Assembly (NCBI RefSeq): GCF_002019635.1
Contig: NZ_KV917372.1
Span: forward strand, 1,674,001 to 1,738,000
Direction of reading: 5' to 3'
DNA from: Metabacillus halosaccharovorans
Lineage (GTDB): Bacteria > Bacillota > Bacilli > Bacillales > Bacillaceae
DNA length: 64,000 nucleotides
The position numbers were made by a program, and so were the translations under genes. This document shows positions 1 to 64,000 of the stretch, piece after piece. The notes beneath the pieces are model-generated. The model ran no database searches, had not been told where the DNA came from, and saw nothing but the letters and a program-made list of their open reading frames with translations. Each line of letters begins with the position of its first letter. Positions within the stretch are counted from its first letter, which is position 1.

Positions 1-2467
1 CGATAATGATTGACACGATAAATCCTAATGATAAAGTTCCGTTTAACCCTAGTAGAAAAGCTCCATTTTTTAGCTCTACAAGGTCTGGATGAACATCACT
101 CATCATGATAATAGGGTCCTTCGTTTCATCAAGAGATTGATATAAATCTTTTCTAGACGCATCCTTTTTTACCTTTAACCAAACTTCATAAGGCTCTAAT
201 CCCATCGCATTTTGCACATAAGGTAAATTCGCTACAATTAATGCCGGTGCTTCCTCGTCTTCTTCTTTTTTCTCAGGTAGAAAACTCGGCCAGTAATCAA
301 TGATTCCATACACAACAACCTCCATGGTGTTCGTGTAATCTCCTTCAACCTTAATGTAATCTCCTTCTTTTACTCCTAATGCTTTTGAAACTGATCTTGA
401 GATAAGGACTGAGCTTTGTTCCTGTGATAGCAGATTCAAATATTCATACCAATGATGTGGAAGAAGATTCGGACTAAACCAAGCTGTTTGCGCAAACTCC
501 TTTGGTTCAATTCCCATTACTTGAAAGGAGAAAAGTGCTTTCCCTTTTGCTTCTGCTCTGATTCCATCAAATTTTAATACCTTTGCGGCATGCTCGACTT
601 CCTTCATCTTTAAAAATGGTTCAAAGGAAGGCTCGGAGTAAACAAGTTGAGTTTCTGTGACGAGCGTTTCGTTCTCCTCTGACGGTTCCCCTTCTTGTTC
701 TGTCACCTGTTCTCCTGAAGTCACAGAAGGAGAGACTGAACTCGCTGCCACTTCATTGCTCGGCCATTTTACATCAATCGTTACATCAGCTCCGTTTTCA
801 TAACGAATTTGCTGTTCAAAATTTTCATTTAGTGTACGGGCAGCACTTGCACTGAAAATGCCAATCCCAATTGTCATCATTAAAAACAGCATGAGAAATT
901 GATATTGATTAAACGAACGACCTACTTGGATAAAGGTACTATAAAGTGATAAATTCCAATATCTTTTCCCAAGCTTATACACCCCAGCCAGTAGAAGTGG
1001 ATATAGATGTAGAATCAGCAGTCCCAAACCAATCACAAAAAGCGCCGGGATAAAAAATAAAATAGGATCAACAGAATAATCTTGGCTAACGGCTGGCTGC
1101 CTAGTATTAAATACAAACAATCCGTATATTGAGATACCTATTAAGGCAAGACCGAGTACTAATATTGACCATCTTGTTTTCGTTACAGCTTTTGTCATAT
1201 TTTGCTTTTGGTGAACAATGCTTTGATTAGATCCTTGAAAAACTGGGATCATGACCATAAATACCGAAGATATAACAGCTACTGCAGCATATAGATAAGA
1301 TTCATAGCCTAAACTGACAGGCAAGGCTTCTCTTTGAACAAATTGCAGAAAACCATTTGTCCCCCCCAATATTTTACAAAGTAACATTCCAAAATAAGGA
1401 CCGATTAAAAATGCTAGACCTGCTAAAATGCCAAGCTCAATTAAGTAGATTTTCATAATTTGAAACCTTGTAGCACCACGGCTTGATAAGACGGCGATTT
1501 CTGTTAATTGTCTGTTCACAATTAATCTCGATACCATAAACAGGTACAAAGCAAGCATCACAAGGACAGGAACATGCAATGACCATAGCATGGTTTTTAA
1601 TTGTTCCTCTTTCTTTTCATAAGAAGACAAAATATCTGAAATTGGGAATTGAACCATCACAGGTGTATCCACAACATCACTTACGTCTGCCTTCACTTTA
1701 TCTTTTAATTGAAGCAAGGAAGGGATGTGCTCATTCATAATCGCATAATAATCAAACGCTGAAAAAAAACGTGCAGATGAAAGAAGCTCTTTTTTAAAAA
1801 ACACCTCTCGATATGTGTCTTCTAAAACGATAAAGTCGTCTGTATAGCGTTCAGGTGGAATCGACCAATACGGATCATTCTTATTTTCTGCCTGAAACGT
1901 CCCTACTGGCTTAACTGTTAATTCAAGATCTCCCTCCACCGCAATTAAGGGGGTATTTAAAACAATTCCCCTCTTTTGTAAAGTTGTTTCCGGAACGATA
2001 ACTTCAATAATTCCATCTTCACTTTTTTCAGCAGGCATGCGACCATCTGTGATCGTAATATGCTTTTCAACATCAGTTAAACCAACAAATCTCCCATGTT
2101 TATCGGTTTCCGTTTTATTTTCATTAAAAATATCAAATGGAACTGAACTTAATATGGTTTTATTCGCTAAAAGCGGAAGATCGGTGTTGCTAATAATTTG
2201 CTTATTAATGTCAGCAATCTTTTTCGTTGCTTCTACAGAATTCTGATCTTTTTCAAAAGTAGTGATATATGAAAATTCCCCGGGAAAGTGATTTTTATCA
2301 ATTTGATGTTGCTCTAGTTCCTTTACTAATAGCTTGTGAAGAACACTTGAGGTATAGGTGGGTATACTTGAAACAAGCGAGACTGTGATAAATAAACCAA
2401 GAAATAAACTACAAGTCAGCCATTTATTATTCCACATTTTTTGAAAGATAATTTTTAAGAGTGCCAC
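1..2467 (-). CDS. FtsX-like ABC transporter permease, 3' end outside window
   Basis: Reads open from a GTG at 2467 to the window edge, so the C-terminus is missing. The GTG is preceded by a GGGGGGAG ribosome binding site 14 bases after the stop of the adaptor gene. The product starts with one membrane helix (WLTCSLFLGLFITVSLVSS), followed by a large extracytoplasmic region, a block of helices around residues 290-480 with the FtsX-type segment TEIAVLSSRGATRFQIMKIY, a further helix block, and a second external region containing a stretch rich in Glu and Ser. This is the double-FtsX architecture of MacB/YknZ-like permeases that extrude peptides, lipids or drugs, or sense envelope stress. It is the last gene of a three-gene operon with ATPase and HlyD adaptor. 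The substrate cannot be read from sequence. Confidence 0.85.
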   Translation of the reverse strand, partial: MALLKIIFQKMWNNKWLTCSLFLGLFITVSLVSSIPTYTSSVLHKLLVKELEQHQIDKNHFPGEFSYITTFEKDQNSVEATKKIADINKQIISNTDLPLLANKTILSSVPFDIFNENKTETDKHGRFVGLTDVEKHITITDGRMPAEKSEDGIIEVIVPETTLQKRGIVLNTPLIAVEGDLELTVKPVGTFQAENKNDPYWSIPPERYTDDFIVLEDTYREVFFKKELLSSARFFSAFDYYAIMNEHIPSLLQLKDKVKADVSDVVDTPVMVQFPISDILSSYEKKEEQLKTMLWSLHVPVLVMLALYLFMVSRLIVNRQLTEIAVLSSRGATRFQIMKIYLIELGILAGLAFLIGPYFGMLLCKILGGTNGFLQFVQREALPVSLGYESYLYAAVAVISSVFMVMIPVFQGSNQSIVHQKQNMTKAVTKTRWSILVLGLALIGISIYGLFVFNTRQPAVSQDYSVDPILFFIPALFVIGLGLLILHLYPLLLAGVYKLGKRYWNLSLYSTFIQVGRSFNQYQFLMLFLMMTIGIGIFSASAARTLNENFEQQIRYENGADVTIDVKWPSNEVAASSVSPSVTSGEQVTEQEGEPSEENETLVTETQLVYSEPSFEPFLKMKEVEHAAKVLKFDGIRAEAKGKALFSFQVMGIEPKEFAQTAWFSPNLLPHHWYEYLNLLSQEQSSVLISRSVSKALGVKEGDYIKVEGDYTNTMEVVVYGIIDYWPSFLPEKKEEDEEAPALIVANLPYVQNAMGLEPYEVWLKVKKDASRKDLYQSLDETKDPIIMMSDVHPDLVELKNGAFLLGLNGTLSLGFIVSIII

Positions 2468-2481
2468 TTAGTCTCCCCCCT

Positions 2482-3510
2482 TTACTTCAAAATAACAGTG
2501 TCCCCTTCAGCCAATCCGCTGACCACCTCAACCTCAGTTGCTGAAACAAGACCACTATCAATGTCTACTTCACGCTTGGCATCACCTTCTAAAACTTGGA
2601 CATACGTTCGACCGGCTAAACTTCTCAATGCACCTTTAGGAATGATCAAAACATCATTCGCTTTAGCCGTAATGACATCAAAATCGACCGAGTCACCCAC
2701 ATTTACTTCTTTCGGTAATTTATCAACAGTCATAAAGATACTCCGTTGATATAAATCAGGATTTTCTTCTAATTTTTCACGTGGAACTTCCGAAGGTGTT
2801 TGAACAACTTTTCCGTTGACTGTTTTACCATTTGTTTCCACCTTTACATCCATACCAATCTTCGTTTCATTTAATTCATTGGCACTTGTTGCTGTGTAAA
2901 TAAGTTGAAGCTTTGATGTGTCAGCCACCTGAACCACAGGCTGAAAGGCATCAATCATATCACCAGCTTTTTTCTCTTCAATAAATGTGACAATCCCATT
3001 TAGCGGAGAAAGAATTTTCGTTTTATCAATTTCGCTTTTTAATTTTTCAATTTGAATGGTAAGACTATCAACATCTAATTCTGCTAAATCAATCGTATAA
3101 GAATCAGCACCTTGTTTTGCTTGCTTAAGTCGAATTTCTGCCTTTTTTAATTCTATTTCTGCAAGCTCCAATTCAAATGTAAGACTTCCAGAATCAAGCT
3201 CAGCGATTAGTTGATTTTCCTTTACAGCATCCCCTTTTTTCACATGTATCTTTTTTAAACGACCGCTCGATTGTGTAAACGAAAGTGGTTCATTCTCAAG
3301 TGGGGTTACCGTGGCAAGCCCTTTTACATGCTTAACTAACTCTCCTTTTTTAACCTCAACTGTATCATATTCAATTTCTGCAGGCTCAACTAATGGAGGA
3401 GCAAGAACTTGTTCTTCTTTTGGAAGAAGAGAGCATGCTGATAGCGGAACTATAAGTGCAAATGCTAGTAAAGGATGTGTCATATATCGGTTGCTTTTAA
3501 ATGGTTTCAA
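2482..3510 (-). CDS. HlyD/MacA-like periplasmic adaptor lipoprotein of ABC exporter
   Basis: Membrane fusion (adaptor) subunit linking the ATPase and permease. I place the start at the TTG at 3510, nine bases after GGAGG and overlapping the ATPase stop, because it gives a good lipoprotein signal: [20 protein letters not shown] then the lipobox LSAC. Longer ATG starts at 3543 or 3519 lack a correctly spaced ribosome binding site. After the lipobox comes the split biotinyl-lipoyl domain (KGELVKHVKGLATVTP and PLNGIVTFIEEKKAGDMID), separated by a coiled-coil hairpin of alternating E/L/K residues (about 120-165), then a beta-barrel domain and a C-terminal VEVVSGLAEGDTVILK. That is the MacA/YknX order of domains. 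Translational coupling on both sides supports one complex. Substrate unknown. Confidence 0.88.
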   Translation of the reverse strand: MKPFKSNRYMTHPLLAFALIVPLSACSLLPKEEQVLAPPLVEPAEIEYDTVEVKKGELVKHVKGLATVTPLENEPLSFTQSSGRLKKIHVKKGDAVKENQLIAELDSGSLTFELELAEIELKKAEIRLKQAKQGADSYTIDLAELDVDSLTIQIEKLKSEIDKTKILSPLNGIVTFIEEKKAGDMIDAFQPVVQVADTSKLQLIYTATSANELNETKIGMDVKVETNGKTVNGKVVQTPSEVPREKLEENPDLYQRSIFMTVDKLPKEVNVGDSVDFDVITAKANDVLIIPKGALRSLAGRTYVQVLEGDAKREVDIDSGLVSATEVEVVSGLAEGDTVILK

Positions 3511-4183
3511 TTCTTCCATCCTCCAATGTATAGACTTTATCAAGCATTTCCATCACAGCTGGGTCATGTGTTGTCATAATCATTGTCATGTTTTTTGTTT
3601 TTACTAATCCTTTAAATGCTTGAATAATATGAAAAGCCATTGAGCTATTTAATTCTGCTGTTGGTTCATCAGCAAGAATGAGTGGTGCTTCAACAGAAAT
3701 AGCACGGGCAATGGCAACACGTTGCTGCTCTCCACCAGAAAGCTCGAATGGTCGATGTTTCGCTCGATTTGTTAATCCTACTAATTCAATCGCATCTTTT
3801 ACTCTTATTTTCCATTCTCCTCTTGGAACACCTGCAACTCTAAGCCCAAATTCAATATTTTCTTCAACTGTCATCAGTGGAACAAGTCCATGCGACTGAA
3901 AAATAAACCCAAGCTTTGTTCTCCGATATTCTGATTGCTGCTTTTCACTTAAGTGACTTAATGGCTGACCCTGAAAGTAGATTTCTCCGTTTGTTGGTCG
4001 ATCAAGGGCACCAATTAAATTTAAAATCGTTGTTTTACCGGACCCGGATCTTCCTTTTAGGGCAATTACTTGGTTTTCGTTTATTGATAGATTAATCCCC
4101 TTTAACACTTGTACCTGACGATTTCCACTTCCATAGTATTTTTCCACTTCTTTCATATGTATAACTGCTTCGATAGCTTCCAC
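3497..4183 (-). CDS. MacB/LolD-type ABC transporter ATP-binding protein
   Basis: ATPase of the three-gene export system. Visible motifs: Walker [10 protein letters not shown] near residue 45, Q-loop [20 protein letters not shown], signature [16 protein letters not shown], Walker [12 protein letters not shown] and the switch His in [10 protein letters not shown]. At 228 residues it has the usual size of the MacB/LolD/YknY class, which energises FtsX-like permeases. The GTG at 4183 sits directly against its Shine-Dalgarno run (CAGGGGGG), so the true start is uncertain; the ATG at codon 10 ([11 protein letters not shown]) is an alternative. It is the first gene of the operon and overlaps the adaptor gene by 14 bases. 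Confidence 0.9.
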
Positions 4184-4212
4184 CCCCCCTGATTAAATAG
4201 AAAAAAAGAAAG

Positions 4213-4239
4213 AGGAAAAGAGCTGAAGACTCTTTTCCT
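4213..4239 (-). terminator. Rho-independent terminator after sugar ABC operon
   Basis: Perfect 10-bp inverted repeat AGGAAAAGAG / CTCTTTTCCT around a 7-base loop, followed on the minus strand by a T-rich run. It begins two bases after the stop of the last permease gene and separates the sugar importer from the exporter operon. Confidence 0.85.
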
Positions 4240-4240
4240 A

Positions 4241-5080
4241 TTATTTGACTGATCCCTCGGTTAAACCGGCGATAAATTGCTTACTGAACATTAAGAACAC
4301 GATCAAAATTGGAAGCGTCGCCATAAATGTTCCGGCTAAAATCATCGCATAGTCTTGATAATAAGCACCGTTTAATGTCCGTAAGGCAATTTGAATCGTA
4401 TGAACACTTCGATCTTTTAACACAACTAACGGCCATAAGAAATCGTTCCATACATTCATGAATGTGATTAAACCTAATGTAGCGACTGCTGGTCGTACAG
4501 ATGGAAGGACAACAGCGTAATATAGCTTAAAATTTGAACAACCATCAATTCTACCAGCATCTAAAAGCTCATTTGGAATCGTCGCTCCTATATACTGCCT
4601 CATCCAAAATACACCAAACGCATTAACCACTGCAGGAACAATTACAGCATTTAGACTATCAATCCAGCCTAACTTTGCCATAATCATATAGGACGGAATA
4701 ATTCCTAATTGTGCAGGTACCATCATCGTGGCAATGATAAATACAAATAGCCAATTTTTCCCTTTAAACTCTAACTTTGCAAATGCAAATCCTGCTAATG
4801 AACAGAAGAATAAAACTGCCACTGTAATAACAGTAGATGTGATAACAGAGTTCATGATAGCCTTAAAGAAATCAATATTTATAAACACATTCTGAGCGTT
4901 CTGAAAGAAATTAGCACCCGGTAAAAATGCGGGTGGGAATTTATTAATTGCCGACGTATGATTTGATCCTATGACAAACATCCAATAAAAAGGAAAAATT
5001 GATAAAAATGATATGGCGATTAACATAAGATAAGTTAAGATTTTACCAGGACTATACCATTTAACTCCGACTTCATTCAT
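4241..5080 (-). CDS. Carbohydrate ABC transporter permease, MalG/MsmG type
   Basis: Second permease of a binding-protein-dependent sugar importer (CUT1 family), about six membrane helices in 279 residues. The ATPase-coupling EAA loop is visible as NELLDAGRIDGCSNFKLYY, and the C-terminus GLTEGSVK is typical of MalG-like subunits. I prefer the ATG at 5080 (MNEVGVKWYSPGKIL) because AAGGATG lies eight bases upstream and the preceding permease ends 14 bases away; the longer reading from 5125 would overlap it. The operon order is binding protein, MalF-like permease, MalG-like permease. No ATPase is encoded nearby, so a shared MsmX-like ATPase is expected. Substrate unknown. Confidence 0.9.
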   Translation of the reverse strand: MNEVGVKWYSPGKILTYLMLIAISFLSIFPFYWMFVIGSNHTSAINKFPPAFLPGANFFQNAQNVFINIDFFKAIMNSVITSTVITVAVLFFCSLAGFAFAKLEFKGKNWLFVFIIATMMVPAQLGIIPSYMIMAKLGWIDSLNAVIVPAVVNAFGVFWMRQYIGATIPNELLDAGRIDGCSNFKLYYAVVLPSVRPAVATLGLITFMNVWNDFLWPLVVLKDRSVHTIQIALRTLNGAYYQDYAMILAGTFMATLPILIVFLMFSKQFIAGLTEGSVK

Positions 5081-5093
5081 TCGTTTCACATCC

Positions 5094-6044
5094 TTATTCT
5101 GCAGATTTAATACGGTTTGTAACAAATAGATTTACTAAAGAGAACAGAACAATAATTAAAAACAGAACCCATGCAATTGCTGATGAGTAACCAAATGAAC
5201 TACGTACAAATGCTTCTTCATACAAATAAAGGGTCATGGTTAATCCTTGGTCTAATGCTCCTCCACCTGCTCCTGCAAACATTAATGGTTCTGCAAAGAT
5301 TTGCATACCGCCAATTGTTGATAAAATAACCGTAAAAATCACCATCGGACGGATCATCGGAATGGTTATATAGAAGAACTGTTGCATTTTGTTTGCTCCA
5401 TCAATTGTTGCCGCCTCGTATAATTCTTTAGGAATACTTTGAAGAGCTGATAGATAGATAATGGTGTTGTACCCCGTCCATCTCCACATTACCATTGCCG
5501 CAATGGCGACATGTGTCCCAAAGTATGAACCAGTCCAGTTGATAGGCTCAATCCCCAGAAAAGAGAGCATGTAATTTAACACACCATATGTTTCACCAAA
5601 AATAGCTCCAAATATGATAGCAACAGCCACAACAGAAGTTATATTTGGTAAGAAAACAGCTAATCGAAAGAATTCTTTTCCTTTAAGGAACGCAGAGTTT
5701 AAAACAAATGCAAGAATTAAAGCTATAAACAATTGAGGTAAAGTTGAGATAATCCATATACTGAATGTGTTTCCTAACGCCTTCCAAAAAAGAGGATCTG
5801 TAAAAAGGAGTTGATAATTTTTAAATCCAATAAACTCCTTCGCACCTAATATGTTCCACTTGTGAAACGATATATAGGCTGTGAAGATTATTGGAAATAA
5901 GCCAAAGATACCAAAGATGATAAAAAATGGAGAAATATATAAATAGCCGGAAATATGATCTTTAGTTGATTGTTTCAGTGTTCTCCTTGTTTTTGGTAAT
6001 GCATTTATTGCTCCTTTTTTGTTTACTTCTAAATTTGAATCCAC
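5094..6044 (-). CDS. Carbohydrate ABC transporter permease, MalF/UgpA type
   Basis: First permease of the CUT1 sugar importer, 316 residues. A Lys/Arg-rich cytoplasmic N-terminus precedes the helix LYISPFFIIFGIFGLFPIIF. The EAA loop is visible as KELYEAATIDGANKMQQFF, where it contacts the ATPase. A hairpin at 6076-6104 and a cre-like site separate it from the binding-protein gene, and the partner permease follows directly downstream. Family assignment is firm; the transported sugar is not deducible. Confidence 0.9.
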   Translation of the reverse strand: MDSNLEVNKKGAINALPKTRRTLKQSTKDHISGYLYISPFFIIFGIFGLFPIIFTAYISFHKWNILGAKEFIGFKNYQLLFTDPLFWKALGNTFSIWIISTLPQLFIALILAFVLNSAFLKGKEFFRLAVFLPNITSVVAVAIIFGAIFGETYGVLNYMLSFLGIEPINWTGSYFGTHVAIAAMVMWRWTGYNTIIYLSALQSIPKELYEAATIDGANKMQQFFYITIPMIRPMVIFTVILSTIGGMQIFAEPLMFAGAGGGALDQGLTMTLYLYEEAFVRSSFGYSSAIAWVLFLIIVLFSLVNLFVTNRIKSAE

Positions 6045-6075
6045 ACAGCTTCCCCCTTTATGAACATAGTAAAGG

Positions 6076-6104
6076 TGAGAGACTGATTGTTTATCAGTCT
6101 CTCA
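6076..6104 (-). terminator. Intercistronic stem-loop between binding protein and permeases
   Basis: Perfect 12-bp inverted repeat TGAGAGACTGAT / ATCAGTCTCTCA with a 5-base loop between the binding-protein gene and the first permease gene. There is no strong T-run after it on the minus strand, so it more likely causes partial termination or protects the upstream mRNA, which would give more binding protein than permease. Confidence 0.6.
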
Positions 6105-6122
6105 ATTTAGGTTAATCATTAT

Positions 6123-6137
6123 TTGAAGCGCTTACAA
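6123..6137. promoter_or_regulatory. cre-like site inside the sugar ABC operon
   Basis: TTGAAGCGCTTACAA resembles the CcpA box (central GCGC with TGTAA on one arm) but one arm is one base short. It lies just after the binding-protein stop, where a bound CcpA could act as a roadblock. Weak evidence from sequence similarity only. Confidence 0.35.
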
Positions 6138-6144
6138 AATTGAA

Positions 6145-7440
6145 TTATCGTGCTAACTCGCGCTCAAGCTGTTCCATTGCTTTATCCCAACTTGCATCAG
6201 GTTTTTCCTGTCCATCCTTCACACGAGTGATGGCATCACCAATAATGGTCTCGATTTGAATCGACTCAGGGCCCTCAACAATTGGTTTAACTTGTTGTGC
6301 AGCCTCTGCGTAAATTTTACCTACTGGTGCGTTGTTGAAGTATTCACTTGTAAAGGTTTGAATTTCTTCAGAATCATAGATTCCTGGTGTAGAAGGGAAG
6401 TTCCCAGCTTCTTTAAATGTCACTAATTGCTGTTCTGGTGATAGTAACCATTTAATTAATTTATAAGCTTCTTCTGCATTTTTGGATTGCTTCGGAATTG
6501 TTAAGAAAGAGCCACCCCAGTTACCTGAACCTTCAGGAAGTAATGTCATATCCCATTTCCCAGAGGCCTCTGGAGCTGTTGCTTTCATCGATGTCATCAT
6601 CCATGCTGGAGCAAGAATTGTTGCGTAATCTCCGTTGTTCATTCCAGTACCCCATTCAGTAGAAAACTGATCAAATTTAGTTGCTAATTCTTTATCAATA
6701 ATCAGTGAAGCAAAGTCATATGCCTTTTTAATATCTGGGTTATCTTGAACAATAACATTCCCATCTTTATCATAGTATTTCTCATCTCCTTGACCTTCCA
6801 TTACAGTGTAAGCACCATTTGGAGAATCAATAAACGCCTTTCCTGTTTTAGCTTTTATTTGCTCACCTACTTTAATAAAGTCATCCCATGTTTTCACAAG
6901 ATTTGCTACTTCTTCACGATCTGTTGGTAAGCCAGCCTCTTCAAAAAGATCAATACGATAAGCCATTGCTTGTGGACCAATATCAGTTGGTAATCCTAAT
7001 AACGAACTTCCATCAGGTGTTAAAGCCTGCTGCCATTTCCAATCTAGGTAGTCATCTTTCACTTCATCTGCACCTAAATCCAGAAGATTATGGAAATGCT
7101 CTGGAGTCGCTTTCATTTTATCAATACCTTTTACCTCAATAGCTGAAATATCTGGTGCACCACTCCCTGCTGCCAATGCAGTTGTTAAGTTACTATGTAC
7201 ATCCGCAAATTCAGCTGTTTGTATTTCAACCTCAATATTATTTTCTTCTGCGTATTGCTTAATCTGATTTTCAATCCCCATGTTTGGCCATAACCAAATT
7301 GTCAGTTTTGTTTTTCCGCCACCGCTTCCACCCTGCTCTTCATTGGAAGCCCCGTTACTACTACACGCTGTAACACCTAGTAAAAGAATTAAACTAAAAA
7401 ATACCAAAACGAACTTTTGTATTCCCTGCTTTTTAAACAT
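6145..7440 (-). CDS. Sugar ABC transporter substrate-binding lipoprotein
   Basis: Extracellular solute-binding protein family 1 (MalE/MsmE-like), 431 residues from the ATG at 7440, which follows AGGGGGATATAAC; the longer start at 7473 would put untypical residues before the signal. The signal peptide MFKKQGIQKFVLVFFSLI ends in the lipobox GVTAC, followed by a Ser/Gly linker, so the protein is lipid-anchored outside the cell. The conserved tail includes GSFLTIPKQSKNAEEAYKLI, usual for this family. It is the first gene of the importer operon and has its own promoter and operator at 7494-7544. The ligand is unknown; no glycosidase is adjacent. Confidence 0.92.
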   Translation of the reverse strand: MFKKQGIQKFVLVFFSLILLLGVTACSSNGASNEEQGGSGGGKTKLTIWLWPNMGIENQIKQYAEENNIEVEIQTAEFADVHSNLTTALAAGSGAPDISAIEVKGIDKMKATPEHFHNLLDLGADEVKDDYLDWKWQQALTPDGSSLLGLPTDIGPQAMAYRIDLFEEAGLPTDREEVANLVKTWDDFIKVGEQIKAKTGKAFIDSPNGAYTVMEGQGDEKYYDKDGNVIVQDNPDIKKAYDFASLIIDKELATKFDQFSTEWGTGMNNGDYATILAPAWMMTSMKATAPEASGKWDMTLLPEGSGNWGGSFLTIPKQSKNAEEAYKLIKWLLSPEQQLVTFKEAGNFPSTPGIYDSEEIQTFTSEYFNNAPVGKIYAEAAQQVKPIVEGPESIQIETIIGDAITRVKDGQEKPDASWDKAMEQLERELAR

Positions 7441-7493
7441 GTTATATCCCCCTACCCCCATTTGTTTAACCAATAAACTTACTGGTTGGTATC

Positions 7494-7522
7494 ATTATAT
7501 TCTGGTAAATTGACGTTGTAAA
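7494..7522 (-). promoter_or_regulatory. SigA promoter of the sugar ABC operon
   Basis: On the minus strand TTTACA is followed after exactly 17 bases by TATAAT, 54 bases upstream of the binding-protein ATG. This is a near-consensus vegetative promoter. Confidence 0.75.
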
Positions 7523-7528
7523 TAACTG

Positions 7529-7544
7529 ATGAAAGGGCTTTCAT
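7529..7544. promoter_or_regulatory. Palindromic operator ATGAAAGGGCTTTCAT
   Basis: A palindrome with arms ATGAAAG / CTTTCAT placed six bases upstream of the -35 box of the sugar ABC operon. It resembles LacI-family/CcpA operators but lacks the central CG of a true cre. A related site, ATGAAAGCACTTTCAT, lies at 22341-22356. Confidence 0.55.
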
Positions 7545-7872
7545 TAACACACTTCGACAATTATCCACATTTTCACTATTCGATTCTTTTCAATTCTTGC
7601 ATAAAATAAGGGTTTGTATCCATATTCTTTTAAGTGAAAATTACGTAGATTTATATAACTTTTTGACGAAATTTTACGATGAATACTTTGAGCGGGACAT
7701 GCAATTTTGGTATAAAAATAAACTTTTCCCATTGAAGAGTTTTGGGAAGTATTCAGACTTGAAAGCTAAATGATTCTATTCCTCCGGCGGACATAATAAC
7801 TCATTTATTGTTCACAATTTCTCATTGTGGTTATTTGCTATAACAAATAGTTCGAGATGATACTCCTCAAAT
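7545..7872. other. Intergenic region without recognised gene
   Basis: AT-rich spacer between the sugar ABC operon and the small peptide gene. A 62-codon minus-strand frame at 7544-7732 has no good ribosome binding site or recognisable features. I see no RNA gene or repeat here. Confidence 0.4.
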
Positions 7873-7956
7873 CTATAAAACAAAAAGGGCCACCACTACA
7901 CATGTGATGACACCAATAACTGCTCTTATATATCCACTATCTTTCTTATCTAACAC
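7873..7956 (-). CDS. Possible 27-residue membrane peptide overlapping MFS gene end
   Basis: A GTG at 7956 preceded by AAAGGGATTGAAG opens a 27-codon frame that overlaps the end of the MFS gene by 11 bases. The product starts MLDKKDSGYIRAV and continues with one hydrophobic stretch (VIGVITCVVVALFVL) that would span the membrane. Charged N-terminus, ribosome binding site and coupling to the upstream gene make translation plausible. I do not recognise a family. It could also be a chance frame in the 3' region of the transcript. Confidence 0.4.
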   Translation of the reverse strand: MLDKKDSGYIRAVIGVITCVVVALFVL

Positions 7957-9133
7957 CTTCAATCCCTTTTACCTTTTTTACTTGAAACTTTTTCTCCTTT
8001 TTATAAAAAAAGATGAAACCAATCATACCGAGTAGAGATGAGCAGGCTAATAGGAAATAAAGTGTTGAGCCACCGTAATTTTCAAAAACGATTCCACCAA
8101 GAGATGAACCGATAATCCCAGTGATTCCAAACGAAATACCAACAAATACCATATGGCCAGTTGCTTGAAGTTCTTCTGGAACCATTTTATATAAATACTC
8201 AATCGCTCCAAGAAAAACGATCGCAAAACAAATTCCGTGCAGGACTTGAACGATTAATAGCATGGATGGATCATTGACTAGTGCTGTCAGGATCCATCTT
8301 ACACAAAATAGAGCCGCTGCAATAATAATGTAAATGATTGGATTGGAGGCACGAAACCATCTTCCACTTAAGAAGAAAAGAAGCGCTTCACTTGATACGC
8401 CAATAAACCAAATCCATCCGACTAACATCTCGTTACCGCCTATTTCAAACAAATATAAGCTAATAAACGAATCATTTGTTCTATGTGTCAGCATGACAAG
8501 AGCAATCAAAAGAAAGAAAGCAACTAACGTTGGATCCTTAAAAATCAAGCCGATATCCTTGTAATTCACTTTTCTTGTTCCTGCTTTTACATCAGATAAA
8601 ATCAATGACAACAAGCAGGTTGTAATTGCTAAAATTGTTATCGGGATCACTAAAAATCCAATCCCGAATATTGAAAGCAGATATCCGCTAAGTAACGCAA
8701 CGAGCGCAAATCCAATTGAACCCCACATTCTGATTGAACCAAATGTTACAGAATGCAGCTGTGATTGCCTTTTTGCCAGATTATCTGCTAACGGGTTCAC
8801 TGGTGAGAAAAAGAAGAAAAAGAACGCACCAGCTATAATAATCCACAAGAATGAGTTAATTTGGAATAACCAGATCACACTTACAAAAAAGCCAAGTAAA
8901 CAAGCAAATAATATCTTTTTAACTGTCTTGTATTTATCACTTGCATATCCCCATAGTGGCTGAGCAATCAATCCAACTAAAGGACCTATCGCTAAAAACC
9001 AGCCAATTTGCGAACTTGAAAATCCTTTATGCTGAAAATAAATCGGTAGAAAACTAACAACCATGGAGCCGATCGCACTGACAAAAAACATAAATGTACG
9101 TAATGGAAGAAGGGGTTTTTGTGTCATCGTCAT
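7946..9133 (-). CDS. MFS sugar/nucleoside-type permease (YwbF/LacY-like)
   Basis: A 395-residue transporter with about 12 helices. The N-terminal half carries the MFS loop motif as WGYASDKYKTVKKI, and the protein opens with RTFMFFVSAIGSMVVSFLPI, typical of the LacY/PPP-like branch (B. subtilis YwbF relatives) that imports sugars or nucleosides by proton symport. The ATG at 9133 follows AAGGATCTTA. It appears to form its own unit, followed only by the small peptide frame. An operator-like inverted repeat at 9166-9183 lies directly upstream. Substrate not predictable. Confidence 0.82.
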   Translation of the reverse strand: MTMTQKPLLPLRTFMFFVSAIGSMVVSFLPIYFQHKGFSSSQIGWFLAIGPLVGLIAQPLWGYASDKYKTVKKILFACLLGFFVSVIWLFQINSFLWIIIAGAFFFFFFSPVNPLADNLAKRQSQLHSVTFGSIRMWGSIGFALVALLSGYLLSIFGIGFLVIPITILAITTCLLSLILSDVKAGTRKVNYKDIGLIFKDPTLVAFFLLIALVMLTHRTNDSFISLYLFEIGGNEMLVGWIWFIGVSSEALLFFLSGRWFRASNPIIYIIIAAALFCVRWILTALVNDPSMLLIVQVLHGICFAIVFLGAIEYLYKMVPEELQATGHMVFVGISFGITGIIGSSLGGIVFENYGGSTLYFLLACSSLLGMIGFIFFYKKEKKFQVKKVKGIEGVR

Positions 9134-9165
9134 TAAGATCCTTTTATATTATTTGATTATATGTA

Positions 9166-9183
9166 TAAGAAACCGTTTTCTTA
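9166..9183. promoter_or_regulatory. Operator-like inverted repeat upstream of MFS gene
   Basis: TAAGAAACCGTTTTCTTA is an imperfect palindrome 33 bases upstream of the MFS start and near a minus-strand TATAAT. Shape and position fit a LacI-family repressor site, but no regulator gene is adjacent. Confidence 0.4.
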
Positions 9184-9532
9184 ATTGAGTAATAAATATT
9201 CCATTCACAGCATGAAGCGTTAAGAAATGTAGTTTATTTATGTTTAGAAAATTAATAAGAATTGTATTAAAATTTAAATTAATAGGATTTAACCTTTGAA
9301 CAAGAATACCATAAAATCATTGTTTAAGGAATACATTTCAAATATTGATAATTATGTAAAAAAAACTAGTAACTACCTTTGAAAAACTCTTTATTCATGC
9401 ACAATTAATCCAAATTTCAAGTCACAGAGATATTTCTTTTAACCTTAAAGCCATTATAAATTCTTACAGAATGAACTTTGACTGGAAGGTATAAGTGCTA
9501 CAAAATTAAGTGGAATTCATAGACATAAAAAA
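9184..9532. other. AT-rich intergenic spacer, no feature recognised
   Basis: Between the MFS promoter and the tyrS terminator I see no open frame with a ribosome binding site, no repeat and no structured RNA. Confidence 0.4.
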
Positions 9533-9558
9533 GCCGCCAGATAATCATCTCTGACGGT
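9526..9558 (-). terminator. Terminator of tyrS
   Basis: On the minus strand a stem of nine base pairs including one G-U pair (ACCGTCAGA / TCTGGCGGC region) is followed by CTTTTTT. It lies 60 bases after the tyrS stop. Confidence 0.75.
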
Positions 9559-9618
9559 TCATTTATAGTAATCTTAATAAAGCCATTTATAACGTAGCAC
9601 TGAACTCTGGAAAATTTT

Positions 9619-10863
9619 TTACATAAAAAATTGCATCTTAATAAATTTACGTTTACCGACTTGAACGATTAATCCTTCTTTAACCGTTACAGATAATGTT
9701 GAATCCTCCACTTTATTCCCATCCAGCTTAACTCCCCTATTATCGATCATTCTTCGTGCTTCACTTTTAGAATTCAACAGCTTTAATTCAACAAGTAAAT
9801 CTATTATTGATACTTCCTGATTACCTTCCCAAATGACAACCGGTATATCCTCTGGCATTGCTCCTTTTTGAAATACAGAAACAAATTGGCTTTCTGCATT
9901 TTCTGCCGAGTCATTTCCGTGGTACATTCGGACAATTGTTTTAGCAAGCAGCATTTTTGCGTCTCTTGGATGTAGAATGCCATTTTGCAGCTCTGCTTTC
10001 ATTGTTGAAATTTGATTCGGTGTAAAATCGGTTACTAGTTCAAAGTATTTCATCATTAATTCATCTGGAATTGACATCGCTTTTCCGTACATTTCTTGTG
10101 GACTTTCATCAATCCCGATGTAATTTTTCTTAGATTTGGACATCTTCTCAACACCATCAAGCCCCTCTAACAAAGGCATAAGAATGGCCACTTGCTTTTC
10201 TTTCCCAAACTTTTCTTGGAAATGTCTTCCCATTAAAATATTAAAATGCTGATCTGTTCCACCTAATTCAATGTCATTTTCTAAAACAACCGAATCATAT
10301 CCTTGCATTAAAGGGTAGAAGAACTCGTGCAGTGATATCGGCTTGTTAAAAGCCATTCGCTCTTCAAAATCATCTCTTTCTAAAAGTCTTGCTACCGTTA
10401 TTTTACCAGCTAATTGAATGACATCTTCGAAATTCAAATTAGACAACCACTTGGAATTGTAGTGCAATTCCACCTTTTCCATATCGATAACCTTTGCAAA
10501 TTGCTCAAAATATGTTTTAGCATTATGCTTTACTTCTTCATCTGTTAACTGCTTTCTAGCGATAAATTTACCTGTTGGGTCACCAATTTTCCCAGTAAAA
10601 TCGCCGATAATGAGCTGAATAATATGTCCATTTTCTTGGAATTGTCTCATTTTATTTAAAACCACCGTATGACCAAGGTGAACATCAGGGGCTGATGGAT
10701 CTAAGCCTAATTTAATTTTTAATGGTCGATTTTCAACAATCGACTTAGCTATTTTGACTTCTAATTCTTCAGTGGGGATAATTTCCTGTACACCCTGACT
10801 GTATAGTTCAAGCTGCCTTTTTACTTCCAATGATTGTTCTTTCGTTAACTTCAATTCATTCAT
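9619..10863 (-). CDS. tyrS: Tyrosine--tRNA ligase (TyrZ-like)
   Basis: Charges tRNA-Tyr with tyrosine in the cytosol. The 414-residue protein shows the class I motif HLGH at residues 62-65, the tyrosine-site region GGTDQHFN near 201, KMSKS at 240-244 and a C-terminal S4 RNA-binding domain ([20 protein letters not shown]). The residues and length match the TyrZ form of Bacillus more closely than the longer TyrS form (from memory of B. subtilis). A tyrosine-specific T-box leader lies directly upstream, so expression rises when tRNA-Tyr is uncharged. The MarR gene before it recalls the ywaE-tyrZ pair of B. subtilis. Confidence 0.95.
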
Positions 10864-10892
10864 TATTATGACTCCTCCTATTTTTGAATACT

Positions 10893-11125
10893 AAAAAACC
10901 ACATCCCTAAAAAGGGACGTGGTTTTACTATTTCACGCGGTACCACCCTTGTTGAAGAATCATATTCTTCCACTCAATCGTTAACGGTTCAACCGTTCTT
11001 TGCTGCTACTTGCACCAACAAAGAAAGCTCAAGGAATGTAATTCGTGTTATCTATGCATCGATTCACACCAACCATCGACTCTCTGAAAACATTGAGATA
11101 ACGACTACTTCTTTTCCTATCTTCG
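10893..11125 (-). ncRNA. T-box leader, tyrosine-specific, upstream of tyrS
   Basis: The T-box sequence AAGGGTGGTACCGCG lies on the minus strand at 10936-10950. A terminator hairpin (ACCACGTCCC / GGGATGTGGT plus T-run) sits at 10893-10927, just before the tyrS ribosome binding site. The Stem I region contains the AGAGAGTCGATGGTTGG segment, and the specifier loop holds TAC (11038-11040), a tyrosine codon, in the context GAATTACATTCC. Uncharged tRNA-Tyr would stabilise the antiterminator. The 5' boundary is approximate. Confidence 0.93.
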
Positions 11126-11136
11126 CCTTTACATTA

Positions 11137-11658
11137 TTAAAATTCATTTTCCCTAACGACTCTTCTTAGTAAATTTGCCATTGATACTTGTTCTGACACA
11201 CTTAAACTGGAAACAATATCAACTTCACCTGTATGGAAACGTGGATACAGCTCCTCTATCACTTTCTTCCCTTTATCAGTTAACAAGACAAACGTATTTC
11301 TACGGTCTTTGTCATCACCCTTGCGATAACACAGTTCTTTTCTCTCTAGAGTGTTTGTGATGTTACTTATTGTTGCTTTTGAAACACCTGCTGATGCAGC
11401 AAGCTTCTTCGTTTCGAGAGAGTCCCATATCCATAGATCGTAAAGTATAGAAAATGAAGTCCATGAAAGACCATATTCGGACAGTATTTCCTGCTCCATT
11501 TTATTTTTCAAACCTTGTGCTACTCTATAGATATTCGTTACAACCGCAATAGCTTCCAAATTAAGAGAATCTATTGGTAACTTTGTTAAAGAGCTGATTG
11601 TATCGACCTCATCTTGTAATAACTCTCCATCTTTATTATAGATATGAATAAAACTCAC
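11137..11658 (-). CDS. MarR-family transcriptional regulator (YwaE-like)
   Basis: Winged-helix regulator. Visible features are an N-terminal dimerisation helix (IYRVAQGLKNKMEQEILSEY), the recognition helix region (LAASAGVSKATISNITNTLE) and the wing with the conserved DDKDRRN segment. An ATG exists at 11673, but the promoter at 11693-11721 would place transcription only about 14 bases before it. The GTG at 11658 has AGGGAAG at good spacing, so I use that start. A 20-bp palindrome overlaps the -35 box, which suggests autorepression. Position before the T-box and tyrS matches ywaE-tyrZ of B. subtilis. The ligand is unknown. Confidence 0.85.
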   Translation of the reverse strand: MSFIHIYNKDGELLQDEVDTISSLTKLPIDSLNLEAIAVVTNIYRVAQGLKNKMEQEILSEYGLSWTSFSILYDLWIWDSLETKKLAASAGVSKATISNITNTLERKELCYRKGDDKDRRNTFVLLTDKGKKVIEELYPRFHTGEVDIVSSLSVSEQVSMANLLRRVVRENEF

Positions 11659-11692
11659 CTGCTTCCCTAACATATTCGTTAGCTATGAAACG

Positions 11693-11730
11693 ATTTTAAC
11701 GAAAAATAATTATTTATGCAAGCATAAATA
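11693..11730 (-). promoter_or_regulatory. Promoter and palindromic operator of marR gene
   Basis: Minus-strand TTGCAT (11716-11721) and TAAAAT (11693-11698) are separated by 17 bases. The -35 box lies inside the inverted repeat TATTTATGC-AA-GCATAAATA (11711-11730), with 9-bp perfect arms. That is the expected size and symmetry for a MarR dimer site. Confidence 0.7.
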
Positions 11731-11734
11731 TTAA

Positions 11735-11769
11735 AAAAAGATCCCCCATACTCGTTGTATGGGGGATCT
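11735..11769 (-). terminator. Terminator of the AraC/Gfo-Idh operon
   Basis: A 13-bp perfect stem AGATCCCCCATAC / GTATGGGGGATCT with a 5-base loop is followed on the minus strand by a T-run. It lies 12 bases after the last oxidoreductase gene. Confidence 0.9.
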
Positions 11770-11780
11770 ACCGCTTACGC

Positions 11781-12872
11781 TTATTTAACTTGAGCTTGAT
11801 GTTCCGACACAACAATGGCTTGCTCTTGTGCAAGCAGGCACAATTCAGCAGCTTTAAAAGCATGAGCCTGTGTCATCGCTGATTCTGTTCTGTTCAAACA
11901 ATCCAGAATTAATTGCCCGAAGAACGGATATCCAACTTTACCTGATACATTGAAATGTTGTTCTCCGTCTTTATTAACTAAATAAACATGATTACCGTTT
12001 TGTTCTCTTGCAAGATCAACATATTTGCGAATCTCAATTGTTCCTTCAGTTCCAATAATAAAAGTTCTTCCGTCTCCCCATGTACTTAATCCATCAGGTG
12101 TAAACCAATCTACACGGAAATAATTCGTAGCACCATTATCTCCAACCAGTGTCGCATCTCCATAATCATCCAGCTCAGGATATTGACTATTATGATAGTT
12201 GGCTATTTTACTATGCAAAATCTTTGCATCCTGACAGCCGGCATAAAATAAAAATTGCTCAATCTGGTGACTGCCTATATCGCATAAGATGCCGCCATAT
12301 TGCTCTTTCTTAAAAAACCAATCTGGCCGGCTTGCTGCATTTAATCGGTGTGGACCAAATCCGGTAACTTGTATAACACGACCGATAGCTCCACTCTCAA
12401 TTAGTTCTCCGGCAAAAACCGCTCCTTCGACATGAAGACGCTCACTGTAATACACCATATACCTCTGTCCGGTTTGCTCGACTACTTCCTTTGCTTCTTC
12501 CAATTGTTTCATTGAAGTGAACGGTGTTTTATCTGTAAAGTAATCTTTCTCGGCTTTCATCACTTGAATACCAAGATCACTGCGTTTTGAAGGAATCGCC
12601 GCTCCTGCGACAAGCTTAATATCTGGATCAGATAAAATTTCCTCTAGCGACTCAGCTGGCATTACTTCTGGAAATGCCTTAACAAACTGAGCTACTTTTT
12701 CCGAATCAGAGTCATAAACCCACTTTAATGTGGCACCTGCTTCTACTAATCCATTGCACATTCCATAAATATGACCATGATCAAGACAGGCTGCAGCAAA
12801 TTGAAATTCTCCTTTTTCCACGACAGGATTTGGTTTCCCCTTTGGTGCATAGTTCATACCATCCTTTGACAT
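11781..12872 (-). CDS. Gfo/Idh/MocA-family oxidoreductase (downstream copy)
   Basis: NAD(P)-dependent sugar or cyclitol dehydrogenase family, 363 residues. The N-terminal Rossmann region is atypical: it starts QFAAACLDHGHIYGMCNGLV instead of the usual GxGxxG, so cofactor binding may differ. The EKP motif of the family appears as TDKTPFTSMKQLEEAK. The C-terminal beta-sheet domain carries GGILCDIGSHQIEQFLFYAG, including the conserved Asp/His pair. It is the last gene of a four-gene operon with a second oxidoreductase, a TIM-barrel isomerase and an AraC regulator, and overlaps none of them. Pathway and substrate are not recognisable. Confidence 0.85.
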   Translation of the reverse strand: MSKDGMNYAPKGKPNPVVEKGEFQFAAACLDHGHIYGMCNGLVEAGATLKWVYDSDSEKVAQFVKAFPEVMPAESLEEILSDPDIKLVAGAAIPSKRSDLGIQVMKAEKDYFTDKTPFTSMKQLEEAKEVVEQTGQRYMVYYSERLHVEGAVFAGELIESGAIGRVIQVTGFGPHRLNAASRPDWFFKKEQYGGILCDIGSHQIEQFLFYAGCQDAKILHSKIANYHNSQYPELDDYGDATLVGDNGATNYFRVDWFTPDGLSTWGDGRTFIIGTEGTIEIRKYVDLAREQNGNHVYLVNKDGEQHFNVSGKVGYPFFGQLILDCLNRTESAMTQAHAFKAAELCLLAQEQAIVVSEHQAQVK

Positions 12873-12888
12873 CTATGATTCTCCTCTC

Positions 12889-14052
12889 TTAATGTGTTCC
12901 CGACACATCTAAAGTCATTTTTGTTACATTCTTTTTTTGGAAAGTAGATTGGTTTATTTTTTCCTGCAGCTTCTCATAAAAGAGATCAGCATCAATTGGC
13001 AATTCAACAGGCTCGTTTAACCATGAAGATAAATAGATCGCATTTGAAATCTCAAGACCTTTGATTCCCTCTTCACCAGGTGCCAATAACGGGGTGCCTT
13101 TCAAAATTGAATCAATCCAGTTTTGAATAATCCCTTGATGATCAGTGCTATTCCCATTTATTGGGACATCTATGGTCCAGCATTCAGGACTTCCAAATCC
13201 ACCTTTATATGTCGCATTAAATTCACGTTCTGATTGAGTTAGACGATAAAAGGATAGTTTATTATTTTCGACCACCATTTTTCCGCGATCACCGACAATT
13301 TCAAAACGATTTGTGCCAGGAGCTTCACCTGTTGATGTAATGAATACACCTGTTGCACCATTTTCATATTCTACGTATGCTGTAATATCATCTTCGACTT
13401 CAATATCATGGTATTTTCCATTATGGCAAAAGGCGTGCACTCGCTTTGGCATAAGCCCTGTTGTCCACTGCCACAAATCCAGCTGATGTGGAGCTTGATT
13501 TAATAATACGCCGCCTCCCTCACCTTGCCAGGTTGCCCGCCATTCACTTGAATCATAATAACTTTGAGAGCGGTACCAATCTGTGATAATCCAATTCGTA
13601 CGTTTTATCTCACCCAGTTCACCGGACAGTATAAGGCTTCGTAATTTTTGATAAATGGGATTTGTCCGTTGATTATACATGATACTATAGACTTTTCCGC
13701 TCTCTTTTGCTGCTTTGTTCATCTCTGCTACATCTTTTGTATAAACACCTGCTGGTTTTTCAATAAGCACATGCATTCCTTTGGAGAATGCCTTGATTGC
13801 TAGGTTTGGATGATCATAATGCGGTGTTGAGATAAGAATAGCATCTATACCTGATTCATTTAAAAATGCCTCCTCATCAAGATATGTTTGTACATTACCT
13901 GATGAATAGCGAGAAATCACATTGAGCTGCTCTTGGTTCGGATCACATATTGCTTTCAGGGTTGCTCCTTCAATTTTCCCATCTATTAAAAGCTTTGCGT
14001 GTGAACTCCCCATATTTCCAATACCAATAATCCCTACTTTAATTAATGTCAT
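12889..14052 (-). CDS. Gfo/Idh/MocA-family oxidoreductase (upstream copy)
   Basis: 387-residue dehydrogenase with a classical dinucleotide fold: GIIGIGNMGSSHAKLL at the N-terminus, the EKP motif in HVLIEKPAGVYTKDVAEM and the catalytic-domain segment GGVLLNQAPHQLDLWQW with the conserved His. Members oxidise a ring hydroxyl of sugars or inositols using NAD(P). It is 17 bases upstream of a second, divergent family member. Paired Gfo/Idh enzymes with a TIM-barrel isomerase are common in oxidation-first sugar pathways, for example 3-keto-sugar intermediates. That pathway link is inference. Confidence 0.9.
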   Translation of the reverse strand: MTLIKVGIIGIGNMGSSHAKLLIDGKIEGATLKAICDPNQEQLNVISRYSSGNVQTYLDEEAFLNESGIDAILISTPHYDHPNLAIKAFSKGMHVLIEKPAGVYTKDVAEMNKAAKESGKVYSIMYNQRTNPIYQKLRSLILSGELGEIKRTNWIITDWYRSQSYYDSSEWRATWQGEGGGVLLNQAPHQLDLWQWTTGLMPKRVHAFCHNGKYHDIEVEDDITAYVEYENGATGVFITSTGEAPGTNRFEIVGDRGKMVVENNKLSFYRLTQSEREFNATYKGGFGSPECWTIDVPINGNSTDHQGIIQNWIDSILKGTPLLAPGEEGIKGLEISNAIYLSSWLNEPVELPIDADLFYEKLQEKINQSTFQKKNVTKMTLDVSGTH

Positions 14053-14072
14053 CTCTTACACCTCAGATTCTC

Positions 14073-14831
14073 TTAATTTATTTTTCTAGCAAATTCCTGT
14101 AAGTTTCTTAAGCTGATTTCCAAGCTTTCTAATGGAGAACGTTTACATATGTCCTGCTCAACTGCATACCATTCTATACCATTTGCTTTACCCCATTGCA
14201 GAATAGGGATAAAGTCAATTACACCTGTTCCTACTTCTGCAAAGGTTTGACGTGCATCATTTGTCATATCTTTCAAATGGATAATTGGCATACGATTTGC
14301 ATAAGGAGTAAGATATTCCAATGGATCCTTACCAGCCTTTTTTATCCAATACACATCAATTTCTGCAAGGATATGGTTATCATTTGCGGGATTAAGCAGG
14401 TAGTGAAGTCCATCCTGCCCCTCAATTTCGATATCAAATTCAAATGCATGATTATGATAGGAAATACGTTGTTCAGGTGCATCTTTTGCGATGTGATTTA
14501 ATCGTCTCTTTACTTCCTTAAATCCTTCTGCATGATGTAACTCTTTTGGAATAGATGGAAGGATAATATCTTTTGTTTCATAAAGTTTCGCTTCTTTTAT
14601 TACACCATCAAGGTCATTTGTTAAACGATCTAATGATATATGCATTCCTGCTGCTTGCAAGTTATTTTCCTTTAAAGCAAAGGCTACTTCTTGTTGATCA
14701 TAATTCTCTGGCAAAGCAGAAATTTGCACACCTTCCCAGCCCATCTCCTTAAGGACTTTAAATAACGGAATGATGCCTTCTTTTAACTCTTCACGTAATG
14801 TATATAATTGTGCTGCAAATTTATAAGCCAT
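14073..14831 (-). CDS. Sugar phosphate isomerase/epimerase-like TIM-barrel protein
   Basis: 252-residue protein of the xylose-isomerase-like AP endonuclease 2 fold. Metal-site residues are visible in ISYHNHAFEFDI, AEIDVYWIKKAG (Glu/Asp), IIHLKDMTND (His/Asp) and GTGVIDFIPILQ with the later Glu in WYAVEQD. These enzymes interconvert ketoses and epimers or cleave 3-keto-glycosides with a divalent metal. It lies between the AraC regulator and two dehydrogenases in one operon, with gaps of about 15-20 bases. The combination resembles the B. subtilis yfiF/yfiH/yfiI group (from memory). Confidence 0.85.
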   Translation of the reverse strand: MAYKFAAQLYTLREELKEGIIPLFKVLKEMGWEGVQISALPENYDQQEVAFALKENNLQAAGMHISLDRLTNDLDGVIKEAKLYETKDIILPSIPKELHHAEGFKEVKRRLNHIAKDAPEQRISYHNHAFEFDIEIEGQDGLHYLLNPANDNHILAEIDVYWIKKAGKDPLEYLTPYANRMPIIHLKDMTNDARQTFAEVGTGVIDFIPILQWGKANGIEWYAVEQDICKRSPLESLEISLRNLQEFARKIN

Positions 14832-14845
14832 ACCTTACCACTTCC

Positions 14846-15745
14846 TTACTGATGATTTAATCGCAATTTCCGGTATTCCTTTGCAGTTACACCCACTTTT
14901 TCGCGAAAATATCGACTAAAATGGGTGGGACTCTCAAAACCGGATTCATACCCAACATCCTTCAACGGTTTAAGCGGTTTCATTTCAAGTAAATATTTTG
15001 CCTGTGTGAGCCTGCATTCCATCACAAATTCCATCACCGTATAGCCTGTCATCATTTTAAATACTTTAGAGACATAGGATCTGCTTAAATTTAAATTATC
15101 TGCAACACTCTGTAAGGTCACCCTTCCCATATAGTGCTGTTGAAGATAGAGTGCAATGTTTTCGGCATGCAGGGTTTTATCTTCTTTTTGATCAGGAATT
15201 TCAATCGAATTCATTTGTCCAAGCCTATGTACAATGTTTAACGCATGAAGTAATAGTATTTTCATCTCAGTCTCATCTTGTAAGGTAGGTTTTTTAGCTG
15301 TTTTCTTTAATGTAGCCAAACGGCCAAAAACCCTCTCTAATTCCTTTGATTCCCCATTTTCATTCGTCCGGATTAAACAATTATGCAGTGTTTGAAAGGT
15401 ATCCAGTAAATACATACTGCCCATTTCCGTAAGAAGACCTTTAATCCAAACAGGAGAAAACTGAATCACACTCCGAACATATTCGCTTGTTGGATTAACA
15501 TGTGGTTTATGTAATGTTAATCCATCCATGACAATAATGTCACCAGGCTCCAAATCATAAATTTGGTTATGAATTAAATATCTGCATTCTCCACCATGGA
15601 AAAAATAAATTTCATAATCCTGATGAGAATGATAAGAAAAGCTGTACTCCCCATTCCATTTTTGTCGATAGCTTGCTGACAGCATCTCATTCAATACCTC
15701 CAATGGAACTAACCTTATTATAGTGAAATCATTCGGTTCATTCAT
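14846..15745 (-). CDS. AraC-family transcriptional regulator with cupin sensor
   Basis: 299 residues. The N-terminal cupin-like domain includes YSFSYHSHQDYEIYFFHGGE and LEPGDIIVMDGLTLHKPHVN, and usually binds a sugar. The C-terminal double helix-turn-helix includes VTLQSVADNLNLSRSYVSKV and ESPTHFSRYFREKVGVTAKE, the AraC signature. As the first gene of the operon it probably activates the isomerase and dehydrogenase genes behind it. The start codon has no perfect Shine-Dalgarno. Operator-like sequences lie at 15808-15821 and 15933-15947. Confidence 0.9.
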   Translation of the reverse strand: MNEPNDFTIIRLVPLEVLNEMLSASYRQKWNGEYSFSYHSHQDYEIYFFHGGECRYLIHNQIYDLEPGDIIVMDGLTLHKPHVNPTSEYVRSVIQFSPVWIKGLLTEMGSMYLLDTFQTLHNCLIRTNENGESKELERVFGRLATLKKTAKKPTLQDETEMKILLLHALNIVHRLGQMNSIEIPDQKEDKTLHAENIALYLQQHYMGRVTLQSVADNLNLSRSYVSKVFKMMTGYTVMEFVMECRLTQAKYLLEMKPLKPLKDVGYESGFESPTHFSRYFREKVGVTAKEYRKLRLNHQ

Positions 15746-15807
15746 CGTCTCATATTATCTTGTTTTCTCTTAAAATTATCTGAGAGTCTTTTGGTACTAT
15801 TTATTAG

Positions 15808-15821
15808 TTAAACGTTTTCAA
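15808..15821. promoter_or_regulatory. cre-like sequence upstream of araC-type gene
   Basis: TTAAACGTTTTCAA reads TTGAAAACGTTTAA on the other strand: central CG and TGAAAA arm as in CcpA boxes, but the outer C is missing. It lies 63 bases upstream of the AraC start. TTGAAAACGATTAAC near 59698 is very similar. Confidence 0.4.
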
Positions 15822-15932
15822 AAGAAACCCTTCAAATAAAAAAAACTTTGCCTCTTCTCACTTCAATTTTTTAACACGATTACACTATTTACTTTCCAGT
15901 AATGAATAAATATCCATATTTTTCTACTTGTT

Positions 15933-15947
15933 AGGAAACGTTTTCCA
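15933..15947. promoter_or_regulatory. Second operator-like inverted repeat
   Basis: AGGAAACGTTTTCCA is a near-palindrome centred on AACGTT, between the AraC gene and the divergent 49-residue gene. It could serve either promoter. Confidence 0.4.
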
Positions 15948-16001
15948 ATGTTATTAATGTCAATTATAGGATAATCTTTTGCAGAGAAAGAGGGCTTGAC
16001 A

Positions 16002-16151
16002 ATGAAGGTTGGTGATGTGGTTTTTTATGAATCAAAACTTTACAGAATCGTCCACATTTACGATAGTGGATATTGCGAAATTAAGAAAGAGGATAGTATT
16101 TATGAGGTTATGTTGGTTAAGATGTCAGAGCTGTGTGTTCCTAATATTTGA
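16002..16151 (+). CDS. 49-residue hypothetical protein
   Basis: A small open frame starts with ATG nine bases after AAAGAGGG and ends with TGA at 16149. The product is compact and beta-rich: MKVGDVVFYESKLYRIVHIY, then a charged turn and VMLVKMSELCVPNI, with two cysteines. The KVGDVV...LYRIVHIYDSG pattern resembles small Bacillus hypothetical proteins that look like single SH3/KOW-like barrels (from memory, no named family). It is transcribed alone and divergently from the AraC operon. The good ribosome binding site and coding-like composition support a real gene. Confidence 0.65.
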   Translation: MKVGDVVFYESKLYRIVHIYDSGYCEIKKEDSIYEVMLVKMSELCVPNI

Positions 16152-16220
16152 ATCAACTATTTAAAGAGAGACGGTCAAAAAACATCAGTCCCTTATTAGA
16201 AACTGATGCTTAGTTTGGAT

Positions 16221-16649
16221 TTACAACCCGATTTGACGATTTTCTTCTTCCAAAAATTGCTGAAATGTATTTAATATTCGAGTAGGATGAGTACTGAGTA
16301 GTTCAATATAATGACGTTGGCGATGACGATCTAGTACTCTGCTTTTTTCTACTCTTTCCTTCATATATGCAATGCTAACTTTATGAATTTCCTTTGCGGA
16401 ATATCTGACTTCTTTTTGAAAAGCAAATCCTAAAGCCCCTACGACAGCAAATATAAGTGTAGATATGAACATTTCTCGGCTCCAAGGAGTGAAGAAAATT
16501 AAGCTAAGTAAATTCACAATTGAGATTGGGATAATGAGAATAGCTAAAAACGAATATTTTCTCGTTTTCTTCATAATAGGTAGTGTTAATTTTTGAATTT
16601 CTTCTATTTCTCTTTCCACATATCGGGGTATATTTGTAAACATCTTCAA
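16221..16649 (-). CDS. Two-helix membrane protein under Mn riboswitch (possibly DUF5392/YwnF-like)
   Basis: 142-residue protein from the TTG at 16649, seven bases after GGGAGG. A longer in-frame reading to 16775 would translate the riboswitch, so it is rejected. The product starts MKMFTNIPRYVEREIEEIQK, has two adjacent hydrophobic helices (FLAILIIPISIVNLLSLIFF and MFISTLIFAVVGALGFAF) and ends in a charged helical tail ending EEENRQIGL. Size and layout recall YwnF-type DUF5392 proteins, but that is a tentative match. A manganese-sensing riboswitch with its own promoter lies directly upstream, so synthesis should rise with Mn2+. A role in manganese efflux or tolerance is inference from this control. 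Confidence 0.75.
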   Translation of the reverse strand: MKMFTNIPRYVEREIEEIQKLTLPIMKKTRKYSFLAILIIPISIVNLLSLIFFTPWSREMFISTLIFAVVGALGFAFQKEVRYSAKEIHKVSIAYMKERVEKSRVLDRHRQRHYIELLSTHPTRILNTFQQFLEEENRQIGL

Positions 16650-16670
16650 CTGTATTCCTCCCTTTGAAAA

Positions 16671-16747
16671 TGAAAATGGCCTATACACTTGGTATAGGCC
16701 ATTTTCATGTATACAAATAGACCTATACCAAGTTGGTTGGTAAGGTC
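16671..16747 (-). promoter_or_regulatory. Expression platform of Mn riboswitch: three competing hairpins
   Basis: A 16-bp terminator-like stem, TGAAAATGGCCTATAC (16671-16686) with GTATAGGCCATTTTCA (16692-16707), stands just before the ribosome binding site. The segment at 16722-16733 can pair over 12 bp with 16687-16698 and break that stem. The same segment is otherwise held in a hairpin at 16720-16747 (GACCT, TACCAA / TTGGTA, AGGTC with one bulge) that also consumes the 3' strand of the aptamer P1 helix. With Mn2+ bound, P1 forms, the antiterminator segment is freed and the gene is on. The pairing is seen directly; the on-direction is inferred. Confidence 0.8.
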
Positions 16748-16831
16748 TCGCTAACAACATTTTTGTTGCCAACAAAGCCGAGAGTTTAATACTCCGTAAT
16801 GACGACTTTGCTGTAAAAGCTACTCCCCTTA
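16741..16831 (-). ncRNA. yybP-ykoY manganese riboswitch aptamer
   Basis: The minus-strand RNA contains the hallmark 5' segment AAGGGGAGUAGC, the loop AAAGUCGUCAUUACGG, the strand CGGCUUUGUUGGCAACA and the 3' hallmark AGCGAGACCUUACC. P1 pairs UAAGG (16827-16831) with CCUUA (16741-16745). This agrees closely with the yybP-ykoY class, known to bind Mn2+ and usually found before MntP, TerC-like proteins or P-type ATPases. Here it precedes a small two-helix membrane protein. Confidence 0.95.
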
Positions 16832-16873
16832 AAAAGGATGTATTAATTAGTTAAACTATTGAACTATATATTT

Positions 16874-16902
16874 ATTTTATATTATTATTAGATATTGGTC
16901 AA
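16874..16902 (-). promoter_or_regulatory. SigA promoter of the riboswitch transcript
   Basis: Minus-strand TTGACC and TAAAAT are separated by exactly 17 bases. The predicted transcription start lies about 35 bases upstream of the aptamer. Confidence 0.75.
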
Positions 16903-16927
16903 CTTTCATTTCTCTAATTTTGCTCAA

Positions 16928-17953
16928 TTAAGATTCTTTCGATGACTCTCGAATGATGAGCTGAGTATTGATAATTTTTCCCTTTCCATTCCCTTTTCCA
17001 TTAATGATACTATCGATCGTTCTCATCACTTCATTTACCAGTACCTCATAATTATGATTAACTGTTGTTAAGCTGGGATGTACGATGTCAGATGGGTAAA
17101 TATCGTCAAACCCAACAAAAGAGAATGTTTCAATCGGAATTTTTTGATCTCTGCACTCCTTGAAAGCTCCGTAGATAATGAGATCATTAATACCTATAAT
17201 TGCACTAGGCAATATCTCTTTTTCTAATAGCTTTTTCATCGCTTTTCTTCCAGCATCAACGGAAAAATCTGAATAAATTTGCCATTCTTCATTAAATTCT
17301 AAGCTATATTCTTTTAATACACGCTTAAAACTCGAAAGTTTATTATCAGAAGAGGATATCCCTTTCACTCCTCCTAGGAGAGCAATTTTAGTATGCCCGA
17401 GTGAAACTAAATGTTCAACAATCGAGCGAATTCCTTCTTCTTCATTTGTTCTAATATTGGCAGATTTAACACCCTTCATTTTGCCATTTATCATGATGAT
17501 CGGAACTTTACTCAACACATCCTGCATTTCATGAATCTCGTCATCAGAAGGCTTCGTCTTATTAATACGCCCTCCCATGAAGACAATACAAGCTGCTCTT
17601 CTTTCCGTAAATTCACGTAGATAAGTAGATTCAACTTCACTGTTACTCATTGAGTTCCTTAGTAAAACTGTATACCCTTTTTGAAACGCTCTTTTCTCAA
17701 CTTCCATATAAATTTGCGAAAAGAAAGGATTTGTTATATCTGGCAGTATAAATCCAATTAAATTTGCTTGTGGTTTTGTTAGTCTTCTGGCTGCCTCATT
17801 AGGTGAAAAATCAAGTTCTTTCATTTTTGCAAGGACCTTCTGTCTGGTACTTTCCTTTACAAGCGGATTATTCGTTAATACCCTTGAAACGGTTGTTGGT
17901 GAAACATTCGCTTCTTTTGCAATATCATAAATCGTAATATTTTTTTTATTCAT
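16928..17953 (-). CDS. LacI-family transcriptional regulator of carbohydrate locus
   Basis: 341-residue repressor from the ATG at 17953 (after TGGGGT). The N-terminal LacI helix-turn-helix reads ITIYDIAKEANVSPTTVSRV, with the hinge helix SPNEAARRL, followed by a periplasmic-binding-protein-like sensor domain (IGFILPDITNPFFSQIYMEV; FVGFDDIYPSDIVHPSLTTV). It follows the lacZ-GH43 genes on the same strand. A cre/LacI-like site (17969-17983) covers its own upstream region. Related palindromes stand before lacZ and the lplB operon, so it is the best candidate regulator of 18054-32487. The inducer is probably a galactose- or arabinose-containing sugar (inference). Confidence 0.9.
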   Translation of the reverse strand: MNKKNITIYDIAKEANVSPTTVSRVLTNNPLVKESTRQKVLAKMKELDFSPNEAARRLTKPQANLIGFILPDITNPFFSQIYMEVEKRAFQKGYTVLLRNSMSNSEVESTYLREFTERRAACIVFMGGRINKTKPSDDEIHEMQDVLSKVPIIMINGKMKGVKSANIRTNEEEGIRSIVEHLVSLGHTKIALLGGVKGISSSDNKLSSFKRVLKEYSLEFNEEWQIYSDFSVDAGRKAMKKLLEKEILPSAIIGINDLIIYGAFKECRDQKIPIETFSFVGFDDIYPSDIVHPSLTTVNHNYEVLVNEVMRTIDSIINGKGNGKGKIINTQLIIRESSKES

Positions 17954-17968
17954 TATTTTACCCCACTT

Positions 17969-17983
17969 TTGAAACCGATTGCA
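17969..17983. promoter_or_regulatory. cre/LacI-type operator upstream of lacI gene
   Basis: TTGAAACCGATTGCA fits every position of the CcpA consensus WTGNAANCGNWNNCW and lies 16 bases upstream of the lacI start. It may be bound by CcpA, by the encoded LacI protein, or by both. Confidence 0.65.
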
Positions 17984-18053
17984 TTTCAAATATAAGCCCT
18001 TTATTTTCCCTTGTCAATCAATTTCAAATTGAAGATAATGTAATGACTATATG

Positions 18054-18947
18054 CTAATAATTACTTATCGTTTTATTAACATCTACAACAGGCTTATCAC
18101 CTTCAAAGATTATTTTACTTATACAAGTTTCCCTCAGGAGTGTTTGATCTGGGTCAATTAATCTATGATAGACCATATACCACTCATTTTCATATTGTGT
18201 CATTGAAGCATGACCGGTTCCAAAAAACTGATCTGAAGGCTGGGTCACTCGGTTATCTTCCGGATACTTATAGGGACCATAAATATGCTGACTAGTTGCA
18301 AAACAAATTTGATACCTTGGATCTCGTGTATCATAATTACTCCAAGTTAGCAGATACTTTCCGTTCACTTTCTGAAGATGAGGTCCTTCATTATATACAC
18401 CACTATCAAACACTTTTGGGTCTTTCCCACAATTTTCATAAAGCTGATCCGAGAGCAAGATTGGATCTGTTTTGAACGTCACCATATCCTTCTCTAAAGG
18501 CACAATCCAGCATTTTCCTTGACCCCATAGCAGGTATGGGTGGTTATCATCATCAATAAATAAATCTGCATCAATACTTTGACAATCATATTCGTCCTTT
18601 GTAATTAACGGTCGTCCAAGAATATCAACAAACGGGCCCATCGGAGAATCAGAAACAGCGACACCAATTTGTGCTTCTGCAGAAAAGTACATATAGTATT
18701 TACCATTGTATTTCGTAATTCCCGGTGCCCACGCTTTTGTATTAGCCCATGAAACATCATTCAAATCAAGGGCTAAATATGGACCATCCCAATCAATCAA
18801 ATTCTTACTATGAAAGACGTGAAACTTTTCATAAATCCAACCATCACTATCCTTGGTGGGATATAAATAATAATTCTCTCCATCCTTTAAAATAAATGGA
18901 TCTGCCCACTCTCCCTTGATAATAGGAGCTTGTGTCATTATATCCAT
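18054..18947 (-). CDS. Glycoside hydrolase family 43, intracellular
   Basis: 297 residues from the ATG after GGAGGGGAAAT, with no signal peptide, so it acts in the cytosol. The five-bladed propeller has the three GH43 carboxylates: base Asp in GEWADPFILKDGENYYLY, pKa-modulating Asp in QSIDADLFIDDDNHPYLLWG and acid Glu in VYNEGPHLQKVNGKYLLTW. Members remove arabinose, xylose or galactose from oligosaccharides. It is translated after the LacZ-type enzyme (56 bases) and before the LacI regulator, so it likely trims side chains from imported oligosaccharides. The exact subfamily cannot be fixed by eye. Confidence 0.88.
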   Translation of the reverse strand: MDIMTQAPIIKGEWADPFILKDGENYYLYPTKDSDGWIYEKFHVFHSKNLIDWDGPYLALDLNDVSWANTKAWAPGITKYNGKYYMYFSAEAQIGVAVSDSPMGPFVDILGRPLITKDEYDCQSIDADLFIDDDNHPYLLWGQGKCWIVPLEKDMVTFKTDPILLSDQLYENCGKDPKVFDSGVYNEGPHLQKVNGKYLLTWSNYDTRDPRYQICFATSQHIYGPYKYPEDNRVTQPSDQFFGTGHASMTQYENEWYMVYHRLIDPDQTLLRETCISKIIFEGDKPVVDVNKTISNY

Positions 18948-19003
18948 ATTTCCCCTCCACTCTTTTAGCAATAGTAGAAAAATAGAAAGAGCCTAGGCTC
19001 TTT

Positions 19004-22000
19004 CTATATTCTACTTATCATAAACTCGAACTCCATATCCTTATTTGCTTGTATAAGATGTTCTCCATGTACGGGTGCACCCCAGCTGTCATCACCGCCA
19101 ACACCCATTTGCTTACCGGCAACTGTTACCACTGTATAGTGAACATTTGGAAGCTCATAATGATGTGCAGCATTTTCAAGTTCAAATGCAGTATATGGTG
19201 AGAAAGTACATTCTAACGGCTCTGTTGACGCTGCAATTTTTATTCCTTTTCCATTGTTGTTTGTTAATTTAGCCCAGCGTACTCCTGTCCTGTTACCAGA
19301 CTCCTGTGGAACAACATATCCCGTGTTGTTTATGACTTGAGATTGATATATTCCAAGTTTTGCTCCTTCAGCCCGGTCTGAATAATTCTCTCCCGGGCCC
19401 ATTGCATACATTTCAACTTGGTCGAAATCTGCAGATACTTTAAAGGAAATAGCATAAATCGGCATTTGTGGAAGGTTTTCAGCTCCAGTATAAGCAGATT
19501 TTACTCTTACACTTCCATCAGAAAATACGATATAAGCGATTTTCACCTCAATATCAGCAGAGATAGAGAAGTTATAGGTAAATTCAACTTTGACCCTGTC
19601 ATACTGTTGTTCAAGCTCAACCCCAATACATCTTCTTGCCATACTGGCTGTTAACCAGCATCCAGATTGAAAGCTTTGTTGATATCCTTTATCATTATCT
19701 GTTTGCGCTCTCCAGAATAAAGGTGAAGGTGGTTGTTCAATCATTTCTTTCCCAGAATATTTAATAGACGTTAAGCTTCCAACCTGTTTTGAAAACATGA
19801 TTGTAAAGTCCTTGCCATGAACACCAATATTCACATCTCCATTTACTACTCGTAAGCTGTCTTTTGGTAAAGCAACCTTTTCGTTTATCGAATTTCTCTC
19901 CTGGAAAACAAATTGTCCAAAAGCAATTTCATATCCTGCTTCAGCCCAAAGGGTATTCTCTTTTAACTTCATTGAAGTTTGTATACAATACTCACCTGCA
20001 GCCTTTACAATGTCTTCTGGTAAATCAAATTCTATTTGCTGCTTACTCTGAGGTGCAACCTCTACATCAATTGTCCCTCTGAAAGTTTCCTCTCCTTCCA
20101 GTAGCAGCGTGTACTCTAATTTATAGTCTTCTGTACCAATAAATAGATTATTATTATGAATCGTAACACCATTCCTATTTGGAACTAGTTTGATATTTTG
20201 GTATAAAAATTTCACTTCCTGCATTTTGGGAGACAGCTCTCGATTTGCATATACAATTCCATTTGTGCAGAAACCATAGTCTGTCGGACGATCACCAAAA
20301 TCTCCACCATATGCTAAAAACTCTTGCCCGTAACGATCTTTCTTAACTAAAGATTGATCAATAAAGTCCCAGATAAAGCCTCCTTGATACATCGGATATT
20401 TCTCTTCAAGATCGGTATACTTATACATACCTCCAAGAGAATTCCCCATAGCATGCATGTACTCACAGCTTATATATGGCTTTTCAGGGTCATCATTCAA
20501 ATATTTCTCAATATCCGCAGGTTTTGCATACATACGGCTTTCCATATCACTTGTCTCATTATATGCTCGATTATGAAAAACTCCTTCATAATGGACAAGA
20601 CGACTTGGATCAACAGACTTAAAGTATTTTGAAACATTTAAAATAACTTCTCCTGCATATGATTCATTTCCACATGACCAAATGAGAATGGAGGGATGAT
20701 TTTTATCTCTTTCATACATAGAGATGGCTCTGTCCATCACAATGTCCTGCCACTCTGGGTTATTTCCCGGGATATTCCATGAAGGCTCAATAGCACCCAT
20801 TTTCTGCCATGAACCATGTGTTTCAAGATTCATTTCATCGATTACATAGACACCATATTCATCACACAGTTCATACCAATAGCTTTGATTTGGATAATGA
20901 GATGTACGAACTGCGTTAATATTATGTTGTTTTAGTGTCATAATATCCCATAACATATCTTCCTTTGTGATGGTTCGGCCACTTCGGCAGTTAAACTCAT
21001 GCCGATTCACACCTTTGAACACAATACGCTCACCATTGATACACATGATATTATCTACTAACTCAAATCTTCTGAAGCCTACCTGTTGAGGAATAACCTC
21101 TACCAGGGCGCCAGACTCATTATAGATTTCTATGAATAATCTATATAAATATGGATTCTCAGCATTCCATAAATGTGGTTTATCGAGCTCCATCCGAAAT
21201 GATGGATTCATACCACTTGTTTGACAGTTTGTTGAAGCCACAACATTCTTTTCTTTATCACATAATTTCGCTATAATTGTTGCCCCTTCAGGTACTGAAG
21301 ATAAAAACGTAATATCAGCTTGAACTGTTCCTTTCGTAAAAAAAGAATCCAGTTCTGCACGAACATGTATATCATAAACATGGATCTCAGGAACAGTATA
21401 AAGATATACATCCCGGAAAATTCCAGAAAATCTCCAGAAATCCTGATCCTCAAGCCAGCTTCCAGTACTTCGTTGATACACCTCAACAGCTAGTTTATTC
21501 TCCCCCTCTACCAAATAAGGTGTGAGATCAAACTCAGCAGGAGTAAATGAGTCTTCACTGTAGCCTACGAATTCACCATTTAGCCAAACATAAAAAGCTG
21601 ATTCAACACCTTGAAAAGAAATATAAACCGGTCTTTTTTGCATATTTTCCGGAACATGAAAGTACTTTACATAACTTCCCACCGGATTATGATCCTGCGG
21701 AATTTCAGGTGGACGGATATCATTGTGTCCGTCCCATGGGTACATCGTATTCACGTATTGGGGCTGTCCATATCCTTGTAGTTGAATATGTCCTGGTACT
21801 TGAATATCATCCCATCCTATACAATCGAAATCCTGTTGATAAAAATGTTCAGGTCTCATTTTTGGATTTATAGAATAATGGAATTTCCAGCTTCCGTTTA
21901 AGTCATGTCTTAATTTCATTGCAGAAGAAGCTTGAGCCTCCTGTTTTGTTTCATAATAAAAATGATCTGAATGTGCTGGTAATCTATTTACTGCAAACAC

Positions 22001-22063
22001 ATTAAGGTCTGTAAGCCAGCTAATACTAGGATTCATTATTTTGTTCATACTTGTTGTTGCCAT
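19004..22063 (-). CDS. lacZ: Beta-galactosidase, GH2, LacZ type
   Basis: 1019-residue GH2 enzyme, the same size as E. coli LacZ. Order: sugar-binding jelly roll (with WLEDQDFWRFSGIFRDVYLY), Ig-like domain, TIM barrel with acid/base Glu in SCGNESYAG (about residue 467) and nucleophile Glu in ISCEYMHAMGNSLGG (about 534), and the C-terminal Bgal_small domain with GPGENYSDR. It hydrolyses terminal beta-galactosides in the cytosol; no signal peptide. The ATG at 22063 follows GTGGAGATATCC. Three palindromic operators and a promoter lie upstream, and GH43 and LacI genes follow. Confidence 0.92.
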   Translation of the reverse strand: MATTSMNKIMNPSISWLTDLNVFAVNRLPAHSDHFYYETKQEAQASSAMKLRHDLNGSWKFHYSINPKMRPEHFYQQDFDCIGWDDIQVPGHIQLQGYGQPQYVNTMYPWDGHNDIRPPEIPQDHNPVGSYVKYFHVPENMQKRPVYISFQGVESAFYVWLNGEFVGYSEDSFTPAEFDLTPYLVEGENKLAVEVYQRSTGSWLEDQDFWRFSGIFRDVYLYTVPEIHVYDIHVRAELDSFFTKGTVQADITFLSSVPEGATIIAKLCDKEKNVVASTNCQTSGMNPSFRMELDKPHLWNAENPYLYRLFIEIYNESGALVEVIPQQVGFRRFELVDNIMCINGERIVFKGVNRHEFNCRSGRTITKEDMLWDIMTLKQHNINAVRTSHYPNQSYWYELCDEYGVYVIDEMNLETHGSWQKMGAIEPSWNIPGNNPEWQDIVMDRAISMYERDKNHPSILIWSCGNESYAGEVILNVSKYFKSVDPSRLVHYEGVFHNRAYNETSDMESRMYAKPADIEKYLNDDPEKPYISCEYMHAMGNSLGGMYKYTDLEEKYPMYQGGFIWDFIDQSLVKKDRYGQEFLAYGGDFGDRPTDYGFCTNGIVYANRELSPKMQEVKFLYQNIKLVPNRNGVTIHNNNLFIGTEDYKLEYTLLLEGEETFRGTIDVEVAPQSKQQIEFDLPEDIVKAAGEYCIQTSMKLKENTLWAEAGYEIAFGQFVFQERNSINEKVALPKDSLRVVNGDVNIGVHGKDFTIMFSKQVGSLTSIKYSGKEMIEQPPSPLFWRAQTDNDKGYQQSFQSGCWLTASMARRCIGVELEQQYDRVKVEFTYNFSISADIEVKIAYIVFSDGSVRVKSAYTGAENLPQMPIYAISFKVSADFDQVEMYAMGPGENYSDRAEGAKLGIYQSQVINNTGYVVPQESGNRTGVRWAKLTNNNGKGIKIAASTEPLECTFSPYTAFELENAAHHYELPNVHYTVVTVAGKQMGVGGDDSWGAPVHGEHLIQANKDMEFEFMISRI

Positions 22064-22139
22064 GGATATCTCCACACTCCTTTTTAAGTTACTATTTGCG
22101 ATTAAAATTTGTTTTTACTAATTCACACGTAACATGAGA

Positions 22140-22188
22140 ATATTAGGCTTATATATTTCCAAACATCAATTAGATGAAACCGGTGCCA
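22140..22188 (-). promoter_or_regulatory. lacZ promoter region with adjacent operator
   Basis: Minus-strand TTGATG (22164-22169) and TAATAT (22140-22145) are 18 bases apart. The operator ATGAAACCGGTGCCA (22174-22188) ends next to the -35 box. It fits the cre consensus fully and also resembles the locus operator ATGAAACNGGTTTCAT. Confidence 0.5.
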
Positions 22189-22270
22189 TTCTCTTTTAAA
22201 TTTTTTTTATTAATTACCTATAACTATTACTTATTAAATCAAACGCTGAAGTAATCTCAGGAAAAACAAA

Positions 22271-22286
22271 ATGAAACTGGTTTCAT
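22271..22286. promoter_or_regulatory. Locus operator ATGAAACTGGTTTCAT
   Basis: Palindrome with 7-bp arms ATGAAAC / GTTTCAT. One base different from three copies before the lplB operon (32645, 32727, 32802), and it shares flanking TTTTTAA with the 32802 copy. Likely bound by the LacI regulator of this locus. Confidence 0.7.
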
Positions 22287-22340
22287 TTTTAAGAATAACA
22301 AACAAATCAATCATCAAAAGAAGTTTGCTTAACCCTCTGC

Positions 22341-22356
22341 ATGAAAGCACTTTCAT
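22341..22356. promoter_or_regulatory. Related operator ATGAAAGCACTTTCAT
   Basis: Palindrome with arms ATGAAAG / CTTTCAT, the same arms as the site at 7529-7544 before the first sugar ABC operon. It is the third operator-like element between lacZ and the SDR gene. Confidence 0.5.
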
Positions 22357-22472
22357 ATTATATTCACATTTTACCTTTATTTAAAGATATGTGTCAATTA
22401 TTTTATTCCGGCCTTCTAATTTTCTACTAAGTTCTTAAAATTAATTTGTGAAGTTTTAAGTTTTCCCTATAT

Positions 22473-22512
22473 AAAATTGAAACTAATGAAGATGCTCATT
22501 AGTTTCAATTTT
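22473..22512 (-). terminator. Terminator after the SDR gene
   Basis: A 17-bp perfect inverted repeat (AAAATTGAAACTAATGA and its complement) with a 6-base loop, flanked by A and T runs. It closes the long lplB-to-SDR transcription unit. Confidence 0.85.
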
Positions 22513-22536
22513 AAATCAATTATATTTTTCTTTCAT

Positions 22537-23316
22537 TTATAACAATGATTCTGCACCATCAATAAATATTTTCGTGCCTGTTATATGGTTTGAAGCATCA
22601 GAGAATAAAAAATGAACCAAATCTGCGACTTGTTCAGGTTCACCGGCCTTATGCTCTAATGGTTGACCTCCTTCTGGATATTCAATCGGGATTTTTATCT
22701 TTTCCAAGTTTTCTTTTTCAGGAAATGTATTTTGCCCGATATTGGTTTCGATTGCTCCAGGGCAAATGATATTTACCCGAATATGGTATCTAGCAAGTTC
22801 TAATGCGGCCATTTTACCAAATGCCACCTGAGCTGCTTTTGAGGAGCTATATGCTGACATGCCAAACCCTTTAAAGGTACGATTTCCGTTAATAGAACTT
22901 GTAATAACCACACTTCCCCCATTTACCTTTAAATGAGGAATTGAATATTTTACGGTTAAAAAAGTACTTTTTAAATTAGTTGATAACGTCTGATCCCATT
23001 CCTCCGGGGATAGATCTTCAATTGGTGCAACTGTCCCATTAATACCTGCGTTTGCAAAAACAAAATCTAACCGATTCCATTTTTCATAAATCTCTTTTAC
23101 ACTTTGTTCAACTCTTTTAGGATCTGATACATCCGTATCAGTTATCATTGCTTCGCCGCCTTGTGATTCAATATCCTGTTTTACTTGTTTAAGCTTTTCC
23201 TCTTTTAAATCAACAAGACCAATTTTTACTCCTTCTTTTGCAAGACGTAAAGCAGCAGCACGGCCAATACCCGATCCTGCGCCAGTAATAAGAGCAACCT
23301 TGTTTTGAAGTGACAT
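22537..23316 (-). CDS. Short-chain dehydrogenase/reductase (classical SDR)
   Basis: 259-residue NAD(P)-dependent oxidoreductase. Motifs: cofactor glycine motif TGAGSGIGRAAALRLA near residue 12, an Asp in IGLVDLKEEKL suggesting NAD preference, NAG in VFANAGINGT, the catalytic Ser in VVITSSINGN and YSSSK of the Tyr-Lys pair. The ending GTKIFIDGAESLL is usual for the family. It is the last gene of the lpl/GH2/GH43/GH30 unit, so it may oxidise a released monosaccharide such as galactose or arabinose, but that is inference. RBS AGGAGATATA precedes the ATG. Confidence 0.88.
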   Translation of the reverse strand: MSLQNKVALITGAGSGIGRAAALRLAKEGVKIGLVDLKEEKLKQVKQDIESQGGEAMITDTDVSDPKRVEQSVKEIYEKWNRLDFVFANAGINGTVAPIEDLSPEEWDQTLSTNLKSTFLTVKYSIPHLKVNGGSVVITSSINGNRTFKGFGMSAYSSSKAAQVAFGKMAALELARYHIRVNIICPGAIETNIGQNTFPEKENLEKIKIPIEYPEGGQPLEHKAGEPEQVADLVHFLFSDASNHITGTKIFIDGAESLL

Positions 23317-23433
23317 ATTATATCTCCTTCCATTCTTACATTTTTAAAATTAATTTACCCATTTTTCGTATTAAGTATGTAAGAAAAGGAAAAAATATAA
23401 ATTTTAAAGATAGACCTTCCTTAACAAGGCATA

Positions 23434-23472
23434 AATGAAATACCGTGATATAAGAATTCAACGGTATTTCAT
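23434..23472 (-). terminator. Stem-loop after the GH30 gene
   Basis: ATGAAATACCGT / ACGGTATTTCAT, a 12-bp perfect stem with a 14-base loop, 24 bases after the GH30 stop. It lacks a long T-run, so it may only attenuate transcription into the SDR gene. Confidence 0.5.
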
Positions 23473-23495
23473 TCAATTTCCTTTGCTGGTTCTTC

Positions 23496-25112
23496 TTATT
23501 TAGCAACTAACGTTACAATTGATCGTGGAGGAATGGTAACTGCTTTTTTAGCTGGGATAAGGTTTTTTTCCTCTAAATCGGCATTTTCAGATGTAACATA
23601 TGGTTTGAATTGGATCGCTTTCTTTTTCCCAGGAAGGTGATCAACATTCACTTTTACTGACTTTTCTTCATTACTGTAATTAACAAACACAGCAGATAGT
23701 TGGTCGTCTTCTTCATGATAATACGCGGAACCCATTAGTTCCTCTTGGTCGTTTGCTCCTTGAAGATCAACTCGATAGGCACCTGGTCTAACAAAGCGGC
23801 TGTAGTTCCCCATTGCCCAAAGTAATTTTGATTCAATGATCGACTCCTCATCACCAGGCTGAGAATAATCAGTATAAATCAACCCATCCTTATAATCGTA
23901 ATTTGACAGAGCCAGCCACCATTGCCATGCTGAGGCTTGCGTTTCAACCATGTCAAAATGAATTAGTCTTGCAACATCAAGTGCTGTCTTCATTGTTAAA
24001 TCTCTTCCAGGTCCATTACTTCCCAAAATACAATATTCCGACATCCAGAATTTTAAATCTTGACCGTATTGATTTAGATTTTCCCGGACAGATTTTCTTA
24101 ATGGGACGAGACGGTCTTCACCGGAATAATGATCTGACCAATATGCATGTGCACTAATTTTATTTCCAATGATATCTTTAATTTCGGGATCCCCTAACAT
24201 TTCTTTAATGTATTCACGGTATTTTCCAGGATAACTACCGTTGGCATTCCCGCTGTTGTATACACGATCACTACCAGTAAATTCCCCATACATCTCATCA
24301 TCAAGCAGAGATGTATACTCTACAGCTTCAGTGGCGTCAATTTCTGTATCAAGTCCTCTTTTTTCTAGTTCCGAGTGTAACGCCAATATGACTTCCTTAA
24401 TATCTTCTATGTTATATCGATTACCTTCCTGTCCAGCGTAATCCCAGTTCCAGGTAGGTTCATTAATAGGACTAATATAGTTAAATGGAACATTTTCTTC
24501 TTCAAAATGTTCCAATACATCTGCGAGGAATACCGCGAAATCATCAACTGATTCTTCTTTTAAATTCGTGCTTCCTACAGAAGGATCAGGTTGTGCGTGA
24601 CCATTTTTCGTCATCCATACAGGTGGACTGTTTACAAACGCAATAAATTCCTCAACACCTCTATCCTTTGCTGCATGAAGAAACCATTGCTGTCCAGCCT
24701 GTTTGGACCAATCATATGGCTCATTTTCACCTGTTTTAAAACTCTCGGCTCTTCTCCACGGGTCTGTAATGATTTCCTTATCCGTTTCTTCACTTCCAGC
24801 GCCAATATTAAAACGCCACATAGATAAACCAATTCCTTTTTCCGTTGAAAACAGCAAGTCGGCAACCTTCTTCTTACTTTCTTCTGACCATTCAGAGCCA
24901 ATTTTATCGAAGGACCAAGCACCGGATGCTCCGAAACCATCAATTTCTTGGTATTTATTTTCTACATTGATTGTGATTTCTTGGGTATTTTCCTTTTTTT
25001 TCGTAGACATATTGTTTTCCTTTGCTTTAAGATTTGTTGGAATTAATGTGAACATTAAAAGAAATATGGATAATATACAAAACCTTGAAACTACCTTTTT
25101 ATTAAATAACAT
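23496..25112 (-). CDS. Secreted GH30 glycosidase, endo-beta-1,6-galactanase-like
   Basis: 538 residues with a secretion signal (Arg/Lys followed by FCILSIFLLMFTLIPT). The catalytic domain begins QEIDGFGASGAWSFD. Acid/base Glu is in SPINEPTWNW (Glu218) and the nucleophile Glu in KFWMSEYC (Glu359). The C-terminal beta-sandwich ends VTIPPRSIVTLVAK. The NEP-T-W-N-W site and GASGAW opening recall GH30 endo-beta-1,6-galactanases that cut arabinogalactan side chains; other GH30 activities (glucosylceramidase, xylanase) remain possible. It probably acts outside the cell before the LplABC-type importer takes up products. The neighbouring GH2 and GH43 genes fit that role. Confidence 0.8.
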   Translation of the reverse strand: MLFNKKVVSRFCILSIFLLMFTLIPTNLKAKENNMSTKKKENTQEITINVENKYQEIDGFGASGAWSFDKIGSEWSEESKKKVADLLFSTEKGIGLSMWRFNIGAGSEETDKEIITDPWRRAESFKTGENEPYDWSKQAGQQWFLHAAKDRGVEEFIAFVNSPPVWMTKNGHAQPDPSVGSTNLKEESVDDFAVFLADVLEHFEEENVPFNYISPINEPTWNWDYAGQEGNRYNIEDIKEVILALHSELEKRGLDTEIDATEAVEYTSLLDDEMYGEFTGSDRVYNSGNANGSYPGKYREYIKEMLGDPEIKDIIGNKISAHAYWSDHYSGEDRLVPLRKSVRENLNQYGQDLKFWMSEYCILGSNGPGRDLTMKTALDVARLIHFDMVETQASAWQWWLALSNYDYKDGLIYTDYSQPGDEESIIESKLLWAMGNYSRFVRPGAYRVDLQGANDQEELMGSAYYHEEDDQLSAVFVNYSNEEKSVKVNVDHLPGKKKAIQFKPYVTSENADLEEKNLIPAKKAVTIPPRSIVTLVAK

Positions 25113-25167
25113 ATTTTACCTCCATTACTAGATAAAGTGATAGAATACGATTGGTCTCCTAACTCTT

Positions 25168-26169
25168 TCATTGTTTGGGACGAGGGACCTGTCCCCATGG
25201 TCCAATTATGTTAAAACGATCTTCGGTTTCTTTTGCTTCATAGATTATTGCTCGGGATTCTGGGGTGCTGAAGGGATGGTGAAGGATGAGCATCCAGTTG
25301 TCTTCGAAGGTTTTGAACAGCATGCCGTGTCCGCTGTCGCCTTTAACTAATGGGTCCAGCTGTTCCCAAGGTCCTTCCAGTTTACCTGACTGAGATCTTG
25401 CAATTGTCTGGACATATCCTTCATCGTTATAACTTGACCAGAGCATGATGAGATGACCGCCTTTTGTCCGGTATAGTTGACACCCGTCAGATACATATAC
25501 TTGAGGCTTGTCATCCGGTTTTCGTTCAGCATTTATCCAGGGAGCATCTGAAGCTTTAAAAAGATGTATTGGTTCACCTACGGCATCAGATAAATCCCGT
25601 TTTAATGGAATGGCTTCAAACGTACCATCTATGACCTGAATCCATTCATGACAATATACCATCCACGGTTTTCCATTCTCGTCCTCATACAGCGTTCCGT
25701 CTAATGTCATAAAATTTGCTGGTGGAACAGGACCTTCCTTTTTTATTAATTGGAACGGACCTTCCGGCGAATCTGATACTGCAATAGCAGTACCTCGAAG
25801 ATGATTCGTTTTCCAAACCTCTGGTGGATCTGCTAATATACTGTCTCTATTATGGAGGGTAACAAATAAATAATATCTACCATTGTATTGGTGAACTTCC
25901 GGTGCCCATGTGCCATGTTGAGGATGTGCCCATGTCCCGTCAGGAACCTCAAATATAACAAAAGGTCCCTCCCACTCTACTAAATCTTTACTTTTGTAAA
26001 CTAACACTCCATTTCTTTCTAAATCTGTTAATTCCGGAATTCCTGTTGTATATAAATAGTAGGTATTTGTTTCTTTATGTGATAAAACAAATGGGTCATG
26101 TGCAGGAATATCTGCAAGACGGTGACCTTTCCTTGGATTGCAAGTATCAGAAGCAATGTTATAGGGCAT
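25168..26169 (-). CDS. Glycoside hydrolase family 43 with altered acid-residue region
   Basis: 333 residues, no signal peptide. The propeller is clear: base Asp in IPAHDPFVLSHKETNTYYLY, second Asp in FMTLDGTLYEDENGKPWMVY. The blade that normally offers the acid Glu reads VYVSDGCQLYRTKGGHLIML, with Asp where Glu is usual. The end includes GHGMLFKTFEDNWMLILHHP. Such SDG/TDGP variants occur in some GH43 subfamilies, so the enzyme may be active with a different acid or an unusual substrate. It lies between the GH2 and GH30 genes of the lpl operon and presumably acts on the same polysaccharide. Confidence 0.85.
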   Translation of the reverse strand: MPYNIASDTCNPRKGHRLADIPAHDPFVLSHKETNTYYLYTTGIPELTDLERNGVLVYKSKDLVEWEGPFVIFEVPDGTWAHPQHGTWAPEVHQYNGRYYLFVTLHNRDSILADPPEVWKTNHLRGTAIAVSDSPEGPFQLIKKEGPVPPANFMTLDGTLYEDENGKPWMVYCHEWIQVIDGTFEAIPLKRDLSDAVGEPIHLFKASDAPWINAERKPDDKPQVYVSDGCQLYRTKGGHLIMLWSSYNDEGYVQTIARSQSGKLEGPWEQLDPLVKGDSGHGMLFKTFEDNWMLILHHPFSTPESRAIIYEAKETEDRFNIIGPWGQVPRPKQ

Positions 26170-26265
26170 TTAAGCATCTCCTGTTAATTTTCTGAAATCT
26201 GTATTTTTAAGTAAGTTGTTTTAGCAAACTATGTTGTTATTAATGAAGTTAGAGGTGACAATTAG

Positions 26266-26396
26266 ACCGTTTCATTGCGCTCCAGACACTCCATGCGCCG
26301 GGGAGGAAGCCGAGCATCCTCAGCTTCGCCTGCGGGGTCTCGCCCTTTCCTCTTCTCCTGCAGGAGTCGAGTGTCTTCCGCTCCATTCCACTATAG
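26266..26396. repeat. GC-rich Bacillus-type intergenic repeat element
   Basis: A 130-base block of higher GC than its surroundings with the phrases GCGCTCCAGACACTCC, GGGGAGGAAGCCGAGC, CTGCGGGGTCTCG and GAGTGTCTTCCGCTCC. Inner ends GACACTC / GAGTGTC are inverted. I know near-identical elements from many Bacillus genomes. It sits between the GH2 and GH43 genes. A shortened relative stands at 37231-37270. Confidence 0.75.
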
Positions 26397-26485
26397 AGTT
26401 AAAATATTCCAATATCATTAATCTTAGGGAAAACAGCCTTTTAAAAACTCCGGGTACATTCATTTACTATTTATCCAGGATTTTA

Positions 26486-28855
26486 TTATTTTACCTCTAT
26501 AACAACATAGGAACTTTCCAAACCATCTGAGGATACCTTTAATGTAATTGTCCCCGGTTGGTCAGTGACTCTAACATAAATTAATAATTTCCCATGATAG
26601 GCCTTTCTGTTAGTTTCTTTATAATTTTGATGACTTGTTGGGTTACTGCATTCCAATCCAATAATTTCACCCGGACCTTCAATCTCACAGTCTATTTGAT
26701 TATTAGCCTCATAGACAAGCTGATTATCTACATCAAGGATATTTACTTCTACATGTGCTATATCCTGTTTGTCAGCTTTAAGAGTAGTTGAATCAGATTG
26801 CAGGTGCAGCTTTGTAGGCATACCAGCAGTAGTTAATTCATAGGTACAACAGATGTTACCGTTACTTTTTCCTACTGCTTTTAACGTCCCCTCCTCATAT
26901 GGAATATCCCAATAGATCGATCCACCTTTGAAGTCTTTTTGTTTTTTGATACCAAGTGATGTACCATTTAAAAGTAAATCTACTTCCGGGCAATTTGTAC
27001 AACAAGCCACCCTTACAAGTTCGCCTTCCATTCCTTTCCAAGCACCAACTACTTCATGGTCCCAATGAATTTGATCAGGGTGTTCTTCTTTAATAGACGT
27101 TACCCCTACATAAACCATATCTTTCTCAGACCATTGACTTTGTTTAAAAAAGAATAGCGGCTTCTTGAATCCTGCTAGATCAAGCATACCTGGTGTTGCA
27201 TGACGAACAGGCCATCCGCGAGCTTCTCCTAAATAATCAATTCCTGTCCAAATAAATTGCCCTGAAACGAAGTCATTATTTTTTACAGCCTTCCACTCAT
27301 TATGATGTCTCCCGTTTTCACTTCCATAAATGACTCGATTAGGATATCTTTCATGATCTTTATGATAACGAAATTCCTGATAGTTATAGCCAACCACATC
27401 AAGTGCATTTGGGAAATCTGTTTCATTGGACATAATGACACTTGCCAGTGCTGCTGTTACTGGCCGTGTTGGATCATATTGCTTTACTACATTTGCCAAT
27501 CTTTTCGCAATATCACCCATGCCCTTTGCTTCAGGCTTTTCCGCTTTATAGCGATCTTCAAGTACTGGATGCGAATAGGGATCATTAGGATAATCAATTT
27601 CATTTCCAATACTCCAAAAAACTATTGATGGATGGTTTCGATCCCTTAATACCATATCTCTTAAATCGGCCTCCGCCCATTCTGTAAAGTCTGATGCATA
27701 CCCGTCAAGTGAAGGTTCGCCTTTATTCCAACCCTCTACCCATTTATTTTTGGGATATTCCCATTCATCGAACGCCTCATCTTGAACCAAAAAACCATAC
27801 CTATCACACATATCCAATAACTCTGGTGCAGGCGGATTATGGCTCATTCTTATCGCATTTACTCCAGCTTCTTTTAATCGTTGCAAACGCCTTTGCCAAA
27901 CCTTATCAGGTACAGCTGCTCCAAGACACCCTGCATCATGATGGATACATACACCTTTCATCTTGATATTTTCTCCATTTAGATAAAACCCAGAGTCCAC
28001 ATCAAAGTGAAAATATCGAACTCCAAGAGGAGTGGTCTCAGTATCAATCACTTGACTATTCTTTATCACCTTCGTTTCAACACTGTATACATACGGATTT
28101 TCAGGTGACCAAAGATTTGGCTTTTCCAACATAATAGAATGATGATAGTCTTGTTCACTATTTGCTTGAATGGTTTCCATAGAAGAACAAGCTATTAGTT
28201 TTTTTCCAGTAGCATCTTTTATTTGATGTTCAATTTGGATTTTACCTTTGTGATTTGTTTCATTTTTCACACTTGTTTGAATGGTAATTTCTGCTTCTGA
28301 AGTTGAAATATTCGGAGTTGTAATATATATACCATACGGCTTGATGTACACATGATCAGTCAAGTTGATAAATACGTTTCGGTAAATACCAGATCCCGGA
28401 TACCAGCGAGAATCCGCAAAATCTGAGTGGTCCACCTTTACAGCAATGACATTTTTGTGTGTGTCGAAGTTTATAAAAGGAGTTAAATCATATTGAAATG
28501 AGCTGTATCCATAAGGTCTTTTACCAAGAAAGTGTTCATTAATCCAAACTTCACTATTTTTATAAATACCATCGAACTGGATAATAATCCTTTTCCCTTT
28601 CAAGCTATCAGGAACGCTGAATTCCTTTCGATACCAACCAATACCTCCGGGTAAATACCCGGTTGAACTTGCATATTCCTTCTTAAACGGACCTTCTATG
28701 CTCCAATCATGTGGTAAATCTACTGAACGCCAATCTGAATCATCAAACTGAATTTTATGTACATCAGTGTCTTCACCTTTTAAAAATTTCCAATCAAAGT
28801 TAAATTTTCTACTTTTAACAGAGGGATTCCATTGTTCAGTTATGACATTAACCAT
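26486..28855 (-). CDS. Beta-galactosidase-like GH2 (PHDWSIEG type)
   Basis: 789-residue cytosolic GH2 enzyme; ATG at 28855 after AAGGAG. N-terminal jelly roll with VDLPHDWSIEGPFKKEY, immunoglobulin-like domain, TIM barrel with acid/base Glu in VFWSIGNEIDYP (about 419) and nucleophile Glu in VIYGSENGRHH (about 513), then C-terminal Ig-like/DUF4982-type domains. This subgroup contains beta-galactosidases and beta-glucuronidases of polysaccharide loci. A hairpin separates it from the lplA-type gene, and a repeat element separates it from the GH43 gene. It likely removes galactose from imported oligosaccharides. Confidence 0.88.
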   Translation of the reverse strand: MVNVITEQWNPSVKSRKFNFDWKFLKGEDTDVHKIQFDDSDWRSVDLPHDWSIEGPFKKEYASSTGYLPGGIGWYRKEFSVPDSLKGKRIIIQFDGIYKNSEVWINEHFLGKRPYGYSSFQYDLTPFINFDTHKNVIAVKVDHSDFADSRWYPGSGIYRNVFINLTDHVYIKPYGIYITTPNISTSEAEITIQTSVKNETNHKGKIQIEHQIKDATGKKLIACSSMETIQANSEQDYHHSIMLEKPNLWSPENPYVYSVETKVIKNSQVIDTETTPLGVRYFHFDVDSGFYLNGENIKMKGVCIHHDAGCLGAAVPDKVWQRRLQRLKEAGVNAIRMSHNPPAPELLDMCDRYGFLVQDEAFDEWEYPKNKWVEGWNKGEPSLDGYASDFTEWAEADLRDMVLRDRNHPSIVFWSIGNEIDYPNDPYSHPVLEDRYKAEKPEAKGMGDIAKRLANVVKQYDPTRPVTAALASVIMSNETDFPNALDVVGYNYQEFRYHKDHERYPNRVIYGSENGRHHNEWKAVKNNDFVSGQFIWTGIDYLGEARGWPVRHATPGMLDLAGFKKPLFFFKQSQWSEKDMVYVGVTSIKEEHPDQIHWDHEVVGAWKGMEGELVRVACCTNCPEVDLLLNGTSLGIKKQKDFKGGSIYWDIPYEEGTLKAVGKSNGNICCTYELTTAGMPTKLHLQSDSTTLKADKQDIAHVEVNILDVDNQLVYEANNQIDCEIEGPGEIIGLECSNPTSHQNYKETNRKAYHGKLLIYVRVTDQPGTITLKVSSDGLESSYVVIEVK

Positions 28856-28906
28856 GATCAGCCCCACTCCTTTTTAAAATTGTCTTAGAGTAATAAATCG
28901 ATAGAT

Positions 28907-28938
28907 AAAGGGCTATCATGAATACTTGATAGCCCTTT
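28907..28938 (-). terminator. Intercistronic terminator-like hairpin after lplA-type gene
   Basis: AAAGGGCTATCA / TGATAGCCCTTT, 12-bp perfect stem with an 8-base loop. On the minus strand only a short T-run follows, so read-through into the GH2 gene is likely. Confidence 0.65.
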
Positions 28939-28953
28939 TTTCACTTTTTCTAC

Positions 28954-30531
28954 TTAACCTTCAACAAGCTTTTTATATTCATCCATTTGTTTTTGAATTT
29001 CCTTTTGTACCTTCTCATAACCGGCTGCTTCTAATCTCTTACGGAAATCTTCAACAGCTTTTTCCGGATCACCCGCTTTACCGAATGCAATTGCCGGTAC
29101 CATTTGTGCAGTTACTTGTGAAAGTGCAGCTATTTCAGCTTCTACAGGTGTACTATCGAAAACAAATTGTCCATAAGGGAACGGCTTCTTAATTTTATCG
29201 TACTCTTCGTAAATCTCAGGCATTCCTTCCCATCTGTCAGAACTAGGAACTTCGAACTTATCTACACGGCCCCCCCAGAAATTAGATGCAAATGAATCTT
29301 TTGTCTCATCATATCCTTCAGGGCGTACACGCTTACCATCTACGATTTCGTATTGAACTCCTTCAATACCATAGTTAAATAATTTGTAAATTTCTTCATC
29401 ATTGCGAATTAAGTCATATACCATAAGGGCACGCTCCGGATTTTTGCTATGTGCACCAACAGCCGTAGCTCCATGAGTAATAGACATTGAGATTAAGTTA
29501 TTACGTGTATCAGACCAAGCAAACATATCGATTTCAGATCCTGGTTGTTTCACATCCATTTGCGGACGCAAAGTGGAGAATGTTTCAGTATGATGCTGAT
29601 CAGCTCCAGTTTTTCCAGCTTGGAATAATGCGCGAGTATCACCTTTATAATTTAATACATCAGAACGCCAATATCCTTTATCTGCCCAATCCTTCATCAT
29701 TTTTGCATAATCTACAAAAAGATCTTCAAACACCGGACTAACAACGGTATACGGATCATCAGCTGATTTACCCCAGTAGATTGGAAATACTCCTGTAGCA
29801 ATTGGTAATTCAATTTGATCAGAATAGGAAGTTGTATATCCCCATGCTGTTGTAACGTTTGTTCCCGGTGTATCCCAAGGAATCACACCCGGCTTATTAT
29901 CTACTATACCTTGGAAGTACTTACCTAATGTTTCAAAATCTTTGATAGGTTCATTAATTCCAAACTCCTTAGCCCAATCTGTGCGGTAGAAAAATCCGTG
30001 GTTAACCCATTGAGTAAAAGAGTCTTCCGGCATCATAACAATTTTCCCATTGTATTTTGTTTGCTCCCAGCTTTCATCAGAAACTTCTTCCCATGTTTTC
30101 GGTGCATAAGTTGGCAGAAGTTCAGTAATGTCCATGAATGCGCCTTTTTGAGCATTACCCCATGCATCTAACCAGTCAGTAGCGGTGATAATTAAATCCA
30201 CAGGCTCACCTGAAGCTAGAGTGAGATTATATTTCGTCATATAATCAGCCCATTCGATCCATTTTATTTCAAGATGAGCATTTACTTTTTCCTCTAATTT
30301 TGCATTTACTTGCTCCATTACTTTTTCTAATTGACCGTTTGTCGGTTTATCCCCTAACGCCATCATTGTAATATTGACAAATTCTGAAGTATCAATTTCC
30401 CCATTTTCATTAACCTTTGTAGTTGGTTTCGTGTTTTCTGAGTTTGTTTGACTGGATCCATTACATGCCACAAGGCTAAAGGTTAACAGCATGACCATGA
30501 CTAGTACGAAGAATTTTTTCATCTTCAACAT
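28954..30531 (-). CDS. ABC transporter substrate-binding lipoprotein, LplA type
   Basis: 525-residue extracellular solute-binding protein of the long LplA class with a DUF3502-type C-terminus (KAVEDFRKRLEAAGYEKVQK). The signal peptide KMKKFFVLVMVMLLTFSLVAC ends in the lipobox LVAC. The ATG at 30531 follows GGGGAGGAAATGAA. LplA-type proteins bind oligosaccharides released from pectin or hemicellulose. Gene order is permease, permease, binding protein, as in B. subtilis lplBCA. No ATPase gene is present. Confidence 0.92.
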   Translation of the reverse strand: MLKMKKFFVLVMVMLLTFSLVACNGSSQTNSENTKPTTKVNENGEIDTSEFVNITMMALGDKPTNGQLEKVMEQVNAKLEEKVNAHLEIKWIEWADYMTKYNLTLASGEPVDLIITATDWLDAWGNAQKGAFMDITELLPTYAPKTWEEVSDESWEQTKYNGKIVMMPEDSFTQWVNHGFFYRTDWAKEFGINEPIKDFETLGKYFQGIVDNKPGVIPWDTPGTNVTTAWGYTTSYSDQIELPIATGVFPIYWGKSADDPYTVVSPVFEDLFVDYAKMMKDWADKGYWRSDVLNYKGDTRALFQAGKTGADQHHTETFSTLRPQMDVKQPGSEIDMFAWSDTRNNLISMSITHGATAVGAHSKNPERALMVYDLIRNDEEIYKLFNYGIEGVQYEIVDGKRVRPEGYDETKDSFASNFWGGRVDKFEVPSSDRWEGMPEIYEEYDKIKKPFPYGQFVFDSTPVEAEIAALSQVTAQMVPAIAFGKAGDPEKAVEDFRKRLEAAGYEKVQKEIQKQMDEYKKLVEG

Positions 30532-30600
30532 TTCATTTCCTCCCCTTTATCTTTTTCATTCTTAATCTATGAAACAAGGAAAAATCCTTACTCATATTCA

Positions 30601-31503
30601 TTAGCCCTTAACTGCACCAATTGTAATACCTTGAATAAAAAACCTTTGTACAAACGGATAAAACAGAATAACAGGACCGGTGGCCACGACGGCTGTTGCC
30701 ATTTTCATAGATTCCAAAGGAATTTCTTGTGGTGCAACATTAGAAGCTGCCGCAGAGTTTCTTATAAAATCAGCACTAGTAATGACGTTATAAAGAAACA
30801 ACTGAAGAGGCCGATATTCCATATTAGGTGAAAGGAAAAGCATGGCATTATACCATTCATTCCAATATCCCAAGGCAATGAAAAGTCCGATTGTCGCTAA
30901 GGCTGGCGTAGACATAGGTAAAATTAATTTTAAGAAGATCGTGAAATCACCTGCACCATCCATCTTTGCAGATTCTGTAATCTCATGGGGAATAGATTTT
31001 GTAAACGCCTTCATCATAATGATAAGAAAAGGACTCAGCAATCCTGGAAGCAATACGGCAAGATAATTATCTTTCAGATCCAAATACTGAGTGATCAATA
31101 GATAAAATGGAACAAGTCCACCTGAAAACAGAGTTGTAAAGTAAATATAGAATGAAATTTTATTACGATACAGGAAATCCGCACGTTGCAAGGCATAACC
31201 AGTCATGGCGACAATAAACAAACCAATAGCAGTTCCAACAATCGTAATACCCATTGTTACAACATAAGATCCAATAATAAGCCTTGGATTTCGGAAAACA
31301 ATTTCATATGCAAACGTAGAAAATTCTTTCGGCCATAATGCAAATCCACTTTCCATAATCGCCTTCTCAGAAGTGAAAGATGACGATAAAATTAAGACAA
31401 AGGGCAAAAGACAACATAGAGCAAATAACCCAATACAACCATAGCCAATCACACGAACCATGATCGTAGAAAAATCCACGTTTCGTCTATATGTATTTTC
31501 CAC
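30601..31503 (-). CDS. Carbohydrate ABC transporter permease, LplC type
   Basis: 300-residue inner-membrane permease with about six helices. The EAA loop reads HEITESAKMDGAGDFTIFLK, and the C-terminus ends FVQRFFIQGITIGAVKG, the LplC/YtcP signature. It follows the LplB-type gene by 15 bases and precedes the LplA-type gene. Together they form an importer for oligosaccharides of the surrounding glycosidases, needing a shared ATPase. Confidence 0.92.
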   Translation of the reverse strand: MENTYRRNVDFSTIMVRVIGYGCIGLFALCCLLPFVLILSSSFTSEKAIMESGFALWPKEFSTFAYEIVFRNPRLIIGSYVVTMGITIVGTAIGLFIVAMTGYALQRADFLYRNKISFYIYFTTLFSGGLVPFYLLITQYLDLKDNYLAVLLPGLLSPFLIIMMKAFTKSIPHEITESAKMDGAGDFTIFLKLILPMSTPALATIGLFIALGYWNEWYNAMLFLSPNMEYRPLQLFLYNVITSADFIRNSAAASNVAPQEIPLESMKMATAVVATGPVILFYPFVQRFFIQGITIGAVKG

Positions 31504-31518
31504 AAGTACATCCCTCCT

Positions 31519-32487
31519 TTAGAATAATGAGTTTTCCGGTGAAACCTTTTTAACAATCCAGTTAGCTGTAATAACGATAAAGAATCCAAAAATTGATTGA
31601 TATAAACTTACTGCACTTCCTAAAGAAAAGTTAAAATTCGTCATTAATGTCCGGAATACATAGGTTTCGATTATATCTGTGGTAGGATAAAGCATTGTAT
31701 TATTAGCACCAACTAAGTTATAAAACAATCCGAAGTTCCCTTTTAATACTCCCCCTAAAGAAAACAGTAACAAGATGATAAAAGTAGGCTTTAGCCAAGG
31801 AATAATAATATAGCGAATACGTTGAAAAGCATTTGCCCCATCAATTTCTGCAGCTTCTAAAATGGATTTATCAAGTCCCATAATGGCAGCGAAATAGACG
31901 ATTGATCCATAGCCTGTAGATTGCCAGAGGAAAGTAATAACAATGATATATGGCCATATTGCTGGATTCGAATAAGTTTGTACCGGATCCAAGCCAACCA
32001 ATTCTAAAAATGAATTAAGTAAACCATAATCATAACTGAGTATGTTATAGGCTAAAAGACCAACTAAAACGGCGGAAATGAAATGTGGTAAAAACATAAT
32101 GGTTTGTGATATTTTTTTAAACCATTTATTTCTTAATTCATTAAGCATGATCGCAACAGCTATTTGCAGGAAATTACCTAAGATGATGAAGGCGAGATTA
32201 TAAGCAATCGTATTAAAGGTTAACTTCCATAAATCACCTGTCATAACCAAGAAACGAAAATTTTCCAAGCCTACAAAAGCACTTTTAAAAATACCAAGTG
32301 AATAATCATAATTAACGAAGGCGAGGTAAAGTCCCGGCATTGGAAGATAAGCAAATATAGCAAAGAAGATAATGGCAGGCATACACATAAGAAGAAGGGT
32401 TCGGTTCTTCCATATTCTTTTAAATCGAGACTCTTTCGTTTTTGTTTTAACAATAGGTGTCTGTGTTTGCACAGTAACGGTTTTCAT
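31519..32487 (-). CDS. Carbohydrate ABC transporter permease, LplB type
   Basis: 322-residue permease, first gene of the lpl-like operon. Helix LLLMCMPAIIFFAIFAYLPM near the N-terminus, the LplB-typical PMPGLYLAFVNYDYSLGIF, EAA loop KSILEAAEIDGANAFQRI and terminal KKVSPENSLF. A GGGGG ribosome binding site precedes the ATG. Three identical palindromic operators and one cre box lie in the 400 bases upstream, so this operon is under both a LacI-type repressor and carbon catabolite control. Confidence 0.92.
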   Translation of the reverse strand: MKTVTVQTQTPIVKTKTKESRFKRIWKNRTLLLMCMPAIIFFAIFAYLPMPGLYLAFVNYDYSLGIFKSAFVGLENFRFLVMTGDLWKLTFNTIAYNLAFIILGNFLQIAVAIMLNELRNKWFKKISQTIMFLPHFISAVLVGLLAYNILSYDYGLLNSFLELVGLDPVQTYSNPAIWPYIIVITFLWQSTGYGSIVYFAAIMGLDKSILEAAEIDGANAFQRIRYIIIPWLKPTFIILLLFSLGGVLKGNFGLFYNLVGANNTMLYPTTDIIETYVFRTLMTNFNFSLGSAVSLYQSIFGFFIVITANWIVKKVSPENSLF

Positions 32488-32644
32488 CTAAATCCCCCCT
32501 ATACTCATGATCTTAACTTCAAGGCAGCAACCATCTAACAAAAGAATGACCAGTACTACTGATAAGCACAAACAAATAGCAATCTGTGTAATTAATACTG
32601 AAAGGCATTTTAGACAACGAAGAAAAATAAAGAATCCATTAGAA

Positions 32645-32660
32645 ATGAAACGGGTTTCAT
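32645..32660. promoter_or_regulatory. Operator copy 1, ATGAAACGGGTTTCAT
   Basis: Palindrome ATGAAAC-GG-GTTTCAT, followed by AAAAGTGCATA. Copy 2 has nearly the same flank (AAAAATGCATA), so both arose by a short duplication. Confidence 0.75.
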
Positions 32661-32726
32661 AAAAGTGCATAAAACCTTAATTGGCAGAGAAGTCACTCTA
32701 AGTATATATCTTTTGCAAAATTTAAA

Positions 32727-32742
32727 ATGAAACGGGTTTCAT
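32727..32742. promoter_or_regulatory. Operator copy 2, ATGAAACGGGTTTCAT
   Basis: Identical to copies 1 and 3; 82 bases from copy 1 and 75 from copy 3. Spacing allows DNA looping by a tetrameric LacI-type regulator. Confidence 0.75.
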
Positions 32743-32801
32743 AAAAATGCATACTAACTCAATGTTATTGTTATTACATGTTCTTAGTTTGTACACCAAT
32801 A

Positions 32802-32817
32802 ATGAAACGGGTTTCAT
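32802..32817. promoter_or_regulatory. Operator copy 3, ATGAAACGGGTTTCAT
   Basis: Third identical palindrome, followed by TTTTTAACAATAA, a flank shared with the lacZ-side operator at 22271-22286. This links the two promoters of the locus. Confidence 0.75.
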
Positions 32818-32872
32818 TTTTAACAATAATCTTTTTATGCTTATGCCACATTAATTATTTATCACTCTATTT

Positions 32873-32887
32873 TTGAAAGCGGTTACT
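32873..32887. promoter_or_regulatory. CcpA cre box upstream of lplB-type operon
   Basis: TTGAAAGCGGTTACT matches WTGNAANCGNWNNCW at every position. It lies 386 bases upstream of the lplB-type start, beyond the three operators. The rest of 32888-33119 holds no recognised gene. Confidence 0.65.
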
Positions 32888-33119
32888 TAAGATTCATTAT
32901 AGTTCCGTTCCTATTAAAAGTAAATACCATTTTTTCAAAATTAAAAATTTATTTTATTGCCTTTTCTTGGATAGTCTCAACTTCTGTTTCCTATTCTGGC
33001 CGTTCTATGTAACTTTATAGAAATGACAAAGAAAGCTTCAAATTCTATATGTAAATATAAGAATTGAAGCTTTACCATCTTTAAGGCCAGGAAAATCCCC
33101 CCCCTTTCCTGTATAATTT

Positions 33120-33779
33120 CTAATATGAACTATTCACAACTTGATCGGATATGATCAACTTAGGCTCTGTAGACTCAATCACATCCTGAACACTATAACC
33201 ATTTGCTACTTCAATCAATTTCAATCCATTCTTCGTAACATCAATAACTGCTCGATCTGTTATTATTCGATCAACCACATTTTGGCCTGTTAATGGTAAC
33301 GAGCATTTCTTAAGAATCTTTGGCTGCCCTGCCTTGTTCACATGCTCCATAATCACAATAATTTTTTTAGCACCGTGAACTAAATCCATTGCCCCACCCA
33401 TCCCTTTTATCATTTTGCCCGGGATCATCCAGTTAGCAAGATCACCATTTTCTGAAACCTCCATGCCACCCAGGATAGCCAAATCAATGTGGCCGCCGCG
33501 TATCATGGCAAAGGATTCTGCATTACTAAAGAAACTCGCTCCTTCTATTGCGGTTACTGTTTCTTTTCCCGCGTTAATTAAATCCGGATCTACTTCTTCT
33601 CTCAACGGATAAGGTCCAATACCTAATAGACCATTTTCTGATTGCAAGACCACATTTTTATTTTCAGAAATATAGTTCGCAACCATTGTAGGCATTCCAA
33701 TGCCTAAATTCACATAGAATCCATCTTGAATTTCCTTTTCAGCCCTTTGTGCGATTTGTACTCTGACATTTTTCGTCAT
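33120..33779 (-). CDS. scoB: 3-oxoacid CoA-transferase subunit B
   Basis: Beta subunit of succinyl-CoA:acetoacetate (or related) CoA-transferase, 219 residues. The catalytic Glu sits in [15 protein letters not shown], with [12 protein letters not shown] before it and [20 protein letters not shown] after it. It exchanges CoA between acyl-CoA and a keto acid, joining with the alpha subunit encoded 18 bases upstream. With the thiolase gene before them it forms a ketone body or short-chain keto-acid degradation operon. The divergent LysR gene is the likely regulator. Confidence 0.92.
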
Positions 33780-33797
33780 CCTTTGTCCTCCTCTATT

Positions 33798-34487
33798 TTA
33801 TGCTTGAACTGTAAGTCGTTCGATTCGCTTTTCATGTTTCCCAACGATTAACCCTTGAACATAAATACTCGGGGTATGAATGTGATCAGGATCTAATTCG
33901 CCAACTTCCACAATTTCCTCTACCTCTGCAATTGTGATTTTCCCTGCTGCCGCCATAATAGGATTGAAATTTTGCGCTGTTTTTCGATAAATGACATTTC
34001 CCATCTTGTCTGCTTTCCACGCTTTAATAAGACTAAAATCGGCAGTAAGGGATTCTTCGAGTAAATATTCCTTTCCATTAAATTGTCTTGTTTCTCGTCC
34101 TTCTGCAATAGGAGTCCCGACCCCAGCCGGAGTATAAAAGGCAGGTATTCCAGCTCCACCGGCACGTATTTTCTCAGCTAAAGAACCTTGTGGTGTCAGT
34201 TGTACCTCCAACTCCCCGCTTAATACTTGTCTTTCAAACTCCTTATTTTCACCAACATAAGATGAGATCATCTTTTTAATTTGTTTATTTTGAAGTAAAA
34301 GTCCAAGTCCCCAATCATCAACTCCACAGTTGTTTGAAATCACGGTTAAATCTTTAACATTTTTTACACATAGAGCTTTAATAAGGTTCTCTGGTATTCC
34401 AACTAATCCAAATCCCCCAACCATTAACGTCATACCGTCTTTAATGTCTTGTACGACTTCCTCAAAACTAGTAAATATCTTTTTCAT
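33798..34487 (-). CDS. scoA: 3-oxoacid CoA-transferase subunit A
   Basis: Alpha subunit, 229 residues. The CoA-binding glycine motif is [16 protein letters not shown], followed by [16 protein letters not shown] and [20 protein letters not shown]. Two ATGs are possible: one overlaps the thiolase stop (34493) and one lies two codons later (34487). The latter has AGAGGTG at normal spacing, so I use it. Tight coupling to the thiolase and subunit B genes indicates one operon. Confidence 0.92.
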
Positions 34488-34489
34488 CC

Positions 34490-35692
34490 TCATACACCTC
34501 TTGTTTCATAGTTTTCTATTATGGTTGAAACTCCTTGACCACCGCCGATACATAACGTCGCTAAACCATATTTACCATTTCTTCTTTTTAATTCATGAAT
34601 TAATGTTGTCAGGATTCTTGCACCACTTGCTCCAATCGGATGACCCAGGGCAATGGCACCACCATTGACATTTACTTTATCCTTCCTGAATTGAAGCTCC
34701 TTGCCAACAGCTAAAGCTTGGGCTGCAAAAGCTTCATTTGCTTCAATTAAATCTATGTCATTGATTGTAAATCCAAGCTTATTTAACGCTTTTTTCGTAG
34801 CTGGCACTGGCCCTATTCCCATTAAACTTGGGTCAACGGCTGCGCTTGCGTTCCTACGAATTTTTGCTAACGGTTCGATCCCAAGTTCTTTTGCTTTACG
34901 TAAACTCATCATGAGTACAGCAGCTGCTCCATCATTAATTCCTGAAGCATTACCTGCGGTTACGCGTCCATCTTTTTTAAAAGCTGGCCTTAGCTTACCT
35001 AATTTCTCTACTGTTGTTCCCGCCTTTACATATTCATCCTTATCAAAATAAATAGACTCTCCTTTTCGTTGTGGTATTTCAATAGCTACAATTTCATCCT
35101 TAAATTTCCCTTCATTTATTGCTATTGCTGCTTTTTCTTGGCTCCATGCAGCGAATTCATCTTGTTCCTGTCGTGTGACTTCATATTGGTCACAAATATT
35201 TTCAGCCGTGATTCCCATATGATAATCATTAAAAGCACACCACAATCCATCATGAATCATACTATCAATGAGCTTCTGATCTCCCATTCGAAACCCTTCT
35301 CTAGCTCCCATAGATAAATAAGGTGCTTGACTCATATTTTCCATTCCACCGGCAACAACGATTTCAGCATCTCCTGTTAAAATGGCTTGAGTCGCTAAAT
35401 GAACGGCTTTCAATCCTGATCCACACACTTTATTTAATGTAAAAGCAGAAACATGTTCAGGAAGCCCTGCGTGTATAGCAGATTGCCTAGCCGGGTTCTG
35501 CCCAAGACCTGCTTGAAGAACATTTCCCATGATGACTTCATCAATTTGATCTCCACTAATTCCAACTTTTTCGATCACCGCTTTAATTACATGTGAACCT
35601 AATTGGACGGCACTAATATTTTTTAAGCTTCCTCCAAATTGACCTATCGGCGTTCTTAAAGCGCTTACAATTACAACCTCATTATTTTCCAT
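34490..35692 (-). CDS. Acetyl-CoA C-acetyltransferase (thiolase)
   Basis: 400 residues from the ATG at 35692, nine bases after GGGGAGG; a longer frame to 35737 is not supported. The nucleophilic Cys is in [13 protein letters not shown], the His region in [19 protein letters not shown] and the second Cys in LCIGGGQG, all in their conserved order. It condenses or cleaves acetoacetyl-CoA. As the first gene before scoA and scoB it completes acetoacetate use: activation by CoA transfer, then thiolysis to two acetyl-CoA. Confidence 0.95.
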
Positions 35693-35763
35693 CAACCAGT
35701 TCCTCCCCATCAACAGTTTATTCGGAGTTTCCACCATATATTTACTTATTAATTTACAGCATT

Positions 35764-35823
35764 CCTACTTATGAGTAAAATGAATAATAGTTATATTTTT
35801 CATTCCAAAATAGAATAAGTAGG
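35764..35823. promoter_or_regulatory. Inverted repeat between thiolase and lysR genes
   Basis: CCTACTTAT (35764-35772) and ATAAGTAGG (35815-35823) form a perfect 9-base inverted pair 42 bases apart in the divergent promoter region. One arm overlaps the lysR ribosome binding site. This fits two half-sites for a LysR-type tetramer. Confidence 0.45.
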
Positions 35824-35831
35824 TGATAAAT

Positions 35832-36707
35832 TTGGAATTAAAAGATCTAAAATTTTTTACCGAAGTAGCACAATACGGCAGCTTCACTAAAGCAGCTGAA
35901 AGTGCCTATATCTCACAACCAACCTTAAGTAAATCAATAAAAAAATTAGAAACAGAGCTCAGAGTGGAACTATTTGAACGGTCAACACGTTCATTAAAAT
36001 TGACTGATGCAGGAGAAATTGTCTTCAAACAAGCTACTAAAATATTAGGAGCTACAGATGAGCTATCTGTCCTTTTAGATGATTTAATCAATTTGCCAAC
36101 AGGGAAAATTAAGATTGGCATACCTCCATTAATTGGGACGCTTTTTTTCCCCGCAATAGCGAAAAAATTCAATAAGCACTATCCAGAGGTAGAATTAGAA
36201 TTAGTTGAACTCGGTGCTAAACGAATTGAACACTTAGTAGATGAGGGTCATGTTGATGTGGGAATCATTGTGTTTCCAACAGATCATAGTAAGTTCAAAA
36301 TTACTCCGTTTATAAAAGAAGAATTCATGCTTTATACAAGTACAAAGCATCGACTAGCAGAATCGAAAGAGGTTACCATCAGGCAATTAGCAGAAGAACA
36401 TTTTATTCTTTTCAATCGGGAATTTGCCTTACATAAATTGATTATTAACGAGTGTCAAAAATCAGGCTTTCAACCAAATATCGCATATGAAAGCTCACAG
36501 TGGGATTTAATAACAGAATTGGTTGGAGCGGAGCTTGGTATTACGCTATTACCGAGGTCTATCTATAGAAAGATGGATCATCACAATATCAAGATGATTA
36601 CATTATTGTCTCCACCTATGTGGGAGCTTGGATTTATTACGAAAAAAGACAGATATCAATCTTTTGCTGTCAGGGCTCTTTTGGAGTTTGTTTCAGAGGA
36701 TTTTTAA
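35832..36707 (+). CDS. LysR-family transcriptional regulator
   Basis: 291 residues from the TTG at 35832 (AGGTG six bases upstream), giving the usual opening MELKDLKFFTEVAQYGSFTK. Winged helix-turn-helix with ESAYISQPTLSKSIKKLETE, then the two-lobed effector domain (GKIKIGIPPLIGTLFFPAIA; LGITLLPRSIYRK). The opening and effector domain recall B. subtilis CzcR/YwbI-type proteins (from memory). It is divergent from the thiolase/CoA-transferase operon, which it probably controls. The effector may be a keto acid; that is inference. Confidence 0.88.
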   Translation: MELKDLKFFTEVAQYGSFTKAAESAYISQPTLSKSIKKLETELRVELFERSTRSLKLTDAGEIVFKQATKILGATDELSVLLDDLINLPTGKIKIGIPPLIGTLFFPAIAKKFNKHYPEVELELVELGAKRIEHLVDEGHVDVGIIVFPTDHSKFKITPFIKEEFMLYTSTKHRLAESKEVTIRQLAEEHFILFNREFALHKLIINECQKSGFQPNIAYESSQWDLITELVGAELGITLLPRSIYRKMDHHNIKMITLLSPPMWELGFITKKDRYQSFAVRALLEFVSEDF

Positions 36708-36752
36708 CATAAATCTTTTCCATTTCATTCATTATTTCTTCTGCTAAATAAA

Positions 36753-36790
36753 TAAGCTCGGATTCCTTGAATACAAAGAATTCGAGCTTA
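36753..36790. terminator. Bidirectional terminator between lysR and Sda-like gene
   Basis: TAAGCTCG / CGAGCTTA with further pairing ATTC / GAAT inside, flanked by A/T-rich sequence. It lies between two convergent genes. Confidence 0.6.
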
Positions 36791-36817
36791 CTGTACATTC
36801 TATTAGTAAAAAACTAA

Positions 36818-36955
36818 TTAACCGTCTATTAGTTGTAATAGATTTCGTTTTTGTATTTCTTCCTTTAAAACTCTAATTATTTTAGTATCCTGGCTTAAGA
36901 TAACTGCTTTTTTATATAAACTAATTAATAACTCGTTACTTAATTCTTTTAACAT
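36818..36955 (-). CDS. Sda-like sporulation histidine kinase inhibitor
   Basis: 45-residue peptide from the ATG at 36955, seven bases after GGGGGAAG. It reads MLKELSNELLISLYKKAV, a polar turn, and IIRVLKEEIQKRNLLQLI, i.e. two helices of a helical hairpin. The pattern LS-ELLI--Y-KA ... EI--R-L agrees with B. subtilis Sda (46 residues), which binds KinA and blocks sporulation when replication is unfinished. It is probably a paralogue, since Sda relatives are often multiple. A full cre match lies 40 bases upstream. Confidence 0.72.
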   Translation of the reverse strand: MLKELSNELLISLYKKAVILSQDTKIIRVLKEEIQKRNLLQLIDG

Positions 36956-36994
36956 ATTAGTACTTCCCCCATTATTTATGCTTATTCCTTCTAG

Positions 36995-37009
36995 TTGAAA
37001 GCGTTTACT
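36995..37009. promoter_or_regulatory. cre box upstream of Sda-like gene
   Basis: TTGAAAGCGTTTACT agrees with WTGNAANCGNWNNCW at every position, 40 bases before the Sda-like start and near a minus-strand TATACT. It suggests carbon catabolite control of the peptide. Confidence 0.6.
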
Positions 37010-37230
37010 ATAAGTATAATAAGATATTTACATCAGTGTTTCTATATCCTTGTTCGTTTATTTATTATCCTTATTTGCTGTTAGGAAAATTTCTTTCTAA
37101 ATAAAACAAAATGTGATACACCTCGATTCACCGTTCTATCCCATATTAGGTAAGGGACACTCATTCTATTAATCTTAATTAATGGCTCTTTTCGCATACT
37201 CTGATGTTTATTAATGCAGTGTTGTAGGTG

Positions 37231-37270
37231 AAAATATGTTCGTTTCATTACGCTCCACTATAGAATAAAT
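37231..37270. repeat. Internally deleted copy of the GC-rich repeat
   Basis: CGTTTCATTACGCTCCAC followed by CTATAGAATAAA agrees with both outer ends of the element at 26266-26396, with the GC-rich centre missing. The remainder of 37010-37337 shows no gene. Confidence 0.55.
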
Positions 37271-37337
37271 ACAATATTAAGAAGCAACACTCTTTGCGAA
37301 AACAGCTAATTAATTCACCTTTTTATAAACAAAAAGG

Positions 37338-37368
37338 TTGACTCTCCCCTTAAGGGAGAGATTAAAAT
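37338..37368 (+). promoter_or_regulatory. MerR-type promoter of bmr-bmrR operon
   Basis: TTGACT (37338-37343) and TAAAAT (37363-37368) have a 19-base spacer instead of 17. The spacer contains the palindrome CTCTCCCCTTAAGGGAGAG. This is the classical arrangement in which a drug-bound MerR-family activator twists the DNA to align the promoter. Confidence 0.88.
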
Positions 37369-37411
37369 AACGTCTTGTAGTTGCAAAAAATCTTTCATGG
37401 AGATGATAAGC

Positions 37412-38605
37412 ATGTCAAGACAGAACATTACTTTAGCAATATTATTGCTGAATCTATTTATAGCCTTTTTAGGCATAGGACTTGTTATTCCTGTTACTCC
37501 TACAATAATGAATGAGTTACATTTATCTGGCTCAATTGTAGGGTATATGGTTGCGGCATTTGCTGTTGCACAGTTAGTTGTATCCCCAATAGCAGGTCGT
37601 TGGGTAGACCAATTTGGCAGAAAAAGAATGATTGTAATAGGTTTATTTATATTTGGAATCTCAGAACTGTTATTCGGTATCGGAAATACACTGAGCGTCC
37701 TGTTTCTCTCACGTATACTTGGAGGTATTAGTGCAGCATTTATTATGCCAGCCGTAACTGCCTTTATTGCAGATACAACATCTTTAGAAACACGACCGAA
37801 AGCACTTGGCTACATGTCAGCAGCCATTTCAACAGGATTCATTATCGGTCCTGGAATTGGAGGATTTTTAGCAGAAATCGGAACTCGTATCCCCTTTTTC
37901 TTTGCTGGAATGTTAGGTGTTTTTGCTGCAGTTTTATCTTTGATTACATTAAAAGAACCCGAACGAAATATGGAATATGGAGAAAATTCAGATCAAAAAG
38001 CGGGATTAAATCGAATCTTTTCCCCTGTTTATTTCATCTCATTTATGATTATCTTAATTTCAGCATTTGGCTTATCCTCTTTTGAATCTTTGTTTGCTCT
38101 ATTTGTTGATCATAAGTTTGGATTTACTCCGAAGGATATTGCAATTATGATTACTGGGGGAGCTATTGTTGGGGCCATTGCTCAAATTGCTTTATTTGAT
38201 AAACTGACAAAATGGCTTGGAGAAATTCGTTTAATTCGGTACAGCCTCTTATTTTCAGCGATTCTTGTCTTATTTGTCACCATTGTCAATCAATACTTTT
38301 TGATTTTATTTACAACAATTATCGTTTTTATAGGATTTGATTTAATGAGACCTGCTGTAACCACCTATCTTTCTAAGATTGCCGGAAACGAACAAGGTTT
38401 TGTAGGTGGTATGAATTCAATGTTTACGAGTATTGGAAATGTGTTTGGTCCAATTATTGGAGGTATACTATTTGATATAAATTTAAATTATCCATTTTAT
38501 TTTGCGACGGTTTTTTTAGCTATTGGCACAGGATTAACTCTCGTTTGGAAACAACAGTCTTATGCTAAAGCTTCACCAGCCAAATTAACGAGTTCAAAAC
38601 AGTAA
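37412..38605 (+). CDS. bmr: Multidrug efflux MFS transporter, Bmr/Blt/NorA type
   Basis: 397 residues with 12 predicted helices, ATG at 37412 after GGAGATGATAAGC. The opening (LFIAFLGIGLVIPVTPTIMN), motif A (GRWVDQFGRKRMIVIG) and antiporter motif C (GFIIGPGIGGFLAEIG) agree with Bmr and NorA, which pump hydrophobic cations by proton antiport. The bmrR-type gene follows 16 bases later and the promoter is MerR-controlled, as in B. subtilis bmr-bmrR. Confidence 0.9.
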   Translation: MSRQNITLAILLLNLFIAFLGIGLVIPVTPTIMNELHLSGSIVGYMVAAFAVAQLVVSPIAGRWVDQFGRKRMIVIGLFIFGISELLFGIGNTLSVLFLSRILGGISAAFIMPAVTAFIADTTSLETRPKALGYMSAAISTGFIIGPGIGGFLAEIGTRIPFFFAGMLGVFAAVLSLITLKEPERNMEYGENSDQKAGLNRIFSPVYFISFMIILISAFGLSSFESLFALFVDHKFGFTPKDIAIMITGGAIVGAIAQIALFDKLTKWLGEIRLIRYSLLFSAILVLFVTIVNQYFLILFTTIIVFIGFDLMRPAVTTYLSKIAGNEQGFVGGMNSMFTSIGNVFGPIIGGILFDINLNYPFYFATVFLAIGTGLTLVWKQQSYAKASPAKLTSSKQ

Positions 38606-38621
38606 TGAGGTGGATTTACTA

Positions 38622-39452
38622 ATGGAGGATAAACTTTATTCTATAGGTGAGGTTTCAAAATTAATGAATATTTCTATCAAAGCTCTCCGCTACTATGATC
38701 ATATCGATTTATTTAAACCAGCCTATGTAGATCCAAAATCAAACTATCGTTATTATAGTGATTTACAATTATATCGTTTAGACCTAATAAAATCTCTAAG
38801 CTATATCGGGACACCATTAAATCAGATCAAAAAGGTGGAAGATTTAAATAATGAGGATTATGTTTCCTTTTTAATGGAACAAGAAAAAATTGTGGAAGAA
38901 AAAATTGACTATTTATTTGAAATACAAGAAATTATCGCCAATGTAAGAGAAGAATTACAGAGACAAGAAACACCATTTGATGAGGTCGTTCTTTTAGAAA
39001 AGGAAGAAATGAAGATTATTCAAACTAAAGTAACCGGTTTAGGCCCAATTAACACCTTCAATTCGTCATTTAGCAGTCTAAGAAAATATGGACCATCTAC
39101 AGAGGGTTTTAGAAAAAAAGGGTATGGCTCCATTATTCCATTTAGACACTACCATACAGTTGAAGAAATCAATTATGAATATTTGTTTACACCTGTACTA
39201 TCGAATAAACATATTTCAGCTCTTCAAAGTGATACTGAATTTGCAACCTTACCAAAAGGTAAATACTTAAGCATTGTTTCAAATTCCAATTCATTTGAAC
39301 ATTACTTTAATACATTCCAAAAACTAATTCATTATATACAAACAAATGAAGTCAAACCGTTAAGTGATATCTATGAATTCTTTTCCGTCTCTTATCAAAA
39401 TAATAAACACCAATATATAAGTGAGTTCAGGGTGAAAATTGCAGAAGATTAA
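38622..39452 (+). CDS. bmrR: MerR-family multidrug-binding activator, BmrR-like
   Basis: 276 residues from the ATG at 38622 (GAGGTGG upstream). The MerR DNA-binding domain reads LYSIGEVSKLMNISIKALRY, with YVDPKSNYRYYSDLQ next, then a long dimer helix and a GyrI-like drug-binding domain (VLLEKEEMKIIQTKVTGLGP; LSDIYEFFSVSYQN). It aligns with B. subtilis BmrR over its whole length. It should sense lipophilic cations and open the 19-bp-spacer promoter at 37338. Confidence 0.9.
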   Translation: MEDKLYSIGEVSKLMNISIKALRYYDHIDLFKPAYVDPKSNYRYYSDLQLYRLDLIKSLSYIGTPLNQIKKVEDLNNEDYVSFLMEQEKIVEEKIDYLFEIQEIIANVREELQRQETPFDEVVLLEKEEMKIIQTKVTGLGPINTFNSSFSSLRKYGPSTEGFRKKGYGSIIPFRHYHTVEEINYEYLFTPVLSNKHISALQSDTEFATLPKGKYLSIVSNSNSFEHYFNTFQKLIHYIQTNEVKPLSDIYEFFSVSYQNNKHQYISEFRVKIAED

Positions 39453-39480
39453 TATAATAGCGTTTTTCTACGAAATATTA

Positions 39481-39508
39481 TAAACACCCCTTTTTAGAGG
39501 GGTGTTTA
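39481..39508. terminator. Bidirectional terminator between bmrR and GH43 genes
   Basis: TAAACACCCC / GGGGTGTTTA stem of 10 bp with an 8-base T/A-rich loop, between two convergent genes. Confidence 0.85.
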
Positions 39509-39524
39509 TGATATTTCCCATTAC

Positions 39525-40523
39525 TTATTCCCCTGAAGGTTTCTTGATAGGAGTATAGGCAGGTAAAGGTTTCCCAAAATTTGGCGTCCCATCTTGATTC
39601 CAATGAAATTTTTGGATTCTTGGATTACGAAGTTTGCCATTCCTATGGTCTCCTTCAGCCTCGGAAAAGGAAAATGCGTGATACACAATCCAATCCTCAG
39701 TTCCATCCGGAGATTGAGTAAAGCTATTATGTCCCGGTGAAAACACTCGATTTTTTATATTTTTTGAAAAAACAGGATCCGGATGCTTAACCCAAGAAGT
39801 TGGATCCATTACATCATCTGATTCATCAGCAGTTAACATTCCTAAACAATAATCATCCGACCATGTAGCGCTTGCTGAAAAGATTAAAAATAGCCTTTCA
39901 TTCCTTTTTAAAAAGGTTGGCCCTTCATTAATTGCCATTCCACCTTGTTTCTCCCACTCAGCTGTTGGTGCAGAAAGTAGAATATTTTCACCTTCTAATG
40001 TCCAGGGATTTTTCATTTTTGCAATATATAAGGCTGATCCATAATCAGGAAAATATCCATAACCTGCATAAAGGAAATAAAGTTGATTATGATGCTGAAG
40101 GACTGTTCCATCCAATCCTGGAAGCTCCGTATTCACAGCACCTTTAAAGTTCCATTCTCCCTCTAGCGGATTTTCAGAAGAATTTTCTAATACATAAATT
40201 CGTCGTGTGTCATCACCACCACCGTCATTAGCAGTAAAATAAATAAACCATTTATTATGTATATAGTGGATTTCCGGTGCCCAAATATTTTTACTGTATG
40301 GCCCTTCTACAGGAGGCACCCAAATGATCTTCTTTTCAGCAGTTGATATCCCTGTAATGGTTGCACTCTTCCAAAGGGCTATATGAGTACGAGTCGTAGC
40401 TGTAAAATAGTAGTTTCCATCAAAATGTTTACATATATATGGATCAGGACCACTCTCAAGTAGAGGGTTCAAAAACATTTCTCCTAATTCTACTTCACTT
40501 TGATTTTGATTATTTTTTTCCAT
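39525..40523 (-). CDS. Glycoside hydrolase family 43, probable arabinofuranosidase
   Basis: 332 residues, ATG at 40523 seven bases after GGAGG, no signal peptide. The three carboxylates stand in LESGPDPYICKHFDGNYYF (base), ELPGLDGTVLQHHNQLYFLY (middle) and GMAINEGPTFLKRNERLFLI (acid). The opening NPLLESGPDPY is characteristic of the exo-arabinofuranosidase-like branch of GH43. It ends the operon led by the giant secreted GH43. It probably removes arabinose from oligosaccharides after import. Confidence 0.87.
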   Translation of the reverse strand: MEKNNQNQSEVELGEMFLNPLLESGPDPYICKHFDGNYYFTATTRTHIALWKSATITGISTAEKKIIWVPPVEGPYSKNIWAPEIHYIHNKWFIYFTANDGGGDDTRRIYVLENSSENPLEGEWNFKGAVNTELPGLDGTVLQHHNQLYFLYAGYGYFPDYGSALYIAKMKNPWTLEGENILLSAPTAEWEKQGGMAINEGPTFLKRNERLFLIFSASATWSDDYCLGMLTADESDDVMDPTSWVKHPDPVFSKNIKNRVFSPGHNSFTQSPDGTEDWIVYHAFSFSEAEGDHRNGKLRNPRIQKFHWNQDGTPNFGKPLPAYTPIKKPSGE

Positions 40524-40606
40524 CGCGGATCCTCCATTCATCGTTCATGACATACCCAAAATGAACGGGTAGGTACCCTTGTTTTCTTGTACCTACCCAT
40601 TTTCAC

Positions 40607-43600
40607 TTATTTTTCTTCTATTTTTCTTATAAGTCTTAGAGAATCTCCCTCAAGTTCTTGTTTGATAGCTTCAGATATTTTCTTTTCTTTTTCTAGAGAA
40701 TCTCTAAAATCATTTAGATGCTTGATTGATTCAGCGATTTTCCCTTTGTCTAAATGATGCCTAGATTGATCTAATTTATTTGTAAATTTTTTATAGGCAC
40801 TTTGAACAATCTCACCAGATTCTTTCATTCTATCAAGATCATTTTTAATGGATGAATGGGTCGTTTCTAGTGGTTTTACCACAAAATTATCAAACGTTGT
40901 CTGATTATAATTTGATCGCAGCCCTACTTTTCCTTGCGTAAATACTGTACTGCTGTTGTCTGTATAATCTATTTTGGGAACATTCATATCTCCAACATAA
41001 ATCTTTATATTTGTGCCTTTAGCGACAACTTTCACATGATGCCATGTATTCAATGGCTCATTTAGTTCAGCACCTTTTAAGTATTCCCAGTTATAATTAA
41101 ACTTGCCTAAATGAATTCCATCTTTATTTATATAAGCTATATAACCTTGCATAAAATCAGGATTATTTTGACCAAGTTCAATACCGTTTGCCGGATTATT
41201 TACTCTGAAAAGTAAACCGCCGTCTCCTGTTCCAGCTCGGATATTAAGATCTGCTTCGACTGTATAATCCTTCCACCCACTGTCTCCTATGACAGATTTC
41301 GCAAAGGTACCTGGCGATGTGCTATACTCACCTTCAATAGCTGGTGGTTCTTGACCGTCAGCAACTGAGAATTGGATGCTTCTAAAATCAAATTCTCCTT
41401 TTACCATTTCCACCTTGATCGTATGCTTTCCAGCTGGTAATGAAACATTTTCTTTGATAACACTTTCCCAGTTATCCCATCCTCCAGTTTTTGGAACATC
41501 TATAACACCTGTTAAATCGACAGTATCATCTAGCCAAAGTCTTATTTGACTTCCTTCTATATCAGTTGCCACTCTAATGTCCAGTTCATAATCATCCGCT
41601 TCGCTTATGTCGACATTATATTTTAGCCATTCTCCAGCCTGGTTCCAGCCTACATTATATCCACCTTCCGGATTAATACGGATATCGACTGCATCTCTCC
41701 TATATTTGCCACCAATATTATCAGGAGAATTGTCGTGATACCCAATACCTTCACCACCGGTCATATAATCTGCTGCCATTATTTTTCCCGGAAGCTCCTT
41801 ATGATGGTCAAAACTATGAAATAGTAGTCTGGAAATATCAAATTCTCCATTTAGGACTTCAAGCTTTAACGTATGCTTTCCAGCTGGTAAAGAAATATCC
41901 TGTAAAGAAATGTTTTCCCAGTTATTTAAATCACCTGTATTTGGTATATCAATTTCTCCTGTTAGATCAATGTTATCATCTAAAAGAAGCCTTACTTTCC
42001 CTCCAGATTTAGTAGAGGCGGCAAGAATATCTATTCCATAGCTTCCTTCTTCTTCAATATCGATATTATATGCTAGCCATTCTCCTGTTTGGTTGGAGGT
42101 AACAGCGTAACCACCTTCCGGATTTGATCGTATATCGACAGATTCCTCCCGATATTGTTCCCCACTATTCTCCAAGGTGTTATCATGATATCCAACACCT
42201 TCGCCGCCAAGATTGTAATCTTCCGCCTCTATAATTCCAGGGATTGGCTTATGGATATCAAATGATGAAAAGTCAATACTCGTGAAATCAAATTCACCTT
42301 CCACGATCTCAACCTTTAACGTGTGCTCTCCTTCAGGTAATGTAACGCCTTCTTTTATGACAGGCTGCCAATTATTCCAATCTCCTGTGTTAGGAACATC
42401 CAACACACCAGTTAAATCTATTTCATCGTCAAGCCAAATTTTCACTTTTGCTGATTGAAATGTTGTTGCCGCATTTAATTGAAGATTATATAAACCCGAT
42501 TCTTTAATGGATACATTATATTTAAACCATTCACCTGTTTGGTTCCAGCCTACTGCAGTACCGCCTTTTGGGTTATCACGAATATCTACAGAATCTCCTC
42601 TTAATGCCCCGCCAATATTTTCCGCTGTTGTTTCATGATAAGCGATTCCTTCACCGCCAGTGATATAATAAGCAGCACCTATTGATCCTGGTATTGGTTT
42701 ATACGTATCAAATGTACTAGGTTTATTTGTATTTACTGTCCAAAACCCTTCTATTTCCTCCCAGCCCTCACTTGTTCCATCATTGAAGTTTGACGATACT
42801 TTCGTAACTTTCTTATTTTCATGAAAATCAAGTGACGATAGATCAAAGCTTCCATTTTCTGCAATGACTTTTAATGTATGCTTTCCTTTTGGTAATTTTA
42901 TCCCCTCAATCGAAAGAGTTTTCCACTCATCTGTTTGAGGTATATTGATACTTTGAGTCAATACCGTCGAATTGTCTAATACTATCTTAATTTGTGCATC
43001 TTTACTTGAGTCAGTGATTCTTAAATCCAAGTTATAAGAACCCTCTTCTGCAATAGTTAAGTTATAATTCAACCATTCTCCTTTTTTATTCAAACTTACA
43101 TAATATCCACTTTCGGAATTCCCTTTAAAATCAACCGCATCTTTTCTATATTTATCACTAGTATTCTCCGTTGTTGTGTCATGGTAGCCTTTTCCTTCTC
43201 CTCCTGAATTGTAGTGGACCGCTTCAATGCTTCCTGGTACAGGTTTATTCGCATCGAATACAGAGCTTCCGTTTACTTTATTACTAAAAGCGGTAAACCC
43301 GAAAGCAGCATGAACATCATTTGTCATATATCCAATCTTTCCACCATCTAGTTTTTCTATATTGCGTGTTTGCTTTTGCATACCGTCTACAAAAATCTTA
43401 AAGGTTGAAGCAGCTTTTTCGATTCGTATTTGATGAAGTTTAGTATAATCATAGCCATTAGGTAAATCTGTTGCTTCCCATTTTTGTTCAACCCCGTTTA
43501 CGATGAAGAACGTTTCTAATTGATTTTTATTAGGATTTAACACAGCTAATCCATAGTTTTTTTCATCCTTATAGGAGAAAACAGCACCAAAACGTGGATC

Positions 43601-44716
43601 ACTGCTGGATCCTTGTTCAATTGTTTTCATATTAAATTCTGCGGTGTAGTCTGAGGATGTCCCAGCCTTTGTCAGTTGTTTAAACACTTTCGAACTACCC
43701 GTTTTTGTTTGCTGAAGCCATCCGGACAAACTTGAGTTAACGGTCCAGCTTCCTCCATTTATATTTTCCCAGTTCTTACTAAGTGAGGATTGAGAGAACC
43801 GCTCACTAAAATCAGGTAAATCCGGGTTAGGCTGTTCGGTTGTAGTTGGACCAAGAACGAGCATTTTATCTCCATTCCAAGCAATTCGATCAAGGTTCAT
43901 ATAGCGGCCTGGATTTGCATGACTATGATAAACCATATAATCAGAATCAAGGTCCGGTCCGCGAACAACAGAATTATGTCCTACACCTGCATTTACTCCT
44001 TCTGCATTTAGTAAGATCGGGTTTTGTTCCAACTTAGGTGCGTAATCAGCTATCGGGGAATCGCTCGATGCATAATCAACACGGTAAGCTTTATTCCAAA
44101 CGTGATTTCCTGTGTACGTCATATAATATTTGTTATTTCTTTTTATAATCGTTGGCCCCTCTGTCCAACCATTCATTTCTGCACCAGTGTGTGAAACTTG
44201 TCCAAATGTATATGGATCAGACATTGGCCGTGCATCAATTCTTTGGTCACCGGTACTGTAGAAATACCATTTTCCATCATCGTCTATAAACACATGTCCA
44301 TCAATTCCCATACCGAGGTTTTCTGTTTGCTTTTTGAAAGGCCCTAAAGGATTTGAACTTTTATATACATAATGTCCATTACCTCCAGGTGATGTGTACA
44401 TATAAAAACTACCATTCCAATAGACAACTTCAGGTGCATAGGCAGCCTTTGTTGCGGGTTCCTCCGTCACTAGTCCACCGTACTCCCAATTCACCAGATC
44501 TTCTGACTTCCAGGCTTTTACTCCACTCTTATCATCAACTGTACTGACATAAAGATAATAAATACCGTTATGTTTTAAAATATAAGGATCTCCTTCTCCA
44601 TAAAACACACCTGTATCCCATTCCCAAGAATTCGGTAACTTTATAGGGTTACTGAAAGCAAAGGTTGCTAGCGGGAGAGACAGTATAAAGCTAACCAAAA
44701 TGGCCATTGTCATCAT
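40607..44716 (-). CDS. Giant secreted GH43 with four CBM6-like repeats and C-terminal helical domain
   Basis: At least 1369 residues. A hydrophobic signal (MAILVSFILSLPLATFAF) is followed by a GH43 propeller (about 35-300; GEGDPYILKHNGIYYLY, MGIDGHVFIDDDGKW, GWTEGPTIIKRNNKYYMTY hold the catalytic carboxylates). Next come a concanavalin-like sandwich (about 305-490), four CBM6/CBM35-like modules (about 500-1065; motif GGEGVGYHDN and GEWLKYNV recurring), a second sandwich (about 1080-1255) and a charged helical tail like the FIMAH domain of Bacillus exo-glycosidases. An in-frame CTG at 44725 is six to eight bases after GGAGGAG and would add LKK before the signal; the ATG at 44716 is 15-17 bases away. 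It likely attacks arabinosylated polysaccharide at the cell surface. Confidence 0.9.
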   Translation of the reverse strand: MMTMAILVSFILSLPLATFAFSNPIKLPNSWEWDTGVFYGEGDPYILKHNGIYYLYVSTVDDKSGVKAWKSEDLVNWEYGGLVTEEPATKAAYAPEVVYWNGSFYMYTSPGGNGHYVYKSSNPLGPFKKQTENLGMGIDGHVFIDDDGKWYFYSTGDQRIDARPMSDPYTFGQVSHTGAEMNGWTEGPTIIKRNNKYYMTYTGNHVWNKAYRVDYASSDSPIADYAPKLEQNPILLNAEGVNAGVGHNSVVRGPDLDSDYMVYHSHANPGRYMNLDRIAWNGDKMLVLGPTTTEQPNPDLPDFSERFSQSSLSKNWENINGGSWTVNSSLSGWLQQTKTGSSKVFKQLTKAGTSSDYTAEFNMKTIEQGSSSDPRFGAVFSYKDEKNYGLAVLNPNKNQLETFFIVNGVEQKWEATDLPNGYDYTKLHQIRIEKAASTFKIFVDGMQKQTRNIEKLDGGKIGYMTNDVHAAFGFTAFSNKVNGSSVFDANKPVPGSIEAVHYNSGGEGKGYHDTTTENTSDKYRKDAVDFKGNSESGYYVSLNKKGEWLNYNLTIAEEGSYNLDLRITDSSKDAQIKIVLDNSTVLTQSINIPQTDEWKTLSIEGIKLPKGKHTLKVIAENGSFDLSSLDFHENKKVTKVSSNFNDGTSEGWEEIEGFWTVNTNKPSTFDTYKPIPGSIGAAYYITGGEGIAYHETTAENIGGALRGDSVDIRDNPKGGTAVGWNQTGEWFKYNVSIKESGLYNLQLNAATTFQSAKVKIWLDDEIDLTGVLDVPNTGDWNNWQPVIKEGVTLPEGEHTLKVEIVEGEFDFTSIDFSSFDIHKPIPGIIEAEDYNLGGEGVGYHDNTLENSGEQYREESVDIRSNPEGGYAVTSNQTGEWLAYNIDIEEEGSYGIDILAASTKSGGKVRLLLDDNIDLTGEIDIPNTGDLNNWENISLQDISLPAGKHTLKLEVLNGEFDISRLLFHSFDHHKELPGKIMAADYMTGGEGIGYHDNSPDNIGGKYRRDAVDIRINPEGGYNVGWNQAGEWLKYNVDISEADDYELDIRVATDIEGSQIRLWLDDTVDLTGVIDVPKTGGWDNWESVIKENVSLPAGKHTIKVEMVKGEFDFRSIQFSVADGQEPPAIEGEYSTSPGTFAKSVIGDSGWKDYTVEADLNIRAGTGDGGLLFRVNNPANGIELGQNNPDFMQGYIAYINKDGIHLGKFNYNWEYLKGAELNEPLNTWHHVKVVAKGTNIKIYVGDMNVPKIDYTDNSSTVFTQGKVGLRSNYNQTTFDNFVVKPLETTHSSIKNDLDRMKESGEIVQSAYKKFTNKLDQSRHHLDKGKIAESIKHLNDFRDSLEKEKKISEAIKQELEGDSLRLIRKIEEK

Positions 44717-44807
44717 CTTTTTCAGGAAAATCTCCTCCTATTTTTAGATTTCCAAAAGTACATAGACTACTTGCTAATACTCTATTACTCAATAAATTTC
44801 AAAGGAA

Positions 44808-44845
44808 AAACCAAAGGAAAAAAAAGTTGGTCTTTCCTTTGGTTT
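44808..44845 (-). terminator. Terminator after DUF4064-like gene
   Basis: AAACCAAAGGAAA / TTTCCTTTGGTTT, 13-bp perfect stem with a 12-base loop, directly after the stop at 44850 and followed by further T and C on the minus strand. Confidence 0.8.
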
Positions 44846-44849
44846 TATA

Positions 44850-45269
44850 TTATTGATTTTGCAAATGATAATTTTCTATCTTTACTATTGATTTATTTTT
44901 AGCAAAAGCTAAAATTCCTCCTGATAAAAACATGAGTGATGCTAAAATGTCCATTACAAAATAAGAGGCTAAGCCTATGACAATAAACCAGACCGGCTTT
45001 TTCGTTTCTGCTTTATCATCCTTTAATCCCCTAGCTAAAATGAAGTTTATCACTCCTAATAAGACAAATAACATCCCAAACGAGACTGAAAATATATACA
45101 AACTTCCAAATATCGACTGTGCTGCTTCCAGCTTAGCAAAGGTATCAAAGGAAGAGTTCAATCCTTCATTTTTGATAAATGAAGCATAAACAAAAATGGT
45201 TAAGAGCCCTGTAGTCATTTGCCAAATGGACCCGATTATGATTAATCTTCGCTCGAGTTTTCTATTCAC
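44850..45269 (-). CDS. DUF4064-like small membrane protein
   Basis: 139 residues with four hydrophobic segments: LIIIGSIWQMTTGLLTIFVY, IFGSLYIFSVSFGMLFVLLG, WFIVIGLASYFVMDILASLM and the final GGILAFAK. The opening NRKLERRLIIIG and the KKPVWFIVIG segment recall DUF4064 proteins of Bacilli, whose function is unknown. It is the last gene of the sugar importer operon, 21 bases after the permease gene, with its own AGGAGG site. It may be a passenger or a factor for the importer; the sequence does not decide. Confidence 0.7.
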   Translation of the reverse strand: MNRKLERRLIIIGSIWQMTTGLLTIFVYASFIKNEGLNSSFDTFAKLEAAQSIFGSLYIFSVSFGMLFVLLGVINFILARGLKDDKAETKKPVWFIVIGLASYFVMDILASLMFLSGGILAFAKNKSIVKIENYHLQNQ

Positions 45270-45290
45270 TGTGAAACCTCCTTTTCGTGT

Positions 45291-46136
45291 CTATCCTTTA
45301 ACACCTGACGATAAAGAAAGCGATTCCATAAAATATTTTTGTGTAAATAAATAGAGAATAAATGTTGGAACAATCGCAATTAGCGCCCCTGTTAAAGCAT
45401 GAGCTATATCAAGTGCATACATGCCCTGAAGCAATTGCAGCCCTGGTGTAATTGGCATTTTTTCAATATCATTAAACACGATCGACGGCCATAAGAAGTC
45501 ATTCCAGGAACCTGTAAAAGTAAACAACGCAACAACCGTTAAAACTGGTCTTATTAACGGTAATATTAACTTAGTGAAAATTTGAAATTCAGACGCGCCG
45601 TCCACTCTGGCAGATTCATCAAAGTCCTTAGGAATTCCCTGCATAAATTGTCTAACTAGAAAGATATTAAATACTCCGGCAGCCCCCGGAACGATTGCTG
45701 CAAAATAGCTATTAACCCATCCTAATGTATCAATAATTTTATATAGTGGGATAAGGTTTACAACAGCAGGGAACATCATCGTTGCCATTAAAAAAATAAA
45801 GATGGCATCTCTCCCTTTAAATTTCATTCTTGAATAACCGTAACCGGCTAATGAGACAATCACTAGTACTAATACTGTTTGTGATACCGAAATAATGAGC
45901 GAGTTCATAAACCACTTTGCAACAGGTGCACTAGTGTTTTCGAACAGAACATCCTGATAGTTACCAATCACCCAATTTATCGGCAGTATGGTAAATGGAT
46001 TTGATTGAATATCCGATTCACTTTTGAATGTAGTTAAAAATGTGTAAAGTAATGGAACAAGCCATATAAACGCCATGAATAATAAAAAGATGAATGAAAT
46101 CATTTTCGATACTGTTATTTTCTTCAAGGAAAGCAC
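45291..46136 (-). CDS. Carbohydrate ABC transporter permease, MalG/AraQ type
   Basis: 281-residue CUT1 permease with six helices. The EAA loop reads KDFDESARVDGASEFQIFTK and the terminus ends YFMESLSLSSGVKG. It starts three bases after the previous permease stop, with AGGAGG upstream inside that gene. Partner genes are the binding protein and MalF-like permease. The surrounding GH43 and GH2 genes suggest arabinose- or galactose-containing oligosaccharides. Confidence 0.92.
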   Translation of the reverse strand: MLSLKKITVSKMISFIFLLFMAFIWLVPLLYTFLTTFKSESDIQSNPFTILPINWVIGNYQDVLFENTSAPVAKWFMNSLIISVSQTVLVLVIVSLAGYGYSRMKFKGRDAIFIFLMATMMFPAVVNLIPLYKIIDTLGWVNSYFAAIVPGAAGVFNIFLVRQFMQGIPKDFDESARVDGASEFQIFTKLILPLIRPVLTVVALFTFTGSWNDFLWPSIVFNDIEKMPITPGLQLLQGMYALDIAHALTGALIAIVPTFILYLFTQKYFMESLSLSSGVKG

Positions 46137-46139
46137 CTC

Positions 46140-47075
46140 CTAATCACGTTGTCTTAAAAAGAAGAATTGGATTGCAGAAACAACCATAATACATAATCCT
46201 AAAATGACAGCCATTGCTGCCCCAATACCTGCAATAGAAATTCCTGAACCGAATGCATTCTCTTGAATGTACATTAATAGAACTGTCGTCGAGCTAGTTG
46301 GTCCACCTTTTGTTAACATGAGCGGTTGCCCGTAAACATTAAATTGTGCAATTGTCGTGATAACGACTGTATAGAGTATTTGAGCTCTTATGCTTGGTAG
46401 TGTAATTTTAAAGAATTTTTGAACATTATTAGCGCCATCTATTGATGCAGCTTCATATAAATCTTTTGAAATCCCATTAAGAGCAGCTTGATAGATAATC
46501 ATATTTGCTCCAATTGTCCACCAAACAGTTACGATAACCAACGTAACCCATGCGTACGGCTGTGTAGATAACCAGTTCGTATCAACATTCAAATAATGGT
46601 TGATTGGTCCAAATGAAACACTAAATAGCATAGCAAATATGATCATGACAGCAGATACAGAAAATAAAGATGGCATATAAAACAGTGCTTGGAAAAACTT
46701 CATTCCTTTTGGTTTCGTATTTAGTCCAGCAGCTAAGAACAATGGAACAATAATACAAAATGGGACTGTAAATATTACAAATTTAAATGTATTTCCCAAA
46801 CCAACACGGAGTTGTTCGTAGAAAGTAGAATCCTGATTAAGTAAAATTTCTGTATAGTTTGCCAGTCCTACGAATTCAGGATCACCAATTAGATCCCAAT
46901 TGGTAAAAGAAATATAAACACCATATAAAGTAGGAAATAGAAAAAATACGGCAAATAGAATGAGATGTGGTCCAATGTATAGATAAGGAGATAGATTCAA
47001 CCTTTTTTTATTTGATTTTCCTACCAGTACTGAGGACATATTTACTTCCTTATTCTCTCCAGTATTTATCATCAT
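46140..47075 (-). CDS. Carbohydrate ABC transporter permease, MalF/AraP type
   Basis: 311-residue permease with helices beginning LSPYLYIGPHLILFAVFFLF and the EAA loop KDLYEAASIDGANNVQKFFK. The ATG at 47075 has AGGAGC six bases upstream; a second ATG at 47039 with AAGGAAG is also possible. A 13-bp hairpin separates it from the binding-protein gene. Part of the second-locus importer. Confidence 0.92.
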   Translation of the reverse strand: MMINTGENKEVNMSSVLVGKSNKKRLNLSPYLYIGPHLILFAVFFLFPTLYGVYISFTNWDLIGDPEFVGLANYTEILLNQDSTFYEQLRVGLGNTFKFVIFTVPFCIIVPLFLAAGLNTKPKGMKFFQALFYMPSLFSVSAVMIIFAMLFSVSFGPINHYLNVDTNWLSTQPYAWVTLVIVTVWWTIGANMIIYQAALNGISKDLYEAASIDGANNVQKFFKITLPSIRAQILYTVVITTIAQFNVYGQPLMLTKGGPTSSTTVLLMYIQENAFGSGISIAGIGAAMAVILGLCIMVVSAIQFFFLRQRD

Positions 47076-47118
47076 TTTAAGCTCCTATTCTTTCGTTATC
47101 GAATAGAGAGAGGACAAC

Positions 47119-47147
47119 TCAACCAAAGGGTTTGACCCTTTGGTTGA
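47119..47147 (-). terminator. Intercistronic hairpin after second-locus binding-protein gene
   Basis: TCAACCAAAGGGT / ACCCTTTGGTTGA, 13-bp perfect stem with a 3-base loop and no T-run behind it on the minus strand. Same placement as the hairpins at 6076 and 28907: between a binding protein and its downstream genes. Confidence 0.65.
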
Positions 47148-47173
47148 ATCATTCTCAATAATTTTAGCAACGA

Positions 47174-48430
47174 TTATTTTTTATTTGTTGCTATTTTATC
47201 TTCAATGGCTTTTTGTGCTTTTTCCAGTCCTTCATCAATATCTAATTTTCCAAACGCCGCATCTCCAACTAATTTATCAATCTCTTCAACTACAAAGCCA
47301 TTATATTTATAATCAAAGATTTTTAATGTTTTTTGTAATTCAGGATCTTCTATTAAGAATGATTGTGGCATTTCTTTGTATTCAGAATCGTCTAATGTTT
47401 CTAATGCAGCAGGGTTTTGTCCCGCCTTTGCCCACGGAAGTGAATGTTGTCTTACGTAGTCAAGGAAATCCATCATTCCTTTTGTTTTCTCTTCAGACCG
47501 ATTTTCATCTTTAAACATGACGAATTGATGAGAAGACGTCCAGTTTACAATATTATCTGGTGAAATTTGCGGGAAATTCGTTAAGCCCCAATTTAAATTT
47601 TTCGCTTCATTTAAGCCGTTTTGCATCCAAATACCTTCAGGATAGAAGATTGCTTTACCAGATTGAAACAATTGACCTGGATCTTCTCCATCTTTGTTGG
47701 CAATTTTGTCATCAACTAACCCCTTAATTAATTCCAACGCTTCTTTCGCTTCCGGCGTATTAAGAGTTGGTGTTTCTCCATCACTAGTAATATCTCCACC
47801 TAGTTGATTGTAAATAGATAAAAAGATCGGTCGAGTCCAAGTTAAGCCGAAACCAGTAATACCGTCTTTTTTAGATAGTTCTCCAGCCTCTCGGATTTCA
47901 TCAAAAGTAATAACGTTATCATCAAGTGCATTTGGTGCATATTTTTCAAGTAATTCTTTATTGTAATACATAACAAAGCTGTGAACATCTAATGGAACAC
48001 TATATCTACTGCCATTAATATCTCCAATATTCCATCCTGCGGGAACATAGTTTTCTGCTTTAATCTCAGGATAATCACCCAATAAATCATCGTATGGTGT
48101 TAACATATCATTATCAACAAATTGTTTAATTCTCTCTGCATGTACAATGGTTAAATCAGGAATCCCTTTTCCGGAATTTACTACCGTCGGGATTTTTGTA
48201 TACATATCTCCCTCAGTAATAGATAAATTTTTAACCTTGAATTCCGGATTTGTCTTATTATACTCATCAACGATTTGTTTCATATTTTCCCCATCCGGAC
48301 CTGTAAATGGATTCCAAAATAGAATCTCATTTTTAGATGACCCTGAACTACTGGATGAACCGCTACAACCTGATAAAGCCATGGCAAACACAAAAAGTAT
48401 CGTGAACATTAATACCGCTTTTTTCTTCAT
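47174..48430 (-). CDS. Sugar ABC transporter substrate-binding lipoprotein
   Basis: 418-residue family 1 solute-binding protein. Signal peptide MKKKAVLMFTILFVFAMA with lipobox LSGC, then a Ser-rich linker and the domain start EILFWNPFTGPDGENMKQIV. It captures the oligosaccharide for the two permeases behind it. GGGGGG precedes the ATG. A cruciform-forming repeat (48462-48634) begins 31 bases upstream, so its promoter must lie within or beyond that element. A palindromic AAGTATA / TATACTT stands at 48642-48661. Confidence 0.92.
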   Translation of the reverse strand: MKKKAVLMFTILFVFAMALSGCSGSSSSSGSSKNEILFWNPFTGPDGENMKQIVDEYNKTNPEFKVKNLSITEGDMYTKIPTVVNSGKGIPDLTIVHAERIKQFVDNDMLTPYDDLLGDYPEIKAENYVPAGWNIGDINGSRYSVPLDVHSFVMYYNKELLEKYAPNALDDNVITFDEIREAGELSKKDGITGFGLTWTRPIFLSIYNQLGGDITSDGETPTLNTPEAKEALELIKGLVDDKIANKDGEDPGQLFQSGKAIFYPEGIWMQNGLNEAKNLNWGLTNFPQISPDNIVNWTSSHQFVMFKDENRSEEKTKGMMDFLDYVRQHSLPWAKAGQNPAALETLDDSEYKEMPQSFLIEDPELQKTLKIFDYKYNGFVVEEIDKLVGDAAFGKLDIDEGLEKAQKAIEDKIATNKK

Positions 48431-48461
48431 ATATTTCCCCCCTGATTTTTGTTAAGAAAAG

Positions 48462-48634
48462 CGCAAACGCCTTGATCAGCCTAAGGCAGGCATAAGACGC
48501 TCAGGAATAGAAGACGCTGTTTGTCTTCAATTCCTGAGTGGCTTATGATCCCGAGGCAGTCAAAAAAACTCGACGTCCTGTCGCTTGACTGCACTTGCAC
48601 GTCCTATGCTGGGCTAGGCGCTGGAGCTGGACAC
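48462..48634. repeat. Bacillus-type GCGC...GCTGGAGCT intergenic repeat
   Basis: The outer ends AAAGCGCAAACGCCTTG and GGCTAGGCGCTGGAGCTGGAC are inverted relative to one another. Inside, CATAAGACGCTCAGGAAT pairs with ATTCCTGAGTGGCTTATG, and CAGTCAA with TTGACTG. Similar elements are scattered between genes of many Bacillus species (from memory). It lies between the GH2 and binding-protein genes and would fold strongly as RNA or cruciform. Confidence 0.75.
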
Positions 48635-48682
48635 CAACACTAAGTATAAAACTTTATACTTTATTACCTTTTATTTAAATCT

Positions 48683-48713
48683 CTTGACTGAAATTAGACC
48701 GATTTCAGTCAAG
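48683..48713 (-). terminator. Terminator after the GH2 pair
   Basis: CTTGACTGAAAT / ATTTCAGTCAAG, 12-bp perfect stem with a 7-base loop, 41 bases after the GH2 stop; AGATTTAAAT follows on the minus strand. Confidence 0.75.
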
Positions 48714-48753
48714 GGATCTTTCACATCATTCATTTTGGATTCGAATAGGTTAG

Positions 48754-50550
48754 TTACCTTACAATCGGTACATGCCACATATCATTTATTTTTTTGAGCA
48801 GTTGTAAATCACACTTCGGTTTTCGATCATATGTTAATAAGCCATTAATCTCCTGTTCAACATCTGTTAACTGTGTATAACAATATCCATGCAAAGCACT
48901 GGATTCATACACCGCTTTCATGACTCGTTCATAATCCGCCAGAAAATCTTCCTCATTTGTAACAGACGTATAACCCCAGCCACTATCATCGCCAACTTTA
49001 TATCCAATTCCACCGAATTCAGTTAAAAGAATTGGCTCACCACTGTGATGATAACCTTTCGTATAGATCTCTCGTCCGGCCGGTCTTGAAAGAAGCAGGT
49101 TTTCAGTAGTTCGTAATGAATTCCTAAACTCATTGTACTTTTCCACTTCATCCTTTTGTCCATGGTTGTAATTATGAATGGCACAAATATCTGTTTTTGT
49201 TAATTCCCACCCATCATTTGAAATGACCAATCTTGTTGTATCAAGTGAATGGATTAAATGATACATCGCTGCCGAATGGTGTATTTGCTGATCATTATTA
49301 CAAATAGAAGGAACTCCCCAACTTTCATTAATAGGAACCCATGTGACAATACAAGGATGGTTGTAATCTCGTTCGATGATTTCAATCCATTCGTTAGTTA
49401 GACGCGCAACAGCATCTTCACTATAAGAAGGTGAAGCAGCACATTCTCCCCAAACCAGGAAGCCTAATTTATCTGCCCAATAAAGAAAGCGGGGATCCTC
49501 TACCTTTTGGTGCTTTCTGCAGCCATTAAATCCCATTTCTTTTGTTAGTTCTATATCGTTCTTTAAATCCTCATCAGTTGGTGCAGTTAATAAACCTTCC
49601 GGCCAATACCCCTGATCAAGTACTAATTTTTGATAATATGGTCTATTGTTTAGATATACCATGCCATTTTCAGTATGAATTTTCCTCATTCCAAAGTAAG
49701 AAGAGATAGTATCCAGCACTTGCTCTTGTTCTTTCACACGAATTTTGACATCGAATAAATTCGGATTTTCTGGTGACCAGTTCCACCCAACATGATGAAA
49801 ACCAGTTCGAAATATTTTTCGATTGTAGAGATTAATCGACCTTTTGACAAAATTTTCATAAATTTGGATGGTTTCATTGGCAATCACTTCATCTTTAAAG
49901 GTGATATCGATTTCCACCTTTTTATTTATATAATCACCTGCCAACTCAAAATCGATTGTAATATCACCATTGTCGATATCCGGAGTGAATCTCAATTTTT
50001 TTATATGAGTTTTATTCACTGCTTCTATCCATACTGTCTGCCATATTCCGGTAGTCCGTGTGTACCAAATAGCAGCAGATTTTTCAATCCAATATTGCTT
50101 TCCTCTCGGAATGGTTTCATCTATAGAAGGATCTTCAACTCTTACAACAAGTGTTTGGTTTCCATCCTGTAAATAGTTGGTTATATCAAATGAAAAGGAG
50201 GTGTGGCCACCCTCATGGGAACCTACCAAATTTCCATTAATAAAAACCATTGCACGATAGTCAACAGCACCAAAATGCAGGATAATTTGCTTTCCATTCA
50301 TTGAATCAGGAATGGTAAATTCACGACGATACCATACCCAATCATGGAAAGTAGAATCATTTATTCCACTCAGCTTTGTTTGATAAGCAAAGGGTACATT
50401 TATTTTTTGCTCGTATTCCGTACCTTCTTTAAACCATTTTTCTTCCAGTCCAATATTTTGATCATCAAATTCAAAATCCCATTCACCGTTTAGATTAAGC
50501 CAGTCTCCTCTCACTAATTGTGGGCGGGGATATTCTTGTCGAAATGTCAT
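48754..50550 (-). CDS. Glycoside hydrolase family 2, compact form (second of a pair)
   Basis: 598-residue cytosolic GH2 enzyme: jelly roll (REYPRPQLVRGDWLNLNGEW; VWYRREFTIPDSMNGKQII), Ig-like domain and TIM barrel with acid/base Glu409 in WVPINESWGVP and nucleophile Glu511 in ILLTEFGGIGYK. It lacks the C-terminal domains of LacZ. The enzyme 27 bases upstream is a clear paralogue over its whole length. Compact GH2 proteins include beta-galactosidases, beta-glucuronidases and arabinosidases; specificity cannot be read by eye. Context suggests a sugar released with arabinose. Confidence 0.87.
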   Translation of the reverse strand: MTFRQEYPRPQLVRGDWLNLNGEWDFEFDDQNIGLEEKWFKEGTEYEQKINVPFAYQTKLSGINDSTFHDWVWYRREFTIPDSMNGKQIILHFGAVDYRAMVFINGNLVGSHEGGHTSFSFDITNYLQDGNQTLVVRVEDPSIDETIPRGKQYWIEKSAAIWYTRTTGIWQTVWIEAVNKTHIKKLRFTPDIDNGDITIDFELAGDYINKKVEIDITFKDEVIANETIQIYENFVKRSINLYNRKIFRTGFHHVGWNWSPENPNLFDVKIRVKEQEQVLDTISSYFGMRKIHTENGMVYLNNRPYYQKLVLDQGYWPEGLLTAPTDEDLKNDIELTKEMGFNGCRKHQKVEDPRFLYWADKLGFLVWGECAASPSYSEDAVARLTNEWIEIIERDYNHPCIVTWVPINESWGVPSICNNDQQIHHSAAMYHLIHSLDTTRLVISNDGWELTKTDICAIHNYNHGQKDEVEKYNEFRNSLRTTENLLLSRPAGREIYTKGYHHSGEPILLTEFGGIGYKVGDDSGWGYTSVTNEEDFLADYERVMKAVYESSALHGYCYTQLTDVEQEINGLLTYDRKPKCDLQLLKKINDMWHVPIVR

Positions 50551-50576
50551 AAGCTTCTCCTTTATCTGTGTTAAAA

Positions 50577-52334
50577 TTATTTACTGTTAATCTCTTTAAT
50601 TTTGGTTAAGTCGACTTTTGGTGTTCGATCTTCATTTAGAAGTCCATTAATCTCTTGCTGAACATCTGTAATTTGTGTATAACAAAACCCGCTAATATAT
50701 GGAGTATCTTTAATTCCTTGTGTAATAGATTCATAGCGTTTTAGAAAATCTTCTTCATTCTTCACTTGATTTCCATATCCCCAACCTTTTTCCGAGTTGA
50801 AGGCAATACCACCGTACTCACTGATGATGATTGGTTGCCCTTTATACTCATAACCTTGTGCCATGGCATGCTTATGTTTATTGAAAGCTATTTCATTATT
50901 AACTACCTTTTCTTTATCTTTATATCGGTTTAAAAATTCATCTCCATATTCCACATAATCGTGCAATGTAATGATGTCTGATACTGTGTGCTCCCATCCA
51001 TCGTTTACAATCACCGGCCTCATACTGTCGATTGCTTTTGTGAGATGATAAATTCCCTCTGTGAACTTTTGTTGCTTACGGTCTGTAAAAACATTTTTCA
51101 CACCCCATGACTCATTAAACGGTGTCCATACAATAATACTTGGGTGATTATAGTGTTGCTTGACAACCTCCATCCATTCCTCAGTAAAGTTTTGAACAGC
51201 CTCATCTGAAAACTCATATGTTGCAGCCATTTCAGACCAAACAAGGAGACCCTTTTTATCCGCCCAATAAAGATATCGTTGATCTTCCACCTTCATATGT
51301 TTTCTTACTCCGTTAAAGCCCATCGCGAAAGTTTTATCAATATCCTCAAGTATGGCTTCTTCGGAAGGTGGTGTTAAATGGGATTCCTCCCAATAACCCT
51401 GATCTAAAATGAGCTTTTGATAGATTGGAATATTATTAAGCATTACATTTCCGTTCTCTATTGATATCTTTCTCATACCAAAATACGATTTTACAAGATC
51501 TATGACTTCACCATTTTTAAGTAATGTAAATGTAACATCGTATAAGTTAGGAGAATGTGGACTCCAATGAACAACTCTCCAATGATGGAACTCACTTGCA
51601 ATATTTGTATTTATTGTTTGGTTTGGACGGCTAACTACTTGATCAAATGTCTTTATGGGTAAACCCTTAAAGGAAATAGACGTTTTCAACACATAGGAAG
51701 AATCAATGTTCCCCCCTACTTCATAGACAAATTCAACTGATTCAGAATCTACATCAGGGGTTATTTTTACAGCATGAATATGTGTATCATTTAAAAACTC
51801 AAGCCATACCGTTTGCCAAATGCCTGTTGTTTGAACATACCAGCATTCATAACTCTGATCCAACCATCTTTGTTTTCCACGTGGTTGAAAGCAGCTTTGG
51901 CTATCCTCGTTTTTTACAACAATGTCCAGTTCATTTGTTTCTTCTAAGTAGTCTGTTATATTGAAAGAAAAAGCGATTTGCCCGCCTTTTCGTTCACCAA
52001 CAAACCTCCCATTCACCCATAGCTTTGTCTTATAATCTGCTGCCTGGAAATGAAGGACGATTTCCTTGCCCTCGTATTCAGAAGGAATCGTTATTTTCTT
52101 CTGATACCAAATATGTGGACAAAATTCTTCCTCCTCGATTCCACTGGCTTTTGTTTCATATGTAAATGGAACAATGATTTTTTTTTCGGCGTCGAATTTC
52201 TTGTACCACTTCTCTTTTTCACCATTGTTTTCTTTATCAAATTTAAAGTTCCATTCACCATTTAAGTTCAACCATTCTGCTCTTTCAAATTGAGGCCTAG
52301 GATATTCCTCTCTAGGAATGCTATTATTTATCAT
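50577..52334 (-). CDS. Glycoside hydrolase family 2, compact form (first of a pair)
   Basis: 585 residues, paralogous to the following gene: REEYPRPQFERAEWLNLNGE, acid/base Glu in TPFNESWGVKNVF, nucleophile Glu in IIISEYGGIAFNSEKG. The same domain order and no signal peptide. The first gene of its unit; GGAGATTTATAGA precedes the ATG. Several TACTAAATTTAGTA-like operators and a near-cre stand upstream, so it is under the GntR/LacI chimera encoded behind it. A duplication followed by divergence suggests two related linkages are cut. Confidence 0.87.
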   Translation of the reverse strand: MINNSIPREEYPRPQFERAEWLNLNGEWNFKFDKENNGEKEKWYKKFDAEKKIIVPFTYETKASGIEEEEFCPHIWYQKKITIPSEYEGKEIVLHFQAADYKTKLWVNGRFVGERKGGQIAFSFNITDYLEETNELDIVVKNEDSQSCFQPRGKQRWLDQSYECWYVQTTGIWQTVWLEFLNDTHIHAVKITPDVDSESVEFVYEVGGNIDSSYVLKTSISFKGLPIKTFDQVVSRPNQTINTNIASEFHHWRVVHWSPHSPNLYDVTFTLLKNGEVIDLVKSYFGMRKISIENGNVMLNNIPIYQKLILDQGYWEESHLTPPSEEAILEDIDKTFAMGFNGVRKHMKVEDQRYLYWADKKGLLVWSEMAATYEFSDEAVQNFTEEWMEVVKQHYNHPSIIVWTPFNESWGVKNVFTDRKQQKFTEGIYHLTKAIDSMRPVIVNDGWEHTVSDIITLHDYVEYGDEFLNRYKDKEKVVNNEIAFNKHKHAMAQGYEYKGQPIIISEYGGIAFNSEKGWGYGNQVKNEEDFLKRYESITQGIKDTPYISGFCYTQITDVQQEINGLLNEDRTPKVDLTKIKEINSK

Positions 52335-52426
52335 TCTATAAATCTCCTTTAACCAAAAACTTGTTTATACACTCAGAACTTTGGAAGTGCTTACACAAAT
52401 ATTATTACATAATGAATATAACTTAT

Positions 52427-52470
52427 ATACTAAATTTAATATAAAATATACCTTTATATACTAAATTAAT
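52427..52470. promoter_or_regulatory. Two imperfect GntR operators upstream of GH2 pair
   Basis: ATACTAAATTTAATAT at 52427-52442 and ATACTAAATTAAT at 52458-52470 are variants of the perfect palindrome at 52576-52591; both are followed or preceded by ATATAC. Confidence 0.55.
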
Positions 52471-52527
52471 TCTTTTCTCCTAATAATTAAGTTCATTTAA
52501 ACCAATATTTTTTATAAGAAATAATAA

Positions 52528-52542
52528 TTTAAGCGCTTTCAA
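52528..52542. promoter_or_regulatory. Near-consensus cre box upstream of GH2 pair
   Basis: TTTAAGCGCTTTCAA; read on the other strand TTGAAAGCGCTTAAA, it agrees with the CcpA consensus at all but one position. Located between the GntR operators. Confidence 0.5.
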
Positions 52543-52575
52543 AAAAGATGTTAATATAATAAATCTGGATATTAC

Positions 52576-52591
52576 ATACTAAATTTAGTAT
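52576..52591. promoter_or_regulatory. GntR operator ATACTAAATTTAGTAT
   Basis: Perfect 16-bp palindrome followed by AAAATATACTTAG. The same words recur at 52427-52470 and before the GntR gene (53899-53930), which marks this as its binding motif. The stretch 52600-52730 between here and the terminator shows no gene I can support. Confidence 0.65.
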
Positions 52592-52729
52592 AAAATATAC
52601 TTAGTTTATAAACTAACCATAGTTTGCTCATATTGTGAACACTCCCGTCCTGTTCACAAAAACTTGGAAATGGAGCATCCAGGATGGTTATTGAGTACGG
52701 GATAGCAAGATAAAGGAACCAATAAGGAG

Positions 52730-52774
52730 TCACAAAAAACCGTACATTATAATTACCTAAACTATGCACGGTTT
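52730..52774 (-). terminator. Terminator of the GntR gene
   Basis: Minus strand AAACCGTGCATAG ... TGTACGGTTT followed by TTT: stem AAACCGT / ACGGTTT extended by CA / TG. An additional 11-bp hairpin GAAAGTATTTG / CAAATACTTTC (52796-52825) covers the stop codon itself. Confidence 0.7.
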
Positions 52775-52813
52775 AATCTTGAATGTTTAATCACCGAAAG
52801 TATTTGTTAACCT

Positions 52814-53887
52814 TCAAATACTTTCTTCATCTTTTACAATTTTCAGATCAACAGGAACGTATATTCTTTTTGGATTGTAATGACCTTCAAGTTGCTCTAA
52901 AAGCAAGTTCACTGTTTTTTTACTACATTCGGCAATATTCTGTTTTATAAAGGAAACCCCAGATATTCCCGCTGGGTCAAATGATAGCAATTCAATGTCT
53001 CTCGATGCTTCTTTTTTAATTGATTTAATAGCTTCATGAGTATATAAAGCCAGTTCAGCATTCATCGTAAATACAGCTGTTATTTCAGACTTACTTAATA
53101 AAAATTCTTTGATAAGTGTAGGGGTTTTTCCAGCTGAAATATCATTAAAGTTTAAAGTAAGCCATTGATTTTTATTGATAGTCGTTCCCTTATTTAAAAA
53201 AGCCTTTTCAAAGCCTTTAGCTCTTTCAGCTGTAACAGTATTCGTAATAATTGGTGAAACAAGACCAATGTTTGTATGACCTTCTTCCAAAAAATAAGAG
53301 ATCGCCTCATAGGTTCCAGATTCATTTTCAGAGGTTACACTATAAGTCAATATATTCTCCATGTATCGATCAATTAAGACCAGAGGGAATTTATCCAGTG
53401 ATAGCCTGAGTACTGCTTCATTGTATGTTTCCTTTTCTGTAGGAAAAATGATCATTCCCTTTACATCAAGCTTTCTGAACATTGCAATTGCATCAGCTTC
53501 TTCAAACTGAGATTCCCGCGTGATCTTTATAATTAGATGATAGCCATTTTTCGAAACATATTTTTCAATATAATTAACAAACTCTTGCTCAATCTTCGTT
53601 TTCATACTAGGAAGAATAAATCCTATTAATCCTTTTGATTTTTTCGATATACTAGTTGAGCTTGTGAGACTGCTTTCACAAACAAACGTCCCTTTCCCTT
53701 TTATTCTTTCTACAATTCCCTCTTCCGCGAGTCCTGCTAATGCATTCTTTGTTGTAATTTGGCTCACATGATATTCTTCCGTTAATTCTTTTTCAGATGG
53801 TACTCTGTCACCTACTCGCAGCTTACCGGATTGGATTTGCTCTTTGATTCTATTTTTTATTTGTTGGTATAGTGGTTCATTTTTTAT
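52814..53887 (-). CDS. AraR-like GntR/LacI chimeric repressor with apparent ATA start
   Basis: 357 residues if read from ATA at 53887. The GntR winged helix is intact in this frame: KNEPLYQQIKNRIKEQIQSG, RVPSEKELTEEYHVSQITT, AGLAEEGIVERIKGKGTFV. A LacI-type sensor domain follows (GLIGFILPSMKTKIEQEFVN; LLSFDPAGISGVSFIKQN). No ATG, GTG or TTG exists upstream in frame before a TGA; the first usable GTG (53767) would cut off half the DNA-binding domain. AAGGGTGAG stands five bases before the ATA. B. subtilis AraR has the same fusion. It is the probable repressor of the GH2 pair. A sequence error or point mutation of ATG is an alternative. Confidence 0.8.
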   Translation of the reverse strand: MKNEPLYQQIKNRIKEQIQSGKLRVGDRVPSEKELTEEYHVSQITTKNALAGLAEEGIVERIKGKGTFVCESSLTSSTSISKKSKGLIGFILPSMKTKIEQEFVNYIEKYVSKNGYHLIIKITRESQFEEADAIAMFRKLDVKGMIIFPTEKETYNEAVLRLSLDKFPLVLIDRYMENILTYSVTSENESGTYEAISYFLEEGHTNIGLVSPIITNTVTAERAKGFEKAFLNKGTTINKNQWLTLNFNDISAGKTPTLIKEFLLSKSEITAVFTMNAELALYTHEAIKSIKKEASRDIELLSFDPAGISGVSFIKQNIAECSKKTVNLLLEQLEGHYNPKRIYVPVDLKIVKDEESI

Positions 53888-53898
53888 TTTAACTCACC

Positions 53899-53930
53899 CT
53901 TAGTATATTATTAATACTAATTATACTAAG
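53899..53930. promoter_or_regulatory. Autoregulatory operator of GntR gene
   Basis: CTTAGTATA and TATACTAAG, perfect 9-base inverted arms 14 bases apart, overlapping the ribosome binding site and a minus-strand TATAAT (53920-53925). The half-site TATACTAA is the same as in the GH2 promoter. Confidence 0.6.
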
Positions 53931-53992
53931 ACTTAATATAAAATACTACACCTTATTTCTAATCCAAACAGTTGCATTATTCTGAAATACAA

Positions 53993-54041
53993 AAGCCAAT
54001 TTAGAACAGAAGGCGTTAATCCCCTTCCTCTAAATTGGCTT
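53993..54041 (-). terminator. Terminator of menA
   Basis: AAGCCAATTTAGA / TCTAAATTGGCTT, 13-bp perfect stem with an inner GAAGG / CCTTC pairing, 31 bases after the menA stop. Confidence 0.75.
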
Positions 54042-54071
54042 ATACTTGAAACTTGATTATTAAGATGATTT

Positions 54072-54995
54072 TTACAAATAATAACTAATAAACAGACCAA
54101 TAAAAAGAAGAAATCCAAAGATCGTATTCGTTTGCGCAGTTGCTTTCATGGCTATACCCGTATTCATCGGAATCTCATTATCCAAGAACCCTTTAACTGC
54201 TTGAATCGGCTTTGGTACACTTAATAAGACAAGGAAAAGCCAAGGACTTGTATTACCTACTATAACTAATCCAGCAATCCATATATAGGAAATAATAAAT
54301 AACAATGCCAGAAAATAGACGGCTTTTCTATGCCCCATTAAAATAGCTAAAGTCTTCCTTCCACCTTTCGTATCTTCTTCAATATCACGTATATTATTAG
54401 ATAGATTAATAGCTCCAACAAGAATAGCAATAGGAATAGATAGTAAGATGATTTGAAGATTAATTGTGTTTGTTTGAATAAAAAATGAAATTAATACAAA
54501 TAAAGAGCCCATACATAGACCGGCAAATAGTTCACCAAAGGGTGTATACGCGATAGGAAGAGGTCCTCCCGTATAAAGGTATCCAATTGCCATACCAATA
54601 ATTCCAATCAGCGCCAACCACCAACTGCTACTTGCACAAATATAGATCCCTAACAATAGCGCCAAACTATATAATCCCAAAGCAAGCTGTAATACAGTTC
54701 TTGGTTTCATACCATGACGTACAATCGCGCCGCCAATCCCTACCGAATCTTCCGTATCCAATCCTCGTTTAAAATCATAATATTCATTGAATAAATTTGT
54801 AGCAATTTGAAGAAAAAGACATGCACATAACATAGCGATAAACAGTATAATATCAACCTTCATATAAAACATCGCTGATACAGTTCCTATTAAAACAGGT
54901 ATAAAGGATGCTGTTAACGTATGAGGCCGGGTTAGTTGCCATAACAGTTTTCCCATATTTTTATTTTCTTTACCCAGTGTTTGTTGATCCATCAT
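54072..54995 (-). CDS. menA: 1,4-dihydroxy-2-naphthoate polyprenyltransferase
   Basis: Membrane prenyltransferase of menaquinone synthesis, 307 residues, with about eight or nine helices. The first Asp-rich motif is in NLFNEYYDFKRGLDTEDSVG and the second in NLSNNIRDIEEDTKGGRKTL; both bind the Mg-diphosphate of the polyprenyl donor. The opening WQLTRPHTLTASFIPVLIGT is typical of Bacillus MenA. AAAGGATTGAA precedes the ATG. It stands alone between its own terminator and that of sdaAA, as usual for this gene. Confidence 0.93.
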   Translation of the reverse strand: MMDQQTLGKENKNMGKLLWQLTRPHTLTASFIPVLIGTVSAMFYMKVDIILFIAMLCACLFLQIATNLFNEYYDFKRGLDTEDSVGIGGAIVRHGMKPRTVLQLALGLYSLALLLGIYICASSSWWLALIGIIGMAIGYLYTGGPLPIAYTPFGELFAGLCMGSLFVLISFFIQTNTINLQIILLSIPIAILVGAINLSNNIRDIEEDTKGGRKTLAILMGHRKAVYFLALLFIISYIWIAGLVIVGNTSPWLFLVLLSVPKPIQAVKGFLDNEIPMNTGIAMKATAQTNTIFGFLLFIGLFISYYL

Positions 54996-55123
54996 TTCAA
55001 TCCTTTCAAACCAGATAGTGACATTATATTAGGTTAGGAAACTACCTACTTTCTAGTTATATCATAATAGTTATTGTCCATCTATACAAAGCCTCCTATG
55101 AAACAACTTCCAGGACAAAAAAA

Positions 55124-55157
55124 TTCTCTCCACATGAAATGTATTTTAAGGAGAGAA
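55124..55157 (-). terminator. Terminator of sdaAB-sdaAA operon
   Basis: GGAGAGAA paired with TTCTCTCC, 8 bp, followed on the minus strand by TTTTTTT. It lies 55 bases after the sdaAA stop. Confidence 0.75.
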
Positions 55158-55211
55158 CGTTTAGATGTTAATAGATTCTGATTACAACATCACTTAACCT
55201 GAGAGACGTTA

Positions 55212-56078
55212 TTAACCAAATATTTCTTTTGCTAATCTTTTTCCTGTAGGAGTTGCAGCTAGACCACCTTCTGCTGTTTCTTTATGTGCTAGGGGCATTC
55301 TTTGGCCAATCAGATACATCGCATTAATGACTTCATCACATGGGATTTTACTTTTAATTCCTGCCAATGCCATATCTGCTGCTGTCAGCGCGTTGGAAGC
55401 ACCCATTGCGTTACGTTTCACACAAGGCACCTCAACTAAACCTGCAACAGGGTCGCAAACTAAACCAAGCATATTTTTTAATGTAATGGCCATCGCTTCA
55501 GCTGCTTGGGCTGGTGTACCGCCTGCTAATTCAACGATTGCAGCAGCTGCCATTCCGCTAGCAGAACCAACTTCTGCCTGACACCCGCCAGCAGCTCCGG
55601 AAATTGAGGCATTATTTGCAACAACAAAGCCAAATGCTGCAGCTGTAAATAAGAATTCAATCATTTCCATACGTGTCGGGTTTAATTTTTCTTTTACTGC
55701 AAATAGTGTCCCTGGAACAACTCCAGCTGAACCGGCTGTTGGAGTTGCACAAATTGTTCCCATTGCGGCATTTACTTCGTTTGTCGCAACTGCCTTACTC
55801 ACTGCATCTAACAATAGATTGCCTGTTAGCGTTTTTCCGCTTTTCATATAATTCTGCAACAATACCGCATCTCCGCCAGTCAGTCCGGAAAAAGACTGTA
55901 CTCCTTTAAGCCCCCGTTCAATCGCTTGTTCCATAACCGTTAAGTTTTTGTCCATTTTTTCGATAATTTCTTCTCTTGTAAGACCCGAAACCTTAATTTC
56001 CTGCTGGATCATGATCTCTGCTGTTTTCACTTGTTTGCTTTCTGCCAGCTCTACAAGTTCGGCTACGTTCCTAATCAT
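55212..56078 (-). CDS. sdaAA: L-serine dehydratase, iron-sulfur-dependent, alpha subunit
   Basis: 288 residues. The conserved cysteines for the [4Fe-4S] cluster stand in GTICATPTAGSAGVVPG, AAGGCQAEVGSASGMAAAA and LVCDPVAGLVEVPCVKRNAM. With the beta subunit it converts L-serine to pyruvate and ammonia. It starts 22 bases after the sdaAB gene, with AGGAGG upstream. Length and motifs agree with Bacillus SdaAA. Confidence 0.95.
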   Translation of the reverse strand: MIRNVAELVELAESKQVKTAEIMIQQEIKVSGLTREEIIEKMDKNLTVMEQAIERGLKGVQSFSGLTGGDAVLLQNYMKSGKTLTGNLLLDAVSKAVATNEVNAAMGTICATPTAGSAGVVPGTLFAVKEKLNPTRMEMIEFLFTAAAFGFVVANNASISGAAGGCQAEVGSASGMAAAAIVELAGGTPAQAAEAMAITLKNMLGLVCDPVAGLVEVPCVKRNAMGASNALTAADMALAGIKSKIPCDEVINAMYLIGQRMPLAHKETAEGGLAATPTGKRLAKEIFG

Positions 56079-56100
56079 TAATAAACCTCCTTAGCCCAAT

Positions 56101-56766
56101 CTATTCTACCATTCGTATCGTTTGAATAATGTTTGGCAATTTTTCTATTTCTTTTAATACCTCATTCTCGATTTTTTGGTCAACTTCAATCACCATCATC
56201 GCCATATTACCTTTTTCTTTCCGTGATACTTCCATATGTCCAATATTTAATTCATATTTCGCCAGAATGTTTGCAACACTGGAAATGGCACCAAACTTAT
56301 CTTGGTGCACAACTAAAACGGCAGGACATTCTCCTGACAATTTAAGTTGAAATGAATTTAATTCCGTAATTTCTATGGACCCTCCACCAATTGAAACACC
56401 AACGATTTCCATTTTATGATTTTTATCGTCATACAGGTTAATTCTGACTGTGTTTGGATGATCAGTCACGAGACTTTCAACAATAAATTCTATTTCAATC
56501 CCTGCTTTTTGAGCTATTTGTAAAGCTTGTGGAATTCGTTCATCAAAAGTATCAAAATCAAGTAGACCACCAACAATGGCAACATCTGTTCCATGACCTT
56601 TATATGTTTTGGCAAATGAGCCATATAAAGATATAATTGCCTTTTTCGGCTCTCTTCCAAACAATGTCCTTGCCACTCTGCCGATTCTAGCTGCACCAGC
56701 AGTATGAGAACTCGAGGGGCCGATCATAATGGGACCAATAATATCAAATGCAGATCTATACTTCAT
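56101..56766 (-). CDS. sdaAB: L-serine dehydratase, iron-sulfur-dependent, beta subunit
   Basis: 221 residues. The beta domain carries the family signature GPIMIGPSSSHTAGAARIGR, and the C-terminal ACT domain (AVLVVHQDKFGAISSVANIL) may sense serine. AAAAGGTGGAA precedes the ATG. It is the first gene of the operon. A full cre box lies 140 bases upstream, in line with carbon-dependent serine breakdown. Confidence 0.95.
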   Translation of the reverse strand: MKYRSAFDIIGPIMIGPSSSHTAGAARIGRVARTLFGREPKKAIISLYGSFAKTYKGHGTDVAIVGGLLDFDTFDERIPQALQIAQKAGIEIEFIVESLVTDHPNTVRINLYDDKNHKMEIVGVSIGGGSIEITELNSFQLKLSGECPAVLVVHQDKFGAISSVANILAKYELNIGHMEVSRKEKGNMAMMVIEVDQKIENEVLKEIEKLPNIIQTIRMVE

Positions 56767-56905
56767 TTATATTCCACCTTTTATATTAGCTACTTCTTTT
56801 ACTTATTGTTTATTTAAACTTAACCATTATGGCACAACGCTTTAATACACATTTTATTCATTTCGTTGTCGATGGTTTCTTGTAATCTGAAATATTCAAA
56901 CTATT

Positions 56906-56920
56906 TTGTAAACGCTTACA
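56906..56920. promoter_or_regulatory. CcpA cre box upstream of sdaAB
   Basis: TTGTAAACGCTTACA agrees with the CcpA consensus at every position and is palindromic (TGTAA / TTACA). The rest of 56767-57096 has no gene I recognise. Confidence 0.7.
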
Positions 56921-57096
56921 CATAAAGATAAACTAAATAATTCCTTAATATTTTAATATCAAAGTCTTTCAAACTCAAAAAGTATCATAACATAATAAAC
57001 TTTAGTTGGAAATTAGGAATTAAGTATTTGTAAAATTCAATCAAACTTGAACCCCTTTGTGCATTTAGACCGGAAAGGTTCGAAACTTACTATATA

Positions 57097-57141
57097 AAAA
57101 AACTTCAATCTCCTTTATTAATAAGGAATTGAAGTTTTTTC
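57097..57141 (-). terminator. Terminator of iolA-iolH operon
   Basis: AAAAAACTTCAAT with ATTGAAGTTTTTT plus inner CTCCTT / AAGGA pairing, flanked by A and T runs, about 40 bases after the iolH stop. Confidence 0.8.
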
Positions 57142-57179
57142 ACCATATATAATAACTATTTCGCTACGTTTTTCACGTA

Positions 57180-58070
57180 TTAAATATTTAATCCCTCTTT
57201 AATATTTAATCCTTCTCTTATAGACTTCAATGTTACTTCATTGGACCATTCCGGTTTATCCGGATAAGCAAATACTGAATTTGTTACAATTCCATCAAAC
57301 TTCATTTCTCTTAATTTTCGATAAAGTGCTTCAAAGTTTATTTCTCCTTCACCAGGGTTCAAGTGTTGATGAATCGTTACGTTCGCATTTGGAGGATTTA
57401 CAATATAACGCAGTCCGAATGCTGCTTTATGATTCAGAGTGTCGGCAATTAGGACGTGAGCAAGCAAACTACCCGCTTCTTCCAAATGTTTCTCTACATC
57501 GCCGATACCATCATCATAAAAGAAAGCATGTGCAACAGAATAGACTAACTTGATCCACTCTTTATCAAATGCACGAATCATTCGAATAGCTTCTGTATTT
57601 AACTCAATAAAATCATTAGGATGGGATTGTAAATTAAGGTTAATTCCTTCTTTTTCAAAAAGCGGCATGAGCTCTTCCATTGATTTAACAAAAGCTCCTT
57701 CACTTTCCACCGGCCGGCTTTTGTCTCCGGCAAATTCACTGTTCATTAAATCTACTCCTAAATCAGAAGTGATCTCAATACAACGCTTCCAATTCCTCAC
57801 TGCAGCTTGACGTTCTTCCTCATTCGGTGAAGACCATTGTTGTACAGGAAGGACTGAAGAGATTTTTACACCCGCATCTAAACAATATCTTTTTAAATCT
57901 TTAATCAGCTGTCTATCAACCTTAGGATATTCATAAAACCAAATAAAATCTTTGCGCGGTGATAACTCTACATATTCATATCCTAATCTGGCAACGGCAT
58001 CAATTGTATCTTTTAAATTTGTATTATCACGATAATGTGATGGATCATAAGCCAATCGCAATGGAAACAT
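57180..58070 (-). CDS. iolH: IolH-like sugar phosphate isomerase/epimerase
   Basis: 296-residue TIM barrel of the xylose-isomerase-like family. It shares the IolH landmarks [43 protein letters not shown] and [20 protein letters not shown]. Its exact step in inositol catabolism is not established; it accompanies iol genes. It follows iolA by 125 bases. The C-terminus carries a small repeat [10 protein letters not shown] caused by a 15-base tandem duplication next to the stop codon. AGGAGATGTT precedes the ATG. Confidence 0.88.
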
Positions 58071-58195
58071 CTCCTTTTTATGTTGTTTTTATTTAACATT
58101 TATCTTCTCTTATTTAGTGGGAGTTTTGGATTTAGAGGAACAATCAAAGAAATCGAATAGTTAATTCATAGGATTGTTCCATCTAACCTTTTACA

Positions 58196-59656
58196 TTACC
58201 AGCGAGCTGTTACCATCTTTTTACGAGTATAGAATTCTACACCGTCTGTTCCATTTGCATGCAGATCTCCGTAGAATGATTTCTTCCAACCAGAGAATGG
58301 AAAGAACGCCATCGGTGCAGGAACACCTAAGTTAACACCTAGCATACCTGCATCTATTGTTTCACGAAATTGTCGTACATGACTGCCGTTCGTTGTATAA
58401 ATACATGCGCCATTTGCAAAATCAGATTCATTCGTTAAAGCAATTGCTTCATCTAATGTGTTTACACGAACGACTGATAATACAGGAGCAAAGATTTCTT
58501 CCTTCCAAATGGTCATTTCAGTATTAACATGGTCAAAAATGGTAGGTCCTACAAAGTAACCCTCTCCAGAAGCTTGAGCATCTTTGCGTCCATCACGTAC
58601 TAAAGTAGCTCCTTCTTTTTCTCCAAGTTCAATGTATCTCTCTGTTCTTTCTTTATGTGAATCACGGATAACCGGTCCAAGGAAAACTCCTTCATCTAAT
58701 CCATTTCCGATTGTAATATTATTTACTGCTTCCAGTAATTTTTCCATAAATGGATCTGCAACTTCTCCAACTGCAACCACAACTGCAGCAGCCATACATC
58801 TTTCTCCAGCTGATCCATATGCAGCGTTCATGATTTGGTTAACAGCACCATCTAAATCTGCATCTGGCATAACGATTGAGTGATTTTTTGCACCAGCAAG
58901 AGCTTGAACACGTTTGCCATGATTTGAAGCAGTTTTATAAACATATTCTGCAACTGGTTGAGAACCAACAAATGAAATCCCCCTCACTTGAGGGTGTTCC
59001 AACAAACCATTTACAACATCATGTGCACCGTGAACAATGTTTAAAACTCCATCTGGTAAACCGGCTTCTGTAAATAACTCAGCGAGGCGATTTGCAAGTA
59101 ATGGTGTACGCTCGGAAGGCTTTAATATGAAAGTATTTCCACAAGCAATCGCTAATGGGAACATCCAACAAGGTACCATCATTGGAAAGTTAAATGGTGA
59201 AATTCCCCCGATCACACCGATTGGATAGCGGTACATTCCTGATTCAACATTTGTTGCAATATCAGGAAGCTGTTTTCCCATCATTAAAGTAGGAGCACCT
59301 GCAGCAAACTCAACACATTCAATCCCACGTTGCACTTCACCGTATGCTTCGTTATAGCTTTTACCATTTTCCAAGGTTACTAAGCGGGCTAATTCATCCC
59401 AATTCTCTACAAGTAATTGTTGATATTTAAAAAGCACTCTTGCTCTGCGAGGTACTGCCGTTGTGCTCCAAGTTTTAAACGCTTCTGCCGCTACTTCAAC
59501 CGCATGGTCCAAGTCCTCACGACTAGAAAGGGGTACATTTGCTAATGTTTCACCAGTTGCCGGATTTGGAACAACTTCTGTTTTTCCGGAATTAGATTCT
59601 ATCCATTTACCACCAATATAGTTTCTTAAATTTTGAACTGTTACTGTGTTTGACAT
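58196..59656 (-). CDS. iolA: Methylmalonate-semialdehyde dehydrogenase (acylating)
   Basis: 486 residues from the ATG at 59656, ten bases after GGGAGGAG. Aldehyde dehydrogenase fold with [20 protein letters not shown] (cofactor region), [15 protein letters not shown], catalytic Cys in [14 protein letters not shown] and the MmsA-specific ending [12 protein letters not shown]. It turns malonate semialdehyde into acetyl-CoA, the last step of inositol catabolism, or methylmalonate semialdehyde into propionyl-CoA. Two TGAAATCGATTNCA operators lie upstream, next to a LacI gene. Confidence 0.93.
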
Positions 59657-59777
59657 AATCAATACTCCTCCCTTTTTTAACAATCTCTATTACACTACGT
59701 TAATCGTTTTCAATTTCTTTAACTAGCAGACTAGTAAAGATCGTGAAAAGTAGTAGCAGGTTCACATAATCAACCAA

Positions 59778-59791
59778 TGAAATCGATTTCA
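59778..59791. promoter_or_regulatory. Palindromic operator TGAAATCGATTTCA
   Basis: Perfect 14-bp palindrome 120 bases upstream of iolA. Its near-copy at 59951 and the adjacent LacI gene make it the likely site of that regulator. Confidence 0.65.
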
Positions 59792-59950
59792 GCCAAATCT
59801 TCAAAATAACCTTCCTACAAGACTCATTCTAAATGAAGAGCACAACTTTGTAAACGCTTTTTTAAGTATTATCTAAGGTTTTCAAAGGTTTATACTATAA
59901 GAAACAAATTATAAATCTCGCTATCATATATATTCATTTTGTGTTTTGTT

Positions 59951-59964
59951 TGAAATCGATTACA
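59951..59964. promoter_or_regulatory. Operator TGAAATCGATTACA
   Basis: Second copy of the TGAAATCGATT motif, 173 bases from the first, between the LacI gene terminator and iolA. Two spaced sites allow cooperative binding or looping. Confidence 0.6.
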
Positions 59965-60016
59965 TTAATCGTATATTATAAAACAACTATTTTAGTACGT
60001 ATATCCTAACTTTTCC

Positions 60017-60055
60017 GCCAAGGAATGAAGAAACTAGCATCATCCATTCCATGGC
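60017..60055 (-). terminator. Terminator-like hairpin after LacI gene
   Basis: GCCAAGGAATG / CATTCCATGGC, 10 pairs with one mismatch and a 17-base loop; GGAAAAG follows on the minus strand. Five bases after the LacI stop. Confidence 0.55.
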
Positions 60056-60059
60056 TTTC

Positions 60060-61052
60060 CTAATTTTTCACTGATGATTCTCTGACAATCAGTTCATCCT
60101 TCATAACAAATTTTTTCTTTTGAAGTGATTCACCATTGATTAATTTCAATAATAACTCCATTGCCTTTTTCCCTATTTCGTACTTCGGCTGATTAATTGT
60201 CGTTAAATTTGGCTCAATCACAGATGACATTTTTATATTATCAAACCCAACAACAGCCACATTTTCCGGTATTGACAAATGACTATCTTTCACAGCTTTT
60301 ATTACACCCATTGCCATTTCATCATTAAAAACGAAAACAGCTGAAGGCGGTGTTTCTAAGGCTAGTAACTTTAACATTTGATGATAGCCTGATTCAAAGG
60401 TAAAGTCACCTTCCTGAATATATGCTGAATCGATCTCCAAATCATGACTCATCATTGCTTGTTGAAAGCCTCTTAATCGATCCCTGCTTAGGATTACATT
60501 TATAGGTCCTGTAATATGAGCAATTTTTGTATGTCCCTGCTGAATTAAATGTTCTGTCGCTTTTCTCGCACTACTAATGTTATCGATTGAAACAGTGGGA
60601 ACATTTAACCCATCCATATATTCGCACGCCAAAACCATTGGAAAATGCTCAGCTATCTCTTCCAGTTGGGTTTTATCTTGTCTGGCCGTTAATAGGACCA
60701 TTCCATCCGCTTGTTTTTGCAGTAATAAATTGATATATTCTTGTTCTCTTTCAGTATCGTTTTCAGTATCTCCTAAAATAACCTGATAGCCATTTTGAAC
60801 AGCGACATGTTCGATCCCCCGTAAAACCTTTGAGAAGAAAGCGCTTGTAATATCAGGCACGACGACAAGTATAATTTTCGTTTCCTTTGTTCTAAACTGC
60901 CTTGCAACAATATGGGGCTTATAATTTACTTTATTGATAACCTCCATCACTTTTTCCCTTGTTTCTTTGCTGACTAAATCAGGATTGCTTAACACTCTGG
61001 AAACTGTTGCAGGCGATACATTGGCTAATTTTGCAACATCACTCATTTTCAT
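60060..61052 (-). CDS. LacI-family transcriptional regulator next to iol genes
   Basis: 330 residues: helix-turn-helix MKMSDVAKLANVSPATVSRV, hinge region YKPHIVARQFRTKET, and the sensor domain (VVVPDITSAFFSKVLRGIEH; AVVGFDNIKMSSVIEPNLTT). It stands between iolJ and iolA on the same strand. The usual Bacillus inositol regulator IolR is a DeoR-type protein, so a LacI-type regulator here is a different solution or controls only iolA-iolH. The operators at 59778 and 59951 are its likely sites. AGTGAAATAA before the ATG contains GGTGAGTG as ribosome binding site. Confidence 0.9.
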   Translation of the reverse strand: MKMSDVAKLANVSPATVSRVLSNPDLVSKETREKVMEVINKVNYKPHIVARQFRTKETKIILVVVPDITSAFFSKVLRGIEHVAVQNGYQVILGDTENDTEREQEYINLLLQKQADGMVLLTARQDKTQLEEIAEHFPMVLACEYMDGLNVPTVSIDNISSARKATEHLIQQGHTKIAHITGPINVILSRDRLRGFQQAMMSHDLEIDSAYIQEGDFTFESGYHQMLKLLALETPPSAVFVFNDEMAMGVIKAVKDSHLSIPENVAVVGFDNIKMSSVIEPNLTTINQPKYEIGKKAMELLLKLINGESLQKKKFVMKDELIVRESSVKN

Positions 61053-61312
61053 TTATTTCACTCACCTTCAGTTGACACAATGAAGCAGAAATAGTATCTA
61101 AACTCCCACTCGTTTTCATACGTTTATTCTATATATCGTTTATAAAGAACTTTTAGAAATAGGTCAATTCCAAACTATTTTACCACGTGAAAGAAATAAA
61201 TACGATTTTTTCATATGTTAAGTAAGAAATGAAAAAAAGTGAAAGTATGGACACACAAACTACTTTATCAATGAGTAAAAAGCACCGTTCTATCGGGCAA
61301 TCTATGGCATTT

Positions 61313-61440
61313 TTGAATTTAAGTGAACTCATTCTTGCAAGTTATGTGATTTTTTTGCAACTTTTTCTGTTATTTTGCATAAATGAAATTATTCTTGCAA
61401 CTCTTTTTATTTTTTTTGCAATTTCCACTTGTTTTTTGCA
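61313..61440. repeat. TTGCAA array with 20-bp period
   Basis: TTGCAA starts at 61334, 61354, (TTGCAT) 61374, 61394, 61415 and 61435, and a weaker TTGAAT at 61313. Spacings are 20, 20, 20, 21 and 20. Long T-tracts precede most copies, and a 34-base stretch repeats at 60-bp distance (61329-61362 and 61389-61423). The region lies between the LacI and iolJ genes. Coding frames across it have no good start and only reflect the repeats. The rest of 61053-61312 holds no gene I can support. Confidence 0.75.
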
Positions 61441-61500
61441 ACTCCATAATTCACTGTCTCTTTTGATAGAAGGCCCCTTAAGCACAGCCTTAGTCTCTTG

Positions 61501-62376
61501 TTAGAAACTTTCAGCAAACGCTATTGCTTTTCTGCTTGATTGAAATTCTCTCATTTTCCCCTTAACAGTATCAACTATAGCTTCTTTACCTGGTGTTGTA
61601 ATAGCGCGTTGATCATATACTTCCAAGTCACTATTTAACTTCTCACGCACCGCTTTTGTCCATGCTTGTAGACACTCTGTATTTACATTAATTTTTGCAT
61701 GGCCTAATTCGATTGCTTTTCTAATCTGGTAGTCTGGTATTCCCGAACCACCATGCAGGACAAGTGGTATACCCGTTAGTTCTGAAATTTGTTTCATTTC
61801 ATCAAAGCCAAGTTTCGGCTCACCTTGGTAAGGACCATGAACAGATCCCAGTGCAGCAGCGAGCGCGTCTACCCCTGCTTGTTCAACAAGTCGAACACAC
61901 TCGCTTGGATCAGCATATTTCACACCGCCAATAAGGCCATCTTCCATTCCACCAACCGTTCCAACTTCTGCTTCAACAGAAACATTTTTAGAATGTGCAT
62001 AGTCGACAACTTGCTTTGTCATTTGAATATTTTGATCAATAGAGAAGTGTGATCCGTCTATCATAACGGATGTAAAGCCGGCATCAATCGCTTGTTTACA
62101 TCTCTTGACAGACATTCCGTGATCAAGGTGTAACGCTACAGGAACTGTAATGTTCATTTCTTCCATTAGAGCTTTTACCATCGCAGATATGGTTTTAAAT
62201 CCTCCTAAGTCATCCACCAGCCGGTCCGAGGCTGCTACAATGACCGGCGATTGTTCCTCTTCAGCAGCCTGAAGGATTGCTTGAGCCCATTGTAAACTAT
62301 TTATATTAAATTGACCGACAGCATACTTCCCTTCTTTTGCCTTTAGAAGCATTTCTTTCATCGGGACTAAAGTCAC
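61501..62376 (-). CDS. iolJ: IolJ-like class II aldolase (5-dehydro-2-deoxyphosphogluconate aldolase)
   Basis: 291 residues from the GTG at 62376, nine bases after AGGAGG, giving [20 protein letters not shown] as in IolJ. Zinc and substrate residues: HLDHG ([13 protein letters not shown]), [43 protein letters not shown] and AKINVNTE. It cleaves the phosphorylated deoxy-keto acid of inositol catabolism to dihydroxyacetone phosphate and malonate semialdehyde, which iolA then uses. It follows iolI. Confidence 0.92.
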
Positions 62377-62410
62377 TAGCATACACCTCCTTAGCTATGT
62401 TTAAAATTCC

Positions 62411-63262
62411 TTACTTAGAGGCAATTTCAACATTATAGTAGTTAGAAATAACTTCTAATGTTGTTTCTTTCGCTGTTTTGATTGCTTCTTCTGCATCTAA
62501 TTGATAGTACTCCGGTCTAAAGATTTCTACTGATGCCGGACCTGAGTAACCTTTATCTTTTAAAATGTTCAACATACTTTCTAAATCAATTGTACCTAAT
62601 CCCGGCCACACACGATCTTCATCTGTTAAGAAACCGATTGGAAAATCCTCTGTATCATCAATATGGAAGATAAATATTTTAGAACCATCAGCATTTTTAA
62701 GGTCTTCCAGATCTGATCCCATCGCATGGAAGTGGAACGCATCTAAGACTAAGCCAACATTTTCACGATCAACCGCTTCCACAATATCATAGGCTTGACC
62801 GAATGTATTCACTGTACATTGAGGATGACCGACAAATTCCAGTGCAATGTTAACACCATACGGTTCTGCTAGTTCTGATAATTCTTTTAGCACTTCTACA
62901 CAACTATCTTTAATATCTGTTTTCAAGATTTTCTCTTGTGTTACAAGTGGAACAGCTACGATATATTGAGCACCAATTTCTCCTGCTACTTCCAGCATGT
63001 TTTTAAATTCAGCAATTGTTTCCTTAAGCCCAGCTTCATCGCGATTGTTAAAGAAAACAAGTGCATTTAGCGCCAGTGGCTTGATGTGGTTTGATTTAAA
63101 GAAATGAGCTAAATCATTAATCGAATGGTTTTGAAGATATTCTGGTAATTTATCCATTGTGCGAATCTCAATAAAATCATAACCATGTTTTTCACAATAC
63201 TCTAAGTCTTTTACAAGGTTTGAATTTTCTAATGTTGTTGCCTGATTAAAACATAGTTTCAT
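62411..63262 (-). CDS. iolI: IolI, 2-keto-myo-inositol isomerase
   Basis: 283-residue TIM barrel. It follows B. subtilis IolI almost along its whole length: MKLCFNQATTLENSNL, YDFIEIRTMDKLPEYLQNHS, VNIALEFVGHPQCTVNTFGQ, GLVLDAFHFHAMGSDLEDL and FHIDDTEDFPIGFLTDEDRV. The Glu/Asp/His/Glu metal site is complete. It isomerises 2-keto-myo-inositol to 1-keto-D-chiro-inositol. RBS AAGGAGAG before the ATG; 20 bases after iolG. Confidence 0.94.
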   Translation of the reverse strand: MKLCFNQATTLENSNLVKDLEYCEKHGYDFIEIRTMDKLPEYLQNHSINDLAHFFKSNHIKPLALNALVFFNNRDEAGLKETIAEFKNMLEVAGEIGAQYIVAVPLVTQEKILKTDIKDSCVEVLKELSELAEPYGVNIALEFVGHPQCTVNTFGQAYDIVEAVDRENVGLVLDAFHFHAMGSDLEDLKNADGSKIFIFHIDDTEDFPIGFLTDEDRVWPGLGTIDLESMLNILKDKGYSGPASVEIFRPEYYQLDAEEAIKTAKETTLEVISNYYNVEIASK

Positions 63263-63282
63263 AGCTCATCTCTCCTTAAAAA

Positions 63283-64000
<718 letters not shown>

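Follow-up and report, generated by a model that had tools for sequence, protein, structure and literature searches.

A putative Mn2+ riboswitch without a P2 arm is recurrently paired with genes for DUF5392, a likely manganese-tolerance membrane protein, in Bacillales

On the minus strand of the window, the 64,000-nucleotide stretch of Metabacillus halosaccharovorans DNA analysed here, positions 16902-16175 form one self-contained unit in which a promoter, an aptamer, a three-hairpin platform, a gene and a terminator follow one another (Table 1). We read this unit, with a probability of roughly 80%, as a Mn2+-activated transcriptional riboswitch ahead of a single DUF5392 gene whose product would act as an accessory protein in Mn2+ tolerance. 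That the gene is under Mn2+-responsive control at all is very probable. Judged from its sequence, the riboswitch is of a known kind with a variant build, and the new element appears to be the repeated assignment of DUF5392 to the Mn2+ regulon. Because the pairing of aptamer and gene recurs in 11 families, DUF5392 is marked as a likely new player in coping with excess manganese.

Table 1. Features of the DUF5392 unit in window coordinates
Feature	Positions	Strand	Details
Sigma-A type promoter	16874..16902	(-)	TTGACC 16902-16897, 17 nt spacer, TAAAAT 16879-16874
yybP-ykoY (Mn2+) aptamer without P2 arm	16738..16836	(-)	RF00080 and relatives-based model
Aptamer P1 strands	16831-16827 and 16745-16741	(-)	
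Aptamer L1 loop	16828-16819	(-)	GGGGAGUAGC
Putative Mn2+-sensing adenosine	16800	(-)	Assigned by comparison with PMC6754395
Hairpin 1	16719..16748	(-)	-13.0 kcal/mol; aptamer 3' strand 16747-16737 pairs 16731-16720
Antiterminator	16688..16732	(-)	-20.3 kcal/mol; 16732-16720 pairs 16700-16688, 13 pairs
Leader terminator (hairpin 2)	16665..16707	(-)	Hairpin 16707-16671 with tail UUUUCAUUUUC; -23.0 kcal/mol
Ribosome binding site	16657..16662	(-)	GGGAGG, 7 nt ahead of TTG
DUF5392 gene (PF17370)	16221..16649	(-)	142 codons, TTG start; predicted to have two transmembrane helices plus a bundle of helices in the cytoplasm
Intrinsic terminator 3' of gene	16175..16211	(-)	-16.3 kcal/mol, z -5.3

The sequence-only reading had placed a yybP-ykoY aptamer in the leader, and covariance searching agrees. 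RF00080 matches 16753-16840 (minus strand) with 28.2 bits, at an E-value of 4.3e-6 when 361 nt are searched and 8e-4 when 67 kb are, a match that is significant yet under the gathering score of 45. An Rfam scan of the whole window at gathering scores reported no Mn riboswitch, and a first RF00080 pass over the M. halosaccharovorans genome missed the DUF5392-linked copy; the aptamer came to light in a targeted search and with a model trained on relatives. This second model gives 108.8 bits at 16738-16836, a score that is partly circular because the window sequence is among its training set. In 26 aligned aptamers from the same genome and relatives, window copy included, the L1 motif GGAGUA and the L3 motif GUCGUCA are invariant, and 13 of the 28 aptamer pairs change on both sides at least once with pairing kept. 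All core residues of the aptamer are present in the window copy, and A16800 would correspond to the invariant adenosine that coordinates Mn2+ in solved yybP-ykoY structures (PMC6754395). We infer Mn2+ to be the ligand.

The low RF00080 score is plausibly due to the absent P2 arm. A 12-nt spacer replaces P2 in all 31 readable DUF5392-linked aptamers, and since the P2-less DUF5392-linked copies that were tested fall under the gathering threshold, RF00080 scans may undercount P2-less copies. P2 is variable and does not define the class: 38 of 61 TerC-linked aptamers in a wider census also lack it. Readable FbpB-, Spo0M- and kinase-linked aptamers were, like the DUF5392-linked ones, all without P2, which was present in 23 of the 61 TerC-linked and five of six Na_Ca_ex-linked aptamers.

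Ahead of the aptamer, the promoter named in the sequence-only reading is present and matches the consensus at 10 of 12 positions, and three Metabacillus relatives (L006-L008) keep its spacer and -10 box; with five promoter-like sites found against 3.9 expected, it is by itself not above chance. It begins about 25 nt past the stop codon of a LacI-type regulator gene, and transcription would start near 16867. The start codon had been deduced from the RNA, and that deduction holds: an alternative 184-codon frame would translate the aptamer, and GGGAGG is kept in L006 and L007, its L008 counterpart being GAGGAGG. L008 also carries ATG at the position equivalent to TTG 16649, which supports the latter as the start. 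Owing to the terminator at the end of the gene, the unit is predicted to be monocistronic. Of the named relatives found, Metabacillus niabensis is the closest, with 94% protein identity, and a scan of named genomes with a narrow DUF5392 protein alignment returned seven loci, in the genus Metabacillus. A short plus-strand ORF (16003-16151; ATG, about 49 codons, MKVGDVVFYESKLYRIVHIYDS...) converges on the DUF5392 gene, and the window also holds a T-box leader (RF00230, 135.6 bits) at 10910-11132 on the minus strand.

Between aptamer and gene, the three mutually exclusive hairpins proposed earlier all exist and draw on shared strands, and the leader fold is 8.1 standard deviations better than that of shuffled sequences. 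Four strands form a chain of possible partners: strand 1 (16747-16737), which is also the 3' side of P1, with strand 2 (16731-16720), strand 2 with strand 3 (16700-16688), and strand 3 with strand 4 (16686-16672). Hairpin 1 can form only with P1 open. In L. lactis, Mn2+ stabilises the P1.1 switch helix and thereby blocks a terminator built on a shared strand (PMC11087558). Carried over to the window, and supported by relatives, this logic would make the platform an on-switch, as had been read from the sequence.

In the proposed scheme, strand 1 would be free without Mn2+ and would pair with strand 2 as hairpin 1. With the antiterminator strand thus occupied, the leader terminator would form and transcription would stop ahead of the gene. 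Mn2+ bound at A16800 would lead helix P1 to hold strand 1; the freed 16732-16720 segment would then pair with strand 3, no terminator would form, and DUF5392 would be made. We regard this exact scheme, the order of which we infer, as probable. Thermodynamic folding of the unliganded leader puts the off state 15 kcal/mol below the on state, which means that the switch has to be decided kinetically.

Relatives bear on each part of this relay. Overlap of the P1 3' strand with a competing platform hairpin is found in the window and in relatives alike, and complementarity between strands 2 and 3 beats shuffled sequences in about 16 DUF5392 loci, the window included. In most of these loci a strand-2 base that is bulged from hairpin 1 pairs with strand 3 as U-A, C-G, A-U or G-U depending on lineage, and this retained complementarity supports the relay. 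The leader terminator hairpin shows a compensatory change in L007, and the antiterminator pairing is weak in L008. Hairpin 1 is probably an ancestral terminator whose U tract has decayed in the window (AUUUGUAUAC); homologous hairpins with U tracts occur in relatives. It is seemingly the sole terminator, overlapping the aptamer, in about 12 DUF5392 relatives, whereas other relatives seem to have two successive terminators, one in each hairpin. With the U tract of hairpin 1 lost in the window's clade, hairpin 2 would carry termination, and the relay through strands 2 and 3 would become necessary.

Two other accounts of the leader have to be weighed against this scheme. Hairpin 2 could be a duplicated back-up terminator, with the antiterminator pairing a by-product that has no role; its 5' arm resembles that of hairpin 1 in many relatives (CCUUUACC), as duplication would give, and in the dozen or so loci just described hairpin 1 apparently suffices. 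We consider this account rather unlikely for the window, whose clade lacks the hairpin 1 U tract, so that hairpin 2 must terminate and must be undone with Mn2+, and where the strand-2 base left out of hairpin 1 can still pair with strand 3. The other account, in which the aptamer has decayed or senses another metal and the gene is outside Mn2+ control, could appeal to the sub-threshold RF00080 score and to the binding of Co2+, Cd2+ and Ni2+ by the class (PMC11477304). The L1 and L3 core is, however, kept in all 26 aligned sequences, the window's among them, and is shared by the TerC-linked aptamers of the same genome, one of which exceeds the gathering score; we judge this account highly improbable.

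To ask how often the aptamer accompanies the gene, upstream regions were taken for nearly all DUF5392 loci, about 100 in number. A draw of 397 genomes from the order Bacillales yielded DUF5392 in 96, and a draw of 199 genomes from the phylum added none. At 33 of the loci an aptamer stands upstream of the gene in the same orientation, against a chance expectation of about 0.02 at 2.4 aptamers per genome; 30 of the 33 come from the order draw (30 of its 96 DUF5392 genomes), and together they span the 11 families. The sequence-only reading had proposed conservation in relatives as a check on its claim, and the pair is conserved in these 33 loci. As the relatives' model was trained on many of the counted loci, RF00080 was run independently on 20 DUF5392 loci, of which 10 match at E<0.01, always where the relatives' model had placed the aptamer and always under the gathering score. 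The protein tree calls for 12 switches between having and lacking the aptamer, and well-supported branches force at least five of them; the link has therefore been made or lost repeatedly and was not inherited once only.

About two-thirds of DUF5392 genes have no aptamer. Ahead of these genes, MntR, Fur and sigma-B motifs were no more frequent than in shuffled sequences, and the PerR motif gave one match. In the literature searched we found no paper on the pairing, and DUF5392 looks like a new target of a known kind of riboswitch; the 2015 papers on ligand and targets of the class lay outside that search and may hold an earlier mention, which makes priority uncertain.

DUF5392 is one of several gene families behind these aptamers. 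The relatives' model finds five aptamers in the M. halosaccharovorans genome; besides the DUF5392 gene, they stand ahead of two TerC genes, a kinase-like gene, and a pair of FbpB-like and Spo0M-like genes. In the last of these (G000:C1:2335338-2335646) the aptamer is followed by a 47-codon FbpB-like ORF and, after it, a Spo0M-like gene of 129 codons; the kinase-like gene (L003:622-1582) scores 23 bits with Pkinase, under the cut-off, and kinase-like genes stand behind aptamers in four other census loci. Our census (L120-L253) took in 61 Bacillales genomes, where 131 genes standing behind Mn aptamers could be read; these included 62 TerC genes, 16 for FbpB-like small basic proteins (PF13040), nine Spo0M-like, six Na_Ca_ex and five kinase-like genes, three DUF6376 genes, and three that are CNNM-type-like by eye. 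The FbpB-like, Spo0M-like and kinase-like genes suggest that the Mn2+ riboswitch regulon of Bacillales is wider than exporters alone, and DUF5392 adds a probable non-transporter to its targets. The relay platform was also considered as a device special to DUF5392, and this was rejected, since 53 of 115 Mn aptamers, ahead of many gene families, show the same relay. Two terminators in tandem, the second of which can be disarmed by the 3' arm of the first, may be a general, undescribed platform in these bacteria.

The gene product had been described from the sequence as a small uncharacterised membrane protein. Its size of 142 residues and its two membrane helices stand, but it is not without a family: residues 5-138 match Pfam PF17370 (DUF5392) with 141.4 bits (E=2.6e-41, cut-off 25). 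In profile searches DUF5392 was the only Pfam family above cut-off, NCBIfam gave none, and no match to a TerC or MntP exporter appeared; DUF2417 (18.6 bits in Pfam, cut-off 25) was disregarded as transmembrane similarity. The literature searched holds no described function for the family, names DUF5392 in no paper and names ywnF together with Bacillus subtilis in one; B. subtilis YwnF is, we presume, a DUF5392 member. The riboswitch link gives this family a testable role, as it indicates when the protein is needed.

Structure prediction adds detail to this picture. AlphaFold2, run with 70 relatives, returned a model with pLDDT 92 and helices at 9-53, 58-101, 108-120 and 122-141, in which the facing ends of two helices of about 45 residues cross the membrane and two shorter helices are cytoplasmic; by the positive-inside rule both termini would lie inside. 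P24, E80 and E136 are invariant, and these together with K28, N46, G74, A76, R99, S103, Y114, P122, F129, F132 and L133 are strongly conserved. These positions are found largely where membrane and cytoplasm meet and within the cytoplasm, and helix register suggests that E80 faces K28 and E14 faces R99 in putative salt bridges. In the alignment of relatives no His, Cys or Asp is conserved, nor is any acidic residue within the membrane. Foldseek returned only generic helical matches (best E 0.54), structure alignments gave Z scores up to about 9, values in the range quoted for helical bundles, and fold and sequence searches together gave no solved structure convincingly related to DUF5392. Protein A repeats, with sequence matches over about 25 residues, were not accepted as a convincing relative.

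The predicted membrane hairpin with its cytoplasmic bundle, the lack of a conserved set of metal ligands and the lack of a convincing structural relative favour an accessory or adaptor role. We tentatively propose, at somewhat less than even odds, that the protein contributes to tolerance of excess Mn2+ not as an exporter but as an accessory or adaptor anchored in the membrane, with its conserved cytoplasmic helices as the working part. Calling it a candidate Mn2+ homeostasis protein, as the sequence-only reading did, remains reasonable; the exporters named there as known targets of the class find no echo in the protein, and its role may be wider. An exporter working as an oligomer would match the company the aptamer keeps, with TerC making up 62 of the 131 census genes, Na_Ca_ex six, and Mn efflux reported for the TerC family (PMC10550928). 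Only two short membrane helices, devoid of a conserved acidic, His or Cys residue, would have to form the path, however, many of the conserved positions are at the border between membrane and cytoplasm or in the cytoplasmic helices, and Pfam, NCBIfam and the PDB offer no link to a transporter; we think an exporter quite unlikely.

Gene neighbourhoods point in another direction. In 16 aptamer-free DUF5392 loci a small alarmone synthetase gene (RelA_SpoT, PF04607) lies 15-86 nt upstream on the same strand, and one locus (L117, 1300-2500) carries a Mn aptamer, DUF5392 and an overlapping RelA_SpoT synthetase gene in a row. With about two-thirds of the family lacking the aptamer and many members beside an alarmone synthetase, the role of DUF5392 may be wider than manganese. 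Both arrangements would fit a protein that is a membrane partner of small alarmone synthetases, for which the riboswitch makes Mn2+ excess one of several (p)ppGpp or envelope-stress inputs. We hold this to be possible but on balance unlikely: the window copy is monocistronic with no adjoining synthetase, none was detected within 1.5 kb in 32 of 33 aptamer-bearing loci, and adjacency alone does not show interaction. Doubtful, too, is a broader idea in which DUF5392 would couple Mn status to alarmone signalling at the membrane, driven by the riboswitch in some Bacillales and apparently co-transcribed with the synthetase in others, with L117 joining all three; if true, metal excess and the stringent response would be linked. 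In five other aptamer-free loci a Zn_peptidase_2 gene (PF04298) ends 44-52 nt upstream of DUF5392.

Compared with the yybP-ykoY riboswitches of L. lactis and X. oryzae, the window's has the common L1 and L3 core with its putative Mn2+-sensing adenosine, a P1 3' strand that also serves in a terminator-like hairpin, and an on-switch logic that we expect to be the same. It differs in lacking P2, which gives a three-way junction in place of their four-way type, in a platform that has a second terminator and an antiterminator formed from the 3' arm of hairpin 1, and in controlling DUF5392. Among targets of the class, TerC proteins resemble DUF5392 in being encoded behind such aptamers: two TerC genes of the same genome are, and meeY of B. 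subtilis sits behind a Mn-responsive riboswitch (PMC10550928). Unlike DUF5392, however, the TerC proteins MeeY/MeeF and MntP are multi-helix membrane proteins, with no relation to it detectable by Pfam. The favoured accessory role has a parallel in YqgC (DUF456) of B. subtilis, a small membrane protein that affects Mn tolerance and has not been shown to be an exporter (PMC11332163). YqgC belongs to another family and is encoded in an operon with sodA, with no riboswitch mentioned in that paper, but it provides a precedent for a non-exporter role.
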